DNA of 64,000 bases from Prochlorococcus sp. HOT208_60m_813O14. GTDB lineage: Bacteria; Cyanobacteriota; Cyanobacteriia; PCC-6307; Cyanobiaceae. Location: positions 1 through 64,000 of the forward strand of contig MWOO01000188.1 in assembly GCA_002025945.1 (NCBI GenBank). The letters run 5' to 3'. The notes under the pieces are model-generated. The model made no database searches, was not told the origin of the DNA, and saw only the letters and a program-made list of their open reading frames with translations. Below, piece after piece: positions 1 through 64,000 of the stretch (its first letter is position 1; the number at the start of each line of letters is the position of its first letter). The position numbers and the translations under genes are program-made.

Positions 1-880
<880 letters not shown>

Positions 881-1005
881 CAGGGAGACAACAAAATGTT
901 TAATATTATTATTTTGTCACCTTAGGTCGATCGGTATCTCACGTTCTTAACTTATTAAGAATTTCATTTCCTAAGTTTTTCTAGGTCACACCCATTATTT
1001 TTCCT

Positions 1006-1079
<74 letters not shown>

Positions 1080-1091
1080 TATCTCTATGTT

Positions 1092-1164
1092 GGGGGTATA
1101 GCTCAGTTGGTAGAGCGCCTGCTTTGCAAGCAGGATGTCAGCGGTTCGAGTCCGCTTACCTCCA
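1092..1164 (+). tRNA. trnA: tRNA-Ala (TGC)
   Basis: GGGGGTATAGCTCAGTTGGTAGAGCGCCTGCTTTGCAAGCAGGATGTCAGCGGTTCGAGTCCGCTTACCTCCA, anticodon TGC, in the rRNA ITS. Confidence 0.98.
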
Positions 1165-1422
1165 CTGATTACCACCTCTTCCATAACCGGTAGAAAGGAA
1201 ATGTTTTGAGTTGTGATCATTATTCTGAACGAATCTAGCTTCCTAATGAAATCATTAAGATGCTGGACTCATTGAATTAAATTCATTGTTTTCAGAGAAC
1301 CTTGACAACTGCATAGATTATTTTTAAAGACAATAAGCATCTTTAATGATGCAGATTTATTATTTGTGCGAATGCATTAATAACAATTCTATTAAGCTGA
1401 TGCTTCAATTTTTGAAGTTATT

Positions 1423-4300
<2,878 letters not shown>

Positions 4301-4359
4301 AAACTTAATTTATTGTTTTTAATATATAATTTTCTATGCAGTTCTCAAGGTTCACACTA

Positions 4360-4477
4360 TCCTGGTGTTCATGGCGATGTGGAACCACTCCGATCCATCT
4401 CGAACTCGGTTGTGAAACGCATCAGCGGCGAAAATATTTAGGGGGTAGCCCCTTGAGAAAATAGCTCAATGCCAGGT
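4360..4477 (+). rRNA. rrf: 5S ribosomal RNA
   Basis: TCCTGGTGTTCATGGCGATGTGGAACCACTCCGATCCATCTCGAACTCGG...; 5' and 3' ends pair (CTGGTGTT / AATGCCAGG). Confidence 0.95.
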
Positions 4478-4487
4478 AAAAATATTT

Positions 4488-4524
4488 AAAAGGGTTTACT
4501 CTTCATGAGTAAGCCCTTTTTTAT
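4488..4524 (+). terminator. Intrinsic terminator of the rrn operon (convergent with mutM, possibly bidirectional)
   Basis: AAAGGGTTTACTC-TTCAT-GAGTAAGCCCTTTTTT stem-loop plus T-run, directly after 5S; the T-run overlaps the mutM stop codon. Confidence 0.9.
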
Positions 4525-5399
4525 TTTTGGCATTTCGGACACCAATGGGTACTTCTTCCAGTAATTTTTTGTCTTTCAATTAAATTTCCACATTTACGAC
4601 ATTCTTTTCCAGTTCTTCTATAGACATTTGTCTGTAAACCAAAATTCCCATTTTCTCCTTCTAAGTCCCTAAAATCACTAAATGTAGTACCGCCAGAACC
4701 TATACTTTTTTTTAATACAGTTACAATTGATTCTTTGAGCTTTATTAACTCATTCTTTTTTATTGTTCGAGCTTCCCTAAAAGGGGAGATGCCAGCAGAG
4801 TATAAACTTTCATCAGCATAAATATTACCTATACCTGCCACTATTGTTTGATCTAATAAAATAGCTTTTATAGATTTTGTTCTTTTTGAAATAACTCTCT
4901 TAAGGTAATTTGCATCAAAGTCTTTAGAAAATGGTTCTGGTCCTAATGAACCTAATCCTTTTATTATTTTGTTAAGCGATAGGTCTTTATTAATCCACCA
5001 CATTTGGCCAAAACTTCTTACATCAATGTACCTAAGCTCATTATTATTTTTATCGAAAAATCGTATTCTTGTATGTTTACAAGGATGACTTGAGTTTTCA
5101 ATAAATTTAAAATATCCAGTCATTCTTAGATGAACTACAAGAAATCCTTTATTTTTTGAATTTTCTGGAAGAAATTGGGCATTCTCATTTTGAACTTCTT
5201 TTAATTGAGCTATTAAATATTTTCCTCTTCTATCCCATTTATAAATAAGTGAGTTCAGAAGTCCTTTAATGAATTCTTCTTTGTTTGTTGGGAATGCAAC
5301 AGTTGAATCCCTACAGATTTCTACTTTTTTTATAATAAAGTTATTAAGTTTCTGCTCTAAACCTCTGCGAACTGTCTCTACTTCTGGTAATTCAGGCAA
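4521..5399 (-). CDS. mutM: Formamidopyrimidine-DNA glycosylase
   Basis: N-terminus [14 protein letters not shown] and C-terminal zinc finger [25 protein letters not shown]. Confidence 0.97.
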
Positions 5400-5403
5400 T
5401 TAT

Positions 5404-5613
5404 TTAAGCTTTCTCTAATTCACTTTCAGCGAAATTATTTGTATTTGCTCCACCATCAGTTCCGCTTATCCCAGCGTAATTTACTTTGTCGAATCTGACT
5501 ACACAGTTATATTTAATGCCTGAGGTATCAACTGAAGCAACTTTACCGATTTCATTATACCAATATGATTCTGGTCTTTTTACTCTTACGAGATCTCCTC
5601 TTGAAATAGCCAT
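5404..5613 (-). CDS. psaE: Photosystem I subunit IV (PsaE)
   Basis: 69 aa, [29 protein letters not shown]...[16 protein letters not shown]3-like PsaE signature. Confidence 0.97.
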
Positions 5614-5692
5614 TACTATTAATTTAACTTTTTGTAGAATAACTCATCATTAATATTCTTAGACAAATTATTCACACATATTAATTAAAGTT

Positions 5693-6463
5693 TTAACAAA
5701 AATCATTTATTAAATTATTTTCGAATTCTTCTTTAACAGGCTTGCTTCCCATCCATTTCCTGCCAGGTATTCTTACATCTAATTCATTTTTATCACAATT
5801 GATTGAAATAATGAGTTTTTTATTATCTTGATTTAGAACGTTTAAAACTTTTCTACCTTTAATATCTTTATACGATTTACTTTGGATAATTATAGGACCA
5901 TAAATTTTTTTTTCTAACTCAATTAAGTAATTATTTTTTTTATTTTCAGTTGTTTCATATTTTTCTGAATTAATTGTGTTCTTTTTTGTTATTGTGAGCT
6001 TCTGACCAATTTTTATTGAATCAGGATTTTTGATATTATTAATCTCTATCAGATCTTTTACTTTTAAATTATATTTGTTCGATATTTCAGTAAGATTTTC
6101 ACCAGTTTGAACAATATGATAATTATTAATTAAATCTGATTGTATTGTGAGATTTTCAGAAGATTCGGAGATAATAAGATTTTGTCCAACAAAGATATAA
6201 TTTTCATCTTTTAAGTTATTCAATTTAATAATTAAATCTTTATTTATTGAATAGAATTTTGAAATACTTGATATTGTATCTCCACTTTTTACAATATGAA
6301 TTTTTTTTATTTCAGTTTTTTCTTCAGTAATTGATTCTTTTCTAGCAATATTCTCAATTTTATTTTTTGCTGAAGCTATTTTCTCTTCTGATTTTATCAA
6401 TGAGTGATTAAAAAAATTAATAAATATGGCAATTACTAAAAATGCAAATTTCATAAAACTCAC
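5693..6463 (-). CDS. LysM-repeat peptidoglycan-binding protein, secreted or anchored
   Basis: N-terminal hydrophobic segment; two LysM repeats (HIVKSGDTISSISKFYSINKDLIIKLNN; YHIVQTGENLTEISNKYNLKVKDLIEINNI). Confidence 0.9.
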   Translation of the reverse strand: MSFMKFAFLVIAIFINFFNHSLIKSEEKIASAKNKIENIARKESITEEKTEIKKIHIVKSGDTISSISKFYSINKDLIIKLNNLKDENYIFVGQNLIISESSENLTIQSDLINNYHIVQTGENLTEISNKYNLKVKDLIEINNIKNPDSIKIGQKLTITKKNTINSEKYETTENKKNNYLIELEKKIYGPIIIQSKSYKDIKGRKVLNVLNQDNKKLIISINCDKNELDVRIPGRKWMGSKPVKEEFENNLINDFC

Positions 6464-6526
6464 TATTTACTTAAAGATAATCTTTAAATTTAAAATCGCT
6501 AGGTTTTTGAAAACAATTTAAGTAAT

Positions 6527-7918
6527 TTAAACCTGAAAAATAAACTTTAAAAATTTCTTTACTCTTTCATATGGGGGATACCGCAGATTTGAATCAAATA
6601 AAAAACCTTTAAAAGTAATAGATTTTTGATTTGAAAAATTTCGAAAACCTTCTTCTCCATGAAATTTACCAATACCACTTTGCCCAACCCCTCCAAACGG
6701 CAAATTTGGGATAAGGACTGGTAACATCACATCATTTATACAAATTGTTCCAGAGCTGGTTACTTTTGAAATATGATTATGGATTTTTTTATTGCCTCCA
6801 AATAAGTAGATTGCTAAGGGTTTTGATGTTTGACTAATCTGTTTTAAAGCTGATTCCTTGTCATTAATTCCAACTACAGGAAGTAGTGAACTGAATAATT
6901 CTTTCTGCAAAATATCTGTTTCATTTAATTTAGTTCTCAAAATTGTAGGGGATATTTTCAACTTTTTTTTACTAAAAGTCCCACCAAATAAAATTCTTTT
7001 TTCTTTTTCATATTGTTTGAGAATTTCTACAGTTGTTGTAAATTGTTTTTTTTCTAATTTTGATAGGTTTTCGGAAATAATTGGATTATCTCCGTAAAAA
7101 CTTACTATGTATTTCTTTAATTTTTCAATAAAAATATTTTCAATTTCTTTATCTATAAAGATATGATTCGGAGCCATGCAGGATTGACCAGAATTAAAAA
7201 ATTTACCCCAAACAATTCTTTTTGCAGCAACTTCTAAATTTGCATTCTTGAAAACAATTACAGGATTTGTTCCGCTTAACTCAAGAGTTAATGGAGTTAA
7301 GTTTTTTGAAGCTAATTTCATTATAGATTTTCCTGTTTCAGTACTTCCTGTAAAAAAAATGTGGTCAAAATTTTGTTGAATTAATTTTATGGATTGTTTA
7401 TTATCACCCTCTACTGTCATTAGGACATCTTTAGGGAAATATTTGGAAGTAAGCTTTTTAATAAGTTTTGAGGTCGCAGGACATTTCTCTGATGGTTTTA
7501 TAACTGCAGTATTTCCTGCTGAGAAAATATTTACCAATGGCTTTAAAATATAAAGTAATGGATAATTATAAGGACCAAGAATTAAGACACACCCAAGAGG
7601 TTCATAAATAACTTTGGAGGATGATGGAAAAAGATAAAAAGGGGTATCAATCTTTTTTGGTCGCATCCAAGAATTGAGTTTCTTTTTTATAAGTGAAATT
7701 TCTTCTTTCACTAAAAGGATTTCTGAAAGCCCTTCAATTTCAGATTTGCCGAGATCAACAAAAAGTGATTTAATTATCTCTTTTTTATTTTCATCCAAAA
7801 GTTTAGAAACTATATTGATATGATGGATCCGCCATTTTATATCTTCAGTTTTACCAGTGAGAACTGTATTTTTTAATTTATAGATGTCTTCTAAATGAAA
7901 TTTATCAGAAATTTTCAT
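6527..7918 (-). CDS. Aldehyde dehydrogenase family protein
   Basis: ALDH motifs: LGPYNYPLLY, FTGSTETGKSIMK, LELSGTNPVIV, GQSCMAPNHI, LPFGGVGQSGIGKFHG. Confidence 0.95.
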   Translation of the reverse strand: MKISDKFHLEDIYKLKNTVLTGKTEDIKWRIHHINIVSKLLDENKKEIIKSLFVDLGKSEIEGLSEILLVKEEISLIKKKLNSWMRPKKIDTPFYLFPSSSKVIYEPLGCVLILGPYNYPLLYILKPLVNIFSAGNTAVIKPSEKCPATSKLIKKLTSKYFPKDVLMTVEGDNKQSIKLIQQNFDHIFFTGSTETGKSIMKLASKNLTPLTLELSGTNPVIVFKNANLEVAAKRIVWGKFFNSGQSCMAPNHIFIDKEIENIFIEKLKKYIVSFYGDNPIISENLSKLEKKQFTTTVEILKQYEKEKRILFGGTFSKKKLKISPTILRTKLNETDILQKELFSSLLPVVGINDKESALKQISQTSKPLAIYLFGGNKKIHNHISKVTSSGTICINDVMLPVLIPNLPFGGVGQSGIGKFHGEEGFRNFSNQKSITFKGFLFDSNLRYPPYERVKKFLKFIFQV

Positions 7919-8074
7919 CTTTTACCTTTGAATAGTATTAAATATATCAGAGGATAAATTTTAAATAACTAAGGTTTTTAAGCAGTTAAATCAAAGCGAA
8001 TGATTTATGAGAAATAATCAAATTTATCAATATTGCTTTTAAAAATTCAAATTTTTCTTGGTTAGTATATTTCT

Positions 8075-8965
8075 ATGAGGGAAAATTTTTCAATTAGATT
8101 GATATCTATAAATGAAATACCAGAAGTCACAAACTGGGCAAGGTTAGAAGGATTTTCTCCTGGAATGGATGATTTATCAATTTATAGAAATACAGATAAA
8201 CAAGGGGTATGGGTAGCTTGTCTAGACAATAATCCTATAGGCTCTATTGCGTGTATAAAATATAATGCCTCGTATGGTTTTATAGGTTTATTTATTGTTA
8301 AAAAAGAATTCCGGAATAATGGATATGGAGTGAGATTATGGAAACATGCCCTCGAATATTTGAAAAATGTTGATTGTATTGGTCTTGAGGCTGCCCCAGA
8401 TAGATTAAATGATTACGCAAAGTGGGGGTTTAGAAAATCTTCCATTACAAATCGATGGAAATTAAATGGTTCTCAAGATTTGCCATTGAGAAATTTCTAT
8501 AAAGATCAATTTTATTCTTTTAAAGTTGTCCCGGGTAATAAAATTTCTTCTGAAGCAGTATTAATTTATGATGATCAAAGAGAACCTAGTCCCAGACCAC
8601 ATTTTCTAAATGACTGGTTGAAAAATTCTCATGGTAATGTCAGTGCAATTGTCGATAATAATGGGATGTGCCATGGATTCGGCAGGATAAGACCTTGTGT
8701 ATTGGATGATAATGAGCAAGGCTGGAGAATTGGCCCTCTTTTAGCGGATACTCCACCACTTGCTGAATTATTAATAAGGGAGTTAGTTGGTGATTTAGAT
8801 GCTCAAATCTTATTGGATTGCTCTAATCTGAACCCTTATGCAAATTATCTTTTATCAAGTTTGGGATTTGAGGAAATATCAAAAACTTACAGAATGTATA
8901 AAGGCATTCAACCTCTCTGCCCTATGAATCAAGTATATGGACTTGCCTGTTTGGAACTGGGGTGA
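8075..8965 (+). CDS. GNAT-family N-acetyltransferase
   Basis: GNAT-like core (IGLFIVKKEFRNNGYGVRLWKHALEYL). Confidence 0.85.
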   Translation: MRENFSIRLISINEIPEVTNWARLEGFSPGMDDLSIYRNTDKQGVWVACLDNNPIGSIACIKYNASYGFIGLFIVKKEFRNNGYGVRLWKHALEYLKNVDCIGLEAAPDRLNDYAKWGFRKSSITNRWKLNGSQDLPLRNFYKDQFYSFKVVPGNKISSEAVLIYDDQREPSPRPHFLNDWLKNSHGNVSAIVDNNGMCHGFGRIRPCVLDDNEQGWRIGPLLADTPPLAELLIRELVGDLDAQILLDCSNLNPYANYLLSSLGFEEISKTYRMYKGIQPLCPMNQVYGLACLELG

Positions 8966-9031
8966 TTTCCATTAAAGCGTTAATTTCCCCTTTTGTTTCT
9001 GTAATACTGAAAGAAGTTTGTTTGATTAAGA

Positions 9032-9280
9032 TTAACTTCCAGAAGGTTTCAAAATTTTTTCTACAATATCGGCGTTGATTATAGTGATCTCTCCATTGTC
9101 AATATTGGCAACTTGAAACAAGGTCCATGAATTTGGATTTCTAGCTCCTCCAATACAGTCGATAACTTGACCGATCCAATAATTTTCATCCTTTTCCTTA
9201 GTATCTTCGCAATTTTCTTTTTTAATTGCGACATAATCACCAGGCCTAACGAAAAGAAACTCAGGAATTGCTGAGCTCAC
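9032..9280 (-). CDS. Conserved hypothetical (DUF3104-like), picocyanobacterial
   Basis: 82 aa, FVRPGDYVAIKKE...YWIGQVIDCIGGARNPNSWTLFQVANIDNGEITIINADIVEKIL. Confidence 0.6.
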   Translation of the reverse strand: MSSAIPEFLFVRPGDYVAIKKENCEDTKEKDENYWIGQVIDCIGGARNPNSWTLFQVANIDNGEITIINADIVEKILKPSGS

Positions 9281-9377
9281 AATAAATAACTAATAGTATA
9301 TACGTACTATAGTAAGTTATTAGTTTTGTTGCTGAACTTTGAATTATTTAGCAAACTAGAGGTAATTCAAAAATAAA

Positions 9378-9470
9378 ATGGAATCAACTGAAATTGCTGT
9401 ATTTTCAACATTATTGGGATTAATTCTGGCTTTAACTGACGCTTATATAGAAAGAAATATTCCTGGATAA
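9378..9470 (+). CDS. Tiny single-TM ORF (30 aa)
   Basis: Manual translation MESTEIAVFSTLLGLILALTDAYIERNIPG*; absent from the supplied ORF track. Confidence 0.45.
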   Translation: MESTEIAVFSTLLGLILALTDAYIERNIPG

Positions 9471-9487
9471 TATTTCTAATTCGTTTT

Positions 9488-9619
9488 TTAAATTAAATAA
9501 GATTTAAGCTGGTCTAATATGTCGGCACGGTTGGAAACTAATTTTGTAAAAACTAAATATATCAACCCTCCCATTGCGAGCCTTCCGTTAATTTTTTCTA
9601 ACTGCTTTAGTTTTCTCAA
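9488..9619 (-). CDS. Possible high-light-inducible (Hlip / chlorophyll a/b-binding-like) small protein, TTG start
   Basis: Manual translation M(TTG)RKLKQLEKINGRLAMGGLIYLVFTKLVSNRADILDQLKSYLI*; contains ExxNGRLAMxG as in Hlips; AAGGG upstream of the TTG. Confidence 0.5.
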   Translation of the reverse strand: MRKLKQLEKINGRLAMGGLIYLVFTKLVSNRADILDQLKSYLI

Positions 9620-9730
9620 AATTACCCTTGATGTTAAATAAAATTTAAAGGGTATAGAAAATAAAAAAGTATTGATTACTTCAAAATTGAAAAAAATTTA
9701 TAGAAATATTATTGCAAACACGAATTAAAT

Positions 9731-9868
9731 TTAAAGCCAAGCTTCTTTCATCTCAAGATAAAGTCTCTCGCTCTCAGCAGAATTGATTTTGCTGTCTGAA
9801 TAGGATTGTTGCTGTTGCTGTTGTTGCTGCTGAGTTGAGTTAGTATTTGAATTTTGAACTTCGCTCAT
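9731..9868 (-). CDS. Small poly-glutamine protein (45 aa)
   Basis: Manual translation MSEVQNSNTNSTQQQQQQQQQSYSDSKINSAESERLYLEMKEAWL*; nine consecutive CAG/CAA codons. Confidence 0.5.
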   Translation of the reverse strand: MSEVQNSNTNSTQQQQQQQQQSYSDSKINSAESERLYLEMKEAWL

Positions 9869-9984
9869 TAGAGGGACTTGATATTTGTGTTTATTCTCTC
9901 ATATTTAGAGCTTTTTTTGTCAACTTAAATTCTTAAATTTTATTTAAATTTTCTACGTTTTAAATTTTCCTGTTTTGAGTTAAT

Positions 9985-10086
9985 TTATTTCGCTACAGTA
10001 GTTTTGGCATATAGGAATTTAACTTCCCAATATACAATTCCTAGGAAGATAGCACTTGCAATAATAATTTCAGAAATGGCTAACAT
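9985..10086 (-). CDS. Tiny single-TM ORF (33 aa)
   Basis: Manual translation MLAISEIIIASAIFLGIVYWEVKFLYAKTTVAK*. Confidence 0.4.
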   Translation of the reverse strand: MLAISEIIIASAIFLGIVYWEVKFLYAKTTVAK

Positions 10087-10233
10087 CTTATTTTTTAATA
10101 CTAATTTAATTTTGGTATCAATTTACACAGAATGCAATAGGTACTAATTACATTTTAAATTTTAAAAAATCTTATTTAATAAAATAACGCGTCGAAATAA
10201 TATAAAATTTTAAGTTAGATACATATTATTTCC

Positions 10234-10668
10234 GTGGGAAATTTCATAAATTCAACAACTCTTATACCTTTAATACCTTTAGTAACCTCTTTATTTATTC
10301 TTATTTTATTGGCAAGTTTTAACAGAACACTTAATAGGTTAACAAAACCAGTTACTGCACTGGTTGCATTATCTTTATTAAGTTCTGCTTTTATAAGCTC
10401 ATTTGACTATTTTAAGAAAATAGAAGAAGAATTAGTTCTATCTGAATTTCTGAAATTTTTTGAAGAAAAAAATCTAGTTATACATCTCAATTTAGTTAAT
10501 GAAAAAATTATAATTTTTTTCTCATTAATAATGATATTAATTATTGGAATATCTTTTTATAAATTGCCTAGAAAAAAAGGTTATGTCTCATTAATGATTA
10601 GCCTAGGATTAATTTCTTCTTCGGTGATGATCTCGATATTGCTAATAGATTTCTCAGCACTAATCTAA
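10234..10668 (+). CDS. Conserved membrane protein, possibly NDH-1-subunit-like N-terminal segment
   Basis: 144 aa with at least four predicted TM helices; STTLIPLIPLVTSLFILILLASFNRTLNRLTKPVTALVAL. Confidence 0.5.
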   Translation: MGNFINSTTLIPLIPLVTSLFILILLASFNRTLNRLTKPVTALVALSLLSSAFISSFDYFKKIEEELVLSEFLKFFEEKNLVIHLNLVNEKIIIFFSLIMILIIGISFYKLPRKKGYVSLMISLGLISSSVMISILLIDFSALI

Positions 10669-11174
10669 ACTGATGTAAGCATTGACAAAGCTTGGTTAAG
10701 TTCTTGGACATGATTTAATTCATCTTGAGCAATTTCTTTTATTTTTTGATCATTTGGATTATCTATTAAATATTTGGAATAAGTTTCAAATGCATGTTCT
10801 TCGATTTTTATGTTGACATCATAAGCATTAGCTGGAGAGAGAAAATAATAAAAAACCATGATCCAGTAATAGACAAGTACAAGGTGTCTCGCAAAAAATC
10901 TATCAATCCAGAACCTATCTCCTCCTCTTTTCTCCATTTCTTTAAGATGCTCAGTTTCGTTAATAGCTTGATAAAAATGTTCTTTCATTAAAATCATTGT
11001 TTTTTCATTTTTAATTCCTAGGGATTCTTTAAAATGAAGGACTGAAAGAAACGCAAAATAAGGCGATCTAGCTATTACTTCTAAAACCCAAAATCTTTGT
11101 AAAGATCTACCAGAGTAAATGAAGTCTAAGAAGTTAACGGTACTATTCAAAATCAAAGAATTTAATTTCTTCAT
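10665..11174 (-). CDS. Plastoquinol terminal oxidase / alternative oxidase family (PTOX)
   Basis: ARSPYFAFLSVLHFKESLG, NETEHLKEM, EEHAFETYSKYL, DELNHV: di-iron E/ExxH motifs of AOX/PTOX. Confidence 0.88.
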   Translation of the reverse strand: MKKLNSLILNSTVNFLDFIYSGRSLQRFWVLEVIARSPYFAFLSVLHFKESLGIKNEKTMILMKEHFYQAINETEHLKEMEKRGGDRFWIDRFFARHLVLVYYWIMVFYYFLSPANAYDVNIKIEEHAFETYSKYLIDNPNDQKIKEIAQDELNHVQELNQALSMLTSV

Positions 11175-11329
11175 GATTTTCGTTTTTCTTTAAGTATAAT
11201 TACTCATCTCCTCTAGGGCTACAAAATATTCAAGTAATTAATTAAGAATTAATATTTAAAGTTTAAAAATTTTTACTTCCATTGAAATATTTTTTTTTCA
11301 TGCATTAATTGGATAGATATAAATTTTAT

Positions 11330-11470
11330 ATGACAACTACTGAAAAGATTGCAAATGCCAAAAAAAGGATTGATGAATTAGAAAGACTTATAAAATATTG
11401 GAATAATTCAGGCCATGATGAGCCAAAAATAGTTAATTTTACAATGAAAATTGAAAATAAAGTTGCCTAG
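11330..11470 (+). CDS. Small hypothetical protein (46 aa)
   Basis: Manual translation MTTTEKIANAKKRIDELERLIKYWNNSGHDEPKIVNFTMKIENKVA*. Confidence 0.4.
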   Translation: MTTTEKIANAKKRIDELERLIKYWNNSGHDEPKIVNFTMKIENKVA

Positions 11471-11617
11471 ATTGTGATGAGTAAGTTTGATTAACTTTTA
11501 TCTACTTAAAGCAATTTAATATCTTTGAAGTTTTGAATATTGTTTAATTAATAAATAGAGCAATTAAACCTATTCTCAAGAACGGTAAGGAAGAAATATT
11601 CTAAAAGAAAAATCTAT

Positions 11618-11731
11618 ATGAAAACCTTTTCAAAAAATTATTTAGTTCCGATTAAATATATACCATGGGTATTTTGGGTATTTATATCTTTTATAAGTAT
11701 GTATTTGTGTAAGATAGCTTGGGTAAGTTGA
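11618..11731 (+). CDS. Tiny single-TM ORF (37 aa)
   Basis: Manual translation MKTFSKNYLVPIKYIPWVFWVFISFISMYLCKIAWVS*. Confidence 0.35.
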   Translation: MKTFSKNYLVPIKYIPWVFWVFISFISMYLCKIAWVS

Positions 11732-11744
11732 AAAATTAATGAAT

Positions 11745-12053
11745 CTAGCTTCTCCTTAGCCAATCGGGAGCGCCACCAAACCAATCCGATATATCATCTT
11801 CATTTGGGTTGAAATGATTTTCTCTATCTAGTCCGTCTATCCCAAATGATTGTAAGAGGTTATCAATCCCCCCATCATTTTTTGTGCCATTCCTTCTAAA
11901 GCTGTTAGCTTTTTTCAGCCAAAGAGAAATTGTCGAATTATGATTTGCAAATTTCTCAACATATATCCTTTCTTCTAAGGTAACTGATTTATCTTGAGCA
12001 ATTCTTTTAATTATTCCTTGGATCTTTAGTCTTTTGGCATTACTAAGAAGCAT
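11745..12053 (-). CDS. Conserved hypothetical protein
   Basis: 102 aa ORF isolated in its interval, convergent with upstream small ORF. Confidence 0.55.
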   Translation of the reverse strand: MLLSNAKRLKIQGIIKRIAQDKSVTLEERIYVEKFANHNSTISLWLKKANSFRRNGTKNDGGIDNLLQSFGIDGLDRENHFNPNEDDISDWFGGAPDWLRRS

Positions 12054-12316
12054 TTTTGATCAATTCATTATTCTTTTTATAGGAAGGATTATTAAAAATA
12101 TCTTGTCAATGTTAATTTCAACAAATTGACTATTTTAAAAGGTTTTTTAGTAAGAAAAGTCTTAAGACACTGAAAAAAGGGATTAAGAAGTTATGTATGA
12201 TACGTTGATTCATTTATCAAATTTATACTTTCTAGAAAATAGATAATAAAAATCAATCCATTCTCAAAGAGACTTTAGATTTAGATGCGTACGGGGTTGT
12301 TGCGAAATAGTAAATA

Positions 12317-12334
12317 TGTACTAATATTAGTACA
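12317..12334. promoter_or_regulatory. 18-bp perfect palindrome, candidate operator upstream of 12351 CDS
   Basis: TGTACTAATATTAGTACA ends 16 nt before the ATG at 12351. Confidence 0.4.
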
Positions 12335-12350
12335 GATGTATTATTAATAA

Positions 12351-12557
12351 ATGAAAGTGATTCCATCTTCTCCTTATGCCCCTTTTAATTCAAAAGAGTG
12401 GAATTCTCTAATAAGCAAAAATGCAAAGTTTGAAAATACTCCAATAAAGATTCAAAAAAAATTTTATAGAACTTTTACTCTAAAAAAGATTGAAAAGGAT
12501 GAACTTCTGCAAGACAAGAGCGAATTGCATCAACAAATGCAACTTGTATTCGGATAG
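12351..12557 (+). CDS. Hypothetical protein (68 aa)
   Basis: ORF MKVIPSSPYAPFNSKEWNSLISKNAKFENTP... Confidence 0.5.
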   Translation: MKVIPSSPYAPFNSKEWNSLISKNAKFENTPIKIQKKFYRTFTLKKIEKDELLQDKSELHQQMQLVFG

Positions 12558-12647
12558 AAAAATATTAACTAACAAACTTTTTATTGGATATTATTTTACG
12601 AGATCCAATTTTTTGTTAGATTAGTAGAAATATAACAGGGATTTAAT

Positions 12648-12938
12648 TTGGCTGTAGATCGAGAACTTTTAAAAGAAGTTACCCAAGAACTTTGGAATAC
12701 CGTAAAAAAACTAAGGCCTGAAATAGATCGTCAAACTCGACTTCAATTAGTTTTAAAGGCGTTATTAACTATTGGAGATTTGCCAGATCAAATGCAAGCT
12801 GCCATGGTAGTAGGTGTTTGCGCAGAAATGGATAAGAGTGATGTTGATAATGTTGAAACCAATTCACAAACTAAAGATTCCAGCGGAGTTGATACTTCTA
12901 CGGGTAGAAAAGTAGTTAGAAGAAGTTCAGCTAAATAA
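12648..12938 (+). CDS. TIGR03894-family cyanobacterial conserved protein
   Basis: ELLKEVTQELWNTVKKLRPEIDRQTRLQLVLKALLTIGDLPDQMQAAMVVGVCAEMD; TTG start. Confidence 0.7.
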   Translation: MAVDRELLKEVTQELWNTVKKLRPEIDRQTRLQLVLKALLTIGDLPDQMQAAMVVGVCAEMDKSDVDNVETNSQTKDSSGVDTSTGRKVVRRSSAK

Positions 12939-12949
12939 ACCTTAAATTA

Positions 12950-13153
12950 TCATCCTTTAATTTTATTTGATTCATTTTTATTAAGTCTATTGAATAGGTA
13001 ATATGAAATTACAAGTAAAAGAGGAACAAATATTGAGTGTAAAGTCATCATTAATTCTGTTTGGCCCATTCCTATAAGATTTGACTCGCTTGGAAGTTGT
13101 TCTGACCAAGTGCCAACTAAATGCCAGGCTTGAGGAATTGATAAGAAAAACAT
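12950..13153 (-). CDS. Small hypothetical membrane protein
   Basis: 67 aa with one clear TM (LMMTLHSIFVPLLLVISYYLF). Confidence 0.5.
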   Translation of the reverse strand: MFFLSIPQAWHLVGTWSEQLPSESNLIGMGQTELMMTLHSIFVPLLLVISYYLFNRLNKNESNKIKG

Positions 13154-13270
13154 ATAAGAGCTATAAGTTAAGTTTATGTTCAGATAAAGATTATCATTAT
13201 TGAATGTTTTTGCTTTCTTTATTCTTATTTCTTAACTAAATATTTGTAGAGTTATAAAAAAGAAATTGAT

Positions 13271-14800
13271 TCATAAATTTATTTTCTTAAGAAGAGTTCT
13301 AAAGTCTTTTTTACCAATAATTTTTTCAGCTGCGTTAGCACCACTTGCTGAAACAGCAGGAATTCCAATTCCTGGAAATGTACTTGCACCGCAAGTAAAT
13401 AAATTTTTCACTGGAGTTTTGCAGCCTGGGAAAAGACCTTTTGCTGCAGACAATGCAGGTCCGTAACTACCGCAATAAGTATTGGTGAATTTTTTATGAG
13501 TGATTGGGGTTCCTAGCATCTTTAAATCAATCCTTTCATCTATATCAGGGATAAATTTTCGCACTGCATCAAGGAATATTGAACATCTTTTTTCTTTCAA
13601 ATTTCTATATTCTAATTCCTTTGGATTTAGGTTTTCCCAAATTTCCCAAGGTTCATTTGCAGGAGTATATCCATGAAGAACATGTTTCCCTTTAGGGGCC
13701 ATATTTTTATCTAAAACAGATGGGATTGAAAATACAGCTATATTTCTTTCTGCGGTTATACCTTTTCCCCACTCATCAACATGTATCGCATGTATTGGCA
13801 AATCTTCAAGACCATCCGCATGAAAACCTAGATGTATATGAAGGAAAGAATCACATTTATTAGGGTTCAAGACTTTTGTATTCCATTTTTTTGAAATTTC
13901 ATTAGGAATTAACTTTTTTAAATTCCACACATCGGTATTTGCGACAACAGATTCACAACTAAAACTAGAACCATTATTAAGAGTTATACCTGTTGCTAAA
14001 TTTTTATTGAAGTTAATTGTTTTTACTCTGGAAGAGAGAATTAATTCTCCTCCATTTTTTTTAAATCCATTAATTAAGGCTTTTACGATAGATTCACTAC
14101 CTCCTCTAGGGTATTCAAGGTATGAATTTGGTTCAAACCATTCGTTAAATAAAGTAGCCATCGCAGCTGTATTTGTATCATGCATTGACATACCACTTAT
14201 CAAAAAGCTTAATAAATCAACCCAATTTCTTAGAAAAGGATCATCTAGATGATTATTTACTAAATTTCCAAAACCCTTATTAATTTTTGGTATTTGCTTG
14301 ATATTAGGCAAAAATTTTGAGGATAAATTTATTAGATCTAAGAAATTTATTGATTCGGGAGAAAATGAGAGTAAAGGTATTTCATTTATTATTTTGCTAA
14401 GAGGTTTTATTCCGGAAATAAATGATTCCCATTCTTTAACAGATTTCTCACCTCTCAAAGTTTTAATTATTTGTTTAAAAGGTTCTTCTCCTACATCAAG
14501 ATTAAAATTGCCTTCTGGGACAATTACTTGCCAACCTTTGTATTGAAATAGTTCAACTTCTTCATCAAGTAATTTAAGAATTTGCCCTAAGGGATTAGTT
14601 GTCGGCCATTTGCCTATTCCACTCCATAATGAAGGACCTGATTCGAAAGTGTAACCTTTTCTTTTGAAACTGTGAGCAACACCTCCAGGTTGAGTATGTG
14701 CTTCACATATAAGTACTTTTTTGCCTGATAAAGCAAGAATTGATCCACAGCATAATCCTCCTATTCCACTACCAATTATTACTACATCATATTTATTCAT
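13271..14800 (-). CDS. Phytoene dehydrogenase / carotenoid isomerase (CrtH-like) FAD oxidoreductase
   Basis: DVVIIGSGIGGLCCGSILALSGKKVLICEAHTQPGG Rossmann motif and C-terminal NLFTCGASTFPGIGIPAVSASGANAAEKI. Confidence 0.9.
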   Translation of the reverse strand: MNKYDVVIIGSGIGGLCCGSILALSGKKVLICEAHTQPGGVAHSFKRKGYTFESGPSLWSGIGKWPTTNPLGQILKLLDEEVELFQYKGWQVIVPEGNFNLDVGEEPFKQIIKTLRGEKSVKEWESFISGIKPLSKIINEIPLLSFSPESINFLDLINLSSKFLPNIKQIPKINKGFGNLVNNHLDDPFLRNWVDLLSFLISGMSMHDTNTAAMATLFNEWFEPNSYLEYPRGGSESIVKALINGFKKNGGELILSSRVKTINFNKNLATGITLNNGSSFSCESVVANTDVWNLKKLIPNEISKKWNTKVLNPNKCDSFLHIHLGFHADGLEDLPIHAIHVDEWGKGITAERNIAVFSIPSVLDKNMAPKGKHVLHGYTPANEPWEIWENLNPKELEYRNLKEKRCSIFLDAVRKFIPDIDERIDLKMLGTPITHKKFTNTYCGSYGPALSAAKGLFPGCKTPVKNLFTCGASTFPGIGIPAVSASGANAAEKIIGKKDFRTLLKKINL

Positions 14801-14839
14801 TTAATATTTACTTTACTCTTGTCTGGAAACTAATTCGTT

Positions 14840-14950
14840 TTAGACAAATGTGTTAGTTGAAGTTGTAATACTTAGAACAACAGCTAGGAAAAATATGTAA
14901 GGGACAGCTTTTAAAGGTATGTATCCTTGGTTTTTAGAAATAAAATCCAT
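14840..14950 (-). CDS. Tiny single-TM ORF (36 aa)
   Basis: Manual translation MDFISKNQGYIPLKAVPYIFFLAVVLSITTSTNTFV*. Confidence 0.4.
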   Translation of the reverse strand: MDFISKNQGYIPLKAVPYIFFLAVVLSITTSTNTFV

Positions 14951-15099
14951 TAATTTAGTTACATTATGTAAATATTATAACGAGATCTTGTTCCTTATGT
15001 GTGTCAAAAAATTATTTTTTTGGAAATATATTGAAACAAAGAAATCTTTTTGTAGATATTTTTTGACTTAGAACATTTTTTATGAAGTTATCTTAGTAT

Positions 15100-15609
15100 T
15101 TGATTCTTAGATTAAAATCTATTATGAAACACTTTCCTGATATTAATGAGATAAAACTATTAGAAAAAAATTCTCAAAAAAATGGTAGCGGAATTGTATA
15201 TGAGGATTTGTTAGGAATATGGAAGTTTAAGTATGTATGGGGAAAGGAGTCAGATGAAATCAAAAATATACCCAGTTCTATTCTCCAAGTATTGTCGGCA
15301 AGACTCGAATTAAAAAGTAAAAATAAAGAGGATCAAATAAATTATGAAATAAAAAATTCAATAAATTTCGGATTACTAAATATTACTTTTATAGGTAACG
15401 CAGAATTAAAAGGGCTTAGACCTTTATTGGCTTTTTATTTTGAAGAATTTAAAATCAGTATTAGTAGTTTGCCAATATTTAATAAGGAATTAAAAAAACC
15501 AGAAGATAAGAAAATGCCTTTTTTCTCACTTGTAGGAATTAGCACTAAAGATGATTGGTTATGTGCCCGAGGCAGGGGCGGCGGGCTTGCAATATGGGTT
15601 AAGTCTTAA
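15100..15609 (+). CDS. Conserved hypothetical, PAP/fibrillin-like
   Basis: GLLNITFIGNAELKGLRPLLAFYFEEFKI... and C-terminal DDWLCARGRGGGLAIWVK; probable start at internal ATG (15124). Confidence 0.6.
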   Translation: MILRLKSIMKHFPDINEIKLLEKNSQKNGSGIVYEDLLGIWKFKYVWGKESDEIKNIPSSILQVLSARLELKSKNKEDQINYEIKNSINFGLLNITFIGNAELKGLRPLLAFYFEEFKISISSLPIFNKELKKPEDKKMPFFSLVGISTKDDWLCARGRGGGLAIWVKS

Positions 15610-15610
15610 T

Positions 15611-15826
15611 TTAGTGGTATTCTCCTGGATGGTCTACCTTTCTAACGGTAACTTTATCAACTTTTTGTCCATTAAATCTTAAGAGATCATCTCCTGAAAA
15701 GTCATAACCTAAGCTTTGACCTATTAGGGCTACATCATCCGCTGTGGAGGATGTAGTAACCTGCTCTTTTAAGTCTTCATCAGATTGCATCTTAATTAAA
15801 AATTTTCTTATTTCAGAAAAACTCAT
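15611..15826 (-). CDS. Nif11-domain leader-like peptide
   Basis: IRKFLIKMQSDEDLKEQVTTSSTADDVALIGQSLGYDFSGDDLL matches the Nif11 pattern; no Cys/Ser-rich core after the leader. Confidence 0.7.
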   Translation of the reverse strand: MSFSEIRKFLIKMQSDEDLKEQVTTSSTADDVALIGQSLGYDFSGDDLLRFNGQKVDKVTVRKVDHPGEYH

Positions 15827-15913
15827 TACTAGAAGTTGATTGATGTTAAAGAAATTTATAAAATCTTTTTCTTAGTAAGAACAAGATAAATAGATAATTA
15901 TTATACTATTATT

Positions 15914-16231
15914 ATGACTTACTTATTCCTCTATATAGTTGGCATAGTTTTAATATGGTGGACATATCGTGTTGGTTGGCTTGAGGCTCTCAAAACAGTT
16001 GTTAAAGTTATAGTTCCCTCAGCCCTTATTGTTTTATTTAACATTAAAGCCGGAAGATTACTTTTTAAAAGTCCTTTAGTCGGTTTAATAAGCGCTTTGC
16101 CTACTTCTATTTTTATTTTTAGAGGTTCATTGCCTTTAGTTAGTTATATAAATAACTGGATTGAGAATAAAATAAATAAGTTTGATGATACGGAAGTTAT
16201 AGATACTGATTCTGTGCCTTTAGATGATTAA
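15914..16231 (+). CDS. Conserved membrane protein
   Basis: 105 aa with multiple hydrophobic helices, acidic C-terminus. Confidence 0.6.
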   Translation: MTYLFLYIVGIVLIWWTYRVGWLEALKTVVKVIVPSALIVLFNIKAGRLLFKSPLVGLISALPTSIFIFRGSLPLVSYINNWIENKINKFDDTEVIDTDSVPLDD

Positions 16232-16241
16232 TTTAATTTAA

Positions 16242-16634
16242 TTAATCAAAGCCAAGAAATAATTCTTTGTGTACAACAAGAACATCAAATAGAGTTGTTC
16301 CATGAATAGGACTTAATGGGATTTTATCTATATTCAATGCTTCTGCGCAAATTAAATGAGCATCCCATTTTGTATCGTGATCACTTATTTCTATTGACCA
16401 CTCAATTACTTTTTTAAAATGATCTGGCATCTCCGAACCAATTTTTCTGCAAATTTGACATAGAACTGATAAAAGAGGAGGCTTTGATGGCCTTTTTAAA
16501 TCTTTAATAAGACTAGGCTGTGTAAAAACACTTGTATAGCGGATGTAGTCTATCAATTCATATTCATCTTTAGTAAGAGCTGCTTTATTTAATGCTCTTT
16601 CAAATTCGTCTATTGGGGTTATGGGCCTATCCAA
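16242..16634 (-). CDS. Conserved hypothetical protein
   Basis: 130 aa ORF, MDRPITPIDEFERALNKAALTKDEYELIDYIRYTS. Confidence 0.65.
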   Translation of the reverse strand: MDRPITPIDEFERALNKAALTKDEYELIDYIRYTSVFTQPSLIKDLKRPSKPPLLSVLCQICRKIGSEMPDHFKKVIEWSIEISDHDTKWDAHLICAEALNIDKIPLSPIHGTTLFDVLVVHKELFLGFD

Positions 16635-16638
16635 GATA

Positions 16639-16929
16639 TTAGTTGTTGCTGTTTTCTTTATTTGAAAAATTATTGTTTTCTGAATCTATTTTTTCTTGAT
16701 TAATTTCATAGGTTTGATTGCTTTCTATAGATTTAAGAGATTCATCTTTATCTTCTTCGTTCATAACTTGATCGATTTCATTTTGAAATTCATTCGACGC
16801 TTTTTTAAGACTTTTCAAGGTTTTGCCAAGCTGTTTTCCTAATTCTGGAAGCTTTTTTGGACCAAAAATTAGAAGAGCTAAAATAAGTATTACAGTAACT
16901 TCAGGCAAACCTACACCAAAAATATTCAT
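16639..16929 (-). CDS. tatA: Sec-independent translocase TatA/TatB-like
   Basis: MNIFGVGLPEVTVILILALLIFGPKKLPELGKQLGKTLKSLKKASNEF. Confidence 0.93.
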   Translation of the reverse strand: MNIFGVGLPEVTVILILALLIFGPKKLPELGKQLGKTLKSLKKASNEFQNEIDQVMNEEDKDESLKSIESNQTYEINQEKIDSENNNFSNKENSNN

Positions 16930-17019
16930 AGCTGATAATTATTTAACTAATTAGGAAATATATTATTAAATATAGTCAAATCATGCTAAAATTTCATTCT
17001 TAGAATAGCTTTATTAATA

Positions 17020-17157
17020 TTAAAAAATTTTGAAAAATATTATTGTTATTAATATTCCTTTAAAGAAAACTAACCAAAGTAATTGATAATCACTCAATTT
17101 GAATTTTTTTTGGTACCAATTTATAAGAGTTTTATGTTTATCAATTAATTTTCTCAT
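17020..17157 (-). CDS. Small TM protein (45 aa)
   Basis: Manual translation MRKLIDKHKTLINWYQKKFKLSDYQLLWLVFFKGILITIIFFKIF*. Confidence 0.4.
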   Translation of the reverse strand: MRKLIDKHKTLINWYQKKFKLSDYQLLWLVFFKGILITIIFFKIF

Positions 17158-17335
17158 TTTCACCGAGATTATTTATTACTATCACTTATTTTATCTTAAT
17201 TTCTTTTATTATTGTTTTATAGAAACCCAAGAAACAACTCAAATTAGATTATTCTGTTAAATTTTAATCTTTGTCTTAATTAATTTTTTTCTAAATTATT
17301 GAAACTATTAGCTAAATATCTACTATCTTAAAAAA

Positions 17336-17575
17336 ATGAAGTACTTATTTGTTGTTTTTTACCTATTTCTTCTAATTTATCCAGCTGAAGCCGTTACCAC
17401 AAAAATGTTTAAAGTATTGGATACTTGTGCAAGATATCGACTCGGTGAGATTAATCCTAATGAGGCTATAGAAAAACTAAAATTAAAATTAACGAATTCT
17501 TCCATCAATCAGCCAAAGGAACTAGTAAAAAAATATTGCTCAGTATTTACTCCAAATGAAAAAATTGAATTTTAA
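17336..17575 (+). CDS. Small secreted hypothetical protein
   Basis: Signal-peptide-like MKYLFVVFYLFLLIYPAEA; two Cys. Confidence 0.55.
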   Translation: MKYLFVVFYLFLLIYPAEAVTTKMFKVLDTCARYRLGEINPNEAIEKLKLKLTNSSINQPKELVKKYCSVFTPNEKIEF

Positions 17576-17591
17576 TCTTAGTTATAAATTT

Positions 17592-17726
17592 TTAATTATT
17601 CTTTTTTGAATAATTTTTAGCTTTGTTTTGTATTTCTTTAACTTTTTTAAAATTAGTTATTTTTAAATTGAAAATGACTCCTAAAAAAAGAATAAGAAAT
17701 AAAAAAATATAAATTATTAATTCCAT
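17592..17726 (-). CDS. Small membrane-anchored ORF (44 aa)
   Basis: Manual translation MELIIYIFLFLILFLGVIFNLKITNFKKVKEIQNKAKNYSKKNN*. Confidence 0.35.
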   Translation of the reverse strand: MELIIYIFLFLILFLGVIFNLKITNFKKVKEIQNKAKNYSKKNN

Positions 17727-17876
17727 AATATTGAATTAATAAATTCACCCTAGTTTATTTTAATAATTTTTTAGTATCTTTTAAAACAAAAAAGCTGACT
17801 TTAATATTAGTTATTTTCTTTGAAGGTCACAATAAAAACATTTTAACCTCTAATATGAAGCTTTATAAGAATTATT

Positions 17877-18326
17877 GTGCAGATCGGAGATAAAATTCCA
17901 GAATTTTCTTTACAGGATCAAAATGGAATTAAAAGATCAAATAAGGGATTAAAAAATCCTCTAGTTCTGTTTTTTTATCCAAAAGATGATACGCCGGGTT
18001 GCACTATAGAAGTTTGCGGATTTAGAGATAAATATGACTTATTTAAAGTATTAGGTGCGCAAGTTTGGGGAGTAAGTAATGGAAGTACCTCAAGTCATTT
18101 AGCATTTGCCAATAAAAATAAATTACAATATCCTTTGCTTTGCGATACGAATGACTCTCTTAGAAAAACTTTTAAAGTTCCTAAAGTATTAGGTTTTATG
18201 GATGGTAGGGTAACTTACGTTATCGATCGCAAGGGGATAGTAAGGCATATTTTTAGAGATTTATTGAATGGTCCTGAACACATTAAAGAGGCTATAAGAG
18301 TACTCAAGGAAATTCAAAATCAATAA
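17877..18326 (+). CDS. Thiol peroxidase, BCP/PrxQ family peroxiredoxin
   Basis: VLFFYPKDDTPGCTIEVCGFRD: TPGC peroxidatic Cys with second Cys 5 residues on; GTG start. Confidence 0.95.
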   Translation: MQIGDKIPEFSLQDQNGIKRSNKGLKNPLVLFFYPKDDTPGCTIEVCGFRDKYDLFKVLGAQVWGVSNGSTSSHLAFANKNKLQYPLLCDTNDSLRKTFKVPKVLGFMDGRVTYVIDRKGIVRHIFRDLLNGPEHIKEAIRVLKEIQNQ

Positions 18327-18394
18327 ATAATGATTTACAGAAATATAGATTAGTAAGTTTTGTTTTATTATGATTTTAGCTTTTTTTTAATTTT

Positions 18395-18667
18395 ATGAAG
18401 AAAATGGGAATGCAGGCGGTTGATCTTGCTATTCAAAATGGAGTGGATCTTGACGGTACTCCAATCCCTCAAAAAATGCTAGATCTATATAACAGAATTA
18501 TGGATGAGGAGAATAAAAGACAAAGGAGTGGTGTTAAAAAATCAATGAGAAATAGATGCGTTAAAACTGGTTCTAAGCATTTTGATAAAGAAACATTGAA
18601 TCAATTATTAATAGACTCAGGATGGGAAGGACTAAAAGAAAAGGAAATTTTATTTTTTTATAACTAA
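18395..18667 (+). CDS. Hypothetical protein
   Basis: 90 aa ORF. Confidence 0.5.
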   Translation: MKKMGMQAVDLAIQNGVDLDGTPIPQKMLDLYNRIMDEENKRQRSGVKKSMRNRCVKTGSKHFDKETLNQLLIDSGWEGLKEKEILFFYN

Positions 18668-18758
18668 ATAAAATTTTTTAAATTATTTATTTTAATTTTG
18701 TATTTAAATTAAGAAACTTAGAAAAAATAAAATATTTTCTTATATCTAATTTTTTGCA

Positions 18759-19103
18759 TTATTTAAACCATCCTTTTTTGTCAGATGATAATATTTTCTC
18801 ATTTTCAGTTTTTGTTTTGTTAATTGCTTTTTTGAAAGCCAAGTTAGCTTCTATAACTGTAAAGATAGATATCAAAAAAAGACCAGAGATTCCAATTATT
18901 TGTTCTCTTTGAGAAGGTTCTGAATCACCTTGTAAAAAAAAACCTAAAGCAAACCATGCTGTAGTTGAAGCGATCGTTAAAAAATAGGGTTTCCATCTTC
19001 TTTGATATAAGTAACCGGATCCTAGACCAGGAAGAAAATTTAAAAAAGATCCTACCCAGCCTCTTGAAGATGCAAGTATTTCGTCTTTTGAGAAATAAGA
19101 CAT
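18759..19103 (-). CDS. Conserved small membrane protein
   Basis: MSYFSKDEILASSRGWVGSFLNFLPGLGSGYLYQRRWKPYFLT...; the ORF track starts at an upstream ATG (19160), MSYF judged the more natural start. Confidence 0.6.
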   Translation of the reverse strand: MSYFSKDEILASSRGWVGSFLNFLPGLGSGYLYQRRWKPYFLTIASTTAWFALGFFLQGDSEPSQREQIIGISGLFLISIFTVIEANLAFKKAINKTKTENEKILSSDKKGWFK

Positions 19104-19276
19104 ATTTGTTAGGTGTTTATTAAATGTGAATTTATATAGGCAAAAGAAATTGCAGCGCAAATTACCCAGCTAAAGGGTAAGAACATTCTTATTTTTTCAT
19201 TTTTATTGTTCATTTTTTTATTATGTAAAATATTTTTAAAATCTGTGGATTAATGGATATCTTAAAACTACAAGAA

Positions 19277-19303
19277 TTAAAAAAGACGGTTTTAACCGTC
19301 TTT
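19277..19303 (-). terminator. Intrinsic terminator downstream of 19331-19567
   Basis: AAAGACGGTTTTAACCGTCTTT stem-loop with A-run on + strand (T-run on - strand). Confidence 0.8.
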
Positions 19304-19330
19304 GGAAAAAGTAAATTCTCTAAAAATAAA

Positions 19331-19567
19331 TCATTTATTTTTTGAGGCAGAGAGTTGTTTAAGTTCTTTCTTTACTTCTTTTTCTCTCTCTACAAGATGT
19401 TTTAGTTGAGCTTTAAAAGCATCTTCAAGTCTTACTTTTTGTGTTGTAATTTCATCAAGTTCTTCTTGATGTTGGTTTTTCTTTAACTCCTTCATTTCAC
19501 TATCTGAAATAACATATACTGGACGATATGAAGGTGCTTCAAAAAGAAGATCAAACATTGAATACAT
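19331..19567 (-). CDS. Coiled-coil hypothetical protein
   Basis: 78 aa, charged and helical (VRLEDAFKAQLKHLVEREKEVKKELKQL). Confidence 0.6.
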   Translation of the reverse strand: MYSMFDLLFEAPSYRPVYVISDSEMKELKKNQHQEELDEITTQKVRLEDAFKAQLKHLVEREKEVKKELKQLSASKNK

Positions 19568-19770
19568 AAGTGACCTTTGAATTAGTACAAATCTAATATC
19601 TGATAATGCTTAAATTTATGAAAGGATAAATACCGAAAATATTGATACGGCAAATACACCGAATTTCGGTTTACATAACATAACCGCCCAGTATTTACCG
19701 ATCTAATTTTTAAGTTATGTTTTAAAGTATTAAAGATGATTCTAAAAATCTAAATTATTAACAACTAAAA

Positions 19771-20199
19771 ATGGATTTAAAAATTACTAAAACATTAGTA
19801 ATCCCATCCAACGAAATTAAGTGGCGATTTTCCAGATCCTCCGGTCCTGGAGGGCAAAATGTAAATAAAATTGAAAGTAGAGTTGAGCTTATTTTTAATT
19901 TAGAAGATTCAAAAGTCTTAAATGATTATCAGAAAGAAATTCTAAAGATAAAATTGAGAAAAAAATTAGTAAATAATAGCTTACGTTTAGCTGTTCAAGA
20001 ACATAGAAATCAATTATTAAATAGGCAGCTAGCCTTAATTAAATTTGGTTTAATCATAAAAAATGCTTTAAATAAACCATTTAAATTAAGAAAATCTACA
20101 CAGCCTACTAAAGCATCTCAAAAGAAAAGAGTTGAGGTTAAGAAAAAACGTGGCGAATTGAAAAAAAGTAGACAAAAAGAAAAAACATATCAAATATGA
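19771..20199 (+). CDS. arfB: Peptidyl-tRNA hydrolase ArfB-like / class-I RF domain protein
   Basis: RFSRSSGPGGQNVNKIESRVEL GGQ motif and basic C-terminal tail KASQKKRVEVKKKRGELKKSRQ. Confidence 0.9.
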   Translation: MDLKITKTLVIPSNEIKWRFSRSSGPGGQNVNKIESRVELIFNLEDSKVLNDYQKEILKIKLRKKLVNNSLRLAVQEHRNQLLNRQLALIKFGLIIKNALNKPFKLRKSTQPTKASQKKRVEVKKKRGELKKSRQKEKTYQI

Positions 20200-20256
20200 C
20201 TAAACTAAATAAATATTTCCCTTGCAAATTGCAATCAAAGCATATGATAAATTTAT

Positions 20257-20520
20257 TTGCATTTTGTTTTATTGAATTCAAATAATGATTTCTGGCTAAT
20301 TGACTCTAATTTTGTAGGGGTGATGCGTTTCTACAAAGATAAAAATATTTCTTATAAATCTAGTGATTATATGTTTATTGAAGAAGGTATCATTATGGGA
20401 ATTCATGGAGAAAATCCTCCATTAATGAAAACTAGAAAAAAAATTGTTATTGAAGAAGCAAGATTATTATGGCAAAAATTGTTAAATGAAGGTTGGCAAA
20501 AAACGAATAAAAAATGGTGA
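20257..20520 (+). CDS. DUF1651-family protein, paralog of 31875-32141
   Basis: FWLIDSNFVGVMRFYKDKN...YMFIEEGIIMGIHGENPPLMKTRKKIVIEEARLLWQKLLNEGWQKTNKKW. Confidence 0.75.
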   Translation: MHFVLLNSNNDFWLIDSNFVGVMRFYKDKNISYKSSDYMFIEEGIIMGIHGENPPLMKTRKKIVIEEARLLWQKLLNEGWQKTNKKW

Positions 20521-20552
20521 CAAAAGTTTAATTTTAAAACCTTTTTAAAGTT

Positions 20553-21422
20553 TTAATTAAAACTTCTAATTTTCTTCTTAACGCTTAATAAATAAAAACA
20601 ACAAAAAATAATTATTAAAGATATTCCAACTATTCCACCAAGAGGATTTGGATTTATAGTCCCAGGCCCGACCAACCATTTAGGAGAATCTTTTGAGATA
20701 TCTAATAAGCCATTATTTGTGATAAACCATAAACCAACGAGGCCTCCATGTAATCCAATACATCCCCACAAAGAATTCTTGTTTTTTAATCTTATAAGAG
20801 ATAACAAAATACCAAGTAAAAATAATCCTGTAAGTATACTCAGCATCTCCCAAAAGGGTAAATCAAATCCAATATGTACGATACTAAAAATTAATGATTG
20901 CGTTATTATTGCTTTTTTTAGTCCAAATTGTTTTTTTAATTCCTCCAGCAGCCAGCCTCTAAAAATAAGTTCTTCTGCAAAACCAACTCCTATTATTAGA
21001 ATTATTGCATTTGCAAATATATCTGGAGATATTTCTCCAATCCAATATCCCCATTCTGTTCTGATAAGTGGAATAACAATTAGAGATATCAAAATTAGTG
21101 ATAGTAAAAAACCCATTAGAAAATAGAAAATCAAATCTCTATTTCTATCAATTTTTTTAATTCCAACTAATATCCAAGTATTTTTAAGACCCCATCTAAT
21201 TTCAAACCATTTTGGTAGCGAAAAAATGAATATTAAGAAAGTAAAAATTGTTCCTATTAATGAAACACTTTCTTTACTTACACCAAATAAAAGAATTGGA
21301 GTTGCTAAGAGCCAGCCAAATAAATATAAAAAAGGTATAAATATAACTAAAGATATAAATTTTGGCCTAAAAAAAAGTAATCTATAATATATATTTTTTA
21401 ATATTTTAAAAATAATATTCAT
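20553..21422 (-). CDS. CPBP-family intramembrane metalloprotease (CAAX/Abi)
   Basis: GFAEELIFRGWLLEEL ... SLIFSIVHIGF, EExxxR and HxxxF-type motifs; many TM. Confidence 0.88.
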   Translation of the reverse strand: MNIIFKILKNIYYRLLFFRPKFISLVIFIPFLYLFGWLLATPILLFGVSKESVSLIGTIFTFLIFIFSLPKWFEIRWGLKNTWILVGIKKIDRNRDLIFYFLMGFLLSLILISLIVIPLIRTEWGYWIGEISPDIFANAIILIIGVGFAEELIFRGWLLEELKKQFGLKKAIITQSLIFSIVHIGFDLPFWEMLSILTGLFLLGILLSLIRLKNKNSLWGCIGLHGGLVGLWFITNNGLLDISKDSPKWLVGPGTINPNPLGGIVGISLIIIFCCFYLLSVKKKIRSFN

Positions 21423-21507
21423 ATTAAAATATTATTATGATTGGATGGATTGAAAAATTAAAAAACATAATCTTTGAAAATTAATAATATTTAATTATCT
21501 ATTTAAT

Positions 21508-22341
21508 TTAATTTATAATTGTTTCTTTTGGTAAAAGTATACGTTTCTCTTTAATCGAGAAATTAGATGGCACTAAAAATTCTTTTTTTGAATTTGATAA
21601 AAAAGATGCCCACCAAGAGAAAGTACTATTGCTCAAAATTGCAAATTTTGCAGATCTTATTACATTAAAATCATTTTGAATAGAATCTGATTTCGTAATA
21701 GATATTTGCAAATCTGGTAAACATTTTTTGAGTTCTTTAATAACCTGTTTACCGTATCTTTTATCTTCTGCAACAACTATAAAAGTATTTAAGCCTTTTG
21801 CGAGAGCGTATTCTATTGATTTTTTGTAAAAATTTAATTTGCATATATTTAAGTTTTTTATTGAAAGAAAGTCTCCACCCCTTATATGAATTACTACATT
21901 TTGATTACACAAATCTTGCTTATAATTATTTAATATAATTGGCTTTAATTTCAATATGCTGAATAATGAATTGAGTTCTCTATAGTTCCAATATTGATTG
22001 AAATAACCGTCCATAAATAAAAATTTTTGACTTAAGAAATTAGATTTGTGATAATTAAAGTTTCTATCATTTATTCCAACTAAAGGCAAAAAACTCCCAA
22101 ACCTTAATCCTGCAGAACTTCTAGCAAAAAACTTAGTTAATAAATTAAGTTTTCTGGAATTATCAAAATATAGCCAATCAGGAACTTCAAAAATAGTCTT
22201 TAAACAATTAACTCTTTTGGGGACATGAATTTCTCCTAAGAAAGAAATAATAACTTTTTCTTTTGGGCGTCTAAATTTAAGTAATGCTGCAGTCTGAAAT
22301 AATTGATTACCCAAACCCCCTACCATTCTTGAATAAAGCAT
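21508..22341 (-). CDS. Glycosyltransferase family 11 (alpha-1,2-fucosyltransferase-like)
   Basis: MVGGLGNQLFQTAA, VVIHIRGGDF, LSNSTFSWWASFL: GT11 signature motifs. Confidence 0.9.
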   Translation of the reverse strand: MLYSRMVGGLGNQLFQTAALLKFRRPKEKVIISFLGEIHVPKRVNCLKTIFEVPDWLYFDNSRKLNLLTKFFARSSAGLRFGSFLPLVGINDRNFNYHKSNFLSQKFLFMDGYFNQYWNYRELNSLFSILKLKPIILNNYKQDLCNQNVVIHIRGGDFLSIKNLNICKLNFYKKSIEYALAKGLNTFIVVAEDKRYGKQVIKELKKCLPDLQISITKSDSIQNDFNVIRSAKFAILSNSTFSWWASFLSNSKKEFLVPSNFSIKEKRILLPKETIIN

Positions 22342-22436
22342 TTTTCAAAACTGAATAAAATTAATTAAGAAAAAAATTTTTAGATATTTTTTCTCTTGAA
22401 ACATTATATAATCATAAGTTGTTATCAATTTTTTAA

Positions 22437-23204
22437 TTGGGAAAAGAGATTGATTTTAAAGAAAATAAAAAATATCTATTTAATATTATTGTTCCAGTTT
22501 TTAATGCAGAAAAGTATATAGAAAAATGTCTTAGTTCAATTATTAAGCAAACATATAAGAATTTTCAAGTTAAAGTAATTGATGATTGTTCTACTGATTC
22601 TTCTTATGAATTAGCATCAGAAATATGTACTAATTATAAGAATTTTAGAATTAGCAAAAATCCAAGGCGTTTAGGTTCATTAAATAATATTGATGAATTG
22701 CTCGGTTTAGATATAAACGAACCCTCAAAGACCATTGATATTTTAGTGGATGGAGATGACTACCTATATAGTGGCGATGTTCTAAATATTCTTTATGAAA
22801 AGTATGTAGATACTGATTGTTTAATTACTTATGGTTCACATTTATCATCTAAAGGAGTTCAAGGAAAAAAATATCCTAAGTTAATAAGAAAGTTTAACTT
22901 ATATCGAAAATACTTTTGGTATGCATCTCATCTAAAAACATTCAGACATGATTTATGGCTTTCAGTTAATAAAAAAGATTTATTAAATCAAAATGGCCAA
23001 TATTTTTCAGTCGCATCAGATTTGGCATTAATGTTCCCAATGTTAGAGATGGCAGGAAATCGTCAAGAGTTCGTTAAAGATATTTTGTATGTATATAATG
23101 ACAAAAATCCTATAAGTGATCATAAAATTAGAAGGAAAGATCAAATATTAGCTGCAAAAGAAATAAGACAAAAAAAGATATACAAGAAAAAAAATTTTAT
23201 ATAG
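22437..23204 (+). CDS. Glycosyltransferase family 2
   Basis: FNIIVPVFNAEKYIEKCLSSIIKQTYKNFQVKVIDDCSTDSS ... ILVDGDDYL; TTG start. Confidence 0.9.
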   Translation: MGKEIDFKENKKYLFNIIVPVFNAEKYIEKCLSSIIKQTYKNFQVKVIDDCSTDSSYELASEICTNYKNFRISKNPRRLGSLNNIDELLGLDINEPSKTIDILVDGDDYLYSGDVLNILYEKYVDTDCLITYGSHLSSKGVQGKKYPKLIRKFNLYRKYFWYASHLKTFRHDLWLSVNKKDLLNQNGQYFSVASDLALMFPMLEMAGNRQEFVKDILYVYNDKNPISDHKIRRKDQILAAKEIRQKKIYKKKNFI

Positions 23205-23231
23205 AAACTTTAATTTATTAAGAATTTGATT

Positions 23232-23426
23232 TTAAATTTTTTTAAATTTTATTATTGATAATAATAGTTCAAAAAAGTTTAATCTTTTTGTATTATTTGA
23301 GGTTTCGTTTTTTGTTAAATGAGATAAATCCCTATAAAATTTCCTAGTAACTTTATCCTCTTTCTCACTAGGCCAAAGTAAATCTGAACCCTCTTCGAAT
23401 TCTTCTTTATATCTTTCTTTAATCAA
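23232..23426 (-). CDS. Small hypothetical protein
   Basis: 64 aa ORF. Confidence 0.4.
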   Translation of the reverse strand: MIKERYKEEFEEGSDLLWPSEKEDKVTRKFYRDLSHLTKNETSNNTKRLNFFELLLSIIKFKKI

Positions 23427-23516
23427 ATGTTTTTTTATATCGTAATAATTTAAATTCTACTTATTGCAAATGCTTAAAAGTGATGTTTATTAAATTTGTG
23501 TATTTATTTAAAATTT

Positions 23517-23606
23517 ATGCTGATTAATCTTTCAACTTTAATTTTTACATTATTATCTCCATTGCTTATTTTTGCAGTAATAGTATCTGTTTACCTATTT
23601 CATTAG
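23517..23606 (+). CDS. Tiny single-TM ORF (29 aa)
   Basis: Manual translation MLINLSTLIFTLLSPLLIFAVIVSVYLFH*. Confidence 0.35.
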   Translation: MLINLSTLIFTLLSPLLIFAVIVSVYLFH

Positions 23607-23805
23607 GAAGTCTTTATCAAATAAACTTAATGAATTTAAGGGTGTATTATGCCTACTTTTTCTAATACAAATGATAAAACTGCAATTATCGCCATTATTG
23701 TTAAGATCTTGTTCTTTTTGATGAAATCCATAATGAATATTAAGAATCTATTTATTAAGTTCTTATATAGAATAATAAATAATCTAAATCATTATATCAA
23801 TTACT

Positions 23806-23946
23806 ATGGAGCCAATATATGTAGGAGATTTAATTCCTTCAATAGCTTCTTCTAAAAAGATTATTGCAAAATATGATAAAGGTATAAAAGAAGGGGAATT
23901 TTATGAAGAACCTATTGGCCAAGATTTTCATTACCCTGATTGGTAA
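23806..23946 (+). CDS. Small hypothetical protein (46 aa)
   Basis: Manual translation MEPIYVGDLIPSIASSKKIIAKYDKGIKEGEFYEEPIGQDFHYPDW*; directly followed by the next ORF. Confidence 0.4.
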   Translation: MEPIYVGDLIPSIASSKKIIAKYDKGIKEGEFYEEPIGQDFHYPDW

Positions 23947-23948
23947 AT

Positions 23949-24131
23949 ATGCTTAGTACAAAAATAACTTTTGACTTGTCAGATTGGATTAGAGAGTGGC
24001 GTAAGCAAAGGTATAAGAATCCTTCTATTGATGAGTGTGTAAAATTTGTTGAGTGGAAATTGAAAGGTTATAAACTTTCTGATAGTGATAAAAGAATAAT
24101 TGAATCTATTTTGCTTTATGAATCTGAATAA
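23949..24131 (+). CDS. Small hypothetical protein (about 60 aa)
   Basis: MLSTKITFDLSDWIREWRKQRYKNPSIDECVKFVEWKLKGYKLSDSDKRIIESILLYESE; in the track from an upstream TTG at 23940. Confidence 0.5.
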   Translation: MLSTKITFDLSDWIREWRKQRYKNPSIDECVKFVEWKLKGYKLSDSDKRIIESILLYESE

Positions 24132-24212
24132 CTAACAATTATAGACTTTAATTTTTATATTTATCTATAAAAAACAAAGGATCATTAAAATCCTCTTACA
24201 AATTACGAAAAA

Positions 24213-24567
24213 AGTAAATCAGCATATTTACGGATTTACTGAAAATATAAAAAGGAGTAATTTATAAATGTTGAGTTCGGAGGCAATCTAAATGATTGAT
24301 AGTCCGCCTGAAATTTAGCAAATTCCAAAATATAGGAAGCGTATTCCTGAGAATGGGATTATTCGAAAATTCAAGTTCAATCAATTAGTCTGATAAGACT
24401 TCGCTCTATAATTACTAGCGACAACAGGGACTGAAATTATCGAGTGTAATCCCCGAATTCACGTATTCTAGGTTTATGAGTAAATAGACTTTAAAATATG
24501 TAATTTTATATCCTGTTAGAAGGAAATCAAATATCAAAAAGGACTGTACCACCAGTCCTTTTTTTTT
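24213..24567 (+). ncRNA. Candidate structured RNA locus ending in a strong intrinsic terminator (identity unknown)
   Basis: Stem-loops AGTAAATC...GATTTACT (24213-24240), CGGA..CAATC/GATTG..TCCG (about 24278-24305), AGGAAgcgtaTTCCT (about 24334-24348), long-range GGGATTA/TAATCCC (24355-24361 / 24447-24453), TCGCT/AGCGA inside, and terminator 24541-24567; no long ORF. Confidence 0.5.
24541..24567 (+). terminator. Intrinsic terminator
   Basis: AAAAA-GGACTG-TACCAC-CAGTCC-TTTTTTTTT. Confidence 0.92.
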
Positions 24568-24637
24568 ACAAATTACTTCTAAATTAGACTTCTTTTTCGA
24601 TAATATGGATTTGTTAAGTGTTTAAAAATATTTCATA

Positions 24638-25588
24638 ATGAAAGATCAAGTTTTGTTTCCTAAAATTGAAGTTCGTGAAAAGGGTTTTTTAAAAGTAAGT
24701 GATATACATACGATTTATTGGGAAAGATCTGGTAATCCAAATGGTAAAAAAATACTAGTTATTCATGGAGGTCCAGGAGGAGGAAGTCAACCAAGATATA
24801 GAAGATACTTTGATCCAGATAAATTCGATATTATTCAATTTGACCAAAGGGGTTGCGGTTCTTCAACTCCTTTCTCAGAATTAAAAGAAAATACGACTAA
24901 TCATTTAGTTGATGATATTGAGAAATTAAGGATTCTATTAAAAATAGATAGTTGGCATTTGTTTGGCGGATCTTGGGGCTCAACACTTTCACTTATATAT
25001 GCAATAAAAAATCCCTCAAGAGTTACGAGCTTAACTTTGAGAGGAATATTTTTATGTAGAAAGTTTGAATTATTGTGGTTCTATCAATATGGTGCAAGTG
25101 AGATATTCCCTGATGAATTTGAAGAATATATTTCTGTAATACCAAAAGAAGAAAGAAATGATTTGATAAGTTCTTTTTATAAATATCTAACATCATCAGA
25201 TGCAAATCTTAGATCAAAAGCAGCAGCAGCTTGGACAAAATGGGAACTCTCAACAAGTCATTTAATAAATAAAAAATTCGATTTTGAGAAGTCCCAAGTT
25301 AATTCTTTTTCAGATGCATTTGCAAGGATCGAATGCCATTATTTTGTTAATAATATTTTCTTAGAAGATAATTTTATTTTGAAAAATATAAAAATAATAG
25401 AATCGATTCCAACAAAAATAATTCAAGGGAGGTACGACGTAGTATGTCCTGTTAGGAGTGCTTGGGATCTAAATAAGAAATTAAAGAATTCTGAATTAAT
25501 TATTGTTAATGATGCTGGTCATTCAATGAGTGAAAAAGGTATTAGTATCGAATTAATAAAAGCTGTAAAAGGAATTCAAAATCTCTAA
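24638..25588 (+). CDS. pip: Prolyl aminopeptidase (proline iminopeptidase)
   Basis: VIHGGPGGGSQPRYRRYFDPDKFDIIQFDQRGCGSSTP and GGSWGSTLSL nucleophile elbow. Confidence 0.95.
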   Translation: MKDQVLFPKIEVREKGFLKVSDIHTIYWERSGNPNGKKILVIHGGPGGGSQPRYRRYFDPDKFDIIQFDQRGCGSSTPFSELKENTTNHLVDDIEKLRILLKIDSWHLFGGSWGSTLSLIYAIKNPSRVTSLTLRGIFLCRKFELLWFYQYGASEIFPDEFEEYISVIPKEERNDLISSFYKYLTSSDANLRSKAAAAWTKWELSTSHLINKKFDFEKSQVNSFSDAFARIECHYFVNNIFLEDNFILKNIKIIESIPTKIIQGRYDVVCPVRSAWDLNKKLKNSELIIVNDAGHSMSEKGISIELIKAVKGIQNL

Positions 25589-25611
25589 AAGAAAGAATAT
25601 TCTTTTAAAAA

Positions 25612-25785
25612 TTAAAGACCATTATCTTCAATATTTTGTGCAATACTCCTAAGAAGTTCGACGATATCAGAATCTTCGCATTTAGTATCTTCTTTGAGCA
25701 AAATGCACTCGTCTCTAATACTTACATTAGTACTCCACCATATACCTGAACTATTGGTATCGTCCCATTCAAATCTTTCAGACAT
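25612..25785 (-). CDS. Small hypothetical protein (57 aa)
   Basis: Manual translation MSERFEWDDTNSSGIWWSTNVSIRDECILLKEDTKCEDSDIVELLRSIAQNIEDNGL*. Confidence 0.5.
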   Translation of the reverse strand: MSERFEWDDTNSSGIWWSTNVSIRDECILLKEDTKCEDSDIVELLRSIAQNIEDNGL

Positions 25786-25912
25786 AATTAATAAAATCTA
25801 ATAAATACATTAAAGCTTGCATTAGTTCATCGTGGATTTATATATTTAATTTAAAAATTTTAAAAACTTTCCTAGGCGCTAAAAGGAATCTGGAAATTTC
25901 TGACAATAAAAT

Positions 25913-27409
25913 TTAGAAATCTAATTTCAGTTCGTATTGTTTTTCCTTTTCCTTAAAAACAATTTTTTTATTATTTATATTTTTTCTAAGCCTTTTTCTA
26001 GAGCCATGCTTTAAATAAATTTCTTTTGAGATATCCCAATATCCAACCTTTTTAGTGATTTCCTGAATTTTCTTCTTTGCAGTTTTAGTGCTATTTGAGA
26101 TGTCAATTATTGGTCTTATGTAATTAATTTTTTCATATTCTTCTTGATTAAATCTTGATAATAGCCATGGTTCATGAATGAAATTAAGTGATATATCCTT
26201 TAATTCTGGTATCCATTTTTTTATAAATTTTCCTTGAGGATCATGATCTTTTCCCTGCTTAATAGGATTATAAATTCTATTGATATTTATAGAAGTAGTC
26301 CCAGATTGCATTTGGCATTGGTTCCAATGTATTCCAGGCTCATAATCTACAAATTTCTTTGCTAATTCAGAACCTGAATCTTGCCATGGTAGCCATAAAT
26401 TATAGCTAGCAAAAGACATTAACATCGCTCGCATCCTAAAGTTAATCCATCCATTAAAATTTAATGAACGCATGCATGCATCTATAAAAGGAAAGCCCGT
26501 ATTACCTGAACTCCATGAATAAAGTAATTCATTATTTTTTTCTCTAATATTTTTAAAAAAAGGATGGTATTCCCTAAACTCTATTTCTGGTTCACTTTCA
26601 AGTTTCTGAATAAAATGACAATGCCAAGTTAATCTGCTTTTTAACATCCTGGAATTATTGTTTTTTGATGTATTTGCCTTTTTAAAAATTTCTTTTAATG
26701 AAATACATCCCCAACAAATATATGGGGATAGTCTTGAACAACTATCAAATGATTTTTCTGGGCTAGATATATCTTTTGAATAAGAATCTAATTTCTTATT
26801 AAAGAAGTATTGCATTCTCTCTAAACCTTTCTTTCTTCCACCTTGCATTCTTCCTGGACAAGTTTCTTTTTTAAAGGTAAAAATTTCGTCTGAGGGTATT
26901 TCTCCAATATTAAAGTTAATAGAATTAATTCTTAATGGAGCCTTAAGTAAGTTTTTTTCGGAATTTTCTTGCCACTTTTTAGACCAATTATTCCTATCTA
27001 AATTTCCTCTAAAAACTGAAAATTGTAGAAATTCCTTCCAAATAACATTTTTGCTTAAAGCCCATTCTCTTACTTTTTGATCTCTTTTATAAGTAAGCCA
27101 ATCTCCGGTTTCTTGATGGCTATAGATACCTTTGATTTTAAATTTTGAACTAATTTCATCAAAAATATTAATAACATTGCCAGTCCTAATAATTAATGGT
27201 TGTCCAACCTCAGCAAGTGCATTTCTTAAATCTATTAAACTTTCTTTGCAAAATTGCCATTGTCTATCTGAATGAGTATTTTGTCTCCAAATATCTAACT
27301 CAATAATATAAATAGGTAAAATATCATTATCTTTTATAGCCTCACACAGAGCTTCGTTATCAAAAATTCTTAAATCTTTCTTAAACCATAAAATATTTAT
27401 TTCTTTCAT
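25913..27409 (-). CDS. DNA photolyase / cryptochrome family flavoprotein
   Basis: INILWFKKDLRIFDNEAL, SPYICWGCISLKEI, GNTGFPFIDACMRSLNFNGWINFRMRAMLMSFASYNLWLPWQ, FVDYEPGIHWNQCQMQSGT. Confidence 0.93.
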   Translation of the reverse strand: MKEINILWFKKDLRIFDNEALCEAIKDNDILPIYIIELDIWRQNTHSDRQWQFCKESLIDLRNALAEVGQPLIIRTGNVINIFDEISSKFKIKGIYSHQETGDWLTYKRDQKVREWALSKNVIWKEFLQFSVFRGNLDRNNWSKKWQENSEKNLLKAPLRINSINFNIGEIPSDEIFTFKKETCPGRMQGGRKKGLERMQYFFNKKLDSYSKDISSPEKSFDSCSRLSPYICWGCISLKEIFKKANTSKNNNSRMLKSRLTWHCHFIQKLESEPEIEFREYHPFFKNIREKNNELLYSWSSGNTGFPFIDACMRSLNFNGWINFRMRAMLMSFASYNLWLPWQDSGSELAKKFVDYEPGIHWNQCQMQSGTTSININRIYNPIKQGKDHDPQGKFIKKWIPELKDISLNFIHEPWLLSRFNQEEYEKINYIRPIIDISNSTKTAKKKIQEITKKVGYWDISKEIYLKHGSRKRLRKNINNKKIVFKEKEKQYELKLDF

Positions 27410-27495
27410 AATTTTTTCTTTTAATCCTAGAAAAATAAGATTAAGTTTGTAGGTAAAGAATATAAAAAATTTTAGAATAAATAAAAATCAAAAAA

Positions 27496-28119
27496 ATGAA
27501 AATAACAAAAAAACTTTGGGAGGATAATTATGAGATTGCTTCACAAAGTTTAAATACAAAATTTGTTCAAGGTTTAAAGAATGGAACTTTACCTAAAAAT
27601 ATATTTCAAGAATATTTAGCTCAAGATTATTTCTTTTTAGAGACTTTTGCTAAGGCTTATGGTCTTGCTGTTTCTAAATCAAAAGATAAGTATTCAATAA
27701 GGAAGTTAAGTGAACTCTTAATGGGCGTTTCAGAGGAGTTAATACTTCATGAAACGTATGCAAAAGAATGGGATATTGATTTGTCTAATAACTATATAAA
27801 AAAAGCTACTAAAAATTATACAGATTTTCTTGATTATACTTCCAAAAGACTTAGCTCCGTTGAAATAATGTTTGCAATGACTCCATGTATGAGACTTTAT
27901 TCTTGGATAGGAAAAAGTTTGTATAAGGAGGATTTTGACATTAAATATAAAGAATGGATAATTACTTATTCAGATGAGAGCTTTGAAAAGCTAGCAGATT
28001 CACTTGAAAATCTTATTGAGACTAATAAAGAAACATATGACATTAATCAGGCCAAATATTTATACAGGAGAGCTATGGAATTGGAGTTAGATTTTTTTAA
28101 TGCATATTCAGATTTCTGA
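27496..28119 (+). CDS. tenA: TenA-family thiaminase II / aminopyrimidine hydrolase
   Basis: FVQGLKNGTLPKNIFQEYLAQDYFFLETFAKAYGLAVSKS...; precedes thiD. Confidence 0.88.
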   Translation: MKITKKLWEDNYEIASQSLNTKFVQGLKNGTLPKNIFQEYLAQDYFFLETFAKAYGLAVSKSKDKYSIRKLSELLMGVSEELILHETYAKEWDIDLSNNYIKKATKNYTDFLDYTSKRLSSVEIMFAMTPCMRLYSWIGKSLYKEDFDIKYKEWIITYSDESFEKLADSLENLIETNKETYDINQAKYLYRRAMELELDFFNAYSDF

Positions 28120-28168
28120 TTTAAATTAAAATTTATTTATAGTACTTTCAAAAACGAGTTAATAAATT

Positions 28169-28948
28169 ATGTATTCTAAAATTGCACTTTCAATAGGCGG
28201 TAGTGACTCTGGGGGTGGAGCAGGCATACAGGCTGACTTAAGAACTTTTATGGCCCTTAAAGTACATGGATGTTCTGTTATTACATGTATTACCGCGCAA
28301 AATAGTATAGAGGTTACATGTGTTCAACCAGTAGAGAAGAATACTTTATTAAATCAGTTAGATACTTTATTTGCTGATTTTGGTATTGACGCCTTAAAAA
28401 CTGGAATGTTATTAAATGAAAGGATAATTAATGATACTGCTTCAAAATTAAATTCATACAAAATAACCAAAATTATTGACCCAGTAATGGTTACAAGAAC
28501 TGGTTCTAAATTACTTGAAGATTCTGCTATTAATGCTTATAAAAAACTCTTATTACCAATTGCTGATTTGGTAACTCCAAATATTTATGAAGCAAATCTA
28601 CTTTCTGGTTTAGAAATAAGGAGTAAAGAAGATATCGAAAATTCAGCAAGAAAAATTATTGGTCTTGGAGCTAAAGCGGTACTTATTAAAGGTGGCGGTT
28701 TAAAAGATATGAAAGGGAAGGATTTTTTCCTTAACTTAAATGGTAGAAAAGAGTGGCTATTTAATAATTTTATAAATACAAAAAATACTCACGGTAGCGG
28801 CTGTACTTTGAGTGCTGCTATTTGTGGTTACAAGGCTTTAGGTTTTGATCTATTTGATTCCATACAAAAAGCGAAATTATTTGTTGAGAAATCTTTAGAG
28901 AATTCTTATAAAATAGGATCTGGCCCTGGTCCCTTAGGCCATCATTAA
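28169..28948 (+). CDS. thiD: Hydroxymethylpyrimidine/phosphomethylpyrimidine kinase
   Basis: ALSIGGSDSGGGAGIQADLRTFMALKVHGCSVITCITAQN; VLIKGGG; THGSGCTLSAAI. Confidence 0.95.
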   Translation: MYSKIALSIGGSDSGGGAGIQADLRTFMALKVHGCSVITCITAQNSIEVTCVQPVEKNTLLNQLDTLFADFGIDALKTGMLLNERIINDTASKLNSYKITKIIDPVMVTRTGSKLLEDSAINAYKKLLLPIADLVTPNIYEANLLSGLEIRSKEDIENSARKIIGLGAKAVLIKGGGLKDMKGKDFFLNLNGRKEWLFNNFINTKNTHGSGCTLSAAICGYKALGFDLFDSIQKAKLFVEKSLENSYKIGSGPGPLGHH

Positions 28949-28966
28949 TTATTTATAGAAGTGGAG

Positions 28967-29152
28967 TTAGAACCACCATTTTCTGTATGGCTTTTTTAAA
29001 AATAAGATTTCTTCAGTCTCCCATCCTCCCTCTAACCACTCAAGATGTTCAAGTAATAAAGACTCACTTTCCCTTTTGCTTAACTGCCCAATTCTATTAG
29101 CAATACCATCGAACCTTACTTTCATCAATTCCTCAATCTTGATGTTATTCAT
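28967..29152 (-). CDS. Small hypothetical protein
   Basis: 61 aa ORF. Confidence 0.5.
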   Translation of the reverse strand: MNNIKIEELMKVRFDGIANRIGQLSKRESESLLLEHLEWLEGGWETEEILFLKKPYRKWWF

Positions 29153-29334
29153 AGGTTAAATAATAAATTTTTTCTACTCTTACTTGTATACATTTTCTTG
29201 TCAACGATTTAATTTTATTTGTTTACGAGCAGTTCTTAAATATGTATTAAATACAACCTTTTAAAATAGATAGTAATTAAGACTTATTCACATAGATTTA
29301 ATTAAAGACTAATTTATATAAAAATACTTTAACT

Positions 29335-29478
29335 ATGAATAAAGAAGAAACAGCAAAGCAAAAAACTATTTTAAATGTAGGCTATTGTGAAACGACCTCT
29401 GAATGGCTCAATAGAATCATTACTGAACTGGCAGATGAAAATAAAAATTTTCTAGATTTGTCAGTTATTTGTGCCTAA
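29335..29478 (+). CDS. Small hypothetical protein (47 aa)
   Basis: Manual translation MNKEETAKQKTILNVGYCETTSEWLNRIITELADENKNFLDLSVICA*. Confidence 0.4.
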   Translation: MNKEETAKQKTILNVGYCETTSEWLNRIITELADENKNFLDLSVICA

Positions 29479-29559
29479 TTTTTAGAAAATATAGTGTATT
29501 TTGATTTATTTTCAGTTAGCTTTTAATTATAAGAGAAATTTAAAAGATATTTTTGTGAT

Positions 29560-30027
29560 GTGAATCCTAATAAAAAAAACATAGAAATAATTCAACAATT
29601 CAATTTATCTCCTCATCCTGAGGGTGGATGGTTTCGAGAGATAGTAAGGAGTGAGAATTCTCTAATAAGGGAAGATGGCCAAAGTAGAAACTTTATTACG
29701 GGAATTTATTATCTTTTGGAGAGAGATGAAAAAAGTGCTTGGCACAGAGTAAAAAATGCTGATGAAATTTGGATTTATTTAAGGGGCGATCCTCTGAATT
29801 TATGGTGCCTAGATAATAATAATAAGTTAATAAGAAATTTAATTTTGGATTCCAATAATCCAGTAGAAATGATCCCATCTGGATATTGGCAAGCTGCAAA
29901 AAGTACAGGCGAATTTACTTTAGTGAGTTGTTGTGTTGGCCCTGGTTTTGATTTTAAGGATTTCGAATTACTCAGAAATACAGATCATACTTCTAGATTG
30001 GATAAAGCAATTAATGATCTTATTTGA
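29560..30027 (+). CDS. Cupin-superfamily DUF985 protein
   Basis: FNLSPHPEGGWFREIVRS...TGIYYLLERDEKSAWHRVKNADEIWIYLRGDPL...VSCCVGPGFDFKDFELL; GTG start. Confidence 0.85.
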   Translation: MNPNKKNIEIIQQFNLSPHPEGGWFREIVRSENSLIREDGQSRNFITGIYYLLERDEKSAWHRVKNADEIWIYLRGDPLNLWCLDNNNKLIRNLILDSNNPVEMIPSGYWQAAKSTGEFTLVSCCVGPGFDFKDFELLRNTDHTSRLDKAINDLI

Positions 30028-30097
30028 GACATTTTTTTGTTTATATTTTTGAAATTATCATCTAGATTTATAAGGCTACTCAATCAATCAATATTTA

Positions 30098-30475
30098 ATG
30101 AATCAAAATTCTGTCAAAACAATTGGTATTAATGATGAACCAAGAAAAGATTCATACTTAGTATATTTAAATCAGGCTGATGGATTAAAAGGCATCCTGA
30201 ATAGGGATTTTGATGAATGGTCGAATTTTGATAGTTGGGAAAGTATTTCAGTTCAGCAATGGATTTTTTCTAGAGCTTTGGAGGTTTTCAGAGGTAAGAA
30301 AATTGTTATTAAATGCGACTGTTGTGAACATAATGATTTAATCCCAAATGATTTTGAGAGTATTAAAAAAGAAAAGTGTTTTGGTAAAAAAAGTGCTTAT
30401 ATGATTGAAAAAGTTGTAGATGAAATTGTATTAGCTAAGGCAAGAAGAGAAAGTGATGGAACATATTCTGCATAA
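30098..30475 (+). CDS. Hypothetical protein with CDCC motif
   Basis: 125 aa ORF, KIVIKCDCCEHNDLIPNDFESIKKEKCFGKKSAY. Confidence 0.55.
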   Translation: MNQNSVKTIGINDEPRKDSYLVYLNQADGLKGILNRDFDEWSNFDSWESISVQQWIFSRALEVFRGKKIVIKCDCCEHNDLIPNDFESIKKEKCFGKKSAYMIEKVVDEIVLAKARRESDGTYSA

Positions 30476-30511
30476 GACTCATAAATATTAATTGAGTAAA
30501 AAATCTTTTAC

Positions 30512-30700
30512 TTACCAGTGAAAATTATCAGAAGAACCAATCGTTAAATTTCTAGTAGACATCTTATGGAACTTAAAGTGTACCGAATCACTGAACTCCT
30601 TTTCATCTGCGTAATCAACAAGATCTAGTGGGTCGATATTTTCATCAAACCATGCATCATATTCAATATAGTTTGGTTCAGCAAAATAACTCATAACCAA
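30512..30700 (-). CDS. Small hypothetical protein
   Basis: 62 aa acidic ORF. Confidence 0.4.
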   Translation of the reverse strand: MVMSYFAEPNYIEYDAWFDENIDPLDLVDYADEKEFSDSVHFKFHKMSTRNLTIGSSDNFHW

Positions 30701-30865
30701 TTAATAACAACCAAAAAATTTATAAACGGTACATGCGATACCAAATAAAAATTCTTTTTTCGCGAATTTATATCGAAAAAGGCTTAAAAATCTAAATTTA
30801 AAGATAATTTAAATGCTTTTTAAAAATTGGTTTTTAAATTGATATTACATTCATGATTTTTATTT

Positions 30866-31186
30866 ATGGCTTACTATCACGTTCATGGACTTATTCCAGA
30901 CGGAATTTCTCAGTCCGAAGGTTACAAGATGTTTGAGCAGTATATTGCTTCAGGTGCACCTATGGATAATTTTGATGGATTTGAATTGGTAAGTAGATTC
31001 CATGCGCCTGAAACAGGTGAGGTTTTTGTAACTTTCAAGGCTGATAATCACTTAGCAATATCTCAACATTTTGGAGTGTGGAGAGCGAAATTTGGTCTTG
31101 ATTGGAATATCACTGCTGTTTTAAATGATGATGAGGTTATTCAAAGAAATAAAGAAGTTGCTGATGCTGTTGCCGCAATGGGATAA
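30866..31186 (+). CDS. DUF3303-like small protein
   Basis: 106 aa, MAYYHVHGLIPDGISQSEGYKMFEQYIASGAPMDNFDGFELVSRFHAPETGEVFVTFKADNHLAISQHFGVWRAKFGLDWNI. Confidence 0.65.
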   Translation: MAYYHVHGLIPDGISQSEGYKMFEQYIASGAPMDNFDGFELVSRFHAPETGEVFVTFKADNHLAISQHFGVWRAKFGLDWNITAVLNDDEVIQRNKEVADAVAAMG

Positions 31187-31212
31187 CAATTGATTGAAAG
31201 TAGATCTAGAAT

Positions 31213-31236
31213 AAGGAGCAACTAGCTCCTTTTTTT
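31213..31236 (+). terminator. Intrinsic terminator abutting the next start codon
   Basis: AAGGAGC-AACTA-GCTCCTTTTTTT; ATG of next ORF at 31237. Confidence 0.75.
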
Positions 31237-31515
31237 ATGTCTCTTGAAACTACTGTTTTTACATTCAAAATAAGCGTCCCTTTTGAGGAATGGGCTGCAG
31301 TTTATGACAGCCAAGAAAATATACAAATGAACAAAGAACGTGGAATTGTTTGCTTATATAAAGGTGTAAAGAAAGATGATCCAACCAGTGTAATTCTTAT
31401 TGAACAGGGTGAAGAAGGTAAATCAATAACTATGTTTGAAGATCCAGCAGTGAAACCATTAATTGAGAGTGCAGGTCATATTTACGATTCGACTGTCATA
31501 TCAAGTTACTTTTAA
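31237..31515 (+). CDS. DUF3764-like small protein
   Basis: TTVFTFKISVPFEEWAAVYDSQENIQMNKERGIVCLYKGVKKDDPTSVILIEQGEEGKSITMFEDPAVKPLIESAGHI. Confidence 0.65.
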   Translation: MSLETTVFTFKISVPFEEWAAVYDSQENIQMNKERGIVCLYKGVKKDDPTSVILIEQGEEGKSITMFEDPAVKPLIESAGHIYDSTVISSYF

Positions 31516-31559
31516 ATTTAGATTCCTAATATAAGTTTAGATTATTTATTTATTTATTT

Positions 31560-31841
31560 ATGCTTTTTCTGATTTCTTATAAATTTACTGATGCAAAGGC
31601 CCAAGACAAGGGATCAAAAATGTTAAAAGAATGGTACGACAAAGGAGGGCCACAAAATAGACCAGAGGGTTATAACGTTAAATCTTGGATTTTCTTACCT
31701 CAACATGGCAATGGGTACTCTGTAGTAGAAGCTGATTCTTTAGAAACTATTTGGAAACAGTGGAGTCCTTGGAGAGAATTATTGGAATTTACTATTGAAC
31801 CTTGTGCTGATTTAGATCAAACAGTAGCTCTCTATTCTTAA
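31560..31841 (+). CDS. DUF3303-family small protein
   Basis: MLFLISYKFTDAKAQDKGSKMLKEWYDKGGPQNRPEGYNVKSWIFLPQHGNGYSVVEADSLETIWKQWSPWRELLEFTIEP. Confidence 0.7.
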   Translation: MLFLISYKFTDAKAQDKGSKMLKEWYDKGGPQNRPEGYNVKSWIFLPQHGNGYSVVEADSLETIWKQWSPWRELLEFTIEPCADLDQTVALYS

Positions 31842-31874
31842 TGAAAGGCTCTTACTACTTATACCTTTTAATTA

Positions 31875-32141
31875 ATGACTAAATCTTATTGGTTGATTAA
31901 CTCAAAAAGAACAGAAGTAAAAAGATTTATCAAAAATGATAAGAGTGTAGATGGTGTTTTTGAGTATATGTTTGTAGATACTGGAAAAATAGTTGGTTTG
32001 TTTGGAGAAGAACCACCTGTAATGACAACAACAATTTCTGTAGATATTGATTTAGCTAGAGAAATTTATGAAAGGTTAATCTCTCATGGTTGGAGAAAAA
32101 CTGAGGAAGTTTGGAAAAAAAAGGGAGATAAGTATGTTTGA
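31875..32141 (+). CDS. DUF1651-family protein
   Basis: YWLINSKRTEVKRFIKNDKSVDGVFEYMFVDTGKIVGLFGEEPPVMTTTISVDIDLAREIYERLISHGWRKTEEVW; similar to 20257-20520. Confidence 0.75.
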   Translation: MTKSYWLINSKRTEVKRFIKNDKSVDGVFEYMFVDTGKIVGLFGEEPPVMTTTISVDIDLAREIYERLISHGWRKTEEVWKKKGDKYV

Positions 32142-32162
32142 ACAATTTAGCAAATATAAAAA

Positions 32163-32312
32163 ATGAAACGTTTACTATTGACCTTTATATTCAAACGTTT
32201 TAAAAAAAGTGCTTTTTTCTCATCAATTAATCAGAATACTTGTCCTGTATATGATGCTGCAGAAATAAAAAAACAAGAACAACAAGAAGCTATTAAAAAG
32301 TTATCCCCATAA
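32163..32312 (+). CDS. Small hypothetical protein (49 aa)
   Basis: Manual translation MKRLLLTFIFKRFKKSAFFSSINQNTCPVYDAAEIKKQEQQEAIKKLSP*. Confidence 0.4.
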   Translation: MKRLLLTFIFKRFKKSAFFSSINQNTCPVYDAAEIKKQEQQEAIKKLSP

Positions 32313-32360
32313 AAAAGGTCTTTAAAGTTAAAGTGAAAAAGTTTTAACTAATTAATTCGA

Positions 32361-32480
32361 CTAAATTATTAATAAGAATCTGAGTGCTAGAGGTAACCAT
32401 AGACATAGAAGAAGCATTAGTAAAAGAGTAATAGCATGGATATTTGGAATGTAATGCTCTTTGAAAATTTGTGTTTTCAT
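32361..32480 (-). CDS. Tiny single-TM ORF (39 aa)
   Basis: Manual translation MKTQIFKEHYIPNIHAITLLLMLLLCLWLPLALRFLLII*; follows the next ORF on the same strand with a 3-nt gap. Confidence 0.4.
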   Translation of the reverse strand: MKTQIFKEHYIPNIHAITLLLMLLLCLWLPLALRFLLII

Positions 32481-32483
32481 AAT

Positions 32484-32573
32484 TTATCTCGCCTTCTTAA
32501 GTTTGATTTCTCTTCTGATAAGCAACGCTATTACCACAACACACATGTTCATTAGAAATACGTCTAATGGCAT
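32484..32573 (-). CDS. Tiny single-TM ORF (29 aa)
   Basis: Manual translation MPLDVFLMNMCVVVIALLIRREIKLKKAR*. Confidence 0.4.
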   Translation of the reverse strand: MPLDVFLMNMCVVVIALLIRREIKLKKAR

Positions 32574-32714
32574 TTTTTAAAAAAGTCTCTATTTAATTAA
32601 TAGCAAGATTATTGATCTACGAATCGAGAAATGATTACAAATGTTTATTGGCTTAATAAAAGGAATTTAAAAATTAAATTTATGCTTAAATATCTCAGTT
32701 CTCATAACTATTAA

Positions 32715-33014
32715 ATGGCTTATTCAGAAACAAGAATAGTAATAGGCGGTCTAGCTCATGTTCCTGTTCTTATTTTTATAGCCAATTTCATCAAAGGTAA
32801 GTTTGGAATTAAAACTGAAGAGACAAAAGATACTGTAATTAAAGGAGAGCCAGTTAAAATTATCGAGGTTAAAGATACTCTAGTTAAAGAAGGAAAAGCA
32901 GAAGCTATAAAAGAAATCTCAAATAAGCTGGACAGTATTGAACAGAAGGCTGATGAGGTTTATGAAAAGGTAAAGAAGAAAAAGAAATATAAGAATAAGA
33001 AGAAAAAAAAATAA
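32715..33014 (+). CDS. Small membrane-anchored protein with poly-Lys tail
   Basis: N-terminal hydrophobic helix, coiled-coil-like middle, C-terminus KVKKKKKYKNKKKKK. Confidence 0.6.
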   Translation: MAYSETRIVIGGLAHVPVLIFIANFIKGKFGIKTEETKDTVIKGEPVKIIEVKDTLVKEGKAEAIKEISNKLDSIEQKADEVYEKVKKKKKYKNKKKKK

Positions 33015-33200
33015 CTAAATTGAGATCCTATCAAGCATCAATACATCTTGAGCTTGGATTGTATCTCTCTTATCTTCGTCTTCGGGATCTTTATAAGATT
33101 CAATTTCAGCTTGAATTTTTCTCTTGTAAACTCCTTTAATATAGTCAATTTCTCTACTCTCTTTATTCAAGATTGAGAATGGTGATTTTTTTAAGTTCAT
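33015..33200 (-). CDS. Small hypothetical protein
   Basis: 61 aa ORF adjacent (tail-to-tail) to 32715-33014. Confidence 0.45.
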   Translation of the reverse strand: MNLKKSPFSILNKESREIDYIKGVYKRKIQAEIESYKDPEDEDKRDTIQAQDVLMLDRISI

Positions 33201-33227
33201 AACTTGCTCCTAATAAATAAGTTTTGA

Positions 33228-33365
33228 TCAGCTCCAGTTTTTATCAGATTCGACAAAGCTATCTAATGTTTGCTGATTCCTGATTTCTTCTTCAAGAAGT
33301 TCTTCTTCTGATCTTTCTTCAATCTCAGATTTATGATCTTCTTTTAGGGTGGATTTGGTAGACAT
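33228..33365 (-). CDS. Small Glu-rich protein (45 aa)
   Basis: Manual translation MSTKSTLKEDHKSEIEERSEEELLEEEIRNQQTLDSFVESDKNWS*. Confidence 0.4.
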   Translation of the reverse strand: MSTKSTLKEDHKSEIEERSEEELLEEEIRNQQTLDSFVESDKNWS

Positions 33366-33509
33366 TTGCTCATGACGACTACAATTATGTTCTAACTAGT
33401 TAGGCAAGCTATCCGACTAATAAATATGTACGGTTTGCGGAACTCCCTTATACGGATAAAGGATCAACAATTGAATTTGAATATAGTTAAAATCTTGGGG
33501 AATTTCGAT

Positions 33510-33600
33510 TATTTTTTTTCCCTTTAAAAACATTCAGTAAAGGCAAACCAATAAGCATAAGACTTCCATTAATTAATAAAAAAAGTATTTCGATTCATTT
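33510..33600 (-). pseudogene. Frameshifted copy of the small TM ORF at 34520-34615
   Basis: - strand ATGAATCGAAATACTTTTTTTATTAATTAATGG... aligns to ATGAATCTGAACACTTTTTTGTTAATTGATGG..., but one extra T in the T-run gives a premature TAA; the other frame restores INGSLMLIGLPLLNVFKGKK. Confidence 0.65.
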
Positions 33601-33601
33601 C

Positions 33602-33730
33602 TTAGGGGTTATCCCAATTAAGAGGTTTCCCTTTTTTAACTGGTTCTTTTTTCATATCATTCATCTCTTTTCTGATTTTGTTGTAGTATGCCAACTCTTC
33701 TGGATCATCAGAACCAAGAACATAATTCAT
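33602..33730 (-). CDS. Small protein, paralog of 34332-34523
   Basis: Manual translation MNYVLGSDDPEELAYYNKIRKEMNDMKKEPVKKGKPLNWDNP*; homologous reading continues upstream as LTYEKLAATM, so the true start is uncertain. Confidence 0.55.
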   Translation of the reverse strand: MNYVLGSDDPEELAYYNKIRKEMNDMKKEPVKKGKPLNWDNP

Positions 33731-33759
33731 GGTTGCAGCAAGTTTTTCATAAGTCAGTC

Positions 33760-34266
33760 CTAATTACCTTTTTTCATTTGCTCAAACATACTTAAATATT
33801 GTAGAGGGAAAACGCTCGCTAAATTTTCGATTCTTTCATCATCTAATGCAATTCCTTCTGGTAACTTCTTTATCAACTTTGGAATAGCTAATTTTGTTAT
33901 GTCTTTGCAAAAATTGATTCTATATACGGCCTCTTTTTCTATAACCTCTTTTATGGATCCATCTTTCTCAAAAATAGAATTTATATCTAGATTATTTCCC
34001 TTCATAAGAGCTATTAAAACTTCATCTGCAATCCTTAAAGCTTCTTTTGATTCTTTCCCTTTTTTAATTCCAAATACCCAGGTGCAAGCTCCCACTCCAA
34101 AAGCTCTAGCTATACATTCATCATTACCTATTTCATTGCAAGGTAACTTAAAGGACTCCTCAATTTTCTTAAGATCAAATCCTTTTTCTCCCTCTGGAAA
34201 ACCAGCAAAAGTTTTAATTGGAGAAATTAAAATTAATAAAAATGGTAGAAGGAATAATTTTTTCAT
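33760..34266 (-). CDS. Secreted Cys-containing hypothetical protein
   Basis: Signal peptide MKKLFLLPFLLILISPIKTFAG; four Cys after the signal peptide. Confidence 0.6.
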   Translation of the reverse strand: MKKLFLLPFLLILISPIKTFAGFPEGEKGFDLKKIEESFKLPCNEIGNDECIARAFGVGACTWVFGIKKGKESKEALRIADEVLIALMKGNNLDINSIFEKDGSIKEVIEKEAVYRINFCKDITKLAIPKLIKKLPEGIALDDERIENLASVFPLQYLSMFEQMKKGN

Positions 34267-34331
34267 TTTGGTAGAAGGATTTAAAAAGTTTTTGTTTTTT
34301 GGTTTAACATTTTATTGTTTATGATCTCAGT

Positions 34332-34523
34332 ATGACTTTAAGTTCTTACAGAATGCATAGGATTTATCTGGCAGCGACAATGGGCTATGGCCTTGGTTCT
34401 GATGATCCTGAGGAACTTGCATACTACAAGAAATTAAGGAAAGAAATGGATAAAATGAAGAAGGATGTGGTTAAAAAAGGTATCCCACTATCTTTTGAAA
34501 TTAATGAAGGTAAGGATAAATGA
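34332..34523 (+). CDS. Small protein, paralog of 33602-33730
   Basis: LAATMGYGLGSDDPEELAYYKKLRKEMDKMKKDVVKKGIPLSFE. Confidence 0.6.
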   Translation: MTLSSYRMHRIYLAATMGYGLGSDDPEELAYYKKLRKEMDKMKKDVVKKGIPLSFEINEGKDK

Positions 34524-34615
34524 ATCTGAACACTTTTTTGTTAATTGATGGGAGCCTAATGCTTATTGGACTACCTTTATTGATGATCCTTAAAGGCAAA
34601 AAGAAGACTCCCTAA
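34520..34615 (+). CDS. Tiny single-TM ORF (31 aa)
   Basis: Manual translation MNLNTFLLIDGSLMLIGLPLLMILKGKKKTP*; ATGA overlap with the preceding ORF. Confidence 0.5.
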   Translation: MNLNTFLLIDGSLMLIGLPLLMILKGKKKTP

Positions 34616-34620
34616 GTCAA

Positions 34621-35403
34621 TTATTTAACAGCGAAAGTTACTCCCATTACAGCAGTAATATCTTTCTTGATAGTTGAAGTATCATAAGATCCCCAACTGC
34701 TTACTCTAGTGGAATTTGGAACTGTGATCTGAAAAACCCCAGTGTTAACTTTCTTCAAACCTCCTACTTCCGAACCTGCCTGAAGAGCAATAGCTTCAGC
34801 TCTAATGCGCGCATCTTTTGCAGCCTTAGCGAGCATGTCTACTCTTTTATCAGCAAGCTTTGAATATGTAAATTCTGGTGAACTTGGTCTTACTAAGACA
34901 CCTTCTCCAAGAAGTTGAGTTATCTTGCTATGAGTCTTTTGAATGCGATATACATCATTGCTTTGTATTTCTATACTCTGATAGGTAATCCATTCTGTTC
35001 TTATAATTTCATTTGTCTTTGGATGCTTGGTTTCATATTCCTTTATACTCGCTGGGCCAAGATAAACTTCCTGTTTAATGCCATCTTCGATTCCATTAGC
35101 TTTAAGGAAATTCATAGTTTTTTTCATTGACTCTTTGTGCTTGTTGAAAGAGTCAATTTGAGTATTCCCAGTAGCCCTAACCTGAACGGACCATTTCGCA
35201 ATATCACTTTCAAAACTTTCGGTACTTGCACCAGTAACAGTGATTGAATTTTCAACCATCCGAAAACCTCTTACAAGAACGGACGATGCCCCAATAAAAC
35301 CACCAAATGATAGTACAGCCATTGCAAAAACAAGTGGTGGAGTACGACGAATAACTCTCAGAGAATCACCAGGAAGCGACCTGATATTTTTTAAAATTTT
35401 CAT
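34621..35403 (-). CDS. SIMPL-domain (DUF541) protein
   Basis: N-terminal TM, VTGASTESFESDIAKWSVQVRATG...; C-terminal AKAAKDARIRAEAIALQAGSEVGGLKKV. Confidence 0.85.
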   Translation of the reverse strand: MKILKNIRSLPGDSLRVIRRTPPLVFAMAVLSFGGFIGASSVLVRGFRMVENSITVTGASTESFESDIAKWSVQVRATGNTQIDSFNKHKESMKKTMNFLKANGIEDGIKQEVYLGPASIKEYETKHPKTNEIIRTEWITYQSIEIQSNDVYRIQKTHSKITQLLGEGVLVRPSSPEFTYSKLADKRVDMLAKAAKDARIRAEAIALQAGSEVGGLKKVNTGVFQITVPNSTRVSSWGSYDTSTIKKDITAVMGVTFAVK

Positions 35404-35601
35404 TTTTTATGGGTATGTGTGTAGGAACTTTTTAATAGCTGAACCGAAAAAAAAAATATTAAATCCCCTGATCTCAAATCCTTCAGTTCTTTTTGGCCAT
35501 TAAGGGAAACATCTATTTTTGATGTGCCAATTTTCGAGTCGGTTACTAATATTGCCAAAACCAATTCTTCTTTGCAAGAAGTAAGTTTGTATTATCTATA
35601 A

Positions 35602-36660
35602 TTATTTAAAGTGATAAGGTCTGTAGTCATTAACCTTAAATCTTATTTGTGATTCACCAATTGATATATATTTTTTAGCTAATTCAGGATCAAATTTTAA
35701 TAAATCATTTTTTGTAATTTGTTTCTTTGTTTTCCTTTTCCAAGAACAAATATTTTTTATTCCTTGGTTTTCTCCAACTAAAACTTTTAATTTATTTTCA
35801 AGTAACTTTTTCTTTAATTCAAATGGTTGAAGTTCAACATGAGCATCAAGCCATCTTGCGTGAATTTTTATTAAATCTTTATTCCTATTTATTAATTCAA
35901 ATGAATCTTCTTTAATAAATTTTTGCCCTTCAATTAGTTCTTCTAATTTTATAACTTCTTCACTTTTTTTATTTTTTAAATCTTTTTTGATAGTGAAATT
36001 TGGTGTAATAACTTCTACTGATAGTTCTTCAAAAATATCTGGATGATCTTTTTTAAAATTTACTTTATCAAATTTTTCTTGTGGTTTTATTTTTTCATAA
36101 AAACAAATTCCCTCTATATCTCGGTAAAAACTTTTATCAAAAGATCGAAGCTTTAACTTTGCTAAATCTTTCTCATTTTTTATTTTTATGATTTCTTTTT
36201 TTGCTTCTAGTAATTCATGATGGATATCTTTTGCCTCAGATGATGCTTTTAATTCTTCTCCATTATCTTCAATTAATAAATATTGATTTATTAACAAATG
36301 ATCCTTTATTTGGCCTTCTAAATCTTCATTGATTTTTTTAGTTAATTCTATATAAGGCTGTATTCCATCTTCTCCATAATTGAACCATTCTCCATGGATT
36401 CTATACTTTGCCAATCTTTGATGAACAAGAGATTCTAAGGTTGAAACTTGAGCATGGGTTTCAACTTCTGCTTCAACAATTATTTCTCTTGGATTACCGG
36501 TTTGATGTTCTTTTCTTCTTTCAAAAGATGATCTTCCATCATTATTACCTTTTACGAGACCAATCTTTACATAAGGCCCGCAGGGATAACCAAATAAATC
36601 CCTCTCTGTCATGAAATAAATAAAGCTATTATTTGTATTAATTTCCTGATAAGTTTCCAT
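35602..36660 (-). CDS. T5orf172 (GIY-YIG superfamily) nuclease-domain protein with YqaJ-like C-terminal module
   Basis: N-term IYFMTERDLFGYPCGPYVKIGLVKGNNDGRSSFERRKEHQTGNPREI...LESLVHQRLAKYRIHGEWFNYGEDGI; C-term KVLVGENQGIKNICSWKRKTKKQITKNDLLKFDPELAKKYISIGESQIRFKV. Confidence 0.75.
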   Translation of the reverse strand: METYQEINTNNSFIYFMTERDLFGYPCGPYVKIGLVKGNNDGRSSFERRKEHQTGNPREIIVEAEVETHAQVSTLESLVHQRLAKYRIHGEWFNYGEDGIQPYIELTKKINEDLEGQIKDHLLINQYLLIEDNGEELKASSEAKDIHHELLEAKKEIIKIKNEKDLAKLKLRSFDKSFYRDIEGICFYEKIKPQEKFDKVNFKKDHPDIFEELSVEVITPNFTIKKDLKNKKSEEVIKLEELIEGQKFIKEDSFELINRNKDLIKIHARWLDAHVELQPFELKKKLLENKLKVLVGENQGIKNICSWKRKTKKQITKNDLLKFDPELAKKYISIGESQIRFKVNDYRPYHFK

Positions 36661-36795
36661 TGAAAAAATTCAATTTATTGCTTTAATTTTTTTAGAGTCA
36701 TTTCCATTATCGAATCTTGACTAAAAGAAATAGAAAAATAAATTTGTAAATTTAGAAATTTTAATTAACTATTTTTGTAAAAGTATTTTTTAATT

Positions 36796-37416
36796 ATGAA
36801 ATTTAGAGTCATTCAATCAAATGATAGAGGATTAATTTCTAAAGTAGGAGATAAAACTTTTTATAGCAGGAAACCAAAAAAAGGTGAAGAAAACCTTGAA
36901 CTACCAACATTATTCATATGGGTCAAAAAACCTTATAGATACGCAGCCAGAGTATGGACAAAATGGACAGGTGAAAAGTTTGAGAAAGATTATATATATA
37001 TAGTTACCAAATTTAAAAATATAATTGATATTTCTGGTTTAAATTATTTTCATCAATGGTCTAATCAAAGTTTGAGGCTAAAATTGTGGGAAATGAAAGG
37101 AGAGGAGATCAAAACTATGGATAATGTTTGTCCTCGAGTTAGGGATGTCTGGGAAGGTAATCGAAATAAAAAATCTATTTATATAAATAGGCGAAAAACA
37201 ATAATAAAAAATCAGACTTTATTGTTAAGCAAGGATGAAATTTTGAAAATTAAAAACTTATATAAAGCAAAAAATGATTTAAATTTTGAAGCCGGATATA
37301 TCAAATATCATATAGATCATATAAAACCACTATCAAAAGGTGGTTTACATTGCATAAATAACATCAGGATAGTAAATGCAGAAATAAATTTAAAAAAAGG
37401 ATCAAAAATAATCTAA
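36796..37416 (+). CDS. HNH endonuclease domain protein
   Basis: C-terminal YHIDHIKPLSKGGLHCINNIRIVNAEINLKKGSKI (HNH pattern). Confidence 0.8.
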   Translation: MKFRVIQSNDRGLISKVGDKTFYSRKPKKGEENLELPTLFIWVKKPYRYAARVWTKWTGEKFEKDYIYIVTKFKNIIDISGLNYFHQWSNQSLRLKLWEMKGEEIKTMDNVCPRVRDVWEGNRNKKSIYINRRKTIIKNQTLLLSKDEILKIKNLYKAKNDLNFEAGYIKYHIDHIKPLSKGGLHCINNIRIVNAEINLKKGSKII

Positions 37417-37456
37417 AAAAAAATAAAATTTTTGAATATCATAAATTCAAAACCTA

Positions 37457-40138
37457 TTAAATCTTATTAAAATCATCTGTATTTAATATTGATAAAAAAT
37501 CCCAACTACCATATTTTTTTTGATTATTAATAGCAATTACCCATTCTTTAATAGCATTCCATTTAAATTCATCTTGGTCTTTTTTAAAACCTTTGAGTTC
37601 TATAATTTTAAAATTTAATTCGTCATATTTCAAAATAAAATCAGGGTAATAAATTTTAATCTCCCCTTTATATGAATACCATATTTTAAAATTTAAATGA
37701 TCATTTTTTACCCATGAAACTAAGTGATTACTTTTACACTTTCTCTCCAGTTCTTGACAAAAAAGACCCTCAAATTTTGCATCTACCACCATATTATTGA
37801 TATGAGAAAAGCTAATTTTTTGCACTTTTTTCGATGTCATCCAGGGTTTCATATCATTAGTTCTTATCCATGGCTTGATTTCATCAATTATTGGGACTAA
37901 TTCTTCATTGGATTTTTCCACAATAAATTGTTTTATGTGTTCCGATATAGTTTGAATTTTTTGTGCTAATAAAATTTTTTTAAACTTTTCTTGGTTTTCA
38001 TTATTAGGAATTTTTAAAATTAACTTATCAGAATTTATAAATTTTTCAAATAGTCTTTTTAATTGACTTATATGACTAGCAGGATCACCTCGCCAGGATT
38101 TTCCTAATGTCTCGTTTATCCTCACACTTGCACTTAATATTATTGTTTGGAAACGTTTATTTTCTGCTAATTCATTAAGGTTTAGTTGTTCAATTTTATC
38201 AAATCGAGGCTGATTATCTTGAATGGGCGCAATCTCAACAATACTTGGACAATCCTTTAAATCTAATACTAAAGTTTGTACAGAATTAATATCTAGATCA
38301 ATTAGATTATTAATCTTTTTTGATACTCTAATTACGTTAGGTATAGAAATTGAAAAGTTTCTTCTATCTTCTAATGGTTGGATTAAAGTTTTTACTTTCT
38401 CAGGAGGTTTTGGTTTAATATCTCCCTCAACAGGAAGGAAGCAAAATGGAATTCCAAAAACAGTAACATACTCAGGATCAAATAGACCTTCGTCATTTAA
38501 ATCATATGAAACTCTTCTCAACCCCCTCCCAACTACTTGTTCACATAATAATTGACTTGAAAATGCTCTTAAACCAAGAATGTTAGTAACAGTTCTGGCG
38601 TCCCAACCTTCTGATAACATATTTACTCCAATAACACATTGAATTTTTTCACCAATTTTTCCAATTTTTCCAACTGAATTAAACTTTTCTCTTTCAATTT
38701 GTTGTAGTTTGTCTTTTGTATTATTTTCAGTTTCGAGTTTTTCTAATGCTTCTTGATCAATTCTAATAAATTTATTCTCATCTTCTAATTCTTGAATCGA
38801 ACTAAACCCATTAAGTATATGATGGCTTACTCTAGCAGCAGTTTCTTTTCTATTCGTTACGGTAATAAAAACTGGTGGAGTTTTTCTTTCTACTAAATCC
38901 CATTCTTTTTTTGTATTCAACCAATCTATGCCAATCACATTGATTGCAGAACAAATAAGGTCTGGTAAACCAACTTTTTCATCTACTCTTCGATTAAGAT
39001 CATCTCTTACATGATGATATAAATTAAAAAACTTAGATTTGAGTTCATTATCAATAGTGCTATCATCTCTAACTGCAACTCTTGGCGTTTTTACTAATCC
39101 ACTTTCAATCGCATCATTCAATCCAAAATCGGATACAATCCAGGGAAATAATTTTTCATCTTGTTTGCCAGATCCTGAAGGCCTAAATGGCGTTGCTGAT
39201 AGATCATATGTCTTTAAAATTCCTCTTGCACTATGGATTTTGTCTAACCCTTTAACCCAAATTGTTGCTTTATCATCCTTAGGTTTATCAGGAGTTTCAT
39301 TTAATCTCCAACAATGATGTGCCTCATCATTTATGACTAATATATTTTTGGCATCACCAAAATCTTTTAATACCCTTTTACAAAACGCTTCATTACTTTC
39401 AACTCCTCTTTTGACAACAGTGCTTTTTTTAAAATCAGATTTTTCTGAAAGATTATGCCAATTTGTAATAATAATTTTTGCTTGTAATAATCTTTTCCAA
39501 TTTTCATCGTCAACAATTTTAAACTCTTCGTAAAAATTATCTTCTGCAGATGGTTGTAATACGGTTAATCTGTCTTTGACAGTTATTCCAGGTGCAACAA
39601 TTAAAATATTTTTGGAAAATCTTATATCCCTTGGATTCGCAATTTTATTAAGTACATTCCAAGTTATAAGCATTGCCATAACTACTGTTTTTCCAGTCCC
39701 CGTTGCTAATTTTAGACATTCTCTTGCCCATGCACCTTCAGAAGGTATGTTAATTCCTTGTTTATCTGCATCCGACGCTTCAACTAACCAAATAGCAGTT
39801 TCTATCGCTTCTAATTGACAAAAAAAAGGAGTTTGATTTTGCTCTCTCTCATTGGAATTACTCCAAAATTCTATTAACCTTTTTGTAGTTGGTGATATAT
39901 TGGGATATCCTAGATTTCTCCATTTTTTGACTCTAGGTCTAATTCTATTAACTAAGTCTATTTCAATAAATTGTCCTGGATCATTTTCATCCAGTCTTTG
40001 TTCAGATTGTTTCCAATATCCTGATTTTCTTCTTCCATTTTCTAATTTAAATTCTTGAGTTTCTCGGTTATATAACCAATGCTTATTTGGTTCTAAATAA
40101 GGACTATTTATTATTAGTTGATCAATTCCCGAACTCAT
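37457..40138 (-). CDS. Type III-like restriction enzyme Res subunit (SF2 helicase plus PD-(D/E)xK-like C-terminus)
   Basis: Walker A ATGTGKTVVMAMLI, ILVINDEAHHCW, DLSATPF, EQVVGRGLRR; C-term PDFILKYDELNFKIIELKG. Confidence 0.9.
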   Translation of the reverse strand: MSSGIDQLIINSPYLEPNKHWLYNRETQEFKLENGRRKSGYWKQSEQRLDENDPGQFIEIDLVNRIRPRVKKWRNLGYPNISPTTKRLIEFWSNSNEREQNQTPFFCQLEAIETAIWLVEASDADKQGINIPSEGAWARECLKLATGTGKTVVMAMLITWNVLNKIANPRDIRFSKNILIVAPGITVKDRLTVLQPSAEDNFYEEFKIVDDENWKRLLQAKIIITNWHNLSEKSDFKKSTVVKRGVESNEAFCKRVLKDFGDAKNILVINDEAHHCWRLNETPDKPKDDKATIWVKGLDKIHSARGILKTYDLSATPFRPSGSGKQDEKLFPWIVSDFGLNDAIESGLVKTPRVAVRDDSTIDNELKSKFFNLYHHVRDDLNRRVDEKVGLPDLICSAINVIGIDWLNTKKEWDLVERKTPPVFITVTNRKETAARVSHHILNGFSSIQELEDENKFIRIDQEALEKLETENNTKDKLQQIEREKFNSVGKIGKIGEKIQCVIGVNMLSEGWDARTVTNILGLRAFSSQLLCEQVVGRGLRRVSYDLNDEGLFDPEYVTVFGIPFCFLPVEGDIKPKPPEKVKTLIQPLEDRRNFSISIPNVIRVSKKINNLIDLDINSVQTLVLDLKDCPSIVEIAPIQDNQPRFDKIEQLNLNELAENKRFQTIILSASVRINETLGKSWRGDPASHISQLKRLFEKFINSDKLILKIPNNENQEKFKKILLAQKIQTISEHIKQFIVEKSNEELVPIIDEIKPWIRTNDMKPWMTSKKVQKISFSHINNMVVDAKFEGLFCQELERKCKSNHLVSWVKNDHLNFKIWYSYKGEIKIYYPDFILKYDELNFKIIELKGFKKDQDEFKWNAIKEWVIAINNQKKYGSWDFLSILNTDDFNKI

Positions 40139-42582
40139 ATCAAATCTTTCACTACTAAAGATTCTATACCTCTATTGTCTATTATTTTTACTGCTATTTT
40201 TTTATGATTGCCTGCTTCAAATGGTTTTGAGCGAGATCCTTGAAAAAATTTGATTTTATTCTCATCTATTTCATCTTTAAGACTTTTTTTTAATTTTGTC
40301 CAATCATTATTATCTTGTATAGGGAAAAAGAATTGATCAGGACAGACACTTCTTTCATTGTAATTTGTATCAATCATCCAAAGTGCAATACTCTCTATAC
40401 CTTTTGATTCAATTTGACCTTTTGATGGATTATAATAATCAAATCCTAATATTTGTACAAAGAACTTAGAGTCACGTTTTTCTATATTTATATCTGGTTC
40501 TCCTATGAGCCAAAAACTTTGATTTGATGACCGCCTCTTCCTTAAGTCTTCAGTTAACAAGTCTACGCTCATTTGAGATTTCAAGAAATTTATTCTTTCA
40601 TGATCAAGATTGTCTATATCTTTTGAAGCTTCTGGGTCAAAATGAAAAGCACAAAAAATAAGTATACAATTTTGTTCAAGTGTTTCTCTTAATTCGAACA
40701 CCGCTTGTTCAACTTGTATTTGTTCCATTGGAGCATAGTTTGGTCCAAAACAAATAAAACAGTTCTTGTATGTATTCCCTTCTTCAACTTGACCATGGGC
40801 ATGCAAATATTTATAACCTTTCGTTTTTTCAATATTTATGAAATTTATTTTGCCCCCCTTCAATGTTTGAATACCCGTTGAAGAAATCTCGTTTATATAG
40901 TTATCAATATCTTGATCAAAATTGTAGGAATGGTTTTCAGAAATAGTTTTAACTCTTATTGAGGGCACTGCTTCAACCGTAAATGGTCCTGATACTCTTT
41001 TTAAAGAACTATCTTTTATTGGCTCTAAATAAATTGTCTCTTTTTTGCCAGTGTTTCCCTTTGCAATTAAGGAAGGAGTTAATCTATCAACCTCTTTATA
41101 TTTTAATCCTCCTGCCAAACCTTCTTCAGGATTTTGTAATTTATAATAATCATAAACTTCAGTCATTATTCTTTTTCTAGATAAGTTTAAAGCGACTCGG
41201 GAGGTGTCACAGGTAATCCATTTTCTTCCAAGTCTTTCTGCAGAAATTGCTGTAGTTCCTCCACCACATGTTGGATCGAATATTATATCGCCTACATCAG
41301 ATGACATAAGAATACATCTTTTTACAACTTCTTCGTTAGTCTGTACTACATAAACTTTATTCTGAGCGCCACCAAGTCCGTCCCATAAATTATCCATTGG
41401 TTTATATGGAAAGTCGTCAAGATATTTAACAAACGATAAAGAATTACCTGTAACAGCAATTCTACCCATTTCATATAATTTTAAAATATCTTCCTTTCTT
41501 TGGCCCCACCACCTGTTCCCAGAGTTGTATATTTTTCCTTCAATTTCAATATCATATTTTGCTCCTGGACCAGATTTGAATAAATTTTCATATTTAAGTA
41601 ATCTAGATTTTTGTGGAATTTGTTTTTCACCAAAAATTTCCTCTTTTGTTAATTTTCTTATTTTTCCGTCTGGCAACTTGATTTTGGTATATCCTGCTTG
41701 AATATCATTTGGTCTTTTGAAAAATAACTTATGATATTTAATTTTAGATTTATTTTTGGCATACCAAATAATAAAGTCCATCTTTGATGGTAAGAGATTT
41801 TCAGCAGATAACGGTGAAGCAGTTTTTTGAAAGCAAATAGTGCCAAAATAATTTTCTGAACCAAAAATTTCATCAATGATTTCCCTACAATGATGTAAGT
41901 TATCGTCTGAAATTTGAAAAAAAAATGAACCTGTTTCATTTAGTAGCTCTTTACTTAGCAATACTCTTTCTCTTATATGAGATAAGTATGAATGAACTCC
42001 TAATTGCCAAGTATCCCTAAATGCTCGTATCATTTCAGGTTCATGTGGTATTGCATCATCTGCGCCATCTTTATGGTCTTTTTTATTAGTGAATGGTTGA
42101 AAATTTGATCTATAATTGACGCCATAAGGTGGATCCATATAAATGGTTTGAATTTTTCCTGCCATGCCTTCTTTTTCAATAAGACTGTTCATTACAAGAA
42201 GCGAGTCACCTGCTATTAATCTGTTTGACCAATCGTGATCATGTAAATAAAATTGAATTGCTTTGTTAAGAGGTTTTTGGAAATCTTGATTTTCAAAAAA
42301 ATTCAACTGATATTCTTCGTGAGCTAATACATCTTTGTTTTTAAATTTTTCAATTAATGTTTTAGGGTCTATTCTTTCATGAACATGCAAACTTACAGTA
42401 TCTATTTCTAGTTTGTTTTTTTCTGATTTACCCGACCAATCTAATTGAGGATCTAAATATGGATCAAACTTATATTCTTTGGTTTCATCAACTTTGTCAG
42501 TTGCAGAGGATACAAGACCTACCTCAGGAACGTTAACTCTTTTCCCAGAATGAGTATAGTTTTTAAGTTCTTTTTTAGGCAT
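40135..42582 (-). CDS. Type III-like adenine-specific DNA methyltransferase (Mod)
   Basis: IQTIYMDPPYGVNYRSNF (motif IV) before DIIFDPTCGGGTTAISAERLGRKWITCD (motif I): beta-class order; ATGA overlap with Res. Confidence 0.92.
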   Translation of the reverse strand: MPKKELKNYTHSGKRVNVPEVGLVSSATDKVDETKEYKFDPYLDPQLDWSGKSEKNKLEIDTVSLHVHERIDPKTLIEKFKNKDVLAHEEYQLNFFENQDFQKPLNKAIQFYLHDHDWSNRLIAGDSLLVMNSLIEKEGMAGKIQTIYMDPPYGVNYRSNFQPFTNKKDHKDGADDAIPHEPEMIRAFRDTWQLGVHSYLSHIRERVLLSKELLNETGSFFFQISDDNLHHCREIIDEIFGSENYFGTICFQKTASPLSAENLLPSKMDFIIWYAKNKSKIKYHKLFFKRPNDIQAGYTKIKLPDGKIRKLTKEEIFGEKQIPQKSRLLKYENLFKSGPGAKYDIEIEGKIYNSGNRWWGQRKEDILKLYEMGRIAVTGNSLSFVKYLDDFPYKPMDNLWDGLGGAQNKVYVVQTNEEVVKRCILMSSDVGDIIFDPTCGGGTTAISAERLGRKWITCDTSRVALNLSRKRIMTEVYDYYKLQNPEEGLAGGLKYKEVDRLTPSLIAKGNTGKKETIYLEPIKDSSLKRVSGPFTVEAVPSIRVKTISENHSYNFDQDIDNYINEISSTGIQTLKGGKINFINIEKTKGYKYLHAHGQVEEGNTYKNCFICFGPNYAPMEQIQVEQAVFELRETLEQNCILIFCAFHFDPEASKDIDNLDHERINFLKSQMSVDLLTEDLRKRRSSNQSFWLIGEPDINIEKRDSKFFVQILGFDYYNPSKGQIESKGIESIALWMIDTNYNERSVCPDQFFFPIQDNNDWTKLKKSLKDEIDENKIKFFQGSRSKPFEAGNHKKIAVKIIDNRGIESLVVKDLI

Positions 42583-42804
42583 TTATTTATAATTACATGA
42601 AGTTGGTTCTTTATTCAATTTTAAATCATATATCTACTATTAAACCTTAAATCATTTGCCATACCTATAAAATTTAAGAATTTGAAGAGCATTATTTTAA
42701 AATATAATTCCGCGTTTCCATTAATCCAGATTCTTATTATCTTAATAATGACACTTCTTATGTTCTTCTGGATATAGTTGATGCTCAATAGTTTTGGTTC
42801 TTGA

Positions 42805-42818
42805 TGCCCTCGTCGGGA
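42805..42818 (+). repeat. Displaced copy of tRNA-Thr 3' end (candidate att remnant)
   Basis: TGCCCTCGTCGGGA identical to 43053-43066, the 3' end of the tRNA-Thr gene. Confidence 0.75.
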
Positions 42819-43052
42819 TAAAGGATGAAAGGTTATGACAACCTATGACTGCTTTTGGAGGTTTTTCTGATTAAAAATATCATTTTTAGGGAACTTTTCG
42901 GGAACTTTTATATTTTTGAAATTGGATTATACTTAAACCTCCTGAAAGATATTTTTTGGAATTAAATCAGTATTTAAGCTACTTAAACATAAAAAAAGAC
43001 CCTTATGAGTCCTTATGAATGCTATTGATGGTTAATGATTTGCTTTTTCAAG

Positions 43053-43124
<72 letters not shown>

Positions 43125-43134
43125 AATTTTAAAG

Positions 43135-43216
43135 TGGGCCGGGTTGGATTTGAACCAACGTAGGCAGAGCCAGCGGATTTACAGTCCGCCCCCTTTAACC
43201 ACTCGGGCACCGACCC
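43135..43216 (-). tRNA. trnY: tRNA-Tyr (GTA)
   Basis: - strand GGGTCGGTGCCCGAGTGGTTAAAGGGGGCGGACTGTAAATCCGCTGGCTCTGCCTACGTTGGTTCAAATCCAACCCGGCCCA; long variable arm. Confidence 0.97.
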
Positions 43217-43318
43217 CCACTATTTGAACTTATCAGTTTATGGACACTTTGTGTGAAATTGTTTTGGTTTTTTTGTTTCTTTCTAGATAGCATTTATAAA
43301 GAAAAGACTTTATTGCTG

Positions 43319-43759
43319 ATGAATATTTTATTGATAAATGGACCAAATCTAAATCTTTTGGGCACTAGAGAACCTGAAATATATGGTAATAAAACATTAA
43401 GTGATATAGAAAAAGATTTAACTAAAGTTGCTAAAGAAAAAAGTATTAATCTTGAATGTTTTCAAAGTAATCATGAAGGAGAAATAGTAGATAAAATTCA
43501 GGATTCCGTAAAAAGTATACAGGGCATTCTTATAAATGCTGGCGCTTTTACTCATACCTCGATTTCTATTCGTGACGCTTTAATTGGATCAAAAATTCCT
43601 TTTGTAGAGTTACATATTTCAAATATTTTCAGTAGAGAAGATTTTCGTAAAGAATCTTTTCTTACAGATAAAGCTATAGGAATTATTAGTGGATTCGGCA
43701 TATCAAGTTATTCCCTAGCTCTTGAAGGAATTATTGGATATTTAAGTAGTAAAAATTAA
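43319..43759 (+). CDS. aroQ: 3-dehydroquinate dehydratase type II
   Basis: [23 protein letters not shown] ... [13 protein letters not shown] ... [18 protein letters not shown]; track start 43253 is an upstream in-frame extension. Confidence 0.96.
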
Positions 43760-44368
43760 ATGCTAGTCGATTTTAAAAGGCCCACCTCTCATATTAAATA
43801 TTTATCGTCATTTACCTCAGATGAGTGGATCAAACTCGCATTATCTAATCCAATAGATATTCTTATTGACCATGCTCATTGTGAAAGAAAAGCAGCAGGA
43901 GTAGCTATTCAATTGATGTTTAGATATCCATCAGAACCAAATCTGGCAGAAGTTCTTAGTCCAATAGCGAGAGAGGAATTAGAGCATTTTGAAAAAATAC
44001 TTTATTTTTTAAAGGATCTTGGACATTCTCTTGAGTCCTTAAAACCGCCTCCATATGGAGCTGAATTGTCCAAGAATATAAGAAAGGAAGAGCCCAATAG
44101 AATGCTTGATAGTTTCTTAATCGCAGGACTTATTGAAGCAAGAAGTCATGAAAGATTAAGCTTGCTTGCGCTGAATTCTGAAGATAAATCGTTTAAATCC
44201 CTTTATGAGTCTCTGCTTGAGAGTGAGGCAAGACATTTTGGGGTTTACTGGAAACTAGCGCAAACTAAATTCTCTAAAAATCAAACTTTCAAAAGGTTAG
44301 AGGAATTGTCTGAAATTGAGTCATCAATACTAGCTGAAACTTTTTTATTGCCAAGGGTACATAGCTAA
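43760..44368 (+). CDS. miaE: tRNA-(ms2io6A)-hydroxylase
   Basis: DHAHCERKAAGVAIQLMFRYP, REELEHFEKIL, GLIEARSHERL, ESEARHFGVYW di-iron motifs. Confidence 0.92.
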   Translation: MLVDFKRPTSHIKYLSSFTSDEWIKLALSNPIDILIDHAHCERKAAGVAIQLMFRYPSEPNLAEVLSPIAREELEHFEKILYFLKDLGHSLESLKPPPYGAELSKNIRKEEPNRMLDSFLIAGLIEARSHERLSLLALNSEDKSFKSLYESLLESEARHFGVYWKLAQTKFSKNQTFKRLEELSEIESSILAETFLLPRVHS

Positions 44369-44384
44369 AGTTAATAAAATAAAA

Positions 44385-45140
44385 ATGATAATAAATAAGT
44401 TCTTAAGTTTACTTAATCGATATAAAACTGATTTACCAACATTCACCATCGTTGGTGTAGGCCCTGGAGATCCATCGCTTTTAACAATTGCTGCTGTGGA
44501 TGCAATAAAAAAAGCGAAAGTTATAGTTTTTCCAATATCAGATGATAATAAAAAGAGTTTCGCTGCAGAAATAGTCAAGAGATACACCAAATTTAAAAAA
44601 AATGTACCTATCATCTTTCCAATGGCTAGGAAGGATTTTGATCCAGATGAAATATGGTCTAATGCTGTAGAAAAAATTGTGAAATTTATACAAAATGGCG
44701 AATCAGTTGTTTTACTTTGTCTTGGAGATACTTCACTATTTGCAAGTTCTTCTAATATTTTGAGGTTAATAAAAAATAATCATGCGGAAATTATTACAAA
44801 AACAATACCTGGTATTTCCTCTATTTCAGCAGTAGCAGCTTTGAATGATTTTGATTTGGTAAAAAAAGGCGAGACATTGATCATCAAAGAATGTCCTTCT
44901 TCAGAATCTGAATTAACAACCCTAATTAGGGAAAGTAAGGCAAATAAAACGGTATTGGCAATTATGAAAGTTGGCAAAAGATGGAATTTAGTCAGGGAAA
45001 TTTTAAAAAAAGAGGATATCATCAATACATCATTAATAGCTTTAAGTGTTGGCATGCCTGATCAAATTATTCAATATGCATCCCAATATAAAAAGGAATT
45101 TATGCCTTATTTTTCTTTGATTTTGATAAGGTTAGATTAA
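44385..45140 (+). CDS. cobI: Precorrin-2 C20-methyltransferase
   Basis: TIVGVGPGDPSLLTIAAVDAIKKAKVIVFP; VVLLCLGDTSLFASS; PGISSISAVAA. Confidence 0.92.
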   Translation: MIINKFLSLLNRYKTDLPTFTIVGVGPGDPSLLTIAAVDAIKKAKVIVFPISDDNKKSFAAEIVKRYTKFKKNVPIIFPMARKDFDPDEIWSNAVEKIVKFIQNGESVVLLCLGDTSLFASSSNILRLIKNNHAEIITKTIPGISSISAVAALNDFDLVKKGETLIIKECPSSESELTTLIRESKANKTVLAIMKVGKRWNLVREILKKEDIINTSLIALSVGMPDQIIQYASQYKKEFMPYFSLILIRLD

Positions 45141-45625
45141 TGTATAAAAAAGAAAAATTAGTTGAAAATCAATTTACATGGCCAATATGTAAGGATCTAT
45201 TATTTCTTGTTCTTGAAGATAAGGTTAGTGACGTATTTGTTTGTGAATTAGTTTGGGAAAGACTTTTTTATACTAAAGAAATATCTATAAATGATTGGAC
45301 CTTTAGTGTGTTAACTCCTTCTTATTGGTCAGAAAAATTTGAAAAAGCTCCTCAAATTATTTCAGAGCGTCCAGCCTCAGTACATTTGACTCGATCAATT
45401 CCAAAAGAATATAAACAGGGATTGAAAAATTTTCTTAATTTTAAAGGCTATAAGATTAATGAACTTTATCCAAGAAGAACAAGAAGAGCGACGGCAGTAA
45501 ATTGGTTGATTTATTGGTCGATTGAAAATGATTGTTTTTCAAAAGATAATGGAATAATTCCAAGTCATAGTTCACCACCGGTTAATCCAGTTAAAGGACA
45601 TTTTGGCGATCCAGAAATCAAATAA
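45140..45625 (+). CDS. DUF1823-like conserved cyanobacterial protein
   Basis: LVWERLFYTKEISINDWTFSVLTPSYWSEKFEKAPQIISERPASVHLTRSIPKEYKQGLKNFLNFKGYKINELYPRRTRRATAVNWLIYW. Confidence 0.75.
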   Translation: MYKKEKLVENQFTWPICKDLLFLVLEDKVSDVFVCELVWERLFYTKEISINDWTFSVLTPSYWSEKFEKAPQIISERPASVHLTRSIPKEYKQGLKNFLNFKGYKINELYPRRTRRATAVNWLIYWSIENDCFSKDNGIIPSHSSPPVNPVKGHFGDPEIK

Positions 45626-45699
45626 GTTTTTTTGAACAAGGTAAATGATTCTATTAAAGGTATAGTTGTAATAGATACTACTTTCTTTGGAGAGAAGAA

Positions 45700-47073
45700 T
45701 TGATTCTTCCTACAATAGCAATTATCGGAAGACCTAACGTTGGGAAATCAACCTTAGTTAATCGTCTTTGCCAAAGTAATGATGCAATAGTATTTGATAA
45801 ACCCGGTGTTACAAGGGATAGAACTTATCAAAATGCTTCATGGGGAGGAAAAGAATTTCAAATAGTTGATACTGGAGGTTTAGTTTTTGATGATGATAGT
45901 GAATTTCTCCCAGAGATAAGGACACAAGTTTTCTTAGCTCTAGAAGAGGCTTCACTGGCGTTACTGGTGGTAGATGGGAATCAAGGGGTTACTGATGGTG
46001 ATTTATCAATAGCAAAATGGTTAAGAAACTCTAGCTGTAAAACAATTGTTGCTGTTAATAAATGCGAATCGACTACTCTAGGAATATCCCTAGCTTCAGA
46101 GTTCTGGAAATTAGGATTGGGCGAACCTAACCCTGTTTCAGCTATTCATGGTTCAGGTACTGGAGATCTTTTAGATCTCGTTATTGGCGAACTTCCTGAA
46201 AATAATATCCAGGATGATGAAGAAAAGATAATGATGTCAATTATTGGTAGGCCTAATGTTGGTAAATCTAGTTTGTTAAATTCAATCTGCGGAGAAAAAA
46301 GAGCAATAGTTAGTGATATTAGTGGCACGACAACTGATTCAATAGATACGCTTATTAAAAAAGGTGATAATCATTGGAAAATTATTGATACTGCAGGGAT
46401 AAGAAGAAAAAAAAATGTTAAATATGGCACTGAATTCTTTGGTATTAATAGGGCTTTTAAATCTATAGATAGAAGTGATGTTTGTGTTTTAGTTATAGAT
46501 GCTGTAGATGGAGTGACTGATCAAGACCAGAAGCTGGCTGGGCGTATAGAAGAACAAGGCAGAGCTTGTATAATTGTTGTTAATAAATGGGATCTTGTAG
46601 AAAAAAATAGTTCAACAATTTATCAAGTAGAAAAAGAACTTAGATCAAAACTTTATTTTTTACACTGGTCAAAAATGATTTTTACATCTGCCCTAACTGG
46701 TCAAAGAGTTGATAATATTTTTGAGCATGCTCTTAATGCTGTAAATCAACATAGAAGAAGAGTTACAACATCTGTAGTTAATGAAGTACTTAAAGAATCA
46801 ATCAGTTGGAAAAGTCCTCCAACGAAGAGAAGCGGCAAGCAAGGTAGGCTTTATTACGGTACTCAAGTAAAGAACAAACCTCCCACTTTTACTCTTTTTG
46901 TCAATGACCCTAAATTATTCGGAATAACTTATAGAAGATATATTGAGAAACAAATTAGAGTGAATTTAGGCTTTGAAGGCACACCCCTCATTTTACTTTG
47001 GAGAGGGAAACAGCAAAGAGCTTTAAATAAAGAAGTCGAACGAGAAAATATTGAGTTAATTCAAAAAGATTAA
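45700..47073 (+). CDS. der: Ribosome biogenesis GTPase Der (EngA)
   Basis: Two G domains: [16 protein letters not shown] and [19 protein letters not shown] start. Confidence 0.98.
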
Positions 47074-47987
47074 TGAATTTGCTAACCAAATTTTCTGTTG
47101 GTCAATACGTTCATGGTAATAGAAGTTGGCTAAGAATTATAGATAGTAGATTAAAAATAATTATCGTAATGATATTTTTAATCACTCCAATTTGGGCAGG
47201 TCCAATATGGAGATTGAGTTTAGTTGGTTTTTTACTATTAATTACTTTTTTAAGTTTATTGCCATCTAGAGTATGGTGGCGATCATTATTTTTTCTCTCA
47301 TGTTTGTCACTATTAATTGGATGTATATCAATACTTGCCTCGTCTGATATTCAATCTCTTGATGGCTACTTAAGAAATCCCAATGAGTTGCAAGTAGTAC
47401 TGGAAAACCAAAAAGAATGGAATATTTTGCAAATTCCTTCGCAGAAGATATGGTTTATTAATTTTGGTCCCTACAACTTATCAAGAAAAGCTTTTGAACT
47501 AGGAATAAAAACCTCCACTTTGATATTTACCGTTATTCATAGTGTGAATTTGATGCTTTTAACAACATTGCAGGAAGACATTGTTTGGGGATTAAGTTGG
47601 TTTATGTATCCATTAAGAAAGATTGGATTGCCTACAAGTAAGTGGCTTTTTCAATTGTTAATTGCATTACGTTTTATTCCTCTAGTGCAGGAAGAACTTC
47701 AAAATATCATTAAATCAGTATCAGTTAGATCAATAAATTTTCGAAATTTAGGACTAAAGAAATCCTTTAATGTTTTATTAATCTTAGTGGAAAGGTTATT
47801 TCAAAATATATTTCTGAGAATTGATCATGGAGCAGAATCATTACTCTCAAAGAAAAAAATTATTATAAAAACTAATAGATTTAGAACTCTTTATCCTTCA
47901 AAATCTCTCAATGTAATTGTTAATACATTATCGATTTGTTTTATTTGCATAGCAATTTTTCTTAGAAAACTGTATGGTGCATTATAA
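47073..47987 (+). CDS. ECF/CbiQ-type transporter transmembrane protein
   Basis: SWLRIIDSRLKIIIVMIFLITPIW ... QEELQNIIKSVSVRSINF CbiQ coupling region. Confidence 0.85.
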   Translation: MNLLTKFSVGQYVHGNRSWLRIIDSRLKIIIVMIFLITPIWAGPIWRLSLVGFLLLITFLSLLPSRVWWRSLFFLSCLSLLIGCISILASSDIQSLDGYLRNPNELQVVLENQKEWNILQIPSQKIWFINFGPYNLSRKAFELGIKTSTLIFTVIHSVNLMLLTTLQEDIVWGLSWFMYPLRKIGLPTSKWLFQLLIALRFIPLVQEELQNIIKSVSVRSINFRNLGLKKSFNVLLILVERLFQNIFLRIDHGAESLLSKKKIIIKTNRFRTLYPSKSLNVIVNTLSICFICIAIFLRKLYGAL

Positions 47988-48006
47988 ATAACACAATATT
48001 TTAGGT

Positions 48007-48273
48007 TTGAGTTCTGAGCGTTATTTAAACCATCCAACATTTGGCATGTTATACCAAGTTTCTCCTGGAAATGATGGGAGAGATATTTATGCGACTTTAT
48101 ACGCTCAAAAAATGTTTTTCTTGGTTGAAGTACGACAGAGAGAAGTTTTTTTTGAGGTTATACCTTACTTAGATGCCCGTAATCAGGCCGAATTAAACCT
48201 TCAAAAAGCTAGAAGAAAAGGATCTGAAGAACTATCTAAATGGGAGAATTTATTTAAGCAAACTTTCTTATAA
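48007..48273 (+). CDS. pipX: PII-interacting protein X
   Basis: ERYLNHPTFGMLYQVSPGNDGRDIYATLYAQKMFFLVEVRQREVFFEVIPYLDARNQAELNL; followed by yggS/pipY as is typical; TTG start. Confidence 0.9.
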   Translation: MSSERYLNHPTFGMLYQVSPGNDGRDIYATLYAQKMFFLVEVRQREVFFEVIPYLDARNQAELNLQKARRKGSEELSKWENLFKQTFL

Positions 48274-48276
48274 AAT

Positions 48277-48912
48277 GTGAACCCTGCAAATTATTTAAAA
48301 ATAAAAAATAAAATACCATCAAATGTAAATATTCTTGCGGTAAGTAAAGGATTTAAAAGTCAAGAAATCAAGACTATTCAAAATATAGGTCAGAACGATT
48401 TTGGTGAAAGTAAGGTCCAAGAGGCGTTTGAAAAACAATTAACATTAAAAGATCTTAAACAAATAAATTGGCACTTTATTGGAAGAATACAAAGTAATAA
48501 AATAAGAAAAATAGTTCAAAATTTTAAATATATTCATTCAGTAGATTCATTTGAAAAGTTGCAAAAGATTTCTAATATTTCATGTGAAGAGAAGAAAAAT
48601 CCATTAATAATGTTACAGGTTAAGTTGAGTGATGACCCTACTAAAGGAGGTTTTAATCCTGAATTTTTAATTTTGAAATGGAGAGAAATTCAAGATCTGA
48701 AAAATATTTCATTAACCGGTTTGATGACTATCAATCCTAAAGGACTTAGCTCTAAAGAAAATTCAGGGTTGTTCAGAAAATGTCGTGCTCTAGCTGATTC
48801 TCTGCAACTACCAGATTGTTCCATGGGGATGTCAGGTGATTGGGAGGAAGCTATTGACGCTGGATCAACTTGGTTAAGATTAGGATCATTGATTTTTGGA
48901 GATAGATCCTAA
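48277..48912 (+). CDS. YggS/PipY-family PLP homeostasis protein
   Basis: ILAVSKGFKSQEIKTIQNIGQNDFGESKVQEAFEK ... INWHFIGRIQSNK ... SMGMSGDWEEAIDAGSTWLRLGSLIFG. Confidence 0.93.
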   Translation: MNPANYLKIKNKIPSNVNILAVSKGFKSQEIKTIQNIGQNDFGESKVQEAFEKQLTLKDLKQINWHFIGRIQSNKIRKIVQNFKYIHSVDSFEKLQKISNISCEEKKNPLIMLQVKLSDDPTKGGFNPEFLILKWREIQDLKNISLTGLMTINPKGLSSKENSGLFRKCRALADSLQLPDCSMGMSGDWEEAIDAGSTWLRLGSLIFGDRS

Positions 48913-49062
48913 TTAGTTATTGTTTTATAAAAATCTTATCTATAAACTTGCAGTAAAGTTCAACTAACGTTATTTAAGTATAGGTAGTTTATTCATTATA
49001 AAAAATGAATCTATTACTCAAGGTTTTTAAACCTTAGTAATCAATTTCAAGAGGATTTAAAG

Positions 49063-49638
49063 GTGTCACTTATTTCTAGATTAAAGGCAGTTGTTGCAGG
49101 GGATGAGTATCTCGATGATGATTTTGATGAGTTGGATTATGCTTCAGAGGATGAATTAAATGATATTAATAAATTCCAACAAAATCCAAAGAATGCAAAT
49201 GCTCTTGCAAATTCAAACCCATTCGATTTTATGAATAACAACAGATCATCTAAAGTGGTTGGTATGCCTGGAATCTCAAATTCATCCTCAGAAGTAAGCT
49301 TAATGGAACCAAGAAGTTTTGATGAGATGCCTCAAGCTATACAAGCATTAAGAGAGAGAAAAACTGTAATTCTCAATTTAACTATGATGGATCCTGATCA
49401 AGCTCAAAGAGCGGTTGATTTTATTGCAGGGGGCACATATGCAATTGATGGACATCAAGAGAGAGTTGGTGAAAGTATTTTTCTTTTTGCTCCAAGTTGT
49501 GTAAATGTAACTAGCTCCTCTCCAGAAGAAGCTTCTCCATCTTCTGTGCCTACAGAAAACACACCAAAATATAGTTTGGGCAAAAATACTACTCCTGAAC
49601 CAGCATGGGGTAATTCTAAATTAAGTGCTTATTCATGA
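49063..49638 (+). CDS. sepF: Cell division protein SepF
   Basis: [72 protein letters not shown] start. Confidence 0.95.
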
Positions 49639-50458
49639 TGAATCTGTGACAGATAAAATTGCGATTATTGGTTTTGGAAATATTGCAAGTGCTATAGTTA
49701 CACCTCTATTAGATAACAAATTAATTCAGCCAGAGAATGTTTTTTGTGTTGTAAATACAGAAAAAAGTTTAGAAAATATAAAAAAAAATTATAAATACAA
49801 TATAAACGTTTATAAATCAGGTTCAAAAGAGTCAAAAATAATTTGGGATTGTCAATATAAACTTCTTTCGATAAAACCCCAACAATTAAATGATATAACT
49901 GAGTCCCCTCATATAAAAAATAAGGACAATTTAATAGTTTCAATTCTTGCAGGGGTTTCAATAAATAGACTTACTCAAAAGTTTCCTAATCATAAATGTG
50001 TGAGGGTGGTTACAAATATTCCAATAACTATTGGAAAAGGTTTAACAGGGATTTCTTGGGGAGAAGAAATTACAGAAGATCAGAAACAATTTACAAAAAA
50101 ATTGTTTGAAAATACTAGTAAGATTTATGAATTTACTGAAGATTATCTTGATATATTTTTAGCTTTAACTTCATCAGGTCCTGCAATTATTGCTTTGATC
50201 ATAGAAGCATTAAGTGATGGAGGATTAAGCGGGGGATTACCAAAAAAAATTTCAGAGGAACTTGTTATGGAAATGATACTAGGGACTATTTGTTTAATAA
50301 AGGAAAATAAACTTACTACTTCTGAGCTTAAAAATTTAGTAACCTCTCCAGGTGGAACAACTATCTCTGCTTTAAGGGTTTTAGAAAAAAAGAGTGTAAG
50401 GTCAGCATTAATTGAATCAATAGTTTCAGCTAGTAATCGAAGTAAAGAGTTTCGTTAG
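49625..50458 (+). CDS. proC: Pyrroline-5-carboxylate reductase
   Basis: [16 protein letters not shown] ... [40 protein letters not shown]...[14 protein letters not shown]. Confidence 0.94.
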
Positions 50459-50463
50459 TTTTT

Positions 50464-51621
50464 TCAATTATCTTTTAATTTCATATAAACTTTTTCAAGT
50501 GAATTTATATTTTTAGTAATTGTGTATCTCTCAAGTACACGTTCTCTAGCTTTTTCTCCAAGATCTTTTGTAAATGAAGGGTGTTCTACAAGAATTGGGA
50601 TTATAGTTTTTAATTGTGCAGCCACATTATCAGTTGAAATTACTATCCCTGCTCCGTTATCTAAAACTTCACCATCCGCTCCGGCATCTGTAGCTACACA
50701 AGCAGTACCAGCCGACATTGCCTCTAAAAGTGATAATGATAAACCTTCTACTAAGCTTGGCAAGAAAAATACTTCTGCTATTTGCATTATTGCTATCCTA
50801 GTTTCTAAATCTAATTCGGCACCCCACCAAATTAATTTCTCATTACCAAGGTTAGAAAAACTATTTTCAAGTGTTGGCTTCATTGGTCCATCCCCAACAA
50901 TAACTAATTTGCAATTTTGAGTTCTTGTTTGGCGCCAAGAACGTAAAAGTGCCTCTATATTTTTTTCATTTGCAATCCTTCCCATGTATAAAAAGATTCT
51001 TTCATTTCCAAGTTTGTTTTTAACCTGATTATATTTTTTACTTTTTTCGCAAAAAGGTTTCCAAATATTTTCATCAACTCCGTTTGGAATAATTATTTGT
51101 TTTTCTTTAGGTACTCCTAATTTCTCAAGAACATTTTTTTGAGGTTCAGAAAAAATAATTATTCTATCGAACTTTGCTAAAGAGGGAGCATAAAGTTGAT
51201 ACGTTAATTGTTGTGTGCTCGCAGTTAGATTTCTATTTTTTGCATCAAATGGTGGATGAAATGTTCCTATAAGAGGAACATTAATTTTATTACAAAGCTC
51301 TGGAAGTCTAAAGTCTAAAGGAGATAAAGTTAGGCTTGCATGTACTATGTCAGGTTTTAATCTTTCCAATGATAGCCTTAGCTCTTTTTCAGCCCTTGGA
51401 GAGGGTATTGTATAAACTTGAGATTTAATTAAATATGGGAGACTTACATCAGGATCATTTGCAAGAAATAATGGTTTTGATGAATTTGAACTAGAGGGAT
51501 TATCGAAATGAATAAAACTAATTTTATGTCCTCTGGCCTTTAATTCCTTAGTAGTTAAATTACCGTAAGTTACATTTCCACAAAAAGGGGATTTTTTTCC
51601 CAACCAGGCAATATGAACCAC
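50464..51621 (-). CDS. Glycosyltransferase family 4
   Basis: IPNGVDENIWKPF, YMGRIANEKNIEALLRSW, PSLVEGLSLSLLEAMSAGTACVATDAG. Confidence 0.92.
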   Translation of the reverse strand: MVHIAWLGKKSPFCGNVTYGNLTTKELKARGHKISFIHFDNPSSSNSSKPLFLANDPDVSLPYLIKSQVYTIPSPRAEKELRLSLERLKPDIVHASLTLSPLDFRLPELCNKINVPLIGTFHPPFDAKNRNLTASTQQLTYQLYAPSLAKFDRIIIFSEPQKNVLEKLGVPKEKQIIIPNGVDENIWKPFCEKSKKYNQVKNKLGNERIFLYMGRIANEKNIEALLRSWRQTRTQNCKLVIVGDGPMKPTLENSFSNLGNEKLIWWGAELDLETRIAIMQIAEVFFLPSLVEGLSLSLLEAMSAGTACVATDAGADGEVLDNGAGIVISTDNVAAQLKTIIPILVEHPSFTKDLGEKARERVLERYTITKNINSLEKVYMKLKDN

Positions 51622-51706
51622 ATTAATTGAATTAACTATTTATAAAGTTAACAGGCAAAGGCGCCATGATCATATTTTTTAAATTTTTTAATGCTTCATG
51701 AAAATG

Positions 51707-52492
51707 CTAACTATATATTTCTCTCAACATTTTTAGTGAAGATAGATCCTTCTCTAATTGAGTAGAGATCCATGTCTCAATAATGAATAATATTTTAAGC
51801 CAGACTTTTTTGGGACCCAATAACTCTCCATTAGATTTTATTGGTAATTCTGGGAAAAGAAGTCTCTGTAATAGAGCAACTTCAGATGCATTTATTTTTA
51901 GGATACTTTGAGGATCTTCTATGGATGAAAACCCTTCACTTGGCAAATAATAACAACTCCATTCCCAATTTCCTAAAGGTGGAATAATAGGTTCTCCAGT
52001 TTTACAACAATGATGAATTGGTAAATTAATACCCCCGATGGCTAATAGATGGATTAAAGATTGAATACTCATCGAGAGCATTTTAATATCTTCTTCTTGA
52101 GACTCTTTATATAAATAAATCCTATCAAGATGTGCAAGAACGCAAGATAAATAGTCTTTTTGCTTGTCATTATTACCTACTAATAAAAATGTTAATTCAG
52201 TTATTGCTTGAGCGGCTGCAAGACATTCAATATTTTTACCTAGGCCAGAATAGCTTTTTAATATTTTAATTTGACGTACAGATTTAAGATTTCTTTTGCC
52301 AAAAATCTGCAGACTTAAATATGTTAAAGGAGTAGCTGCGGCAAGACTACTTTTAGGACGCCTAGCACCAGGTGCCGCTAATCTAACAATCCCTTGCTCA
52401 TCGGTAAGGATAGTTATTAATCTATCATTCTCGCCTAATGGAGAAGCTTTAATACAGAGACCTTTTAGTCTGCACTCACCAGAACCAGACAT
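51707..52492 (-). CDS. recO: DNA repair protein RecO
   Basis: LKGLCIKASPLGENDRLITILTDEQGIVRLAAPGARRPKSSLAAATPLTYLSLQIFGKRNLKSVRQIKILKSY. Confidence 0.93.
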   Translation of the reverse strand: MSGSGECRLKGLCIKASPLGENDRLITILTDEQGIVRLAAPGARRPKSSLAAATPLTYLSLQIFGKRNLKSVRQIKILKSYSGLGKNIECLAAAQAITELTFLLVGNNDKQKDYLSCVLAHLDRIYLYKESQEEDIKMLSMSIQSLIHLLAIGGINLPIHHCCKTGEPIIPPLGNWEWSCYYLPSEGFSSIEDPQSILKINASEVALLQRLLFPELPIKSNGELLGPKKVWLKILFIIETWISTQLEKDLSSLKMLREIYS

Positions 52493-53152
52493 TTAAATAA
52501 CGTTTACTTCTTCAAAAATTTCATAAAAATTGGAAGTACCCACGCAACTAATTCCACTATCAAATAAATCAATTACTTGCGTCAGATTTTTTATACAACC
52601 TACAACTTTGATTTGATTTTGTGAGCCTGTTATTTTTAGTATTTCGATGACATCATTAGATGTAAGAGGAGACCCAAACCCGTCCCCGAATTGAAAATTT
52701 TTTATTCCTAATTCCAAACAAATTTCTATCGCATTAATAAAAACTTCTTTTTTTAGTTTTGATTTATTTATGATTATTGAAACTGGTAATCCAGATAATT
52801 TAACCTGCTCAATTTCAGCAGCGAAAGTTTCTAAATTTCTTTTGGATAAATTTATAAAGTTTGGGATATATTCAATTCCTTTTGCACCCTTATCTTTTGC
52901 AAAACAAACTAATTCTTCTATAAATGAGACTGGTAAATCTGCTAAAGGGTAAGAAATAAGTGCCTTTATATCCGCATTATAATTACCTAAACAGTTTTTA
53001 AGATCAGTTAAATAATTTAGTGAAGTAGAAATATTTTTGATATTGTATTTTCTTATCAAATCGCAATTCACACAGAAATCTTCCCAGGATAGATAAGGGT
53101 TAATAATTATTGCATGAATTTTCTCGTTTAATTCATATTCAATATTGGGCAT
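52493..53152 (-). CDS. deoC: Deoxyribose-phosphate aldolase
   Basis: TIM-barrel DeoC-like pattern (ISYPLADLP, GAKGIEYIPNFINL, NFQFGDGFGSPLTSNDVIEI). Confidence 0.85.
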   Translation of the reverse strand: MPNIEYELNEKIHAIIINPYLSWEDFCVNCDLIRKYNIKNISTSLNYLTDLKNCLGNYNADIKALISYPLADLPVSFIEELVCFAKDKGAKGIEYIPNFINLSKRNLETFAAEIEQVKLSGLPVSIIINKSKLKKEVFINAIEICLELGIKNFQFGDGFGSPLTSNDVIEILKITGSQNQIKVVGCIKNLTQVIDLFDSGISCVGTSNFYEIFEEVNVI

Positions 53153-53159
53153 TTAAAAC

Positions 53160-53744
53160 TTATTTAGATTGAATCAGTCCATAACCTCCATGATTCCTTT
53201 TATATATAACTTGAAGTTCATTATTTTTTTTATTTCGAAAAACATAAAAATCATGATCAATTAGATCTAATTGTTTTCTTGCTTCTTCTGATGAAATTGG
53301 AGTCATTTCAAAGTATTTATTTTTAATAGATGGTTCAGGCAGACTTGCTTCAGTTCCTTCTTCAAATAAAGCTTTATCTAAAAAACTTGATTCAATACTT
53401 TCAATTGGAAAAGAATCTTTATTGTTAAATTGTTTATTATGAATTGTTTTATTGTTTCTTTCTTTATATTTACGTAATTTTCTACAAAGTTTATTTGAAA
53501 CTAAATCAATGCTTGAGTATAGATTTTCAGTTTTTTCTTCAGCTCTAATTACGGTACCATTTGCAAAAATAGTAACTTCTGCAGTTTGGAACGAGACTCT
53601 TGGGTTCTTTTCGATTGAAAGGTGTATGTCAGCTTCTTTAACGATATCCTTATAGTGATGTGTTGCTTTTTCTATCTTTGCCTCAGTATATTCTTTTAAT
53701 GCTCCAGTGAGCTCAAGATTCTTTCCATGGATTAAAATTTTCAT
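53160..53744 (-). CDS. hpf: Ribosome hibernation promoting factor (long form; LrtA)
   Basis: MKILIHGKNLELTGALKEYTEAKIEKATHHY ... EMTPISSEEARKQLDLIDHDFYVFRNKKNNELQVIYKRNHGGYGLIQ. Confidence 0.95.
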   Translation of the reverse strand: MKILIHGKNLELTGALKEYTEAKIEKATHHYKDIVKEADIHLSIEKNPRVSFQTAEVTIFANGTVIRAEEKTENLYSSIDLVSNKLCRKLRKYKERNNKTIHNKQFNNKDSFPIESIESSFLDKALFEEGTEASLPEPSIKNKYFEMTPISSEEARKQLDLIDHDFYVFRNKKNNELQVIYKRNHGGYGLIQSK

Positions 53745-53788
53745 AACAAATCTAAAAATATTTACTTACTTTCTAAATCTACTTAAAT

Positions 53789-54439
53789 ATGGAAAATAGA
53801 ACAGCAATAATTAAACAACCTGATAATATTTCTTCTTTTAATAATGTTTATAAATTACAAAAAGAATATCAGGATGCATTGATTTTAGACAATTCTAACC
53901 CTGACTTTATTTGGATAGGGGAGCATCAACTCTGTTATACGTTAGGTAGAGGATCTAATTACGATAATTTACTATTTTCTTTGGATGATGATAAATATGA
54001 TGTTTTTAAGATTAATAGAGGTGGTGAGGTTACTTGTCATATGCCTGGACAATTAGTAACTTACTTGGTTTTAGATTTGAAAAATTTTAATAAAGATTTA
54101 AATTGGTATTTGAGAAAAATTGAAGAAATTATTATAAAAATTCTTGGAACTTTTAATATAAATTCTCATTCAAGAGATGGTTTCACTGGTGTTTGGATAG
54201 GAAATAAGAAAATTGCTTCAATTGGAATTGGTTGTAAAAGATGGATAACAATAAATGGATTTTCAATCAATATTGACTGCGAATTAGAAAACTTTAATAA
54301 GATTGTTCCTTGCGGGATAGAAAATTGTCTTATGGCAAATATGATTGATTACAACAAAAATTTAAATATTCAGGAAGTCAAGATAATTGTTAAAAAAATC
54401 ATTCAGGAAGAATTTAATTTTGATTTTGTATCAAAATAG
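53789..54439 (+). CDS. lipB: Octanoyltransferase LipB
   Basis: [21 protein letters not shown]...[25 protein letters not shown] ... [29 protein letters not shown]. Confidence 0.94.
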
Positions 54440-54466
54440 AAATTAAAATTTAAAAATAAATTTAAT

Positions 54467-56410
54467 ATGGGTGATTTAGCATACTGGCCTTCAGCCAAAA
54501 TTATTTCTAAAAAAGATAAATTTGCTAAAAATAGAGATTTTATTAAGAACCTTGATCATATAGATCAAATTTGGGAAAAATTAAAATTTAAATGTGGTGA
54601 TACTTTAGCTGTTTGCGATTTAAGAGGGAAATACAAAGAAAAATTTTCTTATTCTGAGCTGGCTGATTTAATAACAAAAGTCTCTTTTTCTTTTAAAAAT
54701 TATGGTTTAGCAAAGGGGGATGTAGTTACTGTAATATCTGAAAATTCTCCAAGATGGCTAGTAGTTGATCAAGGCTTAATGCGTCTAGGAGCTATAAATG
54801 CGGTGAGAGGTATTAATTCTCCTTCAGTAGAATTAGACTATATTATTGAGCACTCTAATTCAGTAGGTCTCATAGTTCAATCTAAGGAGATTTGGCTAAA
54901 GTTAAACAACAAAGAAGAATTAAAAAAAAGACTGAAATTTATAATCAATTTAGAAGATGAACAATTTGAAAGTTTAATAAGTTGGAGTAAATTTATAAGT
55001 TCAGTAGAAAAAGAAAATTCACAAAATAATAATCTTGAAAAATTTAATCCAGAAATAGATGACGTCGCTACTATTCTTTACACTTCTGGGACAACAGGAA
55101 AACCTAAGGGTGTGCCTTTGACTCATGCAAATTTTTTACATCAGATAATCAATTTAGCCTATATCGCTGATCCTGAACCAGGGACCTCTGTATTAAGCGT
55201 TTTGCCTATCTGGCATTCTTATGAGAGGAGTGCTGAATACTTCTTTTTTTCATGCGGTTGTTCTCAATACTATACAATTCCAAAATTTCTTAAAGATGAT
55301 ATTACACAAGTAAAACCAGTTGTCATGGCTACTGTACCGAGACTATGGGAAGCAATACATGATGGTTTTTTTCAGGCGTTGAAAAAAATGCCTTCCAAAA
55401 AGCAAAAACTTATTAAGTTTTTAATAAGTAATAGTTCGGTTTTCAAAAGAAGTCTTAGAAAGATAAGAAATATAGACATAAATCAAATAACTTTTAAATC
55501 AAAAATCCCCTTACTGGGTTCTGTTATTAGCCGATATCCTTTACATAAATTGTCTACTATTTTTTTATGGCCGAATATTCTTAGACAACTATGCGGAGAA
55601 AAACTGAAATTTCCCATAAACGGTGGAGGTGCATTGCCAGAACATGTAGATCTTTTTTTTGAATCTTTAGGTGTAGATGTTTTAGTGGGATATGGACTCA
55701 CAGAAACTAGTCCAGTATTAACTTGTAGGAGAAGAGAATTAAATGTTAGAGGATCATCTGGGCAGCCTCTTTCATTTACTGAAATCAAAATAGTGAATGA
55801 TGATAAAAAAAAGATTCTGAAGTTCAGAGAAGTCGGGAAAATTCTTGTTAGGGGGCCGCAAGTAATGAAAGGTTATCTTAATAATGAAATAGCTACAAAT
55901 GATGTTTTATCCAAGGATGGTTGGTTTGATACTGGTGATTTAGGTTTTCTAATACCAAATGGTTCTCTCTTTATAACGGGAAGAGCCAAGGATACAATAG
56001 TGTTATCAAGTGGTGAAAATATAGAACCGAATCCGCTGGAAACTGAAATTCTTAGTTCAGAATTTATTAATCAGATTCAATTAGTAGGACAAGATAAGAA
56101 ATGTTTAACAGCCCTTGTAGTTCCTAATGTCGAATTGGTTAAAAGCAAGTTTTTGGAAGAAGACCTTTCAAAATTAAACCTGAATAAGAATATAGGTACA
56201 TTTTTCAAATCACAAATTAATAATTTGCTGAAAAGTCGATTAGGAGCAAGATCAGAAGAACAAATATTAGATTGTTATTTTGTTGATGCCTTTACTTTAG
56301 AAAATGGGTTGTTAACACAAACTCTTAAACAAAAAAGAAAAGAAATAGAAAAAAAGTATTCATTACAAATAGAAAATATGTATGAAAACAAATTTAGTAA
56401 GAAAATTTGA
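54467..56410 (+). CDS. AMP-dependent long-chain fatty acid--CoA/ACP ligase
   Basis: TILYTSGTTGKPKGVPLTH, GYGLTETSPV, DGWFDTGDLGFL, GRAKDTIVLSSGENIEPNPLE. Confidence 0.95.
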   Translation: MGDLAYWPSAKIISKKDKFAKNRDFIKNLDHIDQIWEKLKFKCGDTLAVCDLRGKYKEKFSYSELADLITKVSFSFKNYGLAKGDVVTVISENSPRWLVVDQGLMRLGAINAVRGINSPSVELDYIIEHSNSVGLIVQSKEIWLKLNNKEELKKRLKFIINLEDEQFESLISWSKFISSVEKENSQNNNLEKFNPEIDDVATILYTSGTTGKPKGVPLTHANFLHQIINLAYIADPEPGTSVLSVLPIWHSYERSAEYFFFSCGCSQYYTIPKFLKDDITQVKPVVMATVPRLWEAIHDGFFQALKKMPSKKQKLIKFLISNSSVFKRSLRKIRNIDINQITFKSKIPLLGSVISRYPLHKLSTIFLWPNILRQLCGEKLKFPINGGGALPEHVDLFFESLGVDVLVGYGLTETSPVLTCRRRELNVRGSSGQPLSFTEIKIVNDDKKKILKFREVGKILVRGPQVMKGYLNNEIATNDVLSKDGWFDTGDLGFLIPNGSLFITGRAKDTIVLSSGENIEPNPLETEILSSEFINQIQLVGQDKKCLTALVVPNVELVKSKFLEEDLSKLNLNKNIGTFFKSQINNLLKSRLGARSEEQILDCYFVDAFTLENGLLTQTLKQKRKEIEKKYSLQIENMYENKFSKKI

Positions 56411-56448
56411 TTTGTTCTATCTATATTGAAAAGGTAATTTAATTTTTT

Positions 56449-56892
56449 ATGGAAACAAACAACTCAATATCTATAAAGCGCTCAATAGCTATTAAAGCTG
56501 TAGTTACACCAACTTGGAAGGAAGATGCTGAAAAAGAATTAAGTAAAGCAATTTCAAACATTGATCAGCAATTATCTCAACTGGAGCAAGAGGGGCAGCA
56601 AATAGTAAATAATATTAGATCCCAATCGGTTAATCCCCTTGATCCAAGGGTTCAAGAACAGGTTAGTCAGGTGCAACAACAAGTCGCAGCAAAACGAAAT
56701 GAAATTGAAGAACAAAAAAGAAATCTACTGCAACAACAGAGTCAAGTTCGCGAATTAAAAATGGACGAAATTGTTGATCAAGGGCAAATGGATAGTATCT
56801 GTGATGTCACTGTGGGAGATAATCTTATTAAAAAAATGCAAGTATCGATTACGGTTAAGGATGGAGTTATTCAATCTATAGATAATAATTAA
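56449..56892 (+). CDS. YlqD-family coiled-coil protein
   Basis: IKAVVTPTWKEDAEKELSKAISNIDQQLSQLEQEGQQ ... ELKMDEIVDQGQMDSICDVTVGDNLIKKMQVSITVKDGVI. Confidence 0.85.
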   Translation: METNNSISIKRSIAIKAVVTPTWKEDAEKELSKAISNIDQQLSQLEQEGQQIVNNIRSQSVNPLDPRVQEQVSQVQQQVAAKRNEIEEQKRNLLQQQSQVRELKMDEIVDQGQMDSICDVTVGDNLIKKMQVSITVKDGVIQSIDNN

Positions 56893-57110
56893 AGAGAAGA
56901 TTTAGTCTTTTTGATAAATATAAGTAAATCTTAATTTCGATAAGTTTTAAATTCTAATCGATCTAAATTATTACTTTCTTAAGTTTTAAGAGTTCCCACT
57001 GTGAACATGATTTCGTATAATTAAAACAAGAGTTTAAAGGGTTCTTAACCATAAAAACTTTAGGAAGTTTGGTAGAAATCCCTTGAAACTTATGCAATAA
57101 CAATTTTCTT

Positions 57111-58478
57111 ATGTCTCACGAAATATTCATGCCTGCCTTGAGTTCTACTATGACGGAGGGCAAGATTGTGGAATGGTTGAAAAATCCAGGAGATAAAGTT
57201 GAAAGAGGTGAATCTGTCTTAGTTGTTGAATCTGACAAGGCAGATATGGATGTTGAATCTTTTCAAGATGGATTTCTTGCGGCTGTTTTAATGCCTGCTG
57301 GCAGCACTGCACCAGTAGGAGAGACTATTGGTCTTATTGTAGAAAATGAGGATGAGATAGCTTCTGTTCAAGAACAAAATAAAGGAAATCAACCCGAAGT
57401 TTCTAGTTCGGATCAACTTGAAATGGTAAGCAATAAAACTGAAGAAAAACCTGTGGTTCAAAGTGAAATTGTTGAAAAACAAGAAAAAGAAGTCGTATTA
57501 ATGAGTGAAAAGGCAGCCTCATCTTTTAATAGTGATCAAATAAATGCTGCTACGAGTAATGTTTCTTCGAGGGTGATTGCATCGCCAAGAGCTAAAAAAC
57601 TTGCCTCTCAAATGGGTGTTGATTTAGCAAAGGTTCATGGATCCGGACCTCACGGAAGGATTCAAGCCGATGATATTTTAAAAGCTAATGGCCAACCAGT
57701 CTCTATACCATGGATAGGTGAAGGCGGTTCTCCTGCAAGTATACCTGGTGCAAATTTGGGAGTTGAAAGTAAACCAGAAACTTCAGGAAATAGTTTTGGT
57801 AATCCCGGAGAAACAGTTCAATTTAATACTCTTCAAAAAGCGGTAAATAAAAATATGGAATCTAGTTTAGATGTGCCATGTTTTAGGGTGGGTTATTCCA
57901 TTAACACAGATAAATTAGATAATTTCTACAAAAAAGTAAAACAGAACGGAGTTACTATGACTGCTTTACTAGTAAAGGCAGTTGCAAAGACACTAAAGAA
58001 ACATCCTCAAGTTAACTCAAGTTTTTCAGAGAGTGGAATTTCTTATCCAGAAAATATAAATATTGCTGTTGCTGTTGCGATGGAAGATGGTGGACTAATA
58101 ACTCCAGTTTTAAAAGAACCATGCAATACTGATTTATTTGAATTGTCTAGGGAATGGAAAGATCTCGTAAAAAGATCAAGATCAAAACAATTAGAACCTG
58201 ATGAATACTCAACGGGAACCTTCACTTTATCTAACCTTGGGATGTTTGGAGTTGATAGATTTGACGCAATTCTTCCTCCAGGCACCGGTGCTATTTTAGC
58301 CATAGCATCATCGAAACCAACCGTTGTTGCTAATAGTGATGGTTCAATATCTGTTAAAAAAATAATGCAAGTCAATCTAACAGCTGATCATAGAGTAATC
58401 TATGGAGCTGATGGAGCTTCATTCTTAAAAGACTTGGCTTCCCTAATTGAAGATGAGCCAGAGAATCTTGTCTCCTAA
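57111..58478 (+). CDS. pdhC: Dihydrolipoamide acetyltransferase, E2 of pyruvate dehydrogenase
   Basis: Lipoyl domain VVESDKADMDVESF; E3-binding domain VIASPRAKKLASQMGVDLAKVHGSGPHGRIQADDIL; catalytic NLTADHRVIYGADGASFL. Confidence 0.96.
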   Translation: MSHEIFMPALSSTMTEGKIVEWLKNPGDKVERGESVLVVESDKADMDVESFQDGFLAAVLMPAGSTAPVGETIGLIVENEDEIASVQEQNKGNQPEVSSSDQLEMVSNKTEEKPVVQSEIVEKQEKEVVLMSEKAASSFNSDQINAATSNVSSRVIASPRAKKLASQMGVDLAKVHGSGPHGRIQADDILKANGQPVSIPWIGEGGSPASIPGANLGVESKPETSGNSFGNPGETVQFNTLQKAVNKNMESSLDVPCFRVGYSINTDKLDNFYKKVKQNGVTMTALLVKAVAKTLKKHPQVNSSFSESGISYPENINIAVAVAMEDGGLITPVLKEPCNTDLFELSREWKDLVKRSRSKQLEPDEYSTGTFTLSNLGMFGVDRFDAILPPGTGAILAIASSKPTVVANSDGSISVKKIMQVNLTADHRVIYGADGASFLKDLASLIEDEPENLVS

Positions 58479-58484
58479 ATTTAA

Positions 58485-59609
58485 TTGATTTCTCAAATTA
58501 ATAATGAAGAAAGAGATTATAAGCTTGAAGCTTATGATTATTTACTTGATCCTTCATTAATTGCTAGTAAACCTTCTGCGATTAGGCATGAATCAAGATT
58601 GATGATAGTTAGAAATAGTTTTTTAGAAGAAGACTGTTTAACTAATAAATTTACCAAGAATCTTTTAGATGAATTTAGAGAAGGGGATCTCGTAATTGTA
58701 AATAATACTAAAGTTATGAAAGCTAGGTTAAAGGTTGAATTAGAAAATAAAACGTTAGTCGAATTATTAGTTTTAGAAAGATCCAATGAATGTGTTTGGT
58801 TATGTTTGGCAAAGCCAGCAAAAAAGTTAAAAATAAATAGAAAATTAAAATTAAAATCTCCATTACTACAAGAGATTAATTTGATTGTTGATGGAGTTGA
58901 TGAAGAAACTGGAGGGAGATTTATTAAATTTCCGGAAAATATAACTTGTCTCAATTCAATGAATGAACTTCTTGATAAATACGGGGAAATCCCTCTTCCT
59001 CCTTATATAAAAAATTCCGAAGAAGAATCTTTTCATGAGAAAAGTTATCAAACTGAGTATGCAACAAATCCGGGAGCAGTTGCTGCGCCAACAGCTGGTT
59101 TACACTTAAGCAAAAGTCTTATTTCCAATTTAAAAAAAAAAGGCGTAATAATCTTACCGATAACTTTGCACGTGGGTTATGGAACATTCAAACCAATTGA
59201 TGAAGAAGATTTAAGTAACTTAAAACTTCATAAAGAATGGGTAAGTGTTAATAAGGAAGTAGTGGAGGAAATAAAAAGAATAAAGAAAACAGATAGAAAA
59301 ATAATTGCTATTGGTACAACTAGCGTAAGAGCACTTGAAAGTTGTTATTCTCACGAAATTAATGACTTTATTCCAATAGCTAAATACGTAGATTTAGTAA
59401 TTAAGCCAGGTTATAAATTTAAGGTAGTTGATGGATTATTAACTAATTTTCATCTCCCTAAAAGTTCATTATTACTTTTAGTAAGTGCAATGATTGGTAG
59501 AGAAAGATTATTAGATCTTTATAAGAAAGCCATAAAAGAAAAATTTAGATTCTTCTCTTATGGCGATGCGATGTATATTTCACCAGATTCACTACTGGAG
59601 AAAAAATAG
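58485..59609 (+). CDS. queA: S-adenosylmethionine:tRNA ribosyltransferase-isomerase
   Basis: YDYLLDPSLIASKPSAIRHESRLMIV ... YQTEYATNPGAVAAPTAGLHLS ... HVGYGTFKPI ... TNFHLPKSSLLLLVSAMIG; TTG start. Confidence 0.97.
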   Translation: MISQINNEERDYKLEAYDYLLDPSLIASKPSAIRHESRLMIVRNSFLEEDCLTNKFTKNLLDEFREGDLVIVNNTKVMKARLKVELENKTLVELLVLERSNECVWLCLAKPAKKLKINRKLKLKSPLLQEINLIVDGVDEETGGRFIKFPENITCLNSMNELLDKYGEIPLPPYIKNSEEESFHEKSYQTEYATNPGAVAAPTAGLHLSKSLISNLKKKGVIILPITLHVGYGTFKPIDEEDLSNLKLHKEWVSVNKEVVEEIKRIKKTDRKIIAIGTTSVRALESCYSHEINDFIPIAKYVDLVIKPGYKFKVVDGLLTNFHLPKSSLLLLVSAMIGRERLLDLYKKAIKEKFRFFSYGDAMYISPDSLLEKK

Positions 59610-59611
59610 AT

Positions 59612-60598
59612 TTAGGATTTGACTGGTTCTTGAATGATTCCGCTTGGAACTTCAGTAAACATAATTGATGATAAATACCTCTCTGCTAGATCAGGTAGAA
59701 CAACTACAATTGTCTTCCCAGCATATTCATCTTGTTCAGCTAATCTAACAGCAGCAGCAGCAGCAGCCCCACAAGATATTCCTACTAATAGACCTTCCTC
59801 TTTAGCTAACCTAAGAGCCATCTCAATTGATTCGTCATTTGTGACTTGTTCAACCTTATCAACAATTGATAAGTCAAGGTTCTTAGGAATAAATCCTGCT
59901 CCAATTCCTTGGATTTTATGTGGTCCGGATTTAACCTCTTCCCCATTCATTGTCTGTGTAATAACAGGACTGTGTGATGGTTCTACAGCTACAGAAGTAA
60001 TATTCTTGCCCTTCTCTTGCTTAATGTATCTTGAAACTCCTGTGATTGTGCCGCCAGTTCCAACCCCTGCGACTAAAACATCAATTTCACCATCGCAATC
60101 ATCCCAGATTTCTGGTCCAGTAGTTTTAAAATGAATTTCAGGATTTGCTGGATTATCAAATTGACCTGGCATGAAATATTGAGAAGAATTACTTTCTGCA
60201 ATTTCTTTAGCCTTAGCTATTGCTCCAGGCATACCTTTAGATGCCTCTGTTAAAACAATTTCAGCCCCCAACACTGCCATAACTCTTCTTCTTTCAATTG
60301 ACATGGATTCTGGCATCGTAAGGATCAGTTTATAACCTCTTGCTGAAGCAGTAAAAGCTAGAGCAATTCCTGTATTTCCAGAAGTTGGCTCAACAATAGT
60401 TTTGTCTTTTGTAAGTTTCCCACTTTTCTCCGCATCCCAGATCATGTTTGCACCAATCCTACATTTGACACTATAAGCGGGGTTTCTGCCTTCAATTTTT
60501 GCAAGTACTGTAGCTTTCGCGTTTTTAGTAACTGATTTTAATTTTACTAATGGAGTGTTTCCAATAGCAAAACTGTTGTCCTCATAAATTTTTGCCAT
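59612..60598 (-). CDS. cysK: Cysteine synthase A
   Basis: [57 protein letters not shown]. Confidence 0.97.
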
Positions 60599-60682
60599 TT
60601 ATATATTTAGAAAATATATATTAATACTAACTATTATTTAGAAAAAGAGTATATAAGTTTCTATACGGTAAATACTAGGAAT

Positions 60683-62152
60683 TTAGAAATTATTTAGTGC
60701 TTCAGAAAAGCTTTTCCATAATTGATCTTGGTCTTCTAATCCAACTGATACTCTAATAAGGTGCGAGGGTATACCAAAACTTTCAGCCCAATCCAACTCG
60801 TCATAATGAGCTAGTAAAACATAAGGACAAACTAGAGTAAATTTTGTACCTAAACTAGGTCCTTTAGATACTTGTAGAGAATCATAAAATTTCTTAGCTT
60901 TGTTTAATCCTCCATTTAATTCAAATGATAATAAACAGCCGTATCCTCCATCAGAAGTAAGTAAAGAATTAAAATTTGGACAATTTTCAGGATGGAAAAT
61001 ATTTTTAATCTCGCTATGGGTCTCTAATCTTTTTTTTAATTCTAAACATGCTTTATTCTGTTCAAAAACTCTTTGATTTACATCTCTACTAACTTTCTCT
61101 AGATAAACTGTATCTCCGTCGGAAAGTGTTGGAAGATTAATCTCGTTTAATGCATTTCTAAATTGATCAATCCATTTGCTTTTTGGATTTAGTATTAATG
61201 ATCCTGCAAGAATATCACCACTACCTGAAAAAATTTTTGTAAGTGAAGTAAAAACTATATCTGCATGTTCTAGGGAATTTATATTTAAATTTGAACCAAT
61301 TGTATCGTCAACAATTAAGGGAATATTAAACTTTTTTGCTATTTTTGAAATTTTTTTAATGTTTACACATTTGAGCATTGGATTACTCGGTAGTTCAATA
61401 ATCAATGCTGATGGATTTATACTTTTGATTTCTAATTCAATATCCTCGCAATTTTCTTCTGTAATTAACTTGGCTCCATGAAAGATATTCATTGGTAATT
61501 TAAGTACATCTACATATGGGAAACCAATTTGGAGTGTTGGTTTAGCTGGAAATAACTTATATATTATTTCTAATGATGTATGCAATGCAGACATTCCAGA
61601 TGAAGTTAAGTGAATATCATTACAGTTAATTTTTGTAGATTTAGAAATTCTATTTTTTATTATTTGAGAACATTCATTTACGTAAGATTTTGGAGGGCAA
61701 TCTGCAAGACCTAGTTCTATAGCAGCAGCCCTTGAAGATATGCCAAGACCAGTATGTTGCCAAAAAGATTTTGCATAAATACTTCCTTCTTTTTCAGTTA
61801 TTAAGAGAGCTAAATTATCTCTTTTTTCTATTAATGACAATTGTTCAGAAGTATTTATATCAATGTATTTTTTAGCTTTAAAAGCTATGCTTTCATTCGG
61901 ATATGGCCAGATACTTTTATTGTTGTAGTAATTTTCCTTTTTTACTTTTTCGCATAATCTTTTCACTATGGGGTTTAGCCCGAATCTTGGGTATATGGAC
62001 TTCAATAAATTCATGCATTCTTGATTTTTTTCCTCGTAATTTATTACATCATTCCAAGTTGGTAATGCTACAGAAACAGCATGAATACTATCAGGAATAG
62101 AATATCCCAACTCTAAATTTTTCCATATAGGGTTTTTAAGTAAATCTCTCAA
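60683..62152 (-). CDS. Cys/Met-metabolism PLP enzyme, atypical cystathionine gamma-synthase-like
   Basis: 489 aa; LIVDDTIGSNLNINSLEHADIVFTSLTKIFSGSGDILAGSLILN; extended N-terminus MRDLLKNPIWKNLELGYSIPDSIHAVSVALPTW. Confidence 0.85.
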   Translation of the reverse strand: MRDLLKNPIWKNLELGYSIPDSIHAVSVALPTWNDVINYEEKNQECMNLLKSIYPRFGLNPIVKRLCEKVKKENYYNNKSIWPYPNESIAFKAKKYIDINTSEQLSLIEKRDNLALLITEKEGSIYAKSFWQHTGLGISSRAAAIELGLADCPPKSYVNECSQIIKNRISKSTKINCNDIHLTSSGMSALHTSLEIIYKLFPAKPTLQIGFPYVDVLKLPMNIFHGAKLITEENCEDIELEIKSINPSALIIELPSNPMLKCVNIKKISKIAKKFNIPLIVDDTIGSNLNINSLEHADIVFTSLTKIFSGSGDILAGSLILNPKSKWIDQFRNALNEINLPTLSDGDTVYLEKVSRDVNQRVFEQNKACLELKKRLETHSEIKNIFHPENCPNFNSLLTSDGGYGCLLSFELNGGLNKAKKFYDSLQVSKGPSLGTKFTLVCPYVLLAHYDELDWAESFGIPSHLIRVSVGLEDQDQLWKSFSEALNNF

Positions 62153-62155
62153 TTT

Positions 62156-63319
62156 TCAGAATTTATTTAAAGCAAATAATATGTCTGAGATTAAATCGTT
62201 TGTCTCTTCACATCCAATCGATAGTCTGACAAGAGAATCATCTATCCCTAAAAGATTTTTTGTTTCATCATCAACAGAAGCATGAGTCATTGTTGCGGGG
62301 TGACAAATTAAACTTTCAACTCCTCCAAGGCTTTCTGCTAGCGAGAAATATTTGAGAGATTTGCAAAATTTAAAAGTATCCTCTTTTTTAAGATTTAATT
62401 TCATGGTGATCATCGAACCTCCAGATCTCATTTGCGATTTTGCTAAATTAAATTGCGGATGTTTTTGATTAAAAGGATAAATTACTTTACTAATTATTTT
62501 ATGATTCTCTAATTCTTCAGAAATTAATTTTGCACTTTGCGTTTGTTGTTCGATCCTTAAAGGAAGAGTTTTTACTCCTCTCGTAATTAGCCAACTGTCA
62601 AAAGGAGATGGTTGAAGCCCTAGGGCTTTTTGAGAGAAAAGCATCTTACTATTCCATGCCTCATTATTTGTAAGTACTGCCCCACCAAGTGCATCACTAT
62701 GTCCATTAATGAACTTTGTTGTACTTACGAGTGATAGTGTTGCACCAAGGTCCAATGGTTTTTGAATAAGTGCCGTTGAAAAGGTGTTGTCCACAACTAC
62801 TGGGATTTGTAGTTTATTCGCTTCATCACAAATCGCTTTAATATCAAGTACCTTTAAAAGTGGATTAGTTGGACTTTCAAGCCATATCAAGGTTGGCTCG
62901 AAGTATGAAATCTTTTTAATATTATTTTCGTTTGTAAAATCTATGTATAAAACTTCTAGTCCAAATTTTTTGAAAACTTTTTCGAACATTCTCACTGTAC
63001 AACCATATAGGTTTGACTCGCAGAGTATCTTGTCACCTGATTTTAGTATTGATGAAATTGCAGTTACCGCGCTAATTCCAGATCCAAAAACTGTACAGTA
63101 TTTAGAATCTTCTATTGATTTAAGGACGCTTTCTAGAATTCTAAAGTTTGGATTGCCTGATCTTGTGTAGTCGAAATTATCTTTATTTCCATGTTTGAAA
63201 GTAGATGTAGAAAAAATAGGAGGCATAACACATCCAGTTTCTTCTGCAAATGTTTCCCCATGGTGAATAGATAAGGTCTTAAAACCTGGTTTTTTTAAAT
63301 TATTTTCCTTATTTCCCAT
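62156..63319 (-). CDS. Cystathionine gamma-synthase/beta-lyase family PLP enzyme
   Basis: FSTSTFKHGNKDNFDYTRSGNPNFRILESVLKSIE ... VVVDNTFSTALIQKPLDLGATLSLVSTTKFINGHSDALGG. Confidence 0.93.
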   Translation of the reverse strand: MGNKENNLKKPGFKTLSIHHGETFAEETGCVMPPIFSTSTFKHGNKDNFDYTRSGNPNFRILESVLKSIEDSKYCTVFGSGISAVTAISSILKSGDKILCESNLYGCTVRMFEKVFKKFGLEVLYIDFTNENNIKKISYFEPTLIWLESPTNPLLKVLDIKAICDEANKLQIPVVVDNTFSTALIQKPLDLGATLSLVSTTKFINGHSDALGGAVLTNNEAWNSKMLFSQKALGLQPSPFDSWLITRGVKTLPLRIEQQTQSAKLISEELENHKIISKVIYPFNQKHPQFNLAKSQMRSGGSMITMKLNLKKEDTFKFCKSLKYFSLAESLGGVESLICHPATMTHASVDDETKNLLGIDDSLVRLSIGCEETNDLISDILFALNKF

Positions 63320-63344
63320 TATTTTTAAAAATAAGAATTAAATT

Positions 63345-63372
63345 AAATCTCTCTTTTAAAAATGAGAGATTT
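63345..63372 (-). terminator. Stem-loop downstream of rpsD, likely terminator
   Basis: AAATCTCTC-TTTTAAAAAT-GAGAGATTT, perfect 9-bp arms just after rpsD stop. Confidence 0.55.
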
Positions 63373-63394
63373 AATAATCCAAAGAAAAGTAGTA

Positions 63395-64000
63395 TTAAAC
63401 TTTTCTTGAATAATATTCAACAACTAGTAGTTCGTTTATTTCAAGAGCAACCCACTCTCTATCGCATTTCCCATTTATTTTCCCCGTTAATTTAGGTTTG
63501 TCTAAATCAAGATGAGGTGGGACATTTGCTAAACCAGGGAATTCTATACTACCTTCTACAAGTTTTTTGCTTGCTTTGTTTTCTTTAATTCCGATTACAT
63601 CGCCTGATTTGCATTGATAACCAGCAATATCAAGAACCTTTCCATTAACGGTAACATGGCCATGGTTTACTAATTGTCTTGAGCCTGGAATGGTACCTCC
63701 AAAACCTAATCTAAAACAAACATTATCAAGTCTGTTTTCTAAAAGTCTTAGTAGGTTAGTTCCTGTAGATCCTTCTTGAGCTCTAGCTTTTTTTACATAA
63801 CGTACTAGTTGTTTTTCCGAAACTCCATAATTAAACCTAAGTTTCTGCTTTTCTTCTAGACGAATTGCATATTCTGATCGCTTGCGACGGGCTTGGCCGT
63901 GCTGACCTGGAGGATTAGACTTCTTCGAAGCTTTCCTGGTGAGACCTGGTAGTTCTCCCAAGCGACGCGTAACCCTTAATCTGGGGCCGCGGTATCTTGA
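63395..64000 (-). CDS. rpsD: 30S ribosomal protein S4 (start codon beyond right edge)
   Basis: Reading continues to the edge as [59 protein letters not shown]; the track start at 63961 is internal. Confidence 0.97.

Follow-up and report, generated by a model that had tools for sequence, protein, structure and literature searches.

The Locus Upstream of pip

The window, a stretch of 64,000 nucleotides from Prochlorococcus sp. HOT208_60m_813O14, carries on its plus strand the prolyl aminopeptidase gene pip (24638..25588; TIGR01249, 400.9 bits, cut-off 259.75). Upstream of this gene, a sequence-only reading had described a structured RNA locus between 24213 and 24567, which lacks a long ORF and ends in a terminator 70 nt before pip. 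The absence of a long ORF was borne out, and the terminator was found exactly as described. It consists of GGACTG (24541-24546), TACCAC, CAGTCC (24553-24558) and nine thymidines (24559-24567), and 70 nt separate it from the pip start codon at 24638. The locus is indeed structured, as the plus strand from 24213 to 24569 folds at -88.1 kcal/mol compared with a mean of -64.05 for shuffled sequences (z -4.22, 0 of 100 shuffles as good).

Two elements of this description had to be amended. The stem-loops are real, but the hairpin at 24213-24240 belongs to the terminator of a second, minus-strand RNA and lies outside the plus-strand RNA, which starts at 24270. The long-range helix between GGGATTA (24355-24361) and TAATCCC (24447-24453) can pair on the plus strand, but only five of its seven pairs are invariant over 48 loci, and at 24361/24447 a standard pair is formed in just two of them. 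At the window locus, this helix has one or two pairs more than in most relatives.

Identification as Yfr8/Yfr9

The family RF02360 (Yfr8/9) was identified by an Rfam cmscan of the window at 24270..24495 on the minus strand, with 253.9 bits over the complete model (1-226 of 226), which is above the curated cut-off of 40 bits. In the genome of MED4, which was named by inference from the exact coordinates, the same model matches 339952-340177 on the minus strand. Two overlapping non-coding RNAs have been described for MED4, namely Yfr8 at 339952..340241 on the forward strand and Yfr9 at complement(339887..340176) (Steglich 2008, PMC2518516). Both were verified by Northern blot and 5′RACE, and species of 290, 220 and 180 nt were detected from each strand (PMC2518516).

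Owing to the full-length match and the exact coordinate agreement with the published pair, the structured stretch upstream of pip is almost certainly the Yfr8/Yfr9 antisense pair, orthologous to the MED4 locus. On alignment, the locus and its ends agree with the mapped MED4 transcripts, and the conservation of the Yfr8 -10 element and of both terminators is consistent with this assignment. The pair itself is already known, so that the earlier label of unknown identity was mistaken: Northern blot and 5′RACE data on the locus were published in 2008, and the high-scoring match to a known family, an outcome named beforehand as one that would refute novelty, removes it. The suggestion of an independent, terminator-ended ncRNA was right, but only one strand had been recognized and the production of RNA from both was missed. 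A 6S-like RNA, also considered at that time, finds no support, since the Rfam scan of the window gave no 6S match even at E-values up to 1, and the same holds for tmRNA. The exclusion of rnpB, SRP RNA and Yfr1 was correct. Matches to RsaOG and STnc540 were far below the cut-off and were rejected.

The window locus has the sequence, both strands, both ends, the gene neighborhood and the structure in common with Yfr8/Yfr9 of MED4, from which it differs only by small sequence changes. Transcription from both strands has been published for MED4 only (PMC2518516), and we infer expression of the pair in the strain of the window. A further published pair of overlapping ncRNAs in Prochlorococcus with one phage-induced partner is Yfr6/Yfr14, which is comparable by published description and not by sequence relatedness. 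It is located elsewhere, and a highly conserved 33-amino-acid frame has been published for Yfr6, whereas Yfr9 has no conserved frame.

RF02360 bears the name Yfr8, but it models the minus strand, which is that of Yfr9 in the paper, and spans the overlap only. Automatic annotation therefore places the RNA on the strand opposite to the published Yfr8, and where Rfam is the sole source, the Yfr8 strand and the two terminators go unannotated.

Promoters and Terminators of the Two Transcripts

The structured ncRNA Yfr8, with a length of about 290 nt, occupies 24270..24567 on the plus strand. The mapped MED4 start (339952) aligns to 24270, and the 3′-end is given by the conserved terminator. A -10 element TAATTT (24258..24263) is located at the correct distance from the mapped start, and TAATTT is present in all variants listed. 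The intrinsic terminator (24536..24567) shows compensatory changes in its stem; among 48 loci, for example, pair 24539/24560 is A-T in 41 and G-C in the other 7. It fits the mapped 3′-end in MED4, where the 3′-arm begins at 340235 and the T run extends to 340249.

The antisense ncRNA Yfr9, likewise about 290 nt long, occupies 24205..24494 on the minus strand, to which the MED4 coordinates map without any length change. Its intrinsic terminator (24205..24240, minus strand) consists of an 8-bp stem (24213-24220/24233-24240), which is invariant in all 48 loci, and a conserved T tract. The MED4 counterpart, a hairpin at 339895-339922, adjoins the mapped Yfr9 end at 339887. A candidate -10 element TAAAAT (24503..24508, minus strand) with a TTGATT -35 element was found by a promoter scan (24530-24503, minus strand) 9 nt before the mapped start, although such matches are equally frequent in shuffled sequences and carry little weight alone.

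Conservation and Distribution

From whole genomes, 49 loci were collected, and a DNA pattern scan raised the total to 167, with some genomes represented twice and 144 distinct sequences. The core (24270-24420) is about 98-99% identical across loci. All titled records with the locus come from Prochlorococcus or from uncultured Synechococcaceae single cells, and in an Rfam search of 300 genomes of the family the locus was confined to the genus of the window. No copy was detected on plasmids or viral contigs, and the phage records contained only a chance match of 25 nt. A photolyase search intended as a test of true locus absence gave no match even in MED4 and hence says nothing.

Constraint on the Two Strands

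In the overlap, the Yfr9 strand does not fold beyond chance (z -1.04), in contrast to the plus strand with its z-score of -4.22. These values agree with the published RNAz scores of -4.64 for Yfr8 and -2.54 for Yfr9 (PMC2518516). In helices common to both strands, changes of the wobble type, read on the plus strand, all yield G-U pairs and none yields A-C (five types versus none), and a second count of such helices gave two G-U versus no A-C. Compensatory pairs were observed on the Yfr8 strand, e.g., at 24370/24436, 24475/24486 and the terminator pair mentioned above. In helices exclusive to the minus strand, the variation is of the kind that this strand tolerates (41 A-C cells versus 5 G-U cells in plus-strand terms); strand-specific helices favor their own strand, as expected from prediction, since each fold is biased that way. 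Yfr9 may therefore have a structure of its own. Taken together, the comparison leans toward Yfr8 as the more constrained partner, but the evidence is thin, as most pairs show no variation. This comparison of 167 loci extends the work of 2008, which included six strains.

Probable Antisense Control of Yfr8

The transcripts, their ends and sizes, their decay times and the induction of Yfr9 are all established in MED4. Yfr8 decays with 19.7 min, nearest to the housekeeping RNAs, and Yfr9 with 6.9 min (PMC2897979). During phage infection of MED4, Yfr9 is elevated at 1-3 h while Yfr8 stays constant, according to a published array. On this basis, Yfr8 is probably a stable structured RNA under the control of its antisense RNA Yfr9. 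Yfr8, highly structured and nearly invariant, would be the effector, and the shorter-lived Yfr9 would pair with it over the 225-nt overlap of perfect complementarity. The resulting duplex would then be trimmed of two single-stranded 3′-tails of 65 nt each, and a rise of Yfr9, as early in the infection of MED4, would withdraw Yfr8. The 220-nt species found on both strands can be read as this trimmed duplex, as its size is close to that of the overlap; the 180-nt species is not accounted for. That the Yfr8 level stayed constant while Yfr9 rose speaks against a simple mass titration at this stage of the infection. The two transcripts form a phage-responsive RNA pair in a phototroph that ranks among the most abundant.

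The two RNAs could instead be independent trans-acting regulators whose overlap is of little regulatory meaning. Strand-specific helices and a conserved terminator on both strands would suit such a role, but with 225 nt of perfect complementarity and species of common sizes an interaction is hard to avoid, which leaves this alternative rather unlikely.

Linkage to pip

In addition to its conservation, the RNA is found always in front of the same gene. In all 165 assessable loci, pip follows on the same strand, 140-173 nt past the core, even though its protein diverges to about 80% amino acid identity. Six genomes of the same genus without the RNA also lack pip. Such a linkage would be expected if the 290-nt RNA were the prematurely terminated leader of pip, with readthrough giving the pip mRNA, perhaps under the control of a Pro-Pro leader peptide. 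A possible source of such a peptide is a frame of eight codons (MIDSPPEI, ATG at 24292, TAG at 24316-24318, plus strand), which is preceded by the Shine-Dalgarno-like sequence GGAGG (24279-24283; both elements 24279..24318). GGAGG and the frame are conserved upstream of this prolyl aminopeptidase gene in 165 of 165 loci, with ATG as start codon in 164 and GTG in one.

However, a candidate -10 element of pip itself (TAATAT, 24600..24605, plus strand) follows the terminator 37 nt before the pip ATG, and of the 132 distinct upstream sequences compared, 96 have a match at this same position. The pip homologues of sister genera are preceded by unrelated DNA without the RNA. No conserved antiterminator pairing was recognized; the candidate pairing 24423-24433/24553-24563 is, by inspection only, apparently not kept in MED4. 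Furthermore, the MIDSPPEI frame ends more than 200 nt before the terminator, usual attenuators have no full-length antisense RNA, and the six genomes without RNA and pip are mostly incomplete (five are 50-73% complete and one 92%). The cis-acting attenuator offered earlier as the alternative to an independent ncRNA is thus disfavored and a little less probable still than a pair of independent regulators: the candidate -10 element of pip at a constant position and the existence of pip without the RNA in related genera favor an independent RNA. A linkage of RNA and pip without attenuation is the simpler reading.

The Toxin-Antitoxin Proposal

In 2008, Yfr8/Yfr9 was proposed to be a type I toxin-antitoxin system, in which Yfr9 encodes a short toxic peptide from a possible frame of 44 amino acids and Yfr8 is the antisense antitoxin. 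In classical type I systems, the toxin mRNA is stable and the antisense antitoxin labile. Like hok/sok and tisB/istR, Yfr8/Yfr9 consists of overlapping or antisense RNAs with a possible short frame, and besides this antisense geometry the phage induction of Yfr9 speaks for the proposal. However, the pair differs from these systems in having no conserved peptide and reversed stabilities. The longest start-to-stop frame found in Yfr9 of MED4 comprises 40 amino acids, begins with TTG and is preceded by a stop codon; the exact 44-amino-acid frame of the paper was not found. The 40-amino-acid frame, which happens to be open at the window locus, is open in 51 of 165 loci and lacks an ATG. Its variable sites are distributed over codon positions 1/2/3 as 9/11/14, those of the other Yfr9 frame as 10/10/10, and neither shows a coding signal. 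No conserved short peptide frame was thus found in Yfr9, and the putative toxin RNA (6.9 min) is less stable than Yfr8 (19.7 min; PMC2897979), contrary to the classical arrangement. A toxin-antitoxin function looks unlikely, more so than attenuation of pip, and the weakening of this proposal is new, as is the constant position of the RNA in front of pip.

Short Frames on the Yfr8 Strand and Nearby

The MIDSPPEI frame could also belong to a bifunctional Yfr8, in which the translated leader with its nearly invariant Pro-Pro and sequestered GGAGG would, by stalling ribosomes at proline, couple the proline supply to the folding of Yfr8 and to pip, with Yfr9 as an antisense switch; this is highly improbable. 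Among shuffled sequences, 1.15% likewise contain a GGAGG followed by an ATG at the proper distance, and the motif was noticed post hoc. Since Shine-Dalgarno sequences are not enriched in the genes of MED4 and GGAGG is paired inside a conserved hairpin, GGAGG and MIDSPPEI may be conserved for reasons of RNA structure alone.

A second frame on the Yfr8 strand (24296-24370), 25 codons long and starting with TTG, is open in 165 of 165 loci, which may be due to chance. Its variable sites fall on codon positions 1/2/3 as 4/6/11 (11 of 21 in the third), too few to call it coding. Finally, two small conserved ORFs of 46 and 63 amino acids are located upstream of Yfr8 on the plus strand (23806-24131) and are present in most relatives; at the loci L025 and L027-L029, a match to the 63-amino-acid ORF lies about 1.4 kb away.
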